DNA of 37,514 nucleotides from Actinomycetes bacterium (lineage in GTDB: Bacteria; Actinomycetota; Acidimicrobiia; Acidimicrobiales; RAAP-2). Positions 1 to 37,514 of the stretch are shown in pieces. The stretch lies in NCBI GenBank assembly GCA_021781335.1, contig JAJXXA010000055.1:1-37514 (forward strand), read 5' to 3'. The translations under genes and the position numbers were made by a program. Within the stretch, counting starts at the first letter, position 1; each line of letters opens with the position of its first letter. Under the pieces are notes generated by a model, which was not told the DNA's origin, searched no databases, and was given only the letters and a program-made list of their open reading frames with translations.

Positions 1-43
1 TCGGATTAGGAAACCGATGCTCTATCCCCTGAGCTACGAGAGC
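1..43 (-). tRNA. tRNA-Arg(CCT), 5' half, cut by the window start
   Basis: Read on the minus strand from position 43, the sequence gives a 7-nt acceptor strand (GCTCTCG), TA at positions 8-9, a D arm with GCTC/GAGC stem and AGGGGATA loop, then an anticodon arm with loop TTCCTAA. The anticodon is CCT (window positions 8-10), reading AGG, so this is tRNA-Arg. The anticodon stem TCGGT/TCCGA has four Watson-Crick pairs and a U-U at the closing 31-39 position. The variable loop, T arm and 3' acceptor strand lie outside the window. The clear D-arm and anticodon-arm geometry makes the call strong despite truncation. Confidence 0.9.
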
Positions 44-560
44 GGGACTTTCGCGTGGAGTTCCGCGAGTAAGACGACACCAAGCCTACGTCGCGCGCAC
101 TCAGAGTCGTTATTGCAAGAAAGCGTGACGCTGGACTCAAGCCAACGACATCTTTGCCCTTCGTATGTTTGGGCGGAAAGTAAGAAGCGCCGTGATGTCT
201 TGAGAGCATGAAGGAAGATACACGTTTGTCTCTCTTGGGCAGCGAATCCCTCTGGCAACCACCAGTGCTCAACGTCTCTCCTCAATCGCGCCGACATATC
301 GTTCAACAATCCGACACGTTGGCGACACTGGGTCCTAGAAAGCCCCACCGACTTCGTTCCAGAAATCTCAGGATCGATCAACGATCTACTGATCCCGTAC
401 GCCTCGAGTGTCGCCGCCAGATTCTTCGATCATCATCGTGTGTTGATTCCCCATTACCGTGAAAGGTGCCAAAGGAGATCAGTTTGAAACTGCCACACGC
501 GAAGACCACCGCTGGCGTGATCGTGCATCAACCCTCCCATCGACACGGAGTCGAGTGACG
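44..560. other. Non-coding stretch between the tRNA and the first protein gene
   Basis: About 500 bases with no convincing gene. Open frames exist on both strands, but they lack ribosome binding sites, show no recognisable domain and have irregular composition. The stretch must contain the promoter of the tRNA (minus strand), but I could not fix a well-spaced -35/-10 pair. No repeats, hairpin terminators or second tRNA were seen. If the GTG at 459 is used, the last 100 bases belong to the following gene. Confidence 0.5.
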
Positions 561-836
561 ATGGCGACGCTCGGAGTCTTAGTCATCGCGGTAGCAGTGT
601 TGTTCTTTGTTCTGTTCTGGTCAGGTCGCTACGGGGGCAAGAACAGGACCGGCGTCACGTCGCTTCATCGCAGTCCCCGAGCGCACGTCACATCCAAGGG
701 TCGCGCGAAGAAGGGGTACGCGAAACGAGAAGATGCCGAAGCCCGTGCTCAGTACCTGACCAAGCGTGACGGTGTGCCAATGAATGTCTATCGCTGTGAC
801 ACCTGCCAGAAATGGCACGTAGGCCACGCGAGATAG
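561..836 (+). CDS. Small single-pass membrane protein with a Cys-x2-Cys-x-x-WHVG tail
   Basis: A 91-residue protein of unknown function. Residues 3-20 form one hydrophobic segment (LGVLVIAVAVLFFVLF). A basic linker follows, then a conserved-looking C-terminal region with AKREDAEARAQYL and YRCDTCQKWHVGH. Two cysteines two residues apart plus nearby histidines resemble half of a zinc knuckle, of a kind seen in many small actinobacterial proteins. The ATG at 561 is chosen because GGAG stands 10 nt upstream and the membrane segment then starts at once. A GTG at 459 in the same frame would add 34 residues without a visible ribosome site. It stands alone between the tRNA region and the ABC transporter. 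Function unknown. Confidence 0.6.
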   Translation: MATLGVLVIAVAVLFFVLFWSGRYGGKNRTGVTSLHRSPRAHVTSKGRAKKGYAKREDAEARAQYLTKRDGVPMNVYRCDTCQKWHVGHAR

Positions 837-962
837 CGAATCTCGCGCGGCGGGCAGCTCGAACACCAACGCGATGATCGGCGCGGCAAAACGCGGTGGC
901 TCTGGGTGAGTGCACTGCCGACGCCGCGAGGGCGTTGCCTAGGACTTTGTAGTGATACACAA

Positions 963-984
963 ATGGGCATTTCGACCTGCCCAT
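963..984. repeat. 7-bp inverted repeat upstream of the ABC exporter
   Basis: ATGGGCA and TGCCCAT form perfect 7-bp arms around an 8-nt spacer, 100 bases before the exporter ATPase. It could be an operator for a dimeric regulator or a small hairpin in the leader. It has no downstream T-run, so an intrinsic terminator is unlikely. The rest of the 837-1083 gap shows nothing else I can support. Confidence 0.3.
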
Positions 985-1083
985 CGAATCTCTCTCGTGT
1001 GCAAGAGTAGCGAGCAGTGACGAGCAATTCAAAGGCGCACTGAGGGGAGCAGAAATGTCCGCAAGAGATATGGGGACAACGCA

Positions 1084-2022
1084 ATGACCACTCAGATCTC
1101 TGAGGTTCGAAAGGGTGAACCCGTTTCCAGCGAACCGGTCATCAGGTTGGATCACGTCACCAAGCACTATCGCAGCGGTGGTGGCGTCACGGACATATCG
1201 CTTTCGATCACGAAAGGTGAGGTCTTTGGTTTCCTTGGACCTAACGGCGCAGGAAAGACCACCATCATCCGACTGCTCCTTGATCTCATCCGCCCCAATT
1301 CCGGAACCATTCGACTCTTCGGACTCGACTCACGCGCAGAGAGCGTCGCGATCCGACGACGCATTGGCTATATCCCCGGCGACCTCGGCCTGTACGAGCG
1401 GCTCACACCGCGAGAGATACTCTCGCACTTTGCTTACCTTCGAGACAAGATTCCCTGGTCTAAGGTCGCTCCCTTGATCGACGAATTAGAGCTGGAGATC
1501 GACAAACCAGTTCGAACACTCTCCAAAGGGAATCGTCAGAAAGTCGGGCTGGTCGCCGCGTTCATGGGCGACCCCGAACTACTTCTCCTCGACGAACCAA
1601 CCTCCGGCCTCGACCCATTAGTACAACAACAGGTCCACGAACAAGTGCGCCGAGCCGCGAGCGAAGGTCGAACTGTATTTCTCTCGTCGCATATCCTCTC
1701 CGAGGTCGGTGAGATGGCCGAGAGAGTAGGGCTCATACGAGCCGGTCGACTAGTGGCGGTCGAACGCGTGGCGGATCTCGCTCAACGTTCCGCACATGTC
1801 GTTGATATCACCTTCTCATCGCCACCCGACCTCAACTTCTTGTCGTCGCTTCAGGGGCTTCGCAGCTCCAGCGTGGTGGGTAACCAACTCCATGCGGAGG
1901 TGACTGGTGACCTCAATCCGGTGATTGCCCTTATCGCGGGCGCTCGAATTACCGACCTTTCTATTCGAGAGCCTGGATTGGAAGAGATGTTCCTTACGTT
2001 CTACGAGCAGCCTCATGTCTAG
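1084..2022 (+). CDS. ABC-2 type exporter, ATP-binding protein
   Basis: A 312-residue nucleotide-binding protein that powers the permease encoded immediately downstream. It has the full ATPase set: Walker A GPNGAGKTT at residues 52-60, a signature LSKGNRQKVG at 146-155, Walker B LLLLDEP at 166-172 and the switch histidine H203 in FLSSHILSE. The signature has Lys in place of the first Gly of LSGGQ, common in drug-export and ABC-2 ATPases. Residues after about 220 form the usual C-terminal extension of this family. Start ATG 1084 is preceded only by a weak GGGGAC. Its stop overlaps the permease start by 8 bases, so the two are translationally coupled. Substrate cannot be told from sequence; lipid or antibiotic export are family possibilities. 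Confidence 0.92.
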   Translation: MTTQISEVRKGEPVSSEPVIRLDHVTKHYRSGGGVTDISLSITKGEVFGFLGPNGAGKTTIIRLLLDLIRPNSGTIRLFGLDSRAESVAIRRRIGYIPGDLGLYERLTPREILSHFAYLRDKIPWSKVAPLIDELELEIDKPVRTLSKGNRQKVGLVAAFMGDPELLLLDEPTSGLDPLVQQQVHEQVRRAASEGRTVFLSSHILSEVGEMAERVGLIRAGRLVAVERVADLAQRSAHVVDITFSSPPDLNFLSSLQGLRSSSVVGNQLHAEVTGDLNPVIALIAGARITDLSIREPGLEEMFLTFYEQPHV

Positions 2023-2833
2023 GAACCGTCCATCGCGCAACCTGCATTCGATATTCGAGCGATCCATGCGCGAAGTGCGCCGTTCACTCTTTGGCTGGCT
2101 CTTCGGCATCGGCGGATTCAGCCTCATCATGCTCTCGATCTACCCGACGATCCACGGCAACGCGGGCTTCGCCCAACTTCTCAACGCGTACCCCGAGGCG
2201 CTGCGAAAGCTCTTTGACGTATCGAACTACACCACAGGCCCGGGGTACCTTCGCACTGAAGTGTTCTCCTTCATGGCTCCGCTGCTGCTCGCCATCTTCG
2301 CCATACTCTGGGGCGCAGATCTCACCGCGGGTGAAGAAGAACGCCACACCATTGACACGCTGCTCGCGGCGCCAATATCTCGACAACGGGTTGTCGTGGA
2401 GAAGTGGCTCGCCCTCGTCCTTGGCATCGCGTCGCTCGCAGTTGCTCTTGAAGTGCTGCTCGGCGCGGTCGGACCACTTTTCAAACTCCACGTCGGCTGG
2501 GCGCCTCTCAGCGCAGCCATCATTGGTTCCGCCCTCTTCGCACTCGCATTTGGCACCCTGTCCATGGCCATCGGTGCCGGTACGGGCTCGAGGGGGTTCG
2601 CTCGTGGCGTTTCGGCAGCAATCGCTGTCGCCATGTATCTGGTCAGCACGCTCTCCCAGCTCGTGGAGTGGTTGAAGCCGTGGCGCTGGACGTCACTGTG
2701 GTATCACACGCTGGGTATCGATCCATTGCGTAATGGTTTCGAAGGAGGGCACCTGCTCGTGATGGTCGCGTGCGTGGCAATACTCGTAGTGGCGGCCGTA
2801 GTGCTCTTCACGCGACGCGATTTTTCAAATTGA
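2015..2833 (+). CDS. ABC-2 type exporter, permease subunit
   Basis: A 272-residue integral membrane protein with about six hydrophobic segments: an early one (GWLFGIGGFSLIMLSIY), FSFMAPLLLAIFAILWGADL, two long ones in the middle around LALVLGIASLAVALEVLL and AAIIGSALFALAFGTLSMAI, then SAAIAVAMYLVSTL and LLVMVACVAILVVAAVVLF. The segment ADLTAGEEERHTIDTLLAAPISR matches the EEE-x-x-T-x-x-x-LL-x-x-P-x-S-R element characteristic of ABC-2 permeases. The start at ATG 2015 lies inside the end of the ATPase gene; an open frame extends 30 codons further upstream but would overlap the ATPase by nearly 100 bases. Together with the ATPase it forms an exporter of unknown substrate. Confidence 0.88.
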   Translation: MSRNRPSRNLHSIFERSMREVRRSLFGWLFGIGGFSLIMLSIYPTIHGNAGFAQLLNAYPEALRKLFDVSNYTTGPGYLRTEVFSFMAPLLLAIFAILWGADLTAGEEERHTIDTLLAAPISRQRVVVEKWLALVLGIASLAVALEVLLGAVGPLFKLHVGWAPLSAAIIGSALFALAFGTLSMAIGAGTGSRGFARGVSAAIAVAMYLVSTLSQLVEWLKPWRWTSLWYHTLGIDPLRNGFEGGHLLVMVACVAILVVAAVVLFTRRDFSN

Positions 2834-2860
2834 CCAAACGACCAATGAACGGAGAAACCA

Positions 2861-3061
2861 ATGACGGACAATGATCATGGTCCACGCGACGAGACGCCAT
2901 CAGGGAAATTCAGCTGGGACCCCGACGACGTGACGGTCCTCAAGGCTGGCGACGAAGACTACGAGGACGAAGACATAGTTGGTGACGATGACGAACGAAT
3001 TGATGAGGATGACGAAGACTTGGAGATACTCGACGAGCCTGACGGCGAGGAAGAACTCTGA
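2861..3061 (+). CDS. Highly acidic 66-residue protein of unknown function
   Basis: A very short protein whose C-terminal two thirds are almost entirely Asp and Glu (runs such as DEDYEDEDIVGDDDER and DEDDEDLEILDEPDGEEE). A small ordered patch near residues 16-30 reads GKFSWDPDDVTVLKAGD. A good ribosome site (GGAG, six bases before the ATG) supports translation. It follows the ABC permease by 27 bases and probably shares its transcript. No cysteines, membrane segment or known domain. It may be disordered, a charge-mimic or a binding tail for a basic partner, but nothing in the sequence decides this. Confidence 0.6.
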   Translation: MTDNDHGPRDETPSGKFSWDPDDVTVLKAGDEDYEDEDIVGDDDERIDEDDEDLEILDEPDGEEEL

Positions 3062-3163
3062 TCTGGACGTCGTAGATCACGAACAGACGTGAACGCAGGC
3101 GCAACACGACTCTGCGCCCATCGCGCTGACATCGCGTCACGTCGTCGCTAGCCTAGAGGTCCC

Positions 3164-4864
3164 GTGGCAATACTCATTGATCTGCAAAAAATCACACTGG
3201 ACGGCGCCGACCGTGTTGTCCTGGACACTTTGGACCTCACGGTTTCAACTGGAGACCGTATTGGCGTCGTGGGCATCAACGGCACAGGAAAGTCAGCCCT
3301 TCTCAAGATTCTCGCGGGTTCGCTCGAACCACATACCGGAAACATCCGTCGAGCGAGAGGTGCACACGTCGGATTCTTAGAGCAGATCCCGAAACTACCG
3401 ACGGGCACTGTTCGCGACGCTCTGGGCACTGGCTGGCAGGTCGATGCCGCACTGGACCGCCTGGGTATGCTCGACGCCGCCGACACCGACACCGCACACT
3501 TGTCTGGTGGTCAGCAAAAGCGCGTCGCTCTCGCTCGAATCTTCGCTGAATCGAACGATGTCCTCATCCTCGATGAGCCCACCAACCACCTTGACCTCAA
3601 TGCGATCCAGTGGCTCGAACAACAGATCCTCGCCTTTCGCGGAGCCGTCATTCTCGTCAGCCACGACCGGTTCCTACTCGACCAAGTGACGACGCGAATG
3701 GTTGAGATTGATCGCGGCAAGACCTACCTGCACGCGGGTGGGTACTCGCGCTTGCTTGAAGCACAGGCCCAGCGCGAAGAGCAGGCAGCAAGTGCCGAAC
3801 AGACTCGACGCAACCTCGCTCGTATCGAATTGGCGTGGTTGCGCCGCGGCGTTAAGGCGCGCTCCACCAAACCTCAGGCGCGCATCGATGCCGCCCAGCG
3901 ACTCCTCGCCACTCGTCCCGAGGCGGCGGCGCGCTCGGGGACTCTCGACCTCAGCATCGACATGCCTCGTCTCGGTACGACGGTCATCAAGGTTCACAAT
4001 GTCACGTTCGCCTACCCCAACGGTCGCGAGGTGCTGCGAAACATCAACCTCGAACTCGGCCCCGGAGACCGCATCGGCATCGTTGGCCCTAACGGGGCTG
4101 GCAAATCTACATTCATCAATCTCCTGGCCCAGCGTATTGAAGCGACGTCGGGCACTATCAAGCACGGCCCCACCGTCGTCACGTCCTACTTCGAACAAGA
4201 CGGTGGAGACTACGACCTCGACGCCACTGTCCAAGAATTGGTCGCCGGACCACGCGGCATTCCCGGATCACCAGCCGACGTAGCGCTGATGAAGCGATTC
4301 TGGTTCACCGGAGCGCTGCCCATGACCAAAGCCCGAGACCTTTCAGGGGGCGAGCGGCGGCGGCTGCAGTTACTCCTCGCCTTGTCACTGCGTCCAAATG
4401 TCTTGTTTCTCGACGAACCAACGAACGACCTTGACCTCGAGACCATTCGCCTGATTGAAGACTTCCTCAGTCAATGGCCCGGCACGCTTATCGTCGTCTC
4501 CCACGACCGCACTTTTCTCAGTCGCACCACCGACCGACTTTTAGAAGTCCACCCCGACGGGACACTCGCGGACATTCCCGGTGGGATCGACGCGTGGATT
4601 GCGCGTGCGGCGGGCATCGTGCCCGACGTCACCAGTGACGCCACAGACGCCGCGAAGTCGGAGAAGGCCTCAGTGCCCCTCGGGCGACAGATCCGCGACA
4701 CTGAAAAGGAAATCGCGCGCCTCGAGCGACGACGTACTGCCATCAACGAGAAACTCCTCGCCTCATTGGATCACCGCGAACAGACACAACTGGGCGAAGA
4801 ACTCGCCGAAATCCGTCGCGCGCTCAGCGCCGCCGAAGATCTCTGGTTCAGCCTCTCGGAGTAG
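3164..4864 (+). CDS. uup: ABC-F family ATPase, Uup-like
   Basis: A 566-residue soluble protein with two ABC ATPase domains and no membrane segments, as in ribosome-acting ABC-F proteins. Domain 1: Walker A GINGTGKS (37-44), signature LSGGQ (113-117), Walker B with D137-E138. Domain 2: GPNGAGKS, LSGGERRR, FLDEPTNDLD. The linker holds a WLRRGVKARSTKPQARI stretch very like the Uup linker. The last 60 residues form a charged coiled coil (RDTEKEIARLERRR), as in Uup. Family knowledge links Uup to ribosome rescue or assembly and to DNA transposition phenotypes, while relatives give antibiotic resistance. The GTG start has AGAGG upstream and is the first in-frame start before the conserved N-terminus. 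It ends 12 bases from the convergent kinase gene. The gene symbol is by similarity only. Confidence 0.85.
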   Translation: MAILIDLQKITLDGADRVVLDTLDLTVSTGDRIGVVGINGTGKSALLKILAGSLEPHTGNIRRARGAHVGFLEQIPKLPTGTVRDALGTGWQVDAALDRLGMLDAADTDTAHLSGGQQKRVALARIFAESNDVLILDEPTNHLDLNAIQWLEQQILAFRGAVILVSHDRFLLDQVTTRMVEIDRGKTYLHAGGYSRLLEAQAQREEQAASAEQTRRNLARIELAWLRRGVKARSTKPQARIDAAQRLLATRPEAAARSGTLDLSIDMPRLGTTVIKVHNVTFAYPNGREVLRNINLELGPGDRIGIVGPNGAGKSTFINLLAQRIEATSGTIKHGPTVVTSYFEQDGGDYDLDATVQELVAGPRGIPGSPADVALMKRFWFTGALPMTKARDLSGGERRRLQLLLALSLRPNVLFLDEPTNDLDLETIRLIEDFLSQWPGTLIVVSHDRTFLSRTTDRLLEVHPDGTLADIPGGIDAWIARAAGIVPDVTSDATDAAKSEKASVPLGRQIRDTEKEIARLERRRTAINEKLLASLDHREQTQLGEELAEIRRALSAAEDLWFSLSE

Positions 4865-4876
4865 CCGTGGGGATGT

Positions 4877-6028
4877 TCAGCGCCGAGACACCTCCCGCGC
4901 GCTCAAGTGTTCGAGCAACGATGCTCCATCGGGCCCTTCGAACCACCGCACGTGGCCCAACAAGAACCCTTCGTACGCCAAGGCGGTGTTGACGTCGGAA
5001 TGGACGACCTCAGCGAAGTATTCGACCTCTGACAGCGCAAACTCGACGTGCGAAACCGGTAAGAGCGCGACAAGCGCAGCATTTTCGTCGCGCGTGAGAG
5101 GAGATACCTCTTCGTAGCCGTCGAGGAGTGCGTCGACAAAACGAACGTCTGAACGCACGCGTCCCAACGCTTTGACATCAAGCCAGTCCACGCAGGTGCG
5201 CTCGATGGCAATGGCGATGTCTCGAATCGCGGCCGTACGATTCGACAGACCGAGGTCGAGGATCTCGCTCACTGCGGCGTCCCCTTCGTTGGTGCTCCAC
5301 GTGAGATTCGAAGGGTGCCAGTCACCGTGGGTCCACTGGGGGTGAAGCTCTTGAACGAGGGGCGAAGCACGCTTGATCGCGGGCATGATCCATCGAGAGA
5401 AGTCCTCTTGATAGTCAAATCTCTCCAGCGACCGCGCAAGTCCTCGGCGCTGCGCCACAAGCTGCGTGAGCGCAGCGGCGGGATCGGCGTCCCCTACGAT
5501 GGCCATTGAATCGACCAGCACGTCGGGGCCCCACGCCGGCGACGCAAAATCGCGCGCCGCGCGGTGCAAGTGGGCGAGAGCCCGACCCGCCGAGCGAGCG
5601 TGCTGCACACGTGAGAACGGATGCCACGACGGGGTGTCTCGATAGAGGTCCACACCACGTGATGCGTCATGAACCTCGTAGACGTAGTCTCCGTGCTCGA
5701 CGACCGATTCACCACTGGTCGTAGACAGCACCGCCGGAACCGGCGCACCGCGTGATCGAAGATGACGTGCGAACTCGTGCTCTTGAATAAGCCGCGCGCG
5801 ACTGCGCACCTTCACGTGGTGTCGCTTTACGAATACCGACGTTGTAGCCCTTCGCGCCACCACCGCCGCCGACATCGGACGAGGACTTCGCCACACGACG
5901 TGCGCGGCGCCCGGCTCGTCCGAAATCCACGAATAGTGATCCAAGACATCACGCACCTCGCCGGTTGTGATGGCGGGCCAATCAGACGCCACCAAATCGT
6001 TGCTCATACCGTGAACGAGATCAGTCAT
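4877..6028 (-). CDS. APH/choline-kinase-fold phosphotransferase in a TPP-riboswitch operon
   Basis: A 383-residue small-molecule kinase of the aminoglycoside phosphotransferase superfamily. From the chosen start it has an N-lobe Lys in VFVKRHH (about residue 68), the catalytic loop HGDWHPSNL (234-242, the H-G-D-x4-N pattern) and the metal-binding Asp of ILDLGLS (258). ATG 6028 overlaps the end of the permease gene by 8 bases, so they are co-translated. A start at ATG 6007 is also possible, and no clear ribosome site precedes either. The shared transcript begins with a TPP riboswitch, so the substrate is probably thiamine or a precursor. E. coli thiamine kinase ThiK has the same fold. This assignment is inference from context, not from a diagnostic motif. 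Confidence 0.8.
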   Translation of the reverse strand: MTDLVHGMSNDLVASDWPAITTGEVRDVLDHYSWISDEPGAAHVVWRSPRPMSAAVVARRATTSVFVKRHHVKVRSRARLIQEHEFARHLRSRGAPVPAVLSTTSGESVVEHGDYVYEVHDASRGVDLYRDTPSWHPFSRVQHARSAGRALAHLHRAARDFASPAWGPDVLVDSMAIVGDADPAAALTQLVAQRRGLARSLERFDYQEDFSRWIMPAIKRASPLVQELHPQWTHGDWHPSNLTWSTNEGDAAVSEILDLGLSNRTAAIRDIAIAIERTCVDWLDVKALGRVRSDVRFVDALLDGYEEVSPLTRDENAALVALLPVSHVEFALSEVEYFAEVVHSDVNTALAYEGFLLGHVRWFEGPDGASLLEHLSAREVSRR

Positions 6029-7445
6029 GGGAGCGGGGCATGACGGCATCCTTTGCGCCGCTGACGCCACGTGGCCGGCGTACGGGCCTGTGGCGTATCA
6101 GAAGTTGCGTGATGGCGCCGGTGAGCAGTGTCGCCACTGCGGCCACCAAGAATGAGATCAACGACGCCGACATCCATGGCTGGTCGTGGAAGTGCACGAG
6201 ACTCGCGATACGCGACCACATCGTCACCCACCACGAGATATAGCCAGGATTGATGAACTGGTAGACAACGAACCCGCACGCCCACGGGATAAGCATCGTG
6301 GAACGCCGCGAATTACCCGAGAGGCTCCAATTCCCTCGCGCGAGTACAAAGAAATCAATGATGAACACCGCCGACATCGGCACGAATACCGAACCCAAGA
6401 GGACGAGGAAGTTCTCGTAATCGGCGATATTGATCAAGAGTGCGAGGATGGTCGCAAGCAACGAGATAACGACCGCCAGTACTCGCCGATCCCACAGGGG
6501 ACGAAGGTTCTGCACCGAGACCACCGTCGAGTACACGTCGGCGAATGATTGATCGAGTTCACGCGTGGCAAGGAGGGCAAAGCACAACGAACCGAGTGGG
6601 ACGGCGATGAAGGCACCGTAGATGTCGGAGGGATTCTTTGCCACGGTGACCAGCGCTATGAGGCCGATGAGATAGCAGAGGACCTGGGTCACGCTGTATC
6701 CAATGAACGCGCCGAAGAAGGCTGTTTGTGCGGAACGCGAGTGTCGTGTGTAGTCCGCCGCCAGCGGGGCAAACGACACCGCAACCGCGACGACGGTGTC
6801 GGTCGCGGCCCAGTAGCCCGACCACGTGCCCCGAGTGAAGGCTGGCAGGTGGTGGCTCAGAAGTTCGACGCTGAGATAGACGAGCACCACGAGAACTACT
6901 GGTGTCGCCACACGACGAAGTATTCGAATCGCACCCAAGGGACGAAGCGTGAGCAGTCCCGTGATGATTCCCGCGATGACTATATATACCCAGCGCGCGA
7001 GACCCGGTTGCACCGTGTGCGCCGCAGTCGCGATCGTCACGAGCTCGAAGATCCCCCACCCGAGCAGTTGGATCACATTCATCACGGTTGGCACGTACGA
7101 CAATCGTCTACCAAAGAGCCCTCGCAAGAGCACCATCGCGGGCGCACCTGTTTGTGCACCCGCGATGCCCGAGAGAGCGACGACGAGCGTGCCCACGAGC
7201 GTGCCCACGACGATGGCGCTGACGCTCGCCACGAGGGAGAGTTCGCGGGTACCCGCGCCGCCAGGCTGCAGGACGAATATGGCTCCGGTGAAGCCCAGCA
7301 GGCTCACGCCCAAATTTCCCCATAAGCCGAACTGGTCAAAGAATCCAAGCGCCTGGGGCACTGGTTCGTCGAGGGTCAGCGGCACTTCTGAATGCTTGTC
7401 ACCCGCGATGACACTGAATGAATGTGACTCTGACGCACTGGTCAT
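6021..7445 (-). CDS. cytX: NCS1 family permease, CytX-like, probably thiamine-precursor uptake
   Basis: A 474-residue, about 12-segment secondary transporter of the nucleobase:cation symporter-1 family. FFDQFGLWGNLGVSLLGF near residues 35-52 and SFAPLAADYTRHSR near the middle match the conserved substrate and cation-site regions of NCS1 proteins. Its leader holds a TPP riboswitch. NCS1 permeases under TPP control are known as CytX and are thought to import hydroxymethylpyrimidine or related thiamine pieces. ATG 7445 is set by the GGAGAG at the 3' edge of the riboswitch, so ligand binding can hide the ribosome site. The downstream APH-fold kinase overlaps by 8 bases. The symbol reflects regulation plus family; cytosine or purine transport is the alternative. 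Confidence 0.85.
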   Translation of the reverse strand: MTSASESHSFSVIAGDKHSEVPLTLDEPVPQALGFFDQFGLWGNLGVSLLGFTGAIFVLQPGGAGTRELSLVASVSAIVVGTLVGTLVVALSGIAGAQTGAPAMVLLRGLFGRRLSYVPTVMNVIQLLGWGIFELVTIATAAHTVQPGLARWVYIVIAGIITGLLTLRPLGAIRILRRVATPVVLVVLVYLSVELLSHHLPAFTRGTWSGYWAATDTVVAVAVSFAPLAADYTRHSRSAQTAFFGAFIGYSVTQVLCYLIGLIALVTVAKNPSDIYGAFIAVPLGSLCFALLATRELDQSFADVYSTVVSVQNLRPLWDRRVLAVVISLLATILALLINIADYENFLVLLGSVFVPMSAVFIIDFFVLARGNWSLSGNSRRSTMLIPWACGFVVYQFINPGYISWWVTMWSRIASLVHFHDQPWMSASLISFLVAAVATLLTGAITQLLIRHRPVRRPRGVSGAKDAVMPRSHD

Positions 7446-7457
7446 GACCTTCTCTCC

Positions 7458-7557
7458 TTACGCCGGCATTACCCGGACAAGTTCAACGGTCGGTGACGCG
7501 TCGGCCACTGCTGGCCAGCCACCCTCTCAGCCCGGTACGTCCGAGCTCCCGTAGTAA
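7458..7557 (-). promoter_or_regulatory. TPP (thiamine pyrophosphate) riboswitch
   Basis: On the minus strand this leader holds the THI-box landmarks in order: CGGGCTGAGAGGG (the pyrimidine-sensing CTGAGAGG at 7530-7523), a variable arm TGGCTGGCCAGCAGTGGCC, then ACCGTTGAACTTG (7490-7478) and CCGGGTAATGCCGGCG (7476-7461), close to the TGAACCTGATC..GG.TAATGCC.GCG consensus. TTAC at 7557-7554 can pair with GTAA at 7461-7458 to close P1. The ribosome site GGAG begins at the next base, which suggests translational control: TPP binding closes P1 and shields GGAG. There is no T-run after a hairpin that would argue for a terminator mechanism. Confidence 0.93.
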
Positions 7558-7613
7558 ATCAAGTGCAAGGTACCACATTGGACATCGACACCGGCAGAAA
7601 AGATTTCGGTGGC

Positions 7614-8519
7614 TCAGCGTCGATCGACGTCGGCGAGAAAGTCGTTGACGACCTCCAGGTAACGTGTCGTCTCCTCAACAAAGGGCATATGACTCGAGCC
7701 CTCAAAGACCTCCCAGCGTGCACCGACGATCGCGTCAAAGAACGGTTGCACCGTTGCGGGCGTCGCTTCATCGAAGCGTCCCGACAACAAGAGGGTCGGC
7801 GCCTCGATCAGCGACAATCGATCGATGACCGACCATGTTCGAAGTGAACCGGTGCAAAAGAATTCGTTAGGCCCGAACATCGTGTTGTACACCGTCGAGT
7901 CCTCAGCCATGTACTCAATCGTCTTCAATACCTCAGGCGGATTCGGTACGATGCGACAGACGTGCTCGTCGTAGTACACCTGTGATGCGACGAGATACTC
8001 ATCGTCGTAGATGCTGCCAGCAGCCTCGTGTGCGTCAAGGACGTCTTGTGTTTCGCGCGGCAACTGCGCGCGCAACTTCTTTGACTCGCTCACCCAGAGG
8101 TCCATCGACGCAGGCGAATTGCTCAATATCAATCCACGAAGGCCACGCGGACGACGAATGGCGTGTTCCGCGCCAAGCATCCCGCCCCAGGATTGACCCA
8201 ACAAGTGGTATTGCTCAGAGATCTCCAGCTCACCAAGCAGATTGTCCAACTCGGCGAGGAACAGATCAATGGTCCAGAAATCCGCGCCACGATCCGCCAA
8301 AAGTGTCGAACGGCCGCCACCGAGTTGGTCGTAGTGGATGACGGGTCGACCCGTATCGGCGAGTGCCGCGAGCGCCAGTAGGTAGTCGTGTGAGCAACCC
8401 GGCCCCCCGTGCACGACCACAAGTGGCGTGACTTCACCGTCCAGACTGCCGGTGATCCGATACCACGTGCGCCATTCACCAAATTGAACGAATCCCTCAC
8501 GCACCGACGTTGAACCCAT
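7614..8519 (-). CDS. pip: Proline iminopeptidase-family alpha/beta hydrolase
   Basis: A 301-residue cytoplasmic alpha/beta hydrolase of peptidase family S33. HGGPG at residues 37-41 forms the oxyanion loop; the nucleophile is S110 in GQSWGG. D250 in GRFDEATP and H277 in SSHMPFVEE complete the triad. The DQLGGGRST segment and the cap region with many Glu/Asp fit proline iminopeptidase or tricorn-interacting factor F1, which release N-terminal residues, often Pro, from small peptides. Some relatives hydrolyse amino-acid amides or esters, so the substrate is uncertain. It is transcribed away from ychF. A good -10 (CATAAT) ends eight bases before the ATG and there is no ribosome site, pointing to a leaderless message. 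Confidence 0.85.
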   Translation of the reverse strand: MGSTSVREGFVQFGEWRTWYRITGSLDGEVTPLVVVHGGPGCSHDYLLALAALADTGRPVIHYDQLGGGRSTLLADRGADFWTIDLFLAELDNLLGELEISEQYHLLGQSWGGMLGAEHAIRRPRGLRGLILSNSPASMDLWVSESKKLRAQLPRETQDVLDAHEAAGSIYDDEYLVASQVYYDEHVCRIVPNPPEVLKTIEYMAEDSTVYNTMFGPNEFFCTGSLRTWSVIDRLSLIEAPTLLLSGRFDEATPATVQPFFDAIVGARWEVFEGSSHMPFVEETTRYLEVVNDFLADVDRR

Positions 8520-8527
8520 GGCACGAG

Positions 8528-8533
8528 ATTATG
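8528..8533 (-). promoter_or_regulatory. -10 element for a leaderless iminopeptidase transcript
   Basis: CATAAT on the minus strand differs from TATAAT at one base. Only eight bases separate it from the ATG at 8519, so the expected start of transcription falls at or next to the start codon. No Shine-Dalgarno-like sequence is present, consistent with leaderless expression, which is frequent in Actinomycetota. No good -35 is visible. Confidence 0.45.
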
Positions 8534-8599
8534 TCTGCGAGACGCCGCCACGTAGCACCAAGGCTCTCCCTAAGCCGTTGGAGTAGCCTCGATTCGTCT

Positions 8600-9679
8600 A
8601 TGGCCCTCTCTATTGGAATCGTCGGACTTCCCAATGTCGGAAAGTCAACCCTGTTCAACGCGCTCACGAACAACAATGTGCTCGCCGCGAACTACCCCTT
8701 CGCGACGATTGAACCCAATGTCGGCGTGGTGTCGGTGCCTGATCCCCGCTTGGCACAACTCGCCAAGGTATTCGGTTCTGAGCGCATTCTTCCTGCGTCA
8801 GTGACTTTCGTGGATATTGCCGGCATCGTTCGCGGCGCCTCAGAAGGTGAAGGGCTCGGGAACCAGTTTCTCGCCGCAATTCGTGAGTCCAACGCCATTT
8901 GCGAGGTCGTGCGAGTCTTCGAAGACGATGACGTGATTCACGTCGACGGTCGCATCGACCCGGCGAGCGACGTCGCAACGATCGAGACCGAGTTGATACT
9001 CGCCGATCTCCAAACGGTCGACAAGGCCATCGCGCGACTCGACCGAGAGGCAAAACGGGGAGGCGACGCCGCCGTCAAGTTGGCGGAGGTGCGAAAAGCT
9101 CAAGCCGCCCTCAACGAGGGCCGGGTCATCTCAAAACTCGGCAAGGAGATCGACCACGAGGCGCTCGCCGACCTACATCTCTTAACGGACAAGCCCTTCA
9201 TCTACGTGTTCAACGTCGATGAGACGACCCTCGCCGACGAAGCTCGCCGCCGTGAGCTCGAAGCGTCAGTCGCACCCGCACCATGTGTCATCTTGTGTGC
9301 CAAGGTTGAAGCCGAGCTCGCGGGACTCGACGAAGACGAGGCGCTCGAACTCCTGCAGTCATTTGGACAGAACGAGTCAGGTCTTTCGCAGTTGTCACGC
9401 GTTGGCTTTGCTGCGCTCGGGCTGCAAACCTTTCTCACCGCGGGTCCCAAGGAGACTCGCGCGTGGACCATCCGCACGGGCGCCACTGCGCCCGAGGCTG
9501 CGGGAGAGATCCACACGGATTTTCAAAAGCACTTCATCAAAGCCGAAGTTGTCGCGTTCGATGACCTGATGGCCGCGGGAAGCATGGTGGCGGTGCGGGC
9601 CGCGGGCAAGGCCCGTATCGAGGGTAAGGACTACATCATGCGCGACGGCGACGTCGTGGAGTTCCGCGTAAACGCGTAG
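8600..9679 (+). CDS. ychF: YchF/OLA1-family ribosome-binding P-loop ATPase
   Basis: A 359-residue Obg-related P-loop protein. Visible motifs are the P-loop GLPNVGKS at residues 9-16, the switch region NYPFATIEPNVG at 31-42, DIAG with the following IVRGASEGEGLGNQF, and the base-specificity loop near VFNVDE in the position of N-x-x-E, which gives ATP preference in this family. The C-terminal TGS domain ends with the typical GKDYIMRDGDVVEFRVN. Family length is about 363. ATG 8600 is the conserved start; in-frame codons upstream (to 8510) run into the opposite gene. YchF binds ribosomes and modulates the response to oxidative stress in other bacteria. Confidence 0.95.
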   Translation: MALSIGIVGLPNVGKSTLFNALTNNNVLAANYPFATIEPNVGVVSVPDPRLAQLAKVFGSERILPASVTFVDIAGIVRGASEGEGLGNQFLAAIRESNAICEVVRVFEDDDVIHVDGRIDPASDVATIETELILADLQTVDKAIARLDREAKRGGDAAVKLAEVRKAQAALNEGRVISKLGKEIDHEALADLHLLTDKPFIYVFNVDETTLADEARRRELEASVAPAPCVILCAKVEAELAGLDEDEALELLQSFGQNESGLSQLSRVGFAALGLQTFLTAGPKETRAWTIRTGATAPEAAGEIHTDFQKHFIKAEVVAFDDLMAAGSMVAVRAAGKARIEGKDYIMRDGDVVEFRVNA

Positions 9680-9751
9680 CCACTACGATTTGTGCAGGCG
9701 TATGCGACAGAGGTCGGCGCCTGGAAACCATCACTAACGTTTAGGAGCATC

Positions 9752-11197
9752 ATGACCTCTGCCAACTTTGACTTCAAGGTTGCTGACCTTTCTCTGGCCG
9801 ATTTCGGACGCGCCGAGATAACCCTCGCCGAGCACGAGATGCCCGGCCTCATGGCAATGCGCCAGGAGTTCGGCACCACCAAACCCCTCAAGGGGGCGCG
9901 CATCGCCGGTTCATTGCACATGACCATTCAAACGGCCGTGCTGATCGAGACGCTCGTCGAACTAGGAGCGGACGTGCGATGGGTGAGCTGCAACATTTTT
10001 TCCACACAGGACCACGCGGCCGCCGCGGTCGTTGTGGGACCCACGGGCACGGTTGAGTCGCCGCGAGGCGTCCCGGTCTTCGCTTGGAAGGGTGAGAGCC
10101 TCGAAGAGTACTGGTGGTGCACGGAGCAGTTGATGCGCTGGCCGGGATTTGACGGCCCCACGATGATCCTGGACGACGGCGGCGACGCCACGCTCTTCGT
10201 CCACAAGGGCCTCGAATTCGAACGGGCCGGTTTCGTACCAGCGCCCGAAGCCGCGGACTCAGAGGAGTACCGAGTCATCTTGGGGCTCTTGAACAAGATC
10301 ATCTCCAGCGGCGAGAAGATATTTGAGCCAATGGCTCGCGGCATCATCGGCGTCTCTGAGGAGACCACCACCGGAGTGCATCGTCTCTACGAGATGGAGC
10401 GCGACGGCGTTCTGCTGTTTCCCGCGATCAACGTGAATGATGCGGTCACCAAGTCCAAATTCGACAACAAATACGGCTGTCGCCACTCACTGATCGACGG
10501 CATCAACCGCGCCACCGACACCCTCATCGGCGGCAAGGTAGCCCTGATCTGTGGCTACGGCGACGTGGGCAAAGGCTCAGCGGAGTCACTTCGCGGACAG
10601 GGCGCACGCGTCATCATCACCGAGATCGATCCGATCTGTGCGCTCCAAGCCGCTATGGACGGCTTCCAGGTGACCACGCTGGAAGAGGCGTTGCCCTACG
10701 CGGATATCATCATCACCGCCACCGGCAACCGCGACATCGTAAGCGTCGAGCACATGAAAGCGATGAAGCACCAGGCTATCCTCGGCAACATCGGTCACTT
10801 TGACAACGAGATCGATATCGCCGGACTCGCGGCGCTGCCCGGGGTGAAGCGTGAGAACATCAAGCCCCAGGTGGACAAGTGGATCATGCCGAGTGGCCGA
10901 GCCATCATCTTGCTCTCCGAGGGACGTCTGCTCAATCTTGGCAACGCGACCGGTCACCCCAGTTTCGTGATGAGCAATTCCTTCACGAATCAGACCATGG
11001 CCCAGATGGAGCTCTTCACCAACAACGCTCAGTACGAGAAGAAGGTCTACGTCCTGCCCAAGCACCTCGATGAGAAAGTCGCGCGTTTGCACCTCGACGC
11101 GCTCGGTGTCAAATTGACCACGCTCACCAAACAGCAAGCTGATTACATCGGTGTCTCCGTCGAAGGTCCTTTCAAACCCGACACGTACCGCTACTAA
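9752..11197 (+). CDS. ahcY: S-adenosylhomocysteinase
   Basis: A 481-residue enzyme that splits S-adenosylhomocysteine into adenosine and homocysteine, clearing the product of methylation reactions. The N-terminal substrate domain has [10 protein letters not shown] and [16 protein letters not shown]. The NAD-binding fold follows with [10 protein letters not shown] and [16 protein letters not shown]; the C-terminus ends with the family's KPDTYRY tail, whose Lys and Tyr reach into the neighbouring subunit's NAD site. The length and the internal insertion are typical of the actinobacterial and eukaryotic type. A perfect AGGAG five bases before ATG 9752 fixes the start. No SAH riboswitch is visible in the 72-base gap from ychF. 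Confidence 0.97.
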
Positions 11198-11208
11198 CCC
11201 GTCGCACC

Positions 11209-11255
11209 AACAAAGAGACCCCGTCTGATCAGTGATCGGACGGGGTCTCTTTGTT
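11209..11255. terminator. Strong bidirectional intrinsic terminator
   Basis: A near-perfect hairpin with 17-bp outer arms (AACAAAGAGACCCCGTC and its complement) and an inner GATC/GATC stem. The A-rich and T-rich ends give a T-run on both strands, so it can end ahcY from the left and the amidase gene (minus) from the right. Convergent gene placement fits this double use. Confidence 0.92.
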
Positions 11256-11276
11256 ACGTCCTTCTACGGGCAACGC

Positions 11277-12131
11277 CTAGCGATAGCCCGCGAAGAGGTC
11301 CTCAACGACGCCACTGAGATGACGAGGATTCGTGACGCGAACGAACCACTCTCTTCCCATCACTTGGCGGAATTGGTCGCGGTCCATCTTCATCCAGAAC
11401 GAGCCGCTCATCTGGGACGCGTGCGCTGCCAGTGCGTCGTACTTGGCGTCGCTCACGCTGCTCACGTCGATCACCGCGGTGATCAACTCGTCGGCGGTGC
11501 CCAGATCGACCTCTTCTTCACTGGCCGACTCGGGCTCGCGGACAATTCCCTTGGCCTCGTCCGCGGCGCGTTGTTCACGCTCCTCCTCGGCCCAGCGCTC
11601 ACGGTACATGGCCATGACCGAATTGGGAATCGCGTTGTAGTACAACGTCGGTTCGTAGTCAATGAGTTCGAATGCGGCCAAGGTGATGCGATTGGCCTGA
11701 ATGTGATCGGGGTGGCCATAAAAGCCGAACTCGTTGTAGGTCATAACGACTTGGGGGCGTTCTTCTCGAAGCACCTCAGCTAATCGTTGTGCAGCCTCGT
11801 CGACGGGCGTTGACCAGAAGGACTCCGGATTGTCGTTCTGGGGCCACCCACTCATGCCCGAGTCTCGATACCCGAGTCGCACCAAGCGACTGATACCGAG
11901 CACGTCCACTGACGTATTCAACTCCTTGGCGCGAATCTTCGCGACCTCATCACCATCGTGCTCAGAGGTGCCAGGCTTGGCTCCATCGAGGGCGTCGCCG
12001 TACTCACCATTGGTGCACGTGACCAGAATCGTGCGTACGCCCTGGTTCGCCAACAGTCGAAAGACGCCGCCCGTTGAGCTGGCTTCGTCGTCGGGGTGCG
12101 CGTGCACCGCGAGAAAAGTCAGTTGTTCCAT
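11277..12131 (-). CDS. mca: Mycothiol S-conjugate amidase-like PIG-L/LmbE hydrolase
   Basis: A 284-residue zinc hydrolase of the PIG-L family. HAHPDDE at 10-16 supplies zinc ligands H12 and D15 and catalytic D14; GHPDH at 139-143 supplies the third ligand H143. RDSGMSGW near 89-96 is shared with Mca and MshB. In actinobacteria, Mca cleaves mycothiol S-conjugates to a mercapturic acid plus GlcN-inositol, detoxifying electrophiles. MshB, the close paralogue, deacetylates GlcNAc-inositol in mycothiol synthesis. The insert of about 25 charged residues near 170-195 is unlike either. Its ATG directly follows the TAG of the upstream paralogue, with GGAGGA just before, so the two are coupled. Confidence 0.82.
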   Translation of the reverse strand: MEQLTFLAVHAHPDDEASSTGGVFRLLANQGVRTILVTCTNGEYGDALDGAKPGTSEHDGDEVAKIRAKELNTSVDVLGISRLVRLGYRDSGMSGWPQNDNPESFWSTPVDEAAQRLAEVLREERPQVVMTYNEFGFYGHPDHIQANRITLAAFELIDYEPTLYYNAIPNSVMAMYRERWAEEEREQRAADEAKGIVREPESASEEEVDLGTADELITAVIDVSSVSDAKYDALAAHASQMSGSFWMKMDRDQFRQVMGREWFVRVTNPRHLSGVVEDLFAGYR

Positions 12132-12941
12132 CTACAGTCCTCCGAACAGGTCAGTGTCATCTTCATTCGTGCTGTGGCGACTCCACGCACGCTGGTAGTA
12201 CTCGATTCCGAATAACAGAGTAAAGAGTCTCGGGTCCATCGTGACCAAGTCGAGATTGTCTATCTGGGATGCGTGCGCTGCAATCGCCCTTTGCTTTTGG
12301 GCAGCGAACGGCTTCACGTCCATCACGGTCGCCACCGACTCGTCGGGGGTGTCAGGGACCGCGTCGAGTATCCACGCCGGAAGTGAGAGTCCCTGGGCAC
12401 TCGCACCCGCCCGGAAGTCGGCGAGCACGCCACGAGGTATGACCGGGTAATACAGTCGCTGCACGGCATCGGCCAATTCGATCGCTCGACGCGTCACCAC
12501 ATTGGCTCGGATGTGGTCGGGGTGACCATAGAAGCCATTCTCGTCGTAGGTGACGACGACCGCTGCGTTCGTCTCGTCGATGACCGTTGCGATAAGTCTC
12601 GCGGCACTCTCAAGGTCGGCGTTCATGAACGCGCCCGGATCGAGGTTTTGGGCCCAGCCAGCCATCCCCGAATCACGGTAACCGAGGTTCAGGCACCGGG
12701 TGAAACCCACGAGCTTCGCCGAGCGCAGCAGTTCGCCCGCGCGCGTGGACGCGGTGGCGTCACTGTCGTGGTCGCGATGATTACCAGGTCGCGCGTCGGC
12801 GTCAAAGCCCAGTCGGCCATCCGTGCACGTGATCAGCACCACGTTGAAACCGAGCGCGCCGTAGTGCGCGGAGATGCCAGCGGTGAACAGGGCTTCGTCA
12901 TCGGGGTGTGCGTGCACACAAAGAAGGGTTGGTGGCGTCAT
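12132..12941 (-). CDS. Second Mca/MshB-like PIG-L hydrolase
   Basis: A 269-residue paralogue of the following gene, with HAHPDDE near the N-terminus, RDSGMAGW in the middle and YDENGFYGHPDHIRAN holding the last zinc ligand. The final residues (ETDLF-like DDTDLFGGL) match the C-terminal end of both Mca and MshB. YDENG-YGHPDH is found in both families, so I cannot say whether this one is the deacetylase (MshB) and the next the amidase (Mca), or both are amidases. It is first in the two-gene operon, ten bases from the NRAMP gene stop, all on the minus strand. The ATG is set by the conserved N-terminal VHAHPDDE. Confidence 0.8.
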   Translation of the reverse strand: MTPPTLLCVHAHPDDEALFTAGISAHYGALGFNVVLITCTDGRLGFDADARPGNHRDHDSDATASTRAGELLRSAKLVGFTRCLNLGYRDSGMAGWAQNLDPGAFMNADLESAARLIATVIDETNAAVVVTYDENGFYGHPDHIRANVVTRRAIELADAVQRLYYPVIPRGVLADFRAGASAQGLSLPAWILDAVPDTPDESVATVMDVKPFAAQKQRAIAAHASQIDNLDLVTMDPRLFTLLFGIEYYQRAWSRHSTNEDDTDLFGGL

Positions 12942-12950
12942 TTGTCGAGA

Positions 12951-14531
12951 CTACGAGACCGAGAGTTGAATGATGCGAACCACCAGTAGCACTCCCGCAA
13001 TCAGCAAATACGCGCTTTGTGCACGCATCAAGATCGTGCGCGACTTCGATCGGTGCATGGGAGCGAGCAAGGTGAGCCGCGGCGTCCTCCAGTCACGCCT
13101 GTCTATGTCGTAGACGATCGGGGGGGCGATTCTTCGAAGTCCGATCGGAAGGCCGATGACGAGTCCAACAAACCCGATGACCGACAATGTCTCGAGCAAC
13201 GCAACTACGTTCACCGAGGTGAACAACGTCGAGATCATGAGGGTGAATGAGAGGACCACGAGAGCGGTCACGATGACCACCGCCACCACGTTCAGCCACT
13301 TGGAATTGACCCACGGACCCATGACCTCGCGGTCGTTGCACAAAAGAAGGACGATGATTGTCGTACTCGGTAACATCAACCCGCAGATCGCCTGAACCGC
13401 CAGGGTGATGAGACCCAACGGCGCACCGGGGATGAGCGACACCGTGCCCGCCAGGGCCAAGAGGAGGAGAAATCCACCATAGAAGCCCTTCGCATCGAGA
13501 AAGCGCGCGTTGAGGCCCTGGTGCGAACTCGACAGGTCGCCAATCGCGTAGGAGCTCGCCAGGGTGACCGCGGCGGCGCCGATCACCGACGCGTTCAGCA
13601 GCAGGATTGCGAAAAGCGCTCCTGAGCCGTGGCCGACGTAGTGACCCAGTCCCCTCGCAACCCCCAAGGCGTTCGTGAACGAATTGGTGCCGCCGTGTGG
13701 CGAGAGTCCGGCGGCGATCGCGGCCACGACCGCGCCCGCACTTATCACCACGATGAAGGACCCGAGGATCGTATCGACGCGCTCATAGTTGAGCCAGCGC
13801 GGTGTGATCTTCTTGTCAACGATGTTCGATTCTTGAAAGAAGAGTTGCCACGGCGCCACAGTGGTACCGATGATCGAGATGATCAAGAGCACCGAACTCG
13901 AGGTGGCTCCCCCTCGAATCCCCGGGACCAGCGCGTGATGCACGACCGTCGTCAAGTGTGGCTTGGCCGCCAGGACAAGCGGCACCAAGAACAAGTTGAC
14001 CGCGACGAACAACATCATGAACCGTTCCCAACGCCGAAAGGATCCCGACGCGGTAACGAGAAACAACATGATCACCGCAACCGGCACTGACGCGTAGGGG
14101 GTCACGCCGAAATACTCCATGGCGAGCGAGATCCCTATGAACTCGGTGATGATGATCATGAAATTGAGAAAGAGAATGGAGAAGATCGATAGATTTCCCC
14201 AATAGCGTCCAAATCGCTCTCGGATGAGACGCCCGTGACCCACGCCGGTCACCGCGCCGAGACGCGCGACCATCTCTTGGATCACGATGAGAACCGGTAT
14301 CAAGAGCGGAAGCGTCCACAAAAGCGAGTAGCCAAAATTCTGCCCCGCCTGTGCGTACGTGGAAAAACCGCCCGCATCATTGTCGCCCACCATGACAATG
14401 AGTCCGGGACCGATGATTGTGATCAACGTCAAGAAGCGTGCGCGAAGGCCGCGACGGTCTCCGACGTCATGCGCTTTGATGGTTCCAAAGGCCCCACGGA
14501 TCTGTTGTTCTTTTGCCTCTTCGCTCTGCAC
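12951..14531 (-). CDS. NRAMP-family divalent metal transporter with non-canonical metal site
   Basis: A 526-residue membrane protein with about 11 segments of the NRAMP (SLC11) family. The first segment carries GPGLIVMVGDNDAGG (metal-site region, D50-N51-D52) where manganese/iron NRAMPs have DPGN. The sixth has TTVAPWQLFF (225-232) in place of the MPH-N motif, so the sulphur ligand from Met is absent. This pattern resembles the NRAMP-related magnesium transporters (NRMT) described by structure work. GTG 14531 is chosen because AAAGGAGG lies six bases before it; an upstream TTG has none. It follows a soluble MgtE_N-CBS gene on the same strand, which supports Mg2+ or Mn2+ as the ion. Ion identity is inference. 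Confidence 0.85.
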   Translation of the reverse strand: MQSEEAKEQQIRGAFGTIKAHDVGDRRGLRARFLTLITIIGPGLIVMVGDNDAGGFSTYAQAGQNFGYSLLWTLPLLIPVLIVIQEMVARLGAVTGVGHGRLIRERFGRYWGNLSIFSILFLNFMIIITEFIGISLAMEYFGVTPYASVPVAVIMLFLVTASGSFRRWERFMMLFVAVNLFLVPLVLAAKPHLTTVVHHALVPGIRGGATSSSVLLIISIIGTTVAPWQLFFQESNIVDKKITPRWLNYERVDTILGSFIVVISAGAVVAAIAAGLSPHGGTNSFTNALGVARGLGHYVGHGSGALFAILLLNASVIGAAAVTLASSYAIGDLSSSHQGLNARFLDAKGFYGGFLLLLALAGTVSLIPGAPLGLITLAVQAICGLMLPSTTIIVLLLCNDREVMGPWVNSKWLNVVAVVIVTALVVLSFTLMISTLFTSVNVVALLETLSVIGFVGLVIGLPIGLRRIAPPIVYDIDRRDWRTPRLTLLAPMHRSKSRTILMRAQSAYLLIAGVLLVVRIIQLSVS

Positions 14532-14716
14532 GCCCCTCCTCCTTTCGTCTCGTTGTGGTCGTTCAGCAAACAACCACGCGGAGACCGGAGGCGGGCTAGA
14601 AGCCTGTCCTTAGGGCACAGCGGGGTTGTGTCGTGTCATGGGTAGCCGTACGGCTGGTACTAGGGGGTTTCAGAAAGACCCCCTTAGAACGGGACGTAGC
14701 ACGAAGCGCGGCACGA
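14532..14716 (-). promoter_or_regulatory. Structured leader between the MgtE_N-CBS gene and the NRAMP gene
   Basis: The 185-base gap holds three symmetrical elements. A hairpin at 14662-14684 has arms AGGGGGTTT / AAAGACCCCCT with one bulged G. A perfect 12-bp palindrome AGCCGTACGGCT lies at 14644-14655. A 9-bp stem with a 5-nt loop lies at 14555-14577, ending 12 bases before the ribosome site of the NRAMP gene. None has a T-run. The layout suggests a regulatory RNA leader or operator. It lacks the landmark sequences of the M-box, yybP-ykoY and NiCo riboswitches. Confidence 0.4.
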
Positions 14717-15976
14717 TTATTCCTCCACCGCGCTCATGCCAAACTCGCGGCGCCACCCCTGGGGTAGCAATTCCTCGAGCAGGTCGTCGACGGTGATGAC
14801 ACCGATCATCTTCTTGTTCTCTTCGTCGAGCACGGGCAAGACCGTGAGATTGAAGTCGCTCATCTTGCGAGCGACACGGTGCAGGTCCCAATGGGGGTGC
14901 ACGTAAGTAAGGCGTGTTCGAGCGACACTGAGCGCCAACTCGCTTTCGCGAGCGCGAACCAGTGGAGCGATTGCCGCCGCACCGATGGGCTGGCCCTCCT
15001 CATCGAGCACGAACACCGCGTGCACCGACTCTGCGGGCACCAGTGAGGTGCGGATGGCTTCGAGCGCCTCGGCCGCGGTCGCGGTCGCGGGCACCGTCAC
15101 AAAGTCTGTGTTCATCAACCCACCTGCCGTGTCGGCGTTGTAGCTGAGGAGTTGGCGAACCTTGGCTTGCTGTTCACTCGGGAGATTCTCGAGAATCGGC
15201 AAGCGTCGATCCTGGTCAATCTCGTTGATCAAATCTGCCGCATTGTCCGGTTCCATACGTGACAAGAGACGCGCCGCTTCTTTGTCCGAGCGCGACTCGA
15301 GGAATTCGAGCTGATGGGTCGTGTCGAGTTCCTCAAAGACGTCGGCCTCGAGTTCTCGGTCCAACCCCACCGCTTCTATGATCTCCTCGCCCTCTTCGTG
15401 ACTGGCTTGCTCCACCAGGTCAGCAATTTGCGCGGGGTGCAACTTGGCGAGTTTGCGGTATGGGATGCGAAGGCGTGCCGAAGGGACGTGCGCTACGAAT
15501 GGCTCAATGGACGCGAAGTCCACGATGGCGTCGACTTTGACCCGCTGGCCAATCTTCTGGCCGAGCATTCTGCGAAAGAACGAGCGCCGACCAGGGTCGA
15601 CACCGACAACCTCCCATCGACCATCGATCTGGGCGATCTCGATCTCATTGGCAATGATGAGCCGTCCTCGAACCAGGTTGATGAGATGACGCGCGAGCAG
15701 GTCCTCAGCGAGCAGCAATTCACCCGGTCGTCGCTCGAATCGGCGCAGATCCACCCTTCGCCCTTCAAAGGTCATGCGACCCTGGCTGAGCCCACCGATC
15801 TTTCGAATGGGGACGAAGAGGTTGCGACCTTCGATGCGAATCACCGCGCCCACGATCGGCGGGTGCGCGTCGTCGCCGAGTCGCGCGACCAGATCCTGGA
15901 CGCGACCAATCCTGTCACCGTCAGAATCGAAGATTGGACGGCGCAGGAATGTTGAAAGGTGAAGAATTTCGGTCAT
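14717..15976 (-). CDS. Soluble PRC-barrel, MgtE N-domain and CBS-pair protein
   Basis: A 419-residue cytoplasmic protein. Residues 1-130 look like a PRC-barrel region (FDSDGDRIGRVQDLVARLG and VVGVDPGRR). Residues about 165-265 match the MgtE N-terminal domain (LHPAQIADLVEQ, MEPDNAADLINEI). Residues 270-400 are two CBS motifs beginning with SYNADTAGGLMNTDFVTV, nearly identical in style to MgtE, and ending ITVDDLLEELLPQ. MgtE uses this module to sense Mg2+ and gate its channel; here the channel domain is missing and no membrane segment exists. It is followed 185 bases later by the NRAMP gene, so it probably controls that transporter. Start ATG 15976 is the first one fitting the conserved domain. 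Confidence 0.85.
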   Translation of the reverse strand: MTEILHLSTFLRRPIFDSDGDRIGRVQDLVARLGDDAHPPIVGAVIRIEGRNLFVPIRKIGGLSQGRMTFEGRRVDLRRFERRPGELLLAEDLLARHLINLVRGRLIIANEIEIAQIDGRWEVVGVDPGRRSFFRRMLGQKIGQRVKVDAIVDFASIEPFVAHVPSARLRIPYRKLAKLHPAQIADLVEQASHEEGEEIIEAVGLDRELEADVFEELDTTHQLEFLESRSDKEAARLLSRMEPDNAADLINEIDQDRRLPILENLPSEQQAKVRQLLSYNADTAGGLMNTDFVTVPATATAAEALEAIRTSLVPAESVHAVFVLDEEGQPIGAAAIAPLVRARESELALSVARTRLTYVHPHWDLHRVARKMSDFNLTVLPVLDEENKKMIGVITVDDLLEELLPQGWRREFGMSAVEE

Positions 15977-16077
15977 AGCAAGCCCTGTAAGCGAACCAAG
16001 GCTACCCCCTTCGGGCCTCAGCGACCAGCCCGGCACAGTGAACTCTTGGCAACAACTCTTGCGGGTGAGTTCCTACG

Positions 16078-17106
16078 TCAGTTGGTGGCGGGACGAAAGT
16101 TCTCGAGAACGTCTGCGACGTACTCGACATCGTCGTCATTGATCCCCATGTGGGTAACGAACCGCACTCGTCGTGGGGCCACCGTGCCACCGTGTACTCC
16201 AAGTGCCGACAGTTCTTCGACGATCTGACGGGCCTGGGGATGGTCAAACGCAACGATGTTGGTGCGACACGATCCAGGGTCGTAGCGCGATTCGGGAAAG
16301 GCAGCGGCGAACAATTCAGCCAGTCGGCGCGCCCTGCGATGATCCTCACCCAATCGCTCGATCATGGTTTCAAGCGCCACGAGACCGGCCGCCGCGAGAA
16401 ACCCGGCCTGGCGCATGGCCCCTCCCAGGCGCTTTCTTTCAATACGCGCTCGTTGCATCAGTTCACTCGATCCAGCGAGCAACGAACCCACGGGGGCGCA
16501 GAGTCCCTTTGAAAGGCACGCCATCACGGTCGTCGAGGTATCGGCGTACTCCTTCAGCGACACACCTGTTGCGACCGACGCATTGAAAAGACGTGCACCA
16601 TCAAGGTGCAACGGTCGATCACCAATCGCGCCCGCAAGGGCCCGCAGATCATTGAGTTCCCACGGCGTCCCACCCGAGGGCATGTGCGTATTCTCAACGC
16701 TGAGCATTGCCACGTGAGGTTGGTGATCGGCTTCGGCGTCGATGATCTCGAGTACGTCGCTCAGCGCGAGCGCGCCCGTTGCGTCGTCGACGAGCGCGAA
16801 CTGTACAGAGGAGTTGCGTGCGGAGGCACCCATCTCAAAACTGACAATGTGTTGTGACCGGCCGGCGACGATGACATCACCAGGTTGGGTGAGCACCCGC
16901 ACCGCGATCTGATTGGCCATGACACCTGAAGGTACGAACAGCGCCGAGTCCTTACCCATCATCTCGGCAAATCGAGCCTCAAGCGCATCTACCGTAGGGT
17001 CTTCGCCGTAGCCGTCGTCCCCCACGTGTGCCGACGCCATGGCGTCACGCATCTGCTGGGTGGGTTGGGTGACGGTGTCACTTCGAAGGTCTACGTAGCG
17101 AGTCAT
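16078..17106 (-). CDS. ltaE: Low-specificity L-threonine aldolase
   Basis: A 342-residue fold-type I PLP enzyme that cleaves L-threonine or allo-threonine to glycine and acetaldehyde. [13 protein letters not shown] at the N-terminus is the family signature and YGEDPTV follows. D169 in LHLDGAR contacts the PLP ring nitrogen and K200 in [12 protein letters not shown] is the Schiff-base lysine. Length is normal (about 340). It starts 36 bases from the divergent thioesterase; on the minus strand a TAGCCT at 17118-17113 sits just before the ATG, suggesting a leaderless transcript. The MgtE_N-CBS gene lies about 100 bases downstream on the same strand. Confidence 0.94.
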
Positions 17107-17130
17107 AGTGAAAGGCTATCGGTGTGCATT

Positions 17131-17136
17131 TAGACT
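17131..17136 (+). promoter_or_regulatory. -10 element for a leaderless thioesterase transcript
   Basis: TAGACT lies six bases before the ATG at 17143. GTGAAA at 17108-17113 is 17 bases further upstream and matches four of six bases of the -35 consensus. No ribosome binding site is present, so transcription probably begins at the start codon. The opposing threonine aldolase promoter must overlap it, because the whole gap is only 36 bases. Confidence 0.4.
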
Positions 17137-17142
17137 CTGCGT

Positions 17143-17562
17143 ATGAGTGAAAACCTGGCGCACGCACTGCCCTCTCGTCCCAATGTCAATGATCAACTCG
17201 GCATCGAGGTTGTGTTGGTCACCCCCGAGAAGGTGATTCTTCGCGTCGAAGTCGGACCAAAGGTGCACCAGCCTTACGGGATCTTGCACGGCGGCGTCTC
17301 AGCACTGCTCGCCGAAGGCGCCGCGTCGATTGGTGGTGCGGTCAGCGTCGGCGCAGATCAAATAGTCGTGGGCACCGAACTGAACTGCTCACATCTTCGC
17401 TCCATGACGAGTGGCGTGCTCACCGCCACCGCCACACCCATTCGAAAAGGCCGCACAGTGCACGTTTGGGCGATTGACCTCACCGACGAGCAAAATCGTC
17501 AGATTTGCGTTGCGCGCTGCACTTTGCAGGTTCTAAAGGCACCTCAGACTCCACCAGCCTGA
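17143..17562 (+). CDS. Hotdog-fold acyl-CoA thioesterase, PaaI-like
   Basis: A 139-residue single-hotdog protein. GILHGGVSALLAEGAASIG near residues 46-64 is the PaaI/YbdB-type active-site helix with the HGG turn and a Glu that serves as nucleophile or base in this family. GTELNCSHLRS and the late ATATPIRKGRTVHVWAIDL are the usual strands. It hydrolyses an acyl-CoA or aryl-CoA thioester; the substrate is not visible. Start ATG 17143 is leaderless-like. It is followed after 42 bases by FabH on the same strand, suggesting a link to acyl-CoA or fatty-acid metabolism. Confidence 0.87.
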   Translation: MSENLAHALPSRPNVNDQLGIEVVLVTPEKVILRVEVGPKVHQPYGILHGGVSALLAEGAASIGGAVSVGADQIVVGTELNCSHLRSMTSGVLTATATPIRKGRTVHVWAIDLTDEQNRQICVARCTLQVLKAPQTPPA

Positions 17563-17604
17563 GCCCTAGACTCTATTCAGGACTAGCCAGCGAAAGGGCT
17601 GACA

Positions 17605-18525
17605 ATGGGCGTTCGTTTCAGGGGATGGGGCATAGCTGTGCCCGACCGCATCGTGACCAATGACGAGCTGTCCTTGACGCTCGACACCTCCGACGAATGG
17701 ATCACCGAGCGCACTGGCATCCGTGAACGTCGAATTGGCGGCACCACCCAGTCGCTCGGCGCACTCGCCGGTCGTCGGGCCCTCGAAGACGCGAAGTTCA
17801 GCCCCGACGACATTGACTTTCTCGTACTGGCCACCACGACGCCTGACCGTATCGCTCCCGCCACTGCGACCCTCATCGCTCACGAACTGGGCCTGAGTTG
17901 TGCGGCCATGGACGTCAATGCCGCGTGTAGTGGTTTCGTCTACGCGCTTCGCGTCGCTCAGGGCCTTCTCGAGACTGGAAGCCGCCGGATCCTGGTCATC
18001 GGCGCGGAGCATCTCTCGCGCTGGGTGGACTGGTCTGACCGGAACATGGCGGTCCTTCTCGCGGACGGGGCGGGCGCGGCGGTGCTCGAATACGACCCGC
18101 AAGTCAACGACCTTCTCTCTTTTGTCCTGGGCGCAGACGGCGGGGGTGCCGACCTGCTCACCTGTGAGCACGGGGGTTTCTTCTCGATGGACGGCCGCGA
18201 GATCTTTCGCCGAGCGGTCCGCGTCGTCGTGGACTCTGCCGAAAAGGCTATGCAGGCCGCGGGCATTTCCGCCGACGACCTAGGTCTCATCATTCCTCAC
18301 CAGGCCAACATCCGCATCATCCAGGCCGCGACACAACGCCTGGGCATCGACATGGAGCGAGCAGTGGTCGTACTCGATCGATACGGCAACACATCGAGTG
18401 CCTCGATCCCACTCGCGTTTGACGACGCTCGTAACAATGGCCGGATCAAGACCGGCGAGTACGCGTTGTTGACCGGATTCGGTGCTGGAATGACCTGGGC
18501 GTCGGCCATCGTACGTTGGTCGTAA
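17605..18525 (+). CDS. fabH: Beta-ketoacyl-ACP synthase III
   Basis: A 306-residue KAS III enzyme that starts fatty-acid chains by condensing an acyl-CoA with malonyl-ACP. The triad is complete: C108 in NAACSGF, H232 in IPHQANIRI and N262 in GNTSSASIP. SDEWITERTGIRERR at the N-terminus and the ending LLTGFGAGMTWASAIVRW are characteristic. It is slightly shorter than E. coli FabH (317). AAAGGG lies eight bases before ATG 17605. The stop TAA overlaps the next gene's ATG (TAATG). As this gene stands apart from other fab genes, it may be a specialised paralogue. Confidence 0.95.
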   Translation: MGVRFRGWGIAVPDRIVTNDELSLTLDTSDEWITERTGIRERRIGGTTQSLGALAGRRALEDAKFSPDDIDFLVLATTTPDRIAPATATLIAHELGLSCAAMDVNAACSGFVYALRVAQGLLETGSRRILVIGAEHLSRWVDWSDRNMAVLLADGAGAAVLEYDPQVNDLLSFVLGADGGGADLLTCEHGGFFSMDGREIFRRAVRVVVDSAEKAMQAAGISADDLGLIIPHQANIRIIQAATQRLGIDMERAVVVLDRYGNTSSASIPLAFDDARNNGRIKTGEYALLTGFGAGMTWASAIVRWS

Positions 18526-19364
18526 TGAACGGTTCCGCGCTTGTCATCCTGGCCGCTGGACAGGCCCGTCGTTATGGCGGACTGAAGCAGTTGGCGCCGA
18601 TTGGCGTGCACGGCGAAGGCATCATCGACTTGATCGCGTCCGACGCGTATGCGGCCGGCTTTCAGCACATCGTTATCGTCGTCAACCCTGATACGGGTGA
18701 CGAGATCCGCGCGCACGTCGAACAACACTGGCCAAAGGAACGAAGTGTTGACTTCGCGGTGCAAGACGAGCCACGCGGCACCGTCGACGCGGTGATCGCT
18801 GCGCAGCCGTACCTTGACGCGTCGCACCCCTTCGGCGTCTCAAATGCCGACGACCTCTATGGCCGCGATGCATTCATGAAGCTGGGCGAGCACCTCCTTT
18901 CGAAGTCGACTTGTTGTCTCATCGGTTTCCAATTGAACAACGCGTTGGTCGGAGAGCTTCCGGTCACCCGTGGCGTCTGTCACGTGGTCAATGGTCACCT
19001 CACCGATATTTGGGAGCGCCGTCAGGTGCACGTATCAGGTGACGGATACGTCTCGGATGACGGACACTCACCCTCGACGTTGGCTTCAGACTCCATTGTC
19101 TCGATGAACCTCTGGGGCTTCCAGCCTTCCATGTGGCCAATCCTGCACGCCGAGATGGAAGTGCACGATTTCGTCGCTGAGCCCGAAGCCCAGCTGCCGG
19201 TCCTCGTGGGCAAGATCCTGCATCACGTACCCATTCGATTCGATGTGCTCGCCACCACGTCGCACTGCGTCGGTGTGACCCACGCCGACGATCTGCCTCT
19301 CGTGCAGGCGTATGTTCGCGAACAAGTCGAACTCGGCGAGCGCCCCGAGCACGCTTTTGTCTAA
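18525..19364 (+). CDS. NTP_transferase-family nucleotidyltransferase
   Basis: A 279-residue GT-A-like nucleotidyltransferase. VILAAGQARRYGGLKQLAPIG at residues 6-26 is the nucleotide-binding loop with the G-x-x-x-R-x-G-G-x-K-Q pattern; GVSNADDLYG near 103-112 supplies the metal-binding Asp pair. Such enzymes join a nucleotide to a sugar phosphate or similar molecule. The substrate cannot be named. The ATG at 18525 overlaps the fabH stop by one base, so it is coupled to fabH and may serve the same pathway. The C-terminal third shows no trimeric beta-helix repeats, unlike GlmU. Confidence 0.82.
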   Translation: MNGSALVILAAGQARRYGGLKQLAPIGVHGEGIIDLIASDAYAAGFQHIVIVVNPDTGDEIRAHVEQHWPKERSVDFAVQDEPRGTVDAVIAAQPYLDASHPFGVSNADDLYGRDAFMKLGEHLLSKSTCCLIGFQLNNALVGELPVTRGVCHVVNGHLTDIWERRQVHVSGDGYVSDDGHSPSTLASDSIVSMNLWGFQPSMWPILHAEMEVHDFVAEPEAQLPVLVGKILHHVPIRFDVLATTSHCVGVTHADDLPLVQAYVREQVELGERPEHAFV

Positions 19365-19546
19365 AGGCAGCCGCACGACACTCTCGAGAAGACGGCGATC
19401 TCGCCAGTACGGTGATGACTGCACGAGTGCCTGACGAGAGGGCGATTCGTCGCGTGTGTCGCACTGGCCCTCCTCGCACTCAAGGGATTGCTATGTGTAT
19501 GACGGTCCGCGAAAGACCAGCGCCGATCGTCGCGTAGTTTGGACCA

Positions 19547-20575
19547 GTGAGCAACGAGCCGACACCGTCAGGGAACAAGTCGGCAACGGGTCGGGTCATC
19601 GCCGTCATTGTCATGGGTCTCGCGCTCTACGTTGTGCTACCTGGTCTTGTTCGAGTCGTCGATTCGTGGCCTCGATTGTTCAAACTCGAACCATGGTGGT
19701 TACTGCTCGTCGTGGGCGCCGAGATCGCCAGTTTCTTGTGCGCGATGGCGCTTCTTCGCCTAGTGCTTCGCTGTAAAAGCTGGTTCACTGTCGTCACCGC
19801 CGCCCTCGCAGGCAACGCAGTCACCAATACGCTGCCCGGCGGCGACGCGGTCGGCGCGAGCGTTCAGTTTCGCATGTTGGCCAATGCCGGCATCGACACC
19901 GTCCAGGCCGCGAGCGGTCTGACGGTGTCTTCGATCATCGGGATCGCCGGGCTCTTCTCGTTGCCGATCTTCGCACTACCGGTGATCTTTGGCGGCGTGA
20001 CCGTAAGCACCGGTCTCGTGCACGCTGGAGAGCTGGGCTTCATCGGATTCATCTTGATCATGGCGCTGGGCATTGTGTTGTTGACGACCGACAACGTGCT
20101 GCTTTTGATGGGGCGAACCATCCAGTGGCTGCTCAATAAGTTGCCGCGTCGTGCGCGCACCACTGACCTTCCACAACGGCTCCTCGACGAGCGTGACCTG
20201 GTGAAGGCCGATCTCGGACAGAATTGGTGGAAAGCGATCCTGCTCGTCGCCGGACGTATCGGGCTGGACTATTTGAGCCTGCTCGCGGCACTTCGCGCGA
20301 CGGGTGCGCGCCCCAATCCCTCGCTCGTCCTGCTCGCGTACGCCGCCACCGCAGTCATCGCTCTCTTGCCCTTGACCCCGGGTGGCCTCGGCATCGTGGA
20401 GGCGAGCCTGAGTGGACTTCTCGTCCTCGCCAACGTGCCCAGCGCGAGTGCCGTCGTTGCGACATTGGCGTTTCGAGTCGGTTCCTACTGGCTTCCGACC
20501 ATCGCCGGTGGCGTCTGTTGGATCCTCTACCGTCGGCGATTCGGTCGCTTGAAAGCCCTCACGCAATCAAGCTGA
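19547..20575 (+). CDS. YbhN/UPF0104-type flippase-like membrane protein
   Basis: A 342-residue polytopic membrane protein with about eight segments, related to the lysylphosphatidylglycerol synthase transmembrane region. ALAGNAVTNTLPGGDAVGASVQFRML and the late LLPLTPGGLGIVEASLSGLL are the two family signature loops. In MprF this region flips a lipid; stand-alone members are of unknown function, often placed near glycosyltransferases. It has no soluble tRNA-dependent domain, so aminoacyl transfer is excluded. GTG 19547 has no ribosome site; TAGTTT six bases upstream could be a -10 for a leaderless message. The 182 bases before it hold nothing else I can support. Confidence 0.82.
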   Translation: MSNEPTPSGNKSATGRVIAVIVMGLALYVVLPGLVRVVDSWPRLFKLEPWWLLLVVGAEIASFLCAMALLRLVLRCKSWFTVVTAALAGNAVTNTLPGGDAVGASVQFRMLANAGIDTVQAASGLTVSSIIGIAGLFSLPIFALPVIFGGVTVSTGLVHAGELGFIGFILIMALGIVLLTTDNVLLLMGRTIQWLLNKLPRRARTTDLPQRLLDERDLVKADLGQNWWKAILLVAGRIGLDYLSLLAALRATGARPNPSLVLLAYAATAVIALLPLTPGGLGIVEASLSGLLVLANVPSASAVVATLAFRVGSYWLPTIAGGVCWILYRRRFGRLKALTQSS

Positions 20576-20683
20576 GTACCGCGCAACGACACGAACCAGC
20601 CCCACCGTCTCGAAGCGGTCTACCTGTCACTTATTGGAGCGATAGCGTAACTCGCAGAGATCTACCCAGGGAGTGCATCAGTC

Positions 20684-21853
20684 GTGTCGGACCAGCCCCC
20701 ACAGGACAAGTCAGCGCTTGACACTCGTCGTGAGAAGATGTTCAAGCGCGCCCAGGCGAACAACGTGCCCCTCAAGACGATCTTCGTCACAATTCTGTCG
20801 GTCGTTGCTGTCTACGCGCTCGCGAAACTGCTCTACCGGTTGCGCGACGTCTTATTGCTGATGCTGGTTGGAAGCTTCATCGCTCTGATTTTGAATCCAC
20901 TCGTCGACGGACTCCAGCGATGGAAGATACCTCGACGAGGGTTCGCCGTCGCGCTCATCAGCCTCGCCTCGGTGGTGGTATTCATCACGCTGGCCTTCGT
21001 GTTCGGTGACCCCTTGGTCAACAGCCTCACGCACCTCGCCAACACGCTGCCGACCTACGTGAGCAAGGCTCAACACGGCAAGGGGTGGATTGGCCATCTA
21101 CTCACCCGCTATCACATTCAGCACTGGTTCGAACGCAACTCGTCCAAGTTGATCCCGCTCGCCAATGGTTTGAGCAAACCGGCACTCGCGCTGGGCAAAG
21201 GTGCAGTCTCGATCTCTCTGCTCGCCGTGACGATGTTTGCTTTCGTCGTGCTGCTCTTGCTCGAGGCACCCAAGATCAAAGAGACCGTGCTCTCGATGAT
21301 GCAGCCGGTGCACGCAGCCCGGCTAGTACGAGTGAGCGAGCAAGTGAGCCAAGCGGCACTCGGCTACGTCGTGGGTAGCCTCGTGATCTCGCTGCTCGGG
21401 GGGCTCGTCGTGTTCATCACGCTGGCACTCCTACACGTGCCGTTCGCCCTTCTCTTTGGTCTTTGGGTCGCGCTCGTCGACTTTCTGCCATCTGTTGGTG
21501 GAGCACTGGCCGGCTTTCCCACTGTGCTTTTCGCGCTCGGACACTCGTTCACTGCGGGCGTCGTGACGCTCATTGTCTTTCTCGTGTACCTGGTGATTCA
21601 AAATCACGTGCTGAATCCGATCATCATGAGCAAAGCGGTAAAACTCAATCCTCTGACCGTGTTCGTCTCGATTCTCGTTGGCGCCGAAGTGGGATCGTGG
21701 GTTGGTGGCATCTTTGGGGGGTTCGTCGGCGTCCTACTCGCCATACCCATCGCCGCCACCATTCAAGTCGTTGTCAAGGAGTTCTGGTCTCCCCCACACC
21801 CGGTGGTCACGACGCAGCCGTCGGATACGTCGCCGCCGACTGAGCGAAACTGA
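20684..21853 (+). CDS. AI-2E/PerM family transporter
   Basis: A 389-residue membrane protein with about eight segments and a soluble insert near residues 115-165. LPSVGGALAGFP and QNHVLNPIIMSKAVKLNPLTVFVSILVGAEVG in the C-terminal half are the hallmark AI-2E family stretches. Named after E. coli TqsA, most members do not carry autoinducer 2; several act as Na+/H+ antiporters or permeases. GTG 20684 is set by AGGGAG ten bases upstream; an ATG-like alternative is absent. The charged N-terminal 30 residues precede the first segment. Confidence 0.9.
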   Translation: MSDQPPQDKSALDTRREKMFKRAQANNVPLKTIFVTILSVVAVYALAKLLYRLRDVLLLMLVGSFIALILNPLVDGLQRWKIPRRGFAVALISLASVVVFITLAFVFGDPLVNSLTHLANTLPTYVSKAQHGKGWIGHLLTRYHIQHWFERNSSKLIPLANGLSKPALALGKGAVSISLLAVTMFAFVVLLLLEAPKIKETVLSMMQPVHAARLVRVSEQVSQAALGYVVGSLVISLLGGLVVFITLALLHVPFALLFGLWVALVDFLPSVGGALAGFPTVLFALGHSFTAGVVTLIVFLVYLVIQNHVLNPIIMSKAVKLNPLTVFVSILVGAEVGSWVGGIFGGFVGVLLAIPIAATIQVVVKEFWSPPHPVVTTQPSDTSPPTERN

Positions 21854-21982
21854 GACTCAACGCACGATCGATCAGCCTTCGGGTGCGCAAGGCTCGCAAT
21901 GCTCCTACACTCTCGTAACGCATCGAGTCGATATCACGTAAGCGATGGGCCTCGAACCTTTTAACGACGGGAGTTGACCGAC

Positions 21983-23077
21983 ATGGCCGCTTGGTTACGA
22001 GTGTTATACGCGATTGTCGCCCTGACCCTTCAGCTCGTGGTACTCGATGCCGCGGTCCGGACGTTTCTACTGCCTCGCGTGGCCAAGGTGCGTCTCAGTC
22101 ACTACCTCGGTCAAGTCATCGGCGCGGGCTTTCGCATGTTGGCCCGTGCCAATCGGTCCTACGCCGCACGCGACCGCATTCTGTCGATGTACGCGTCCTT
22201 CGTACTGCTTGGCTATCAGGCAACTTGGCTCGGGCTCAGCGTCGTGGCCTTCGCTTTTGCGTTCATGGCGTCAGGGGTCGGTTCGTTTGCTCGAGCATTT
22301 CAGATCTCGGGCGCGTCTCTGTTCACACTAGGAACTGCGTCGGGTAGTGGTGCGGCCCAAGTGACGCTCGGATTTGTCGAAGCGGGTGTCGGTCTCACCC
22401 TGTTGGCCCTTCTTATCTCTTTTATCCCGACGCTCTACACCGCGTTCCAGCGTCGCGAGATTTCGGTCTCTCGACTCTCCGTGCGCGCCGGAATGCCAAC
22501 GACCCCCTGGGGAGTCATCGAGATGGCGAAGAGCGTCGACTCCTATGAACGTCTCGATGAACTCTGGCGCGAGTGGGAACAATGGTTCATAGAGGTCGGC
22601 GAGACACACACGACCCTCACCATCCTCAACTTCTATCGATCACCCGACCCCGATCAAACGTGGATCACCGCCGCAGCGAACGTGCTCGACGCGGCGGCGC
22701 TCTTCAATGCGGCGGTGGACCTGCCCGCCTCGCCCACTGCGGGACTGTGCATTCGCTCTGGGTGGCTCACCTTTCGACGTATCAGTGACTACTTTCAGGT
22801 GCCCTACGAAACGCACCCAAGCCGCACTACGCCGATCTCAATCTCTCGGGACGAGTTCGACCTGGTGCTGGGCCGCCTTGAGAGAAGCGGTATCGCGATC
22901 TTGAGCGACCGCGACGCCGCCTGGGCCGATTTCGTTGGTTGGCGTGCGAACTATGACGCGATGATTGAGGCCTTCTACCAATTATTCACCTGCCCACGAA
23001 CTGACTGGAAACTCGCAGGCGCCCAGCCCCTCTTCGAACCCTCCAACAAACGCGGGGGTCGACCTACGGACCACTAG
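21983..23077 (+). CDS. Membrane protein with an ion-channel-like pore loop
   Basis: A 364-residue protein of unknown function. Segments lie at about 7-29, 68-95 and 122-146; a hairpin between the last two (FQISGASLFTLGTASGSG, 107-124) resembles the pore helix and filter of two-segment potassium channels, where TVGYG would stand; here the filter reads TLGTA. After 150 comes a 210-residue soluble domain rich in aromatic and acidic residues (YERLDELWREWEQWF), without a recognisable RCK or cNMP fold. ATG 21983 is preferred over TTG 21974 because GGGAG lies nine bases upstream of the ATG. Its stop shares bases with that of the convergent carboxypeptidase. Confidence 0.7.
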   Translation: MAAWLRVLYAIVALTLQLVVLDAAVRTFLLPRVAKVRLSHYLGQVIGAGFRMLARANRSYAARDRILSMYASFVLLGYQATWLGLSVVAFAFAFMASGVGSFARAFQISGASLFTLGTASGSGAAQVTLGFVEAGVGLTLLALLISFIPTLYTAFQRREISVSRLSVRAGMPTTPWGVIEMAKSVDSYERLDELWREWEQWFIEVGETHTTLTILNFYRSPDPDQTWITAAANVLDAAALFNAAVDLPASPTAGLCIRSGWLTFRRISDYFQVPYETHPSRTTPISISRDEFDLVLGRLERSGIAILSDRDAAWADFVGWRANYDAMIEAFYQLFTCPRTDWKLAGAQPLFEPSNKRGGRPTDH

Positions 23078-24225
23078 TGAAGGGTCGTGGTCGTCGAGGG
23101 TGTCGTTGTTGTAGAAGTCGTAGACGACGGACCTGTCGTCGTGGTGGTAGAGGTTGTCGTCGTTGTTGTTGTCACGTACCCGGGCCAGCCAATCCACTGC
23201 ACAACGCGGCCCGCGGCCGTTGTTTCAACTCGGATGCGTGAGCGGATCATGTCGAGCAACTGCAATCCGATGAATCCCGATCGATTGATGGCGTTGGCCC
23301 CGTGTACACCGATCACGACCGCGTAGATCGGAATGACGGTGTTATCAATATTGACATCTATCGCCATCACGTCGCATCCGCCTGCGGGAATCGTGTAGCC
23401 GGACTTGACTCCCACTACGCCGTACTGCCCCTCATAGGGCGTGTAGGAGGCGACCGTGCCCGCGACGGGGAGTTTCACCGACGGGAGTGACACTATGTGG
23501 CGCACGATGGGCTCGTTGGTCATGAGATTCACGGCAACAACGGTCTGTTCTTGCGCGGTGGACACGTCGCCAGCCGATATGCCCGAGTAATCCACGTAGT
23601 GGGTGTGCTTCAGACCGAACGACAACGCCGCCTTGTTCATCTCGTTGACGAACTGGGCGTCACTCATGTGCGTCAACTCAATGAGCATCTGGGCGAAGTT
23701 GCCAGCCGAGTGCACGAGCATGCCTTGAAGCAGCATCCCTTCACACAACGTCTCGCCGAGGGCCACTTTCACGCTTGACTGGTCGGTCGCCACGTCATGG
23801 TTGTAGAGCGCGACATCGCTGGCGCTTACTTGGAGACACGGTCCTCGCTGATTTAGCGCGAGGGGCAATTTCTGCAGTGCCACCCACGCGGTCATCAACT
23901 TGGTGATGCTCGCGATCGGCACGACTGGCTGTCGCGCCGATGTCGCGGCGATGGAAAGCGCCGGCACCACCACGGCGGCACTCGCGATGCTCGGCCACGG
24001 CAACCGCAGTGACTGAGGCACGGGCGTACTTGAGGCAACGGTGGTCACCGTCGAGAGGCCGATGGTAGTGGTGGTCGAAGGAACGATCGTCGTGGAACTG
24101 ACGAGCGAGCGATGTGGAGAGCCCAGGTTCGGCACCGCCACGAGTGCAGTCACCGTCACGACGGTGCCAAAGACGACGGTGCGCAGCGGACTACGGCGAC
24201 GCCAGTATTGCGAGAGGGGTTTCAC
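23074..24225 (-). CDS. D-alanyl-D-alanine carboxypeptidase with threonine-rich tail
   Basis: A 383-residue S11-family penicillin-binding enzyme, exported by a signal or anchor segment (residues about 15-34) and acting on peptidoglycan peptides. The SxxK motif is SITK (106-109); the KTG motif appears as KSGYT. The SxN motif reads SAGN (173-176), so Asn is displaced by one position. Two Thr/Ser-rich stretches, one after the anchor (residues 43-67) and one at the C-terminus, probably act as extracellular linkers. GTG 24225 is favoured because the membrane segment then begins close to the start and TAACGT eight bases upstream could be a leaderless -10. An open frame to 24315 adds 30 unremarkable residues. 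Confidence 0.82.
   Translation of the reverse strand: MKPLSQYWRRRSPLRTVVFGTVVTVTALVAVPNLGSPHRSLVSSTTIVPSTTTTIGLSTVTTVASSTPVPQSLRLPWPSIASAAVVVPALSIAATSARQPVVPIASITKLMTAWVALQKLPLALNQRGPCLQVSASDVALYNHDVATDQSSVKVALGETLCEGMLLQGMLVHSAGNFAQMLIELTHMSDAQFVNEMNKAALSFGLKHTHYVDYSGISAGDVSTAQEQTVVAVNLMTNEPIVRHIVSLPSVKLPVAGTVASYTPYEGQYGVVGVKSGYTIPAGGCDVMAIDVNIDNTVIPIYAVVIGVHGANAINRSGFIGLQLLDMIRSRIRVETTAAGRVVQWIGWPGYVTTTTTTTSTTTTTGPSSTTSTTTTPSTTTTLH
23077..23175 (-). repeat. Degenerate ACN codon repeat coding a poly-Thr tail
   Basis: On the minus strand the last 30 codons of the carboxypeptidase gene are mostly ACN (Thr) with some TCN and CCG, giving blocks of five to seven threonines in a row. The DNA is a degenerate triplet repeat, a likely site for slippage. 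The opposite strand is open and reads as a long valine run, an artefact of the repeat. Confidence 0.75.
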
Positions 24226-24242
24226 TGGGTTAAACGTTAGTT

Positions 24243-24270
24243 GGTGGTGATTTTGTGTCGTGTCACCACC
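24243..24270. repeat. 8-bp inverted repeat in the divergent carboxypeptidase/acyl-CoA dehydrogenase region
   Basis: GGTGGTGA and TCACCACC form perfect arms around 12 bases, immediately upstream of the carboxypeptidase start at 24225 and within the 208-base divergent gap. A TCCAATTGGA palindrome and TGTGCACA lie further on (about 24298-24315). These look like binding sites for dimeric regulators, but which gene they control is not evident. Confidence 0.35.
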
Positions 24271-24433
24271 TCGCGCCAGAAGCAAGATATTGCGGATTCC
24301 AATTGGATTGTGCACATGTGAACTGGCGCAAGATCGAAACGGAATCGCACGCTGACCACTGACGTTGTGCCGATGCGCCAGTGAGTATCCTCGGCGATAG
24401 GCGCCGACGCCGATTCAGCGAGTGAGGTCATCC

Positions 24434-25675
<1,242 letters not shown>

Positions 25676-25756
25676 CGCTGCGCTGAACGAAGACCGCGCC
25701 TAGTACGACGACTACGGCGTAAGGACCAACAGATCTACTGAGCGACGTTCACTTCG

Positions 25757-25782
25757 CACGCCCTAGAGCCACGCCCTAGAGC
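25757..25782. repeat. Perfect tandem pair of a 13-bp unit
   Basis: CACGCCCTAGAGC occurs twice back to back with no mismatch, in the 274-base gap between the acyl-CoA dehydrogenase and the secreted protease, about 170 bases before the protease ATG. It could be a pair of activator or repressor sites on one face of the helix, or a slippage product. The rest of the gap shows no gene. Confidence 0.6.
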
Positions 25783-25949
25783 GCCTCACTACTTCACGGC
25801 GCTGACACATCTGCACTACTCACAATGACCTGAGTTGGCTATCAACTTTCAGCGAATTCACATCATGACGCGCAGTCGTTACTTCCCCAGACTCGTTATG
25901 AGCCTGAAATGCAGTCCTCACAAGGGGGACTGGCGACAAGGGAGGTCAG

Positions 25950-27218
25950 ATGCGAACACGTCTCAGTCGCACGCTGACCGCGATCAGCATCGGTGGATTG
26001 CTCGCTGGCAGCCTTCTCGTCAGCCCCGTATCGTCAAGCGCATCGAGCGCCACCGTGAGCGCGCGCACAGTGCTGCGAGTGCCGTGCGCTACGGACACGC
26101 GCGTTGGCTACGCACACTGCAATGCAGTGATCGTGAACGCAGGTCAACTCGATACAGCATCGCACTCGTCGCATGCAACGAACGCATCGCTGGGTGATGG
26201 CGGTGCCTACTCTCCCGCGTACCTACAATCCGCGTACAACGTCGCGTCGCTCAGCGCCTCACAGAACGCGGCTGGACGGATCGTCGCTGTCGTCGTTGCG
26301 TTCAATGATCCAATGCTTGTCAGCGACCTGGCGCACTACCGACGAAGTTTCAACCTCCCGACGTGTCCACGTCGACCCATCAGCGAAGGTGCCACGTCGT
26401 GCTCGATCCAAGTGGTGAATCAGAACGGCGCGCAGTCCCCTCTTCCCGCACCTAGTGTGGGCTGGAGCCAAGAGGCGTCGATCGATGTCGACATGGTGAG
26501 CGCCCTGTGCCCGACCTGTCAGATCTTGGTACTCGAGGCGAAGAGTTCCGCGATGAGCGACCTCGGTGCCGCGGTGAACACCGCGGTCATGATGGGCGCC
26601 GACGTGGTCTCCAACAGTTACGGCACCGCGGAGTACCCGGGTGAGGTCACCGACGCCCAGCTGTACTTCAACCACCCCGGCGTTCCGATTGTCGCGGCCG
26701 CCGGAGAATCGGGACAAGGTGTCGAGTTCCCGGCGGCGGCACCGAACGTCGTCGCCGTCGGTGGAACCACGCTCGTGCAGCGTTCAGATACCGGGGTCCG
26801 CAACGGCTTCGAAACGGCGTGGTCAAAGACGGCCTCAGGTTGCAGCGTCTACGAAGCCAAGCCCGCGTGGCAACACAACCTGCCCTGCGCCACTCGCTCC
26901 GTCGCGGACATCGCCGCCGACGCCAACCCAGCGACCGGCGTGTGGATCTACGACTCATACAAGAGCAACGGCTCACTCATCGCCGGCGGTACCAGTGTCG
27001 CGGCGCCGATCATCAGTGCCCTCTTCGCGCTCGCGAAGAGCTCGAATACAACCAACACCAATCCCGTCGCCCATCTCTACCAGAGTGCATCGGCCCTCTC
27101 GCCAATCACGAATGGGGCTGCGACACTTGACGGCGGCTACGCGAACGCAACCGGCCTCGGTTCCCCCGGTGCATCACCCAATAGCCTTCTTGCCTTCGGC
27201 GTCGCGTCATCGAATTGA
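25950..27218 (+). CDS. Secreted sedolisin-like (S53) serine-carboxyl protease without propeptide
   Basis: A 422-residue exported protein with a signal peptide in the first 30 residues (RTRLSRTLTAISIGGLLAGSLL, cleavage near SSA). The S53 elements are present: E175 and D179 in WSQEASIDVD, spaced as in sedolisins, and S349 in AGGTSVAAP. The oxyanion loop reads AAAGESGQG, with Glu253 where sedolisins have Asp. Only about 80 residues separate the signal from the catalytic fold, too short for the usual pro-kumamolisin activation domain. GGGAGG five bases before the ATG fixes the start. Sedolisins act in acidic surroundings, so an acid habitat is possible but not shown. Confidence 0.83.
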   Translation: MRTRLSRTLTAISIGGLLAGSLLVSPVSSSASSATVSARTVLRVPCATDTRVGYAHCNAVIVNAGQLDTASHSSHATNASLGDGGAYSPAYLQSAYNVASLSASQNAAGRIVAVVVAFNDPMLVSDLAHYRRSFNLPTCPRRPISEGATSCSIQVVNQNGAQSPLPAPSVGWSQEASIDVDMVSALCPTCQILVLEAKSSAMSDLGAAVNTAVMMGADVVSNSYGTAEYPGEVTDAQLYFNHPGVPIVAAAGESGQGVEFPAAAPNVVAVGGTTLVQRSDTGVRNGFETAWSKTASGCSVYEAKPAWQHNLPCATRSVADIAADANPATGVWIYDSYKSNGSLIAGGTSVAAPIISALFALAKSSNTTNTNPVAHLYQSASALSPITNGAATLDGGYANATGLGSPGASPNSLLAFGVASSN

Positions 27219-27244
27219 TCGTTGCGGCACTTCACTGACTTCTC

Positions 27245-27282
27245 GATGACACCGTGGTCCAACACGTCATCGCTTCACGGTG
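27245..27282. repeat. Two interlocked inverted repeats after the protease gene
   Basis: GATGAC (27245-27250) complements GTCATC (27266-27271), and CACCGTG (27250-27256) complements CACGGTG (27276-27282). The order A-B-A'-B' is that of an H-type pseudoknot if transcribed. It lies 27 bases after the protease stop and about 105 before the kinase start. Chance cannot be excluded with arms this short. Confidence 0.3.
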
Positions 27283-27387
27283 GCGACACGTGGCACAGGT
27301 CTCGAACGATCTTCTGCGTAGTTTCGACAAAGAGCAGCGTTAACATTGCGATTTAGGCGACAAAACAACTTGAGAAGAAACGGGTCC

Positions 27388-29502
27388 GTGACAACCCCTC
27401 ATTTTACGAATGACGGCGAGGATGCATCGCTTGTCGAAGTGCGCGAACGATTGCGCGTGCTCGAGGAGGCGACACGGACGTGCCTGCGAAGCACGAGTGC
27501 CCACCAACTGTACGAAGAGTTGTGTCACGTACTGCACGACATTGGCGGTGTGAAGTTTGTATGGGTCGGAGTATTAGCCGGCGGAACGGTGCACTCGCTC
27601 GCTCGCAGTGGCGAAGACCGCGGATACCTCGATGAAGCGCTGTTCACCGCAATCGATGGTGATGTCTACGCCAAGGGGCCCGTCGGGAGGTCACTAGTCT
27701 CCAAAGAGCCCGTCATTGTCAATTCCATCGCCGATGACCCCGACATGAGACCGTGGCACAACTCCGCCCAACGCTCACACTTCCTCTCAGCGATGTCGCT
27801 TCCTCTCTTGTCCGACGGGGACGCCGTTGCGTCACTCACTCTCTATTCGAATGTCAGAGACTTCTTCACCCCCGAGCTCGCCTCCATTCTCGAGAATGTG
27901 GCGTCGATGATGTCATTCGCGCTCACCCATTACGAGCAGCGCGACGCGCTGAGCAACTTGATCGAATTGACCAAGATGAGAGATTACGCGCTCGCCAAGA
28001 TCTCGCACGGACTTGTGGTCGCCGACGGAACGGTTCCCGACTATCCGATCACATTCGTCAACACCAGCTTCGAGAAGCTCACGGGCTACAACTCTGCCGA
28101 AGTGGTGGGAAGGAACTGTCGCTTTCTCCAGGGCCCCGATACCGACCTTGAGACGGTCCAGCGCATGCGAGATGCCCTAAGTGCGCACGTTGCCTGCGAT
28201 GTCGATCTCATCAACTACAAGAAGAACGGCGAACCCTTCTGGAATCACCTCGCCCTCTTTCCATTCTTCGACGATGAGGGCGAACTCATCCGCTACGTCG
28301 GCGTGATCTCGGACTACACAGACCGACAACGTCTCGAGAGTCAGCTGGCCCAGTCTCAGAAACTCGAAGCAATCGGAACACTCGCGGGAGGCATTGCCCA
28401 CGACTTCAACAATCTCTTACTCGTCATTCAGGGCTACGCATCGATGATCTCATCAAGCGCGGGCGAGGACCAGGGTGCGCTCGCCGCAGCTCGGATCCAA
28501 GATGCGGTAGGTCGTGGGGCCCGACTCACTCGACAATTGCTCGAGTATTCGCGTCAACAGACCCACCGACCCACGTTGATCAATCTCAATGACGCGATCA
28601 CCGATGCGATGCAACTCCTCGAACCCTTGATCCGCCCCGGGATCACGTTGACGACGTCGCTACACTCGCCGCTCGCCTACGCGGCGCTTGACCCATCTCA
28701 GATCCAACAGTGCATCTTCAACCTTGTGTCGAACGCGGCTGATGCATTAGAAGAAGGTGGAACCATCCAATTGCGCTCTCGCATGATCGGCCCAGAACAG
28801 GCCCGCTCACTGCGATTCGAGAGCGACGCCACGACCTCCTACGTCGCGCTTGAAGTGATCGACGACGGCATCGGTATGGATGAGGAGACGAGGAGGAGGG
28901 TCTTTGAACCGTTCTTCTCGACTAAGTCCACGGGTACGGGCCTCGGACTCGCCTCGGTCTACGGCATCGTGCGTCAAGGTCATGGTCACTTGAGCGTAGA
29001 GAGCGAGGTGGGGATTGGCACAAGTTTCCGCCTCTATTTCCCCGCTGTCGCCCTCGACGATGAACTCGAAGCCCCGGCGCCGAGAATCTCGCTACCGCCC
29101 GATGACGATCTCGACATCTTCGGAACTGAGACGGTTCTCATCGTGGAGAACTTTGAGGAGGCTCGTCACTTGCTCGTCACCGCACTTCGCTCACACGGAT
29201 TCAACGTGCTGCACACGTCCAGTGGCGCCGAAGCCCTTGAGGTCGCGAGAGCCAGTGACCGACCAATCGACGTCCTGCTCACCGACGTGACCATGCCGGG
29301 CATGAACGGGCGCGAGCTCGCCGAGCGGCTCCTCAAGGAACGACCTGGTCTAAAGGTGATCTTCACCTCGGGATACACCGCTGGACTTCTGACTCGCGAG
29401 CTCGCTGAAGAGGATTTCGAAGACTTCGTCGTGATCGAAAAGCCGTACCAGACAACCAGGGTTGCGCGGACCATTCGCCACATCTTGGATGTCCAAAAAT
29501 GA
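27388..29502 (+). CDS. GAF-LOV hybrid histidine kinase with receiver domain (blue-light sensor)
   Basis: A 704-residue cytoplasmic sensor kinase. Order: GAF (about 31-181), LOV/PAS (about 200-315), dimerisation/phosphoacceptor domain with H338 in GGIAHDFNNLL, HATPase (DDGIGMDEETRRRVFEPFF, STGTGLGL) and a receiver with D633 in LLTDVTMPGM. The LOV core GRNCRFLQGP has C244, which forms the flavin adduct under blue light; INYKKNG and FWN give the flavin-contacting Asn. The usual Gln of the last strand (GVQ-x-D-x-T) is Ile307 here. The receiver's acid pair reads E-N instead of D-D or E-D. GTG 27388 is favoured (GAGAAG upstream, TAACAT as possible -10 at 27341); TTG 27346 is the alternative. A response regulator gene faces it. 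Confidence 0.9.
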   Translation: MTTPHFTNDGEDASLVEVRERLRVLEEATRTCLRSTSAHQLYEELCHVLHDIGGVKFVWVGVLAGGTVHSLARSGEDRGYLDEALFTAIDGDVYAKGPVGRSLVSKEPVIVNSIADDPDMRPWHNSAQRSHFLSAMSLPLLSDGDAVASLTLYSNVRDFFTPELASILENVASMMSFALTHYEQRDALSNLIELTKMRDYALAKISHGLVVADGTVPDYPITFVNTSFEKLTGYNSAEVVGRNCRFLQGPDTDLETVQRMRDALSAHVACDVDLINYKKNGEPFWNHLALFPFFDDEGELIRYVGVISDYTDRQRLESQLAQSQKLEAIGTLAGGIAHDFNNLLLVIQGYASMISSSAGEDQGALAAARIQDAVGRGARLTRQLLEYSRQQTHRPTLINLNDAITDAMQLLEPLIRPGITLTTSLHSPLAYAALDPSQIQQCIFNLVSNAADALEEGGTIQLRSRMIGPEQARSLRFESDATTSYVALEVIDDGIGMDEETRRRVFEPFFSTKSTGTGLGLASVYGIVRQGHGHLSVESEVGIGTSFRLYFPAVALDDELEAPAPRISLPPDDDLDIFGTETVLIVENFEEARHLLVTALRSHGFNVLHTSSGAEALEVARASDRPIDVLLTDVTMPGMNGRELAERLLKERPGLKVIFTSGYTAGLLTRELAEEDFEDFVVIEKPYQTTRVARTIRHILDVQK

Positions 29503-29534
29503 GATACTGACCCAACACCGCCCGAGACGTCGAG

Positions 29535-30191
29535 CTAGTCGTTGAGGTTGACCAACTTGTCGCGAGCGGCGATCGCCACCGCCTCGAGCTTGGAGTGCGC
29601 GCCCAGCTTGTTGAGGATCCGACCGACGTGATTGCGCACGGTATTGACCGAAATGAACAATTGGCTCGCGATGCCCTCGGTCGAGTGGCCTTTAGCGAGC
29701 AAGCGCAGTACTTCAAGCTCACGAGCGGTCAACCACTCAACACTCGGGCTCGAAGGTTTTCGCAGCCGTCCAAGCAGTCGTGAGAGTTCAGGAGCGCTGA
29801 AGAGCAACTCACCTCGAGCGGCACCACGGATCGCTCGAAGGACATCGTCAACCGGACGATTCTTGACCAGATACCCCACGCAACCAACTTCAATGGCTCG
29901 CTCGAGAAGATCGTCGGTGTCAGTACCTGACAGCATGACCACGTGCGTAGTGGGACATCGATCAATAATCGTCCTTACCGCAGAAATTCCATCTCCATCG
30001 GGCAAGATGAAATCCATCAGCACCACATCGGGCCGCTCAGACTCGACGAGCGCTATCGCCTCACCCACGCCATGCGCTACCCCAACGAGTCGCATGTCGT
30101 CTTGAGAAGCAATTAGCTGTGACAACATCTCGGCGACCATCAAGTGGTCGTCCACCACAGCAACACCAATTGTCTCGCGCACATCATTCAT
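29535..30191 (-). CDS. NarL/LuxR-type response regulator
   Basis: A 218-residue two-domain transcription factor. Receiver: acid pair D14-D15 in AVVDDHLM, phosphoacceptor D60 in VVLMDFILPDGDG, Ser in VVMLSGTDTDD and K109 in GYLVKNRPVDDV. A linker leads to a LuxR helix-turn-helix: LTARELEVLRLLAKGHSTEGIASQLFISVNTVRNHVGRILNKLG. It binds DNA as a phosphorylated dimer. It lies 32 bases from, and convergent with, the LOV kinase, so it is the most likely partner, though the kinase also carries its own receiver. ATG 30191 is the first start before the conserved receiver. Target genes are unknown. Confidence 0.93.
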   Translation of the reverse strand: MNDVRETIGVAVVDDHLMVAEMLSQLIASQDDMRLVGVAHGVGEAIALVESERPDVVLMDFILPDGDGISAVRTIIDRCPTTHVVMLSGTDTDDLLERAIEVGCVGYLVKNRPVDDVLRAIRGAARGELLFSAPELSRLLGRLRKPSSPSVEWLTARELEVLRLLAKGHSTEGIASQLFISVNTVRNHVGRILNKLGAHSKLEAVAIAARDKLVNLND

Positions 30192-30388
30192 TAACGCAGA
30201 GGTTAGCCAGCACGCTCAGATGTGACTTCAACCGTTGATTGCAAACAAGTCAGATCTGAACGTGGCGCTTTGGCTTCGAATGCGACAGTCAACGCATCGC
30301 GTAGATGAGATGAAATTAAGTCATTGTTTAACTAAGACTCGTGGGTTCATCCTCAACCTGAGCGAAACGCCGAACTACCAACTCGAGA

Positions 30389-31237
30389 TCACCCATTATC
30401 GACACGCAGTCCGTACAGGTCTGGACGGCGAAGAGCGAGCGTTGCAATCTGTGCGCGGCGACGAGAGACCTCGTTGAGGTCGATGCTCGCCACAACCACT
30501 TGCTCATCGTCACCGTGGCTCGTCGCGAGCACCTCTCCCCAAGGGTCGACGATCATCGCGTGTCCGTACGACGAAAGTCCTTGCGCGGTGGTACCGGCTT
30601 GGGTGGCTGCGACCACAAAGCAGAGGTTCTCAATCGCGCGCGCCCTCACGAGCACGTCCCAATGCGCTTGACCCGTGCGGGCGTTGAAGGCCGACGGCAC
30701 CCCAAGCACCGTCGCGCCTCGAAGAGCGAGGCTTCGATAGAGTTCGGGAAAACGCACGTCAAAGCAAATCGACATCCCCAGCGTGAACGCATCGAGCTCA
30801 ACGGTGACGAGTTCCTGGCCAGCGCTGATTGCGCGCGATTCCTGATAGGACACCTCACCGGGCACGTCAATATCGAAGAGATGGACCTTGCGATAGGTCG
30901 CGAGGATGTCACCCCCCGTACTGATGACCACGCTCGTGTTGAAGAACTTCGTGGCCCCCTCGACACGCTCAAGCATGCTTCCGACGTGGAGCACCACACG
31001 ATGGGTCTTCGCGAATTTGCAGAGTCGATCGGTCAGAGGTCCCGCAATGGGCTGGGCGACCTCGCCGTAGTTCGACGCTGGGCCGTAGTAGTTGAAGTAC
31101 TCAGGTAACTGGATATACGTCGCGCCCGATCCAGCCGCCTCTTCTAGCAAGGCGAATGCGTGCTCGACATTGGAGTGGGTATCGGCGCCCGAAGTCATCT
31201 GCAGCGCAGCGACGGTGACTGTGGAACTTGGGATCAC
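30389..31237 (-). CDS. Carbon-nitrogen hydrolase, Nit1-like (deaminated glutathione amidase type)
   Basis: A 282-residue nitrilase-superfamily amidase. The triad is E46 in QLPEYFNYYG, K117 in YRKVHLFD and C158 in SICFDVRFPE. YRKVHLFDIDVPG, PSAFNARTGQAHWDVLVRARAIE and the ending LALRRPDLYG closely follow eukaryotic and bacterial Nit1, which repairs deaminated glutathione. GTG 31237 is set by AGGAAGGA five bases upstream; the frame stays open for 86 codons further but that part crosses the neighbouring divergent gene. The preceding 197-base gap (30192-30388) shows no gene. If the cell uses mycothiol, the true substrate may be another omega-amide. Confidence 0.88.
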   Translation of the reverse strand: MIPSSTVTVAALQMTSGADTHSNVEHAFALLEEAAGSGATYIQLPEYFNYYGPASNYGEVAQPIAGPLTDRLCKFAKTHRVVLHVGSMLERVEGATKFFNTSVVISTGGDILATYRKVHLFDIDVPGEVSYQESRAISAGQELVTVELDAFTLGMSICFDVRFPELYRSLALRGATVLGVPSAFNARTGQAHWDVLVRARAIENLCFVVAATQAGTTAQGLSSYGHAMIVDPWGEVLATSHGDDEQVVVASIDLNEVSRRRAQIATLALRRPDLYGLRVDNG

Positions 31238-31283
31238 TAGTCCTTCCTCTTTGTCGACGTGAACCAACCGTACCGTGTGCACA

Positions 31284-31289
31284 AATATA
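31284..31289 (-). promoter_or_regulatory. -10 element for the Nit1-like amidase
   Basis: On the minus strand TATATT stands about 47 bases before the GTG at 31237, in the 126-base gap between two divergent genes. It matches five of six bases of TATAAT. No good -35 is present at 17 bases. The leader would include the AGGAAGGA ribosome site. Confidence 0.35.
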
Positions 31290-31363
31290 CGTAGAGAGCG
31301 GGTCGTTTGGACACTTCTGACGGCTCGTCTTAAGGTGAAATCGGTCACTACCAAAGGATCGAC

Positions 31364-32641
31364 ATGACACACGAAAAGAGCGATCGCGAGCAGTCCGCGC
31401 GACCAAGGGTGACGATTCCGGCCCATGGTCAGTCCAGTGCTGCGGTCTTCGCTGAGCTTTTTGCTCGAAAGAACCAAGACGCGGATTGGCATCACGGGCG
31501 CACGTTCAACCTGGTGTACCCAACGGGCCGCAGTGATCTCGATGAACTGCTCATCGAAGCGAACCTCGCCTACGTCTTCGAAAATGCCCTCAGCCCGCTC
31601 AAATTCCCGAGTCTCGCCTCGATGCAGCGAGACGTGGTCGAGATGACCTCAGCGCTGGTCAATGCCCCCGAGCGCGGTGGCTCGGGCTTCTCCTCGGGTG
31701 GCACCGAGTCGATCTTTCTCTCGGTGCTCGTGAGTCGCGAACGTGCCCGTGAGGAAAAGGGGATTACGAAGGGCAACATTGTGTTTCCCGAATCGGCCCA
31801 CCCCGCCTTCGCGAAAGCCGCCTTCTACACCGGTCTCGAGATCCGTCCCACGGCAATCGATTCGTCGTTCGCCGCCGATGTCGGCGCGATGAGCGACGCC
31901 ATCGACGAGAACACCGTGCTGTGCGTCGGGTCGGCGTACGGTAACCCTCACGGGATCATCGACCCCATCGAAGAGATGTCCGCGCTCGCGCTCAGTCGCG
32001 CCATCCCCTTTCATTCTGATGCGTGCATCGGAGCCTTCGTGCTGCCGTTCATGGAGCGCCTGGGCTACGAAGTACCGCCATTTGATTTTCGTCTCGATGG
32101 TGTCACGCAGATGTCGTGTGACGTGCACAAATACGGTTACTCCACCAAGGGTGCTTCAGTCATTGTCTACCGTGATGCGACGTGGTTGGCGCACCAGACC
32201 TTCGATTACGACGTGTGGCCCTCTGGGCGTTACCGCACCGCCTCAATGGCGGGCGCACGTGCGGCGAGCCCGATCGCTGCCGCTTGGGCGACGATGCACT
32301 ACCTCGGCGAGGACGGATATCTCGAGCTCATGTCGAGTCTTCTCGCGACCACCGAAAAGATCCGCAGCGGCATCGGATCGATTGACGGTCTGCGCGTGCT
32401 CGGTACTCCCATTGGTCCGCTGCTCACGTTCACTTCGCTCGATGACGACATCTTCGCGATTGGTGACGTGATGGACGACCGCGGCTGGAACTTGAATCGA
32501 ACGGCCCGGCCCCACGGGTTGCACATGATGATCTCTCCGCTGCACGAGAAGTACGCCGATGAGTTCCTGCAGGATTTGTCTGAGGCCGTACGCCACCACG
32601 GTCCCTCGAGAGGTATCGGCGCGGGTTACAACGATCGTTAG
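31364..32641 (+). CDS. PLP-dependent lyase/decarboxylase, sphingosine-1-phosphate-lyase-like
   Basis: A 425-residue group II decarboxylase-fold enzyme. SSGGTES (110-116) binds phosphate, D219 in FHSDACIGAF contacts the pyridine ring, and H255-K256 in CDVHKYGYSTKGASVIVYR carries the Schiff-base Lys. KYGY-x-x-KG followed by a W-x-x-G-x-Y-x-x-x-x-x-AG-x-R element (WPSGRYRTASMAGAR) and AAWATMHYLGEDGY is the pattern of sphingosine-1-phosphate lyase rather than of glutamate decarboxylase. No N-terminal membrane anchor is present, as in bacterial members. AAAGGAT before ATG 31364 supports the start. The natural substrate in a bacterium without sphingolipids is unknown; a phosphorylated long-chain amine or an amino acid are options. 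Confidence 0.83.
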   Translation: MTHEKSDREQSARPRVTIPAHGQSSAAVFAELFARKNQDADWHHGRTFNLVYPTGRSDLDELLIEANLAYVFENALSPLKFPSLASMQRDVVEMTSALVNAPERGGSGFSSGGTESIFLSVLVSRERAREEKGITKGNIVFPESAHPAFAKAAFYTGLEIRPTAIDSSFAADVGAMSDAIDENTVLCVGSAYGNPHGIIDPIEEMSALALSRAIPFHSDACIGAFVLPFMERLGYEVPPFDFRLDGVTQMSCDVHKYGYSTKGASVIVYRDATWLAHQTFDYDVWPSGRYRTASMAGARAASPIAAAWATMHYLGEDGYLELMSSLLATTEKIRSGIGSIDGLRVLGTPIGPLLTFTSLDDDIFAIGDVMDDRGWNLNRTARPHGLHMMISPLHEKYADEFLQDLSEAVRHHGPSRGIGAGYNDR

Positions 32642-32656
32642 TGGTGAGCGTCGTAT

Positions 32657-35600
32657 CTAGTGCCAGTCCCTCGAGGGAACCGTTGCACCGAGCGTCAGGG
32701 GTTCTACTGACTCGACCATCAAAGCGAGGGTGCCTTGACCTCGCTGCAGCGAACCACGGAGCACCAACGCCGGCGAACGTCGAGCCACCAACGACCAGCG
32801 GGCCCACGCACCCTTGGAGAAGATCGCGTTGACATGGCCCGTCTCATCCTCGAGGTTCAAAAAGACCGCACCATTGGCCGTCTCGGGGTGCTGACGATGC
32901 GTCACCACACCAGCCACGGTAACTCGCGTTGCTTCAACCGAACTCAACGCGTCCGCACGCGTCACACCTCGGCGATTGAGTTCGTCTCTCGCTAACGCAA
33001 TGGCCGTCGTGTCGGGCGTGAGTCCCATTGACCAGAGGTCATCGGCTACTCGCTCTAGTTCGGTTGTGCGTGGAAGTTCGGGCGCCTCGAGGCCGGTCAC
33101 CACCCCCGCCAACCGATCGGGGGTCCCCTGGGCTGCCGGACCGGCGGCCCAGACCTGTGCGCGTCGGCTCTTCTTGAACGAATCCAACGCCCCCGCCGCC
33201 GCCAGCGCTTCGAGGTGATGCTGCTGGCATGCCGCACGACGAACAAGGTCCTCGGGGCCTCGCCACGGTGCGCCGTGCACGATACGTGCAGCCAGCTCGC
33301 TCCCTATGGCGCGCACCGTCGCCAAACCGAGTCGAACATCGGGGTGCTCGGCGTCACCCTCCAGCGTCGCCTCGACCCCTGATCGGTTGACATCGGGACG
33401 ATGCACCACGACGCCATGACGCTGCGCGTCGGCAACCAGACTCTGAGGTGACCAGAAACCAAGTGGCTGAGCATTCAACAAAGACACGAGGAACGCCGCC
33501 GGATAATGGTGCTTGATCCATGCTGAGCAGTACACGAGGTGCGCGAACGAGACCGAATGCGACTCGGGAAATCCGAAATTCGCAAACGCCGCCAATGCAT
33601 CAAAGAGCTGATCCGCCGCGCCACCCGTGATGCCGTTAGCCGCCATGCCAGCATAAAAACGACTCTTGAGTTTGAGCATTCGAAGCTCCGAGCGTTTCGC
33701 AGCCATAGCTTGACGCAGTTCATCCGCCTCGGCGGGTGAGAATCCAGCAACCGCCACAGCCATCTCCATGAGTTGCTCCTGGAAGAGCGGTACACCGAGT
33801 GTTCGTGACAAGATCGGCTCCAACCGCGGGTGTAGGTACGTCACAGGCTCATCACCACGACGTCGGCGTATGTAGGGATTCACGGCATTCCCCTGAATGG
33901 GGCCCGGACGTATAAGGGCCACCTCGATGACCAAGTCATAGAAGCAGCGCGGTTGAACTCTGGGCAACGTGGCCATCTGCGCACGCGACTCGACTTGAAA
34001 CACCCCGACAGTGTCCGCCTCGCACAGCAGGTCGTAGACCGCCGACTCCTGAGGGAGTGTGGCCAAGTCGAGATTAACGCCGTGAAAAGCCGACACCTGG
34101 TCCACCGCCCGATGCAGGGCGTCGAGCATACCGAGCCCCAGAAGGTCGAACTTCACCAGGCCAATAGCGGCGCAATCATCCTTGTCCCACTGCAGAACCG
34201 TTCGTCCGGGCGTGCGCCCCCACTCCACCGGGCAGACCTCGAGTACCGGCCGGTCGCAGAGCACCATTCCGGCTGAGTGGATACCCAGATGACGTGGTCG
34301 CGTGAGCAACTGATTGGCCATCGACACCACCAACTCGGGCACCTCGCTCGAGGTCGCGGTCATGCTCTGACGATCAACACTGTCGCGTAGCGCGTTCGCC
34401 TCCTGCTCAGAAAATCCAAAGGCTCGTGCTACATCGCGTAGCGCCGAGCGCGGTCGATACGTGATAACCGCCGCGACCTGAGCCGCGTGACGTCGCCCGT
34501 AACGCTCATAGACGTATTGGATTACCTCTTCACGCCGACCCGACTCGATATCGACATCGATATCGGGTGGGCCATCACGTGCCGGTGACAGAAACCGCTC
34601 GAAGAAGAGGTTAAGGGCCACCGCGTCCGCATTCGTGATGCCCAGTGAGAAGCACACCGCAGAATTCGCAGCCGAACCTCGACCCTGGCAATAGATGTTC
34701 TCACGCCGACAGAATTCCGTGATGTCCCACACAGTGAGGAAATATCCCGCGAAGCCGAGCGCGCCGATGACGCCGAGTTCGTGATCGATCTGGCGCCACG
34801 CACCCGCCACGCGCTCGGCGTCACGCGGACCATAACGTGATGTCGCTCCCTTGCTCACCAGCGCTGTCAGGTACGACTGTTCGTCGGTTCCTTCGGGTGT
34901 GGGGAATGCCGGAAGGTTCGGAGCAACCAAGCGCAGGTCGAAGGCTAACTCGACGACGAGTTCCCCCGCGTAGTCAACCACGCCTGGCCATCGCGAGAAA
35001 CGACGCCGCTGCTCGGCGTCCCCACGTAGATGCGCAAGGGGCGACGCCGAAAGCCACCCCTGCATCTCTTCGAGACTGCGACGCGCACGAATGGCCGATA
35101 AGACATTGGCGCGCGCGAACGCATCAGGTGTGGCGTAATGGACGTTGCCCGTCGCCACTGGCGCAACACCTCGGTTCAGCGCGACTTGAGCGAGGACATC
35201 ATTACGCGCGACGTCATCGAATCCACCGTGGTCCCACAGTTCTACCGCGATGTTCTCGCGTCCGAAGGCTTCGATGAGGCGTGCGAGTTCGCGATCGGCA
35301 CTACGCGGACCTTCGCGCATCAGCGCACGCGTCAATGGTCCTTTGCGACACCCCGTCAGCACCAACCACTCACCGGCATCGCGTGCTACTTCTTCGAGCG
35401 TGAACCTCGGCGCCCCTTTCTCTCCTCGCGCGAGATGTGCCTCGCCCAACATCGTCGCCAGACGTCGATAGCCCTCGGGCGACCGAGCGAGGATGACAAG
35501 ATGATCCCCGCCGGGATCAGGCACCCCCACTCGATCATCATGTCCGTCAAGGGTCACTTCAGCCCCGAAGACAGTCGCGACCCCGAGCGCACGCGCCGCC

Positions 35601-35758
35601 TCGGCGAAACGCACCACGCCGTAGAGACCGTGATGATCAGTCAGGGCTAAGCCCGTGAGGCCCAAGCGGGCCGCTTCGCTCACGAGCTCCTCAGGATCAC
35701 TTGCGCCGTCAAGGAAACTAAACCCGGAGTGGGCGTGAAGTTCTCCGTAGACCGCCAT
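32657..35758 (-). CDS. dnaE2: Error-prone DNA polymerase DnaE2
   Basis: A 1033-residue C-family DNA polymerase used in damage-induced translesion synthesis. The N-terminal PHP domain begins with ELHAHSGFSFLDGAS. The polymerase palm has the PDIDVD catalytic acids (398-403) in FERFLSPARDGPPDIDVDIES, followed by RREEVIQYVYERYGR, and ITYRPRSALRDVARAFG typical of DnaE2. The OB fold near the C-terminus has FLNLEDETGHVNAIF. It is intact. ATG 35758 overlaps the imuB stop by one base (TGATG); the frame stays open upstream but only within imuB. It is the last gene of the SOS cassette and is convergent with the PLP lyase, 15 bases apart. Confidence 0.96.
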   Translation of the reverse strand: MAVYGELHAHSGFSFLDGASDPEELVSEAARLGLTGLALTDHHGLYGVVRFAEAARALGVATVFGAEVTLDGHDDRVGVPDPGGDHLVILARSPEGYRRLATMLGEAHLARGEKGAPRFTLEEVARDAGEWLVLTGCRKGPLTRALMREGPRSADRELARLIEAFGRENIAVELWDHGGFDDVARNDVLAQVALNRGVAPVATGNVHYATPDAFARANVLSAIRARRSLEEMQGWLSASPLAHLRGDAEQRRRFSRWPGVVDYAGELVVELAFDLRLVAPNLPAFPTPEGTDEQSYLTALVSKGATSRYGPRDAERVAGAWRQIDHELGVIGALGFAGYFLTVWDITEFCRRENIYCQGRGSAANSAVCFSLGITNADAVALNLFFERFLSPARDGPPDIDVDIESGRREEVIQYVYERYGRRHAAQVAAVITYRPRSALRDVARAFGFSEQEANALRDSVDRQSMTATSSEVPELVVSMANQLLTRPRHLGIHSAGMVLCDRPVLEVCPVEWGRTPGRTVLQWDKDDCAAIGLVKFDLLGLGMLDALHRAVDQVSAFHGVNLDLATLPQESAVYDLLCEADTVGVFQVESRAQMATLPRVQPRCFYDLVIEVALIRPGPIQGNAVNPYIRRRRGDEPVTYLHPRLEPILSRTLGVPLFQEQLMEMAVAVAGFSPAEADELRQAMAAKRSELRMLKLKSRFYAGMAANGITGGAADQLFDALAAFANFGFPESHSVSFAHLVYCSAWIKHHYPAAFLVSLLNAQPLGFWSPQSLVADAQRHGVVVHRPDVNRSGVEATLEGDAEHPDVRLGLATVRAIGSELAARIVHGAPWRGPEDLVRRAACQQHHLEALAAAGALDSFKKSRRAQVWAAGPAAQGTPDRLAGVVTGLEAPELPRTTELERVADDLWSMGLTPDTTAIALARDELNRRGVTRADALSSVEATRVTVAGVVTHRQHPETANGAVFLNLEDETGHVNAIFSKGAWARWSLVARRSPALVLRGSLQRGQGTLALMVESVEPLTLGATVPSRDWH

Positions 35759-36837
35759 CAGTCGTACACCCCAACGATCCACCACCGATCGAGTTCCGCT
35801 ACAAGCAGCACCGCCTCGCCGTGAGCGAGTACCACCTGTACGTGAGCACGACGTCGGTCGAGCACCCACCAGCGCTCAACCAATGGCCACGGCCCCGCGT
35901 ACCACGCCACCTCGTGGCGGACACGGTTCGAGAAGAGTAGCGATGTCGGTTCTGCACTCAAGAATCCACGCGATCCCACGCGAATAGGATCGCCCCGCTG
36001 ATCGATCAATTGCACCGCCACCCGATGACGCAACGTCATTGCGGGTGCGGGCGCGCGAAGTTGACCGGGCCACGGCGCGGTCTCTGCCGTTGGAGGTTCA
36101 GGTGACCCGAAGGGCACGAGCGACGCACGATCTTCGGGGGCCCGTCCCCCGCGAAGCGATGCAACCATAACTGCGTCCACCCCGAGACGTTGACGCACGC
36201 GATACACCGCTGCCTGCGCCCGGTCATCGCCCGCTCCACGCTGACCGAAGAACCCCATCTGCTCAGATGTCATCTCACTCTCGCCACGTTCTACGCGAAG
36301 GCGGCGCGCAAGCGTTGCGTCGCGCTGGGTCTTCAGTTCGCTCAGCTCTCCTCGAGCAACGCGATGGAGCTCGGCAATCGGCGCAGAGAACCGCTCGGCC
36401 ACATGAGCTGGCGACAGGTCCGCGAACGACCCCACCGTGTGTAGGCCCAAACGTCGACACGTGGTCGTGAGGTCCTCTCGGCCCAGCACACTGATTGGTT
36501 GCGCGCGGCGGAAGTGATCGGTGGCGCCCACGGGCAACACCACTCCCTCACGGGCCGCGAGTTCCGCGCAGAAGAGGCCGTCGGCGACGCCGAGCGACGG
36601 CTCACAACCAATGAGGTCGCGAACGCTCTGACGAACAGCGTCGAGTACCGCCGTCTCGCCACCGAAGAATCTGCTGGGTGCGCGTATGGGTAGCACGAAG
36701 AGTCCGAGCCGCACCGGTTCGGTGAAAGGGCAGAGCACCATCAACGCATCGAGTATCGCGAGATAGTCACGTAGCGCCGATCCGTCGGGTCTCTCTTCGC
36801 CGAGCGTCTCGATCCAAAGAGCGAGGAGCCGTTCCAC
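35758..36837 (-). CDS. imuB: ImuB-like Y-family polymerase homologue, short N-terminus
   Basis: A 359-residue scaffold protein of the SOS mutasome. Residues about 40-160 match the Y-family region after the catalytic palm (VLPIRAPSRFFGGE, then GLHTVGSFADLSPAHVAERF, the helix-hairpin-helix). EQMGFFGQ around residue 195 is a clamp-binding motif of the Q-x-x-[LF]-F type. The last 30 residues (HVQVVLAHGEAVLLVAELDRWWIVGVYD) are the usual ImuB C-terminal element. ImuB proteins generally begin with an LWCPDWP-like strand followed by about 70 residues; here MERLLALWIE leads at once to the later part, and the protein is well short of the roughly 500 seen in mycobacteria. GTG 36837 overlaps the imuA' stop (TAGTG). 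Confidence 0.85.
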   Translation of the reverse strand: MERLLALWIETLGEERPDGSALRDYLAILDALMVLCPFTEPVRLGLFVLPIRAPSRFFGGETAVLDAVRQSVRDLIGCEPSLGVADGLFCAELAAREGVVLPVGATDHFRRAQPISVLGREDLTTTCRRLGLHTVGSFADLSPAHVAERFSAPIAELHRVARGELSELKTQRDATLARRLRVERGESEMTSEQMGFFGQRGAGDDRAQAAVYRVRQRLGVDAVMVASLRGGRAPEDRASLVPFGSPEPPTAETAPWPGQLRAPAPAMTLRHRVAVQLIDQRGDPIRVGSRGFLSAEPTSLLFSNRVRHEVAWYAGPWPLVERWWVLDRRRAHVQVVLAHGEAVLLVAELDRWWIVGVYD

Positions 36838-37451
36838 TAGCCTGCCGCCGCTCGACCTCTTCGATTCGGCAGCACCACAACGTGTTCACCACTGCGCTGA
36901 GCCTCGCCACGCCCCCCAACCCGCACGGTGAGATAGCGAGCATCAAGGCGCGCTGATGTTGCCCACTCGGACCGGGTTATATCGAACGAGAGATCCACTG
37001 GCAACGGCCACGGTGCGCTCGGCTCGCAAAGTGTGATCAGCACGGTGCCGCGCTCTCGTACGCGATCTACCAAGCGACGGGCGACGCCGTGTGACGCGCG
37101 TGAGGGCGCGCGCACCACCAAGAGGTCTACGCCATCGAGCAGATCCGCCGCTGATTCAGCCCACGCGCCACGAGGACGAGGCACGAACAACACTCGTCGT
37201 AGATCAACCCCAAGGTCGGCAATCGCGACCACACCTGGATCATCTACGCCCACCACCGCGCTCCAATGTCCACGTGCGCTGGACTCGCTCACGAGGCTGA
37301 GAGCGAGGCTGAGGCCGCCAAAACCCGGCGGAGCCTGGACGAGGACTGTCGAGCCACGGCGTAGTCCGCCACCAGGCACAAGGGCGCTCCAGGGCGCTCC
37401 CAGCGGCAACATACGGCTTTTTGCGAGCGTGACCGGCTGCAAAGAGGACAT
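36837..37451 (-). CDS. imuA': ImuA'-like RecA-fold mutasome protein
   Basis: A 204-residue protein with a RecA-like core. GAPWSALVPGGGLRRGSTVLVQAP near the N-terminus is the beta-strand leading to a P-loop position that reads APPGFGGLSLAL, lacking the Lys-Thr/Ser of a working Walker A. LLDGVDLLVVRAPSRA is the Walker-B-like strand, also without the usual acid. In mycobacteria ImuA' lacks ATPase motifs too and bridges the polymerase complex. ATG 37451 has AGGA five bases upstream. A frame open to 37496 would place the start inside the LexA box, so it is rejected. It is the first gene of the cassette. Confidence 0.82.
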   Translation of the reverse strand: MSSLQPVTLAKSRMLPLGAPWSALVPGGGLRRGSTVLVQAPPGFGGLSLALSLVSESSARGHWSAVVGVDDPGVVAIADLGVDLRRVLFVPRPRGAWAESAADLLDGVDLLVVRAPSRASHGVARRLVDRVRERGTVLITLCEPSAPWPLPVDLSFDITRSEWATSARLDARYLTVRVGGRGEAQRSGEHVVVLPNRRGRAAAG

Positions 37452-37489
37452 CAGATCCTGAGAAAGTGGGGGACGTGTAGGTGAAAAAG

Positions 37490-37503
37490 CGAACATATGT
37501 TCG
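37490..37503 (-). promoter_or_regulatory. LexA (SOS) box upstream of imuA'
   Basis: CGAACATATGTTCG is a perfect palindrome matching the CGAAC-N4-GTTCG LexA site of Gram-positive and actinobacterial SOS genes. It lies about 40 bases before the imuA' ATG, at the right place to block the promoter of the whole imuA'-imuB-dnaE2 operon. LexA cleavage after DNA damage would therefore switch all three on together. Confidence 0.93.
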
Positions 37504-37514
37504 TAAGAGTAGTC

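Follow-up and report, generated by a model that had tools for sequence, protein, structure and literature searches.

The window, a stretch of 37,514 nucleotides from an uncultured soil-type actinobacterium whose genome is 88.8% complete, carries on its minus strand two neighbouring genes for an NRAMP-type carrier and a soluble relative of the MgtE channel sensor. We consider it reasonably probable that the pair serves Mg2+ import, with feedback from an MgtE descendant that has lost its pore. The carrier would import Mg2+, and probably Mn2+ too, and its soluble neighbour, descended from an MgtE channel, would have kept the N-domain/CBS Mg2+ switch. By analogy with MgtE, a rise in cytosolic Mg2+ would close this switch, which may then act on the carrier at the membrane and slow import. 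Gating of the carrier by the sensor, physical contact between the two proteins and an inhibitory sign of the effect would all follow from this scheme. The pairing and the feedback idea have been known since 2014: the passages of Shin et al. (PMC4072509) on these genes describe most nrmT genes as having an MgtE-fragment gene next to them and propose feedback regulation by the fragment. New here are the linkage counts, the series of sensor relatives that lost the pore aspartate, the pairing with DUF1003, the M-box survey and the finding of no CorA or MgtE channel in the window genome.

The carrier and the sensor

Both genes lie where the preliminary description had placed them, in minus-strand open reading frames (12951-14531 and 14717-15976). 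The carrier gene (12951..14531, 526 aa) belongs to a frame that opens at TTG 14573, and its start was assigned to GTG 14531 because of the relatives and of a ribosome-binding site, AAAGGAGG (14538..14545, minus strand), which is placed 6 nt upstream and is identical or nearly so in relatives. The sensor gene (14717..15976) runs from ATG 15976 to a stop at 14717 and encodes 419 aa. A longer frame in the ORF list opens at 16036; 15976 is the probable start, since several relatives with a sensor match reaching further upstream carry in-frame stops there (e.g. G022, G003, G008, G035, G014, G009 and G012).

The carrier matches the Pfam Nramp family (E 5.1e-72) and, among solved structures, EleNRMT from Eggerthella lenta (7qia; Ramanadane et al. 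2022, PMC8806188) is its best match (E 3.7e-65, 223.7 bits; next match 91.1). The ion-site signature of NRMTs, which EleNRMT shares, combines a helix 1 DxxG with a helix 6 TxxA/T (PMC8806188); in the carrier the alignment places it at DAGG (14367..14378, minus strand) and TTVA (13854..13865, minus strand). The sites equivalent to DPGN and MPH read NDAGG and GTTVAPW, so that the lack of both motifs, as initially described, was borne out. The DxxN and A/CxxM ion site of canonical NRAMP/MntH proteins is likewise replaced (DAGG/TTVA), and the curated MntH profile NF001923 scores 106.8 bits, below its cut-off of 430; the placement between NRMT and canonical NRAMP was made by score comparison. Signature and best solved relative thus support assignment to the NRMT (Mg2+) branch, in keeping with the likeness to NRAMP-related Mg transporters seen at the outset. 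The signature occurs in 203 of 207 NRAMP rows longer than 350 aa, window included (DGTA in 184, DGTT in 17 and DGTS in 2), many of these loci overlapping. EleNRMT, whose PDB chain has 438 residues versus 526 in the window carrier, transports Mg2+ and Mn2+; Mg2+ would be the substrate of the window carrier, which probably imports Mn2+ besides.

The sensor contains an MgtE_N domain (E 3e-21) and two CBS domains (2.5e-19), with no Pfam match to the five-helix pore domain PF01769 and no hydrophobic stretch reaching 1.6 on the Kyte-Doolittle scale in a 19-residue window (best 1.11). Its AlphaFold2 model (mean pLDDT 88.2, pTM 0.78) consists of a PRC-type beta head, the MgtE_N superhelix and the CBS pair, and resembles the MgtE cytosolic sensor with a Z of about 21, the best ten solved matches all being MgtE cytosolic domains or MgtE; these searches barely probed the N-terminal head. 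The preliminary view of a soluble MgtE_N and CBS module is upheld. In the window protein the PRC-barrel-like N-terminal region (residues 1-130, 15587..15976, minus strand; modelled strands 4-56 and 97-127) gives a weak PRC match under the Pfam cut-off (E 0.0055), but the match rises above it in relatives L204 (1.1e-9), L178 (2.6e-6) and L198 (7e-6). It is absent from relatives L217 and L117.

Alignment to Thermus thermophilus MgtE (TtMgtE; 2yvx/2zy9), with site names from PMC5882242, places D212, D244 and D248 of the MgtE_N domain (15134..15442, minus strand) at E59, D91 and D95, and N376, D398 and E401 of the CBS pair (14768..15127, minus strand) at D226, D247 and D250. The Mg4, Mg6 and Mg7 positions thus appear acidic, as in the channel. 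Mg5 is partly altered (N376 for D226, E401 for D250), two arginines replace E258-D259 at Mg2/Mg3, and the ATP-site residues are absent from the aligned window sensor. Lack of the pore domain and the extra PRC-type head further separate it from TtMgtE. In 33 soluble NRMT-linked sensors, a set without L244 (which duplicates L185) and without L133/L212 (a single locus taken twice, with a C-terminal hydrophobic stretch), the Mg4 aspartates are found at window position D244 in 31 and at D398 in all 33, that of Mg6 (D248) in 31 and that of Mg7 (D212; glutamate in TtMgtE) in 32. These alignments support the view that the sensor is of MgtE type, lacks the channel and keeps several Mg2+ ligand positions; it would be expected to bind Mg2+.

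Conservation of the gene pair and of an intergenic element

Sensor and carrier genes are direct neighbours on a single contig in 35 of the 37 genomes of the window genus; in the other two (G002 and G004) the sensor match, by our reading of the match listings, lies at a contig end. The pairing in the genus is not due to chance. Of the 119 NRMT-class matches in 346 genomes of actinobacteria, at least 84 have a listed sensor match no more than 1.5 kb away, 83 of them on the same strand with the sensor first, versus none of the 30 lower-scoring, canonical-type NRAMP matches among the matches listed. The NRMT class was taken down to E 2.2e-47, a threshold set by eye at a gap in the scores, and at least four of its matches (L211, L213, L214 and L215) read neither DAGG nor DSGG. 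Linkage is thus conserved far beyond the window genome, and the doubt on this point raised in the preliminary description can be set aside. Individual loci add pairs in G191 and G094 (order reversed), in G381 (convergent) and in G386; the pair of G136 is convergent, and two pairs in G044 are divergent.

Where the genes are apart they still tend to share a genome. All 15 listed sensors adjoined by neither an NRMT nor a DUF1003 gene come from genomes with an NRMT-class match elsewhere; among these, G354:C118 stops close to the end of its contig. Among the matches listed, 46 genomes have a sensor and no NRMT-class match. Three NRMT-class genomes (G115, G176 and G340) gave no sensor match, and the NRMT-class proteins of G176 and G340 read DPAG in place of DAGG.

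The gap between the two genes holds a conserved element, GTTCTAAGGGGGTCTTTCTGAAACCCCCTAGTACC (14656..14690, minus strand), whose core is present at this place with at most one mismatch in 33 of the 37 genus genomes; the exceptions are G021, G010, where the core has two mismatches, and the contig-end cases G002 and G004. Thirteen core columns are invariant in 39 aligned gaps, L128 and L131, which lack the motif, being left out. The element has no Rfam match and was rejected as a riboswitch: RNAalifold yields just 4 pairs, and a hand-drawn two-hairpin structure lacks clear covariation (373 of 500 shuffles reached its score, and 34 of 500 its number of pairs altered in both partners). The best-conserved part is one arm of an inverted repeat. 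The element may also be considered as a repeat or a regulon site: elsewhere in the genus genomes there are 8 one-mismatch matches in 7 genomes versus none for a reversed control; outside the genus, 3 matches versus 2 control matches were obtained in 24 genomes.

Pore-less relatives and the DUF1003 partner

Other NRMT-linked sensor relatives end in MgtE-homologous tails of 4-5 helices or in a single tail helix, and a tail aligns with the MgtE membrane domain at an hhalign probability of 97.1. The pore aspartate is missing from every MgtE-type tail, NRMT-linked (0/21) or unlinked (0/14; together 0/35), versus its presence in 17/17 true MgtE channels; L267 was left out of this set as a short ORF, and L285 and L286 had no usable ORF. 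In the L198 genome, that of a close EleNRMT relative, the partner tail has five hydrophobic helices, whereas the end of the window sensor is soluble. The sensor most likely descends from an MgtE channel via forms that had a membrane domain without a pore; the pore would have been lost first and the membrane domain later.

The pairs given in the 2014 passages, Clostridium acetobutylicum Ca_c0685 and Acidobacterium capsulatum Acp2976-2977, share with the window an MgtE-fragment gene beside an NRMT carrier (PMC4072509). The window pair, like that of A. capsulatum, has no M-box; it differs by its PRC-type head, heads being unmentioned in those passages, and adds a carrier C-terminal extension and the conserved intergenic element.

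A second candidate partner was found for the sensor. Among the sensor matches listed, 50 of 149 lie directly upstream of a DUF1003 gene (PF06210), a pairing like that of the window in its sensor gene, with DUF1003 in place of the NRAMP carrier; 111 matches of the wider sensor search were typed by partner, the weakest rows being omitted. The DUF1003-paired clade sits beside the window's clade (SH-aLRT 90) in a quick tree in which the canonical MgtE rows form no one side of any branch. This neighbour is small and predicted to have one or two membrane helices; Pfam assigns it to DUF1003 and not to Nramp, and its structure model (pTM 0.35) is too uncertain to be used. Our literature search found no paper on the sensor-DUF1003 pairing. 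Eleven sampled genomes lack NRMT, CorA and MgtE channel; five (G169, G178, G287, G321 and G322) have the sensor-DUF1003 pair, which is absent from the other six among the matches listed, and an MgtA-type pump scored above cut-off in one (G287) of the four tested among those five. Since G125 and G336 match none of sensor, NRMT, CorA and MgtE, absence of known importers alone points to no given protein. We offer only tentatively the wider idea that MgtE channels losing their pore gave rise to a detachable subunit for Mg2+ gating, the PRC-MgtE_N-CBS protein, which now serves both the NRMT carrier and DUF1003. In that case DUF1003 would be Mg2+-regulated and might itself be a new transporter or channel for Mg2+.

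Mg2+ supply and alternative explanations

An M-box Mg2+ riboswitch was found in 10 of 30 chosen NRMT genomes, in all 10 upstream of the sensor or NRMT gene; none was detected in the window, the window genome (G000) or the other 19 genomes tested. No CorA, MgtE channel or P-type ATPase above the MgtA cut-off was found in the window genome at 88.8% completeness. With a CNNM/CorC protein present there, as in 16/16 genomes tested, and at that completeness, the NRMT is not claimed as the only Mg2+ entry. CorA and MgtE channels are both missing from 31 of 110 genomes with an NRMT versus 11 of 236 without (Fisher p 2.6e-9, kinship ignored); 79 of the 110 have one or the other, and CorA occurs in 5 of 19 NRMT genomes of the window's class. 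These 79 genomes weigh against the proposed feedback unit, as do the genomes tested without an M-box, the 46 sensor genomes lacking an NRMT-class match, the three NRMT-class genomes lacking a sensor match and the altered ligand and ATP-site positions of the window sensor.

It is unlikely, though deserving of attention, that the two genes serve the uptake of Mn2+, or of divalent metals broadly, with a sensor for Mn2+ or some other signal. In the 2014 passages the A. capsulatum NrmT, which has the same kind of neighbour, fully rescued a defect in Mn2+ uptake and rescued a Mg2+ defect at low-millimolar Mg2+ only (PMC4072509); the Mn2+ transport by EleNRMT and the lack of a second match to the NRAMP query in the window genome point the same way. 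The M-boxes preceding the sensor/NRMT units, the more frequent absence of CorA/MgtE from NRMT genomes and the MgtE-type Mg2+ ligand positions retained in the sensor speak against it. We judge quite unlikely a sensor that never touches the carrier and acts as a general cytosolic Mg2+ sensor for expression, assembly or another partner, merely sharing a regulon. PRC barrels occur in RNA-processing factors, which we count in its favour, as we do the sensors adjoining DUF1003 instead of a carrier. According to the same 2014 passages, Mg2+ rescue was no better when the A. capsulatum MgtE fragment was co-expressed, and the C. acetobutylicum NrmTs function without the fragment (PMC4072509). The former result fits such a sensor, and both count against the feedback scheme, though a feedback inhibitor would not be expected to bring better rescue. 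Against a sensor remote from the carrier, the MgtE-derived tails of many NRMT-linked relatives place these at the membrane, DUF1003 proteins too have predicted membrane helices, and adjacency kept through altered order and strand is more than co-transcription alone explains. It is very improbable, finally, that the sensor is a functionless remnant of the ancestral channel that has simply stayed in the operon. Membrane-bearing relatives without the pore aspartate, and soluble sensors without some of the ligands, would suit a vestige, but the protein is 72-98% identical to that of the window within the genus (long matches), six residues (D28, A185, E216, M241, G392 and D398) are invariant over 45 diverse members, and sensor and NRMT co-occur even when unlinked.

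The 2014 passages did not settle what the MgtE fragment does (PMC4072509), and the pore-loss series together with the DUF1003 pairing make that question concrete and testable. If the sensor gates the carrier, the regulatory half of a channel would have been re-used on an unrelated carrier, an unusual change of effector for a gating module. The second pairing would suggest a first function for the uncharacterised DUF1003, a neighbour of the sensor in many sampled actinobacterial genomes.

The sensor gene and its NRAMP-type neighbour

The sensor gene (15976 to 14717, minus strand; 419 aa) lies upstream of the NRAMP carrier gene (14531 to 12951, minus strand; GTG start, 526 aa). MgtE_N and two CBS domains were identified in the sensor by Pfam, and no transmembrane stretch appeared in a hydropathy scan. 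An AlphaFold2 model built from 45 aligned relatives (mean pLDDT 88.2, pTM 0.78) has its best structural matches among MgtE cytosolic domains (8gpv: Z 21.9, 2.4 Å over 251; Mg2+-bound 2yvy: Z 20.8, 2.3 Å over 242), confirming the soluble, channel-less MgtE module of the preliminary description. The PRC-barrel region also claimed there could be recovered above the Pfam cut-off in some relatives; in the window protein, where residues 1–130 are mostly beta, the match is weak (E 0.0055).

The closest solved relative of the carrier is EleNRMT (7qia; E 3.7e-65, 223.7 bits; runner-up 91.1 bits), which moves Mg2+ and Mn2+ and not Ca2+, without proton coupling. The window carrier's ion-site motifs, DAGG and TTVA, correspond to the DxxG-TxxA/T signature of NRAMP-related Mg2+ transporters (NRMTs), both points as given in the accessible text of Ramanadane et al. 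2022 (PMC8806188). By signature and nearest solved relative, the proposed likeness to these transporters is borne out. Against the MntH model the carrier scores 106.8 bits, far under the 430-bit cut-off. Three NRAMP-related proteins (loci L211, L214 and L215 of genomes G097, G176 and G340) carry DPAG and TTLA motifs instead, have no sensor gene within the fetched stretch, and perhaps form a separate branch.

Two PIG-L family deacetylase genes (Pfam) lie end to end directly 3' of the carrier gene (11277-12941, minus strand). A beta-eliminating lyase family gene (16078-17106, minus strand; Pfam), just 5' of the sensor gene, may share its transcript. A TPP riboswitch is placed at 7437-7562 (minus strand; 54.8 bits, gathering 54.3).

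Conservation of the linkage

Sensor and carrier genes adjoin in 35/37 genus genomes. In a phylum-wide sample of 346 genomes the sensor query was matched in 212 and the carrier query in 174; linkage was counted over the 149 sensors and 119 NRMT-class proteins among the matches listed, leaving out the window's own genome. A sensor lies within 1.5 kb of at least 84 of the 119, coming first on the same strand in 83 of those 84, and of none of the 30 canonical-type NRAMPs among the matches listed. The co-occurrence count proposed for actinobacteria thus shows a conserved linkage. Four further links were seen in fetched loci (G191, G094, G381, G386), and the arrangement varies by lineage, being reversed in G191 and G094 and convergent in G136 and G381; G044 holds two divergent pairs. 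Since adjacency outlasts rearrangement of order and strand, it points to a shared task for sensor and carrier.

A strongly conserved element, GTTCTAAGGGGGTCTTTCTGAAACCCCCTAGTACC, occupies 14656-14690 (minus strand) between the two genes. In 33/37 genus genomes this gap holds the core TGAAACCNCCNAGTACC, exact or with a single mismatch, and eight more one-mismatch matches occur elsewhere in the genus; the exact form TCTGAAACCCCCNAGTACC is present once in the window and in 100/292 loci, many overlapping. The element is asymmetrically conserved and has no Rfam match, and an RNA fold considered for it found no support from covariation. As a guess, the element may bind a protein, or may direct a processing step by which sensor and carrier are expressed unequally.

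Probable loss of the pore, and a second partner

NRMT-linked sensors occur in three forms. The window sensor is of the soluble form; a second form ends in a single hydrophobic helix at the C-terminus (L200, L201, L263, L264, L212), and a third has four or five such helices (L198, L199, L202, L203, L216, L247-L262). Four or five are seen also in the unlinked sensors L228-L241. Compared alone with 17 true MgtE channels, the membrane parts gave hhalign probabilities of 97.1 (linked tails) and 99.8 (unlinked tails); by this sequence measure the tails are MgtE-derived. The pore aspartate (D432 of the Thermus thermophilus channel, TtMgtE; position set by alignment) is kept in 17/17 true MgtE, 0/14 unlinked and 0/21 linked tails, and four one-helix forms are nested within five-helix forms in a quick tree built from the MgtE_N-CBS region. 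The sensors are therefore MgtE relatives that have lost the pore and, in places, the membrane part while keeping the switch, a direction of change that we infer. At L198, where the carrier is closely related to EleNRMT (E 8.1e-143 against 7qia), the partner has a five-helix tail, unlike the soluble window sensor.

The 149 listed sensors adjoin an NRMT gene in 84 cases, a gene for the small membrane protein family DUF1003 (PF06210) in 50, and neither in 15, all in genomes with an NRMT-class match elsewhere. In 50/50 of those listed, the DUF1003 gene follows the sensor gene and shares its strand. In 15/23 fetched DUF1003-type loci an ORF with predicted membrane helices begins at most 13 nt from the sensor's last base, 14 of the 15 overlapping the sensor gene; Pfam identified DUF1003 in the three such ORFs checked (L178, L188, L197). 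The orphan-sensor loci L178-L197, L243 and L245 have a DUF1003-type membrane protein directly 3' of the sensor gene. Many of these loci carry a further conserved gene downstream, which at L178, where Pfam was run, is an Mrp/NBP35-type ATPase. DUF1003-linked sensors form one clade (SH-aLRT 100) beside that of the window (SH-aLRT 90) in the quick tree.

At the TtMgtE sites Mg4, Mg6 and Mg7, whose ligands are named in the accessible text of PMC5882242, the aligned window residues are all acidic (D244/D398, D248 and D212, respectively), whereas Mg5 is altered (N376, E401) and the ATP-site residues named in the accessible part of PMC5529423 are not retained. Among soluble NRMT-linked relatives aspartate is found at D244 in 31/33, D398 in 33/33, D248 in 31/33 and D212 in 32/33. 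All 35 four-to-five-helix forms have E258 and D259, the Mg2/Mg3 residues; the E258 position is R or K in 29/33 soluble NRMT-linked forms and R in 23/23 DUF1003-linked forms. This pattern of aligned residues fits a switch that would still close on Mg2+ and no longer work an attached pore.

Magnesium context and earlier work

An M-box, the Mg2+ riboswitch, was found in 10/30 NRMT genomes of our choice, in 10/10 of which one lies about 0.6 kb or less upstream of a sensor or NRMT match; no M-box was found in the genome of the window. Both CorA and the MgtE channel are absent from 31/110 NRMT genomes vs 11/236 others, counts uncorrected for relatedness. In the window's source genome neither was found, and no P-type ATPase passed the MgtA cut-off; a CNNM protein is present. 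In two other genomes (G125 and G336, 97-98% complete) no Mg2+ importer is evident among the types searched, with no match to sensor, NRMT, CorA or MgtE channel.

According to the accessible text of Shin et al. 2014 (PMC4072509), the A. capsulatum NRMT pair rescued Mn2+ uptake in full and Mg2+ uptake at low millimolar only, and rescue was no better once the MgtE fragment was added. Both the pairing and the idea of gating are already in that paper and so are not new; the window holds a real, conserved gene pair of an already described kind. A literature search, with most subscription papers outside its reach, found only Shin et al. 2014 and Ramanadane et al. 2022 dealing jointly with NRMTs, MgtE and NRAMPs; two papers mention DUF1003, and no paper joining it with MgtE was found. 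The present analysis contributes the series of pore losses, DUF1003 as a second partner, the co-occurrence of unlinked genes and the map of ligand positions. Without amounting to proof, these data in our judgement make gating likelier than the 2014 data alone.
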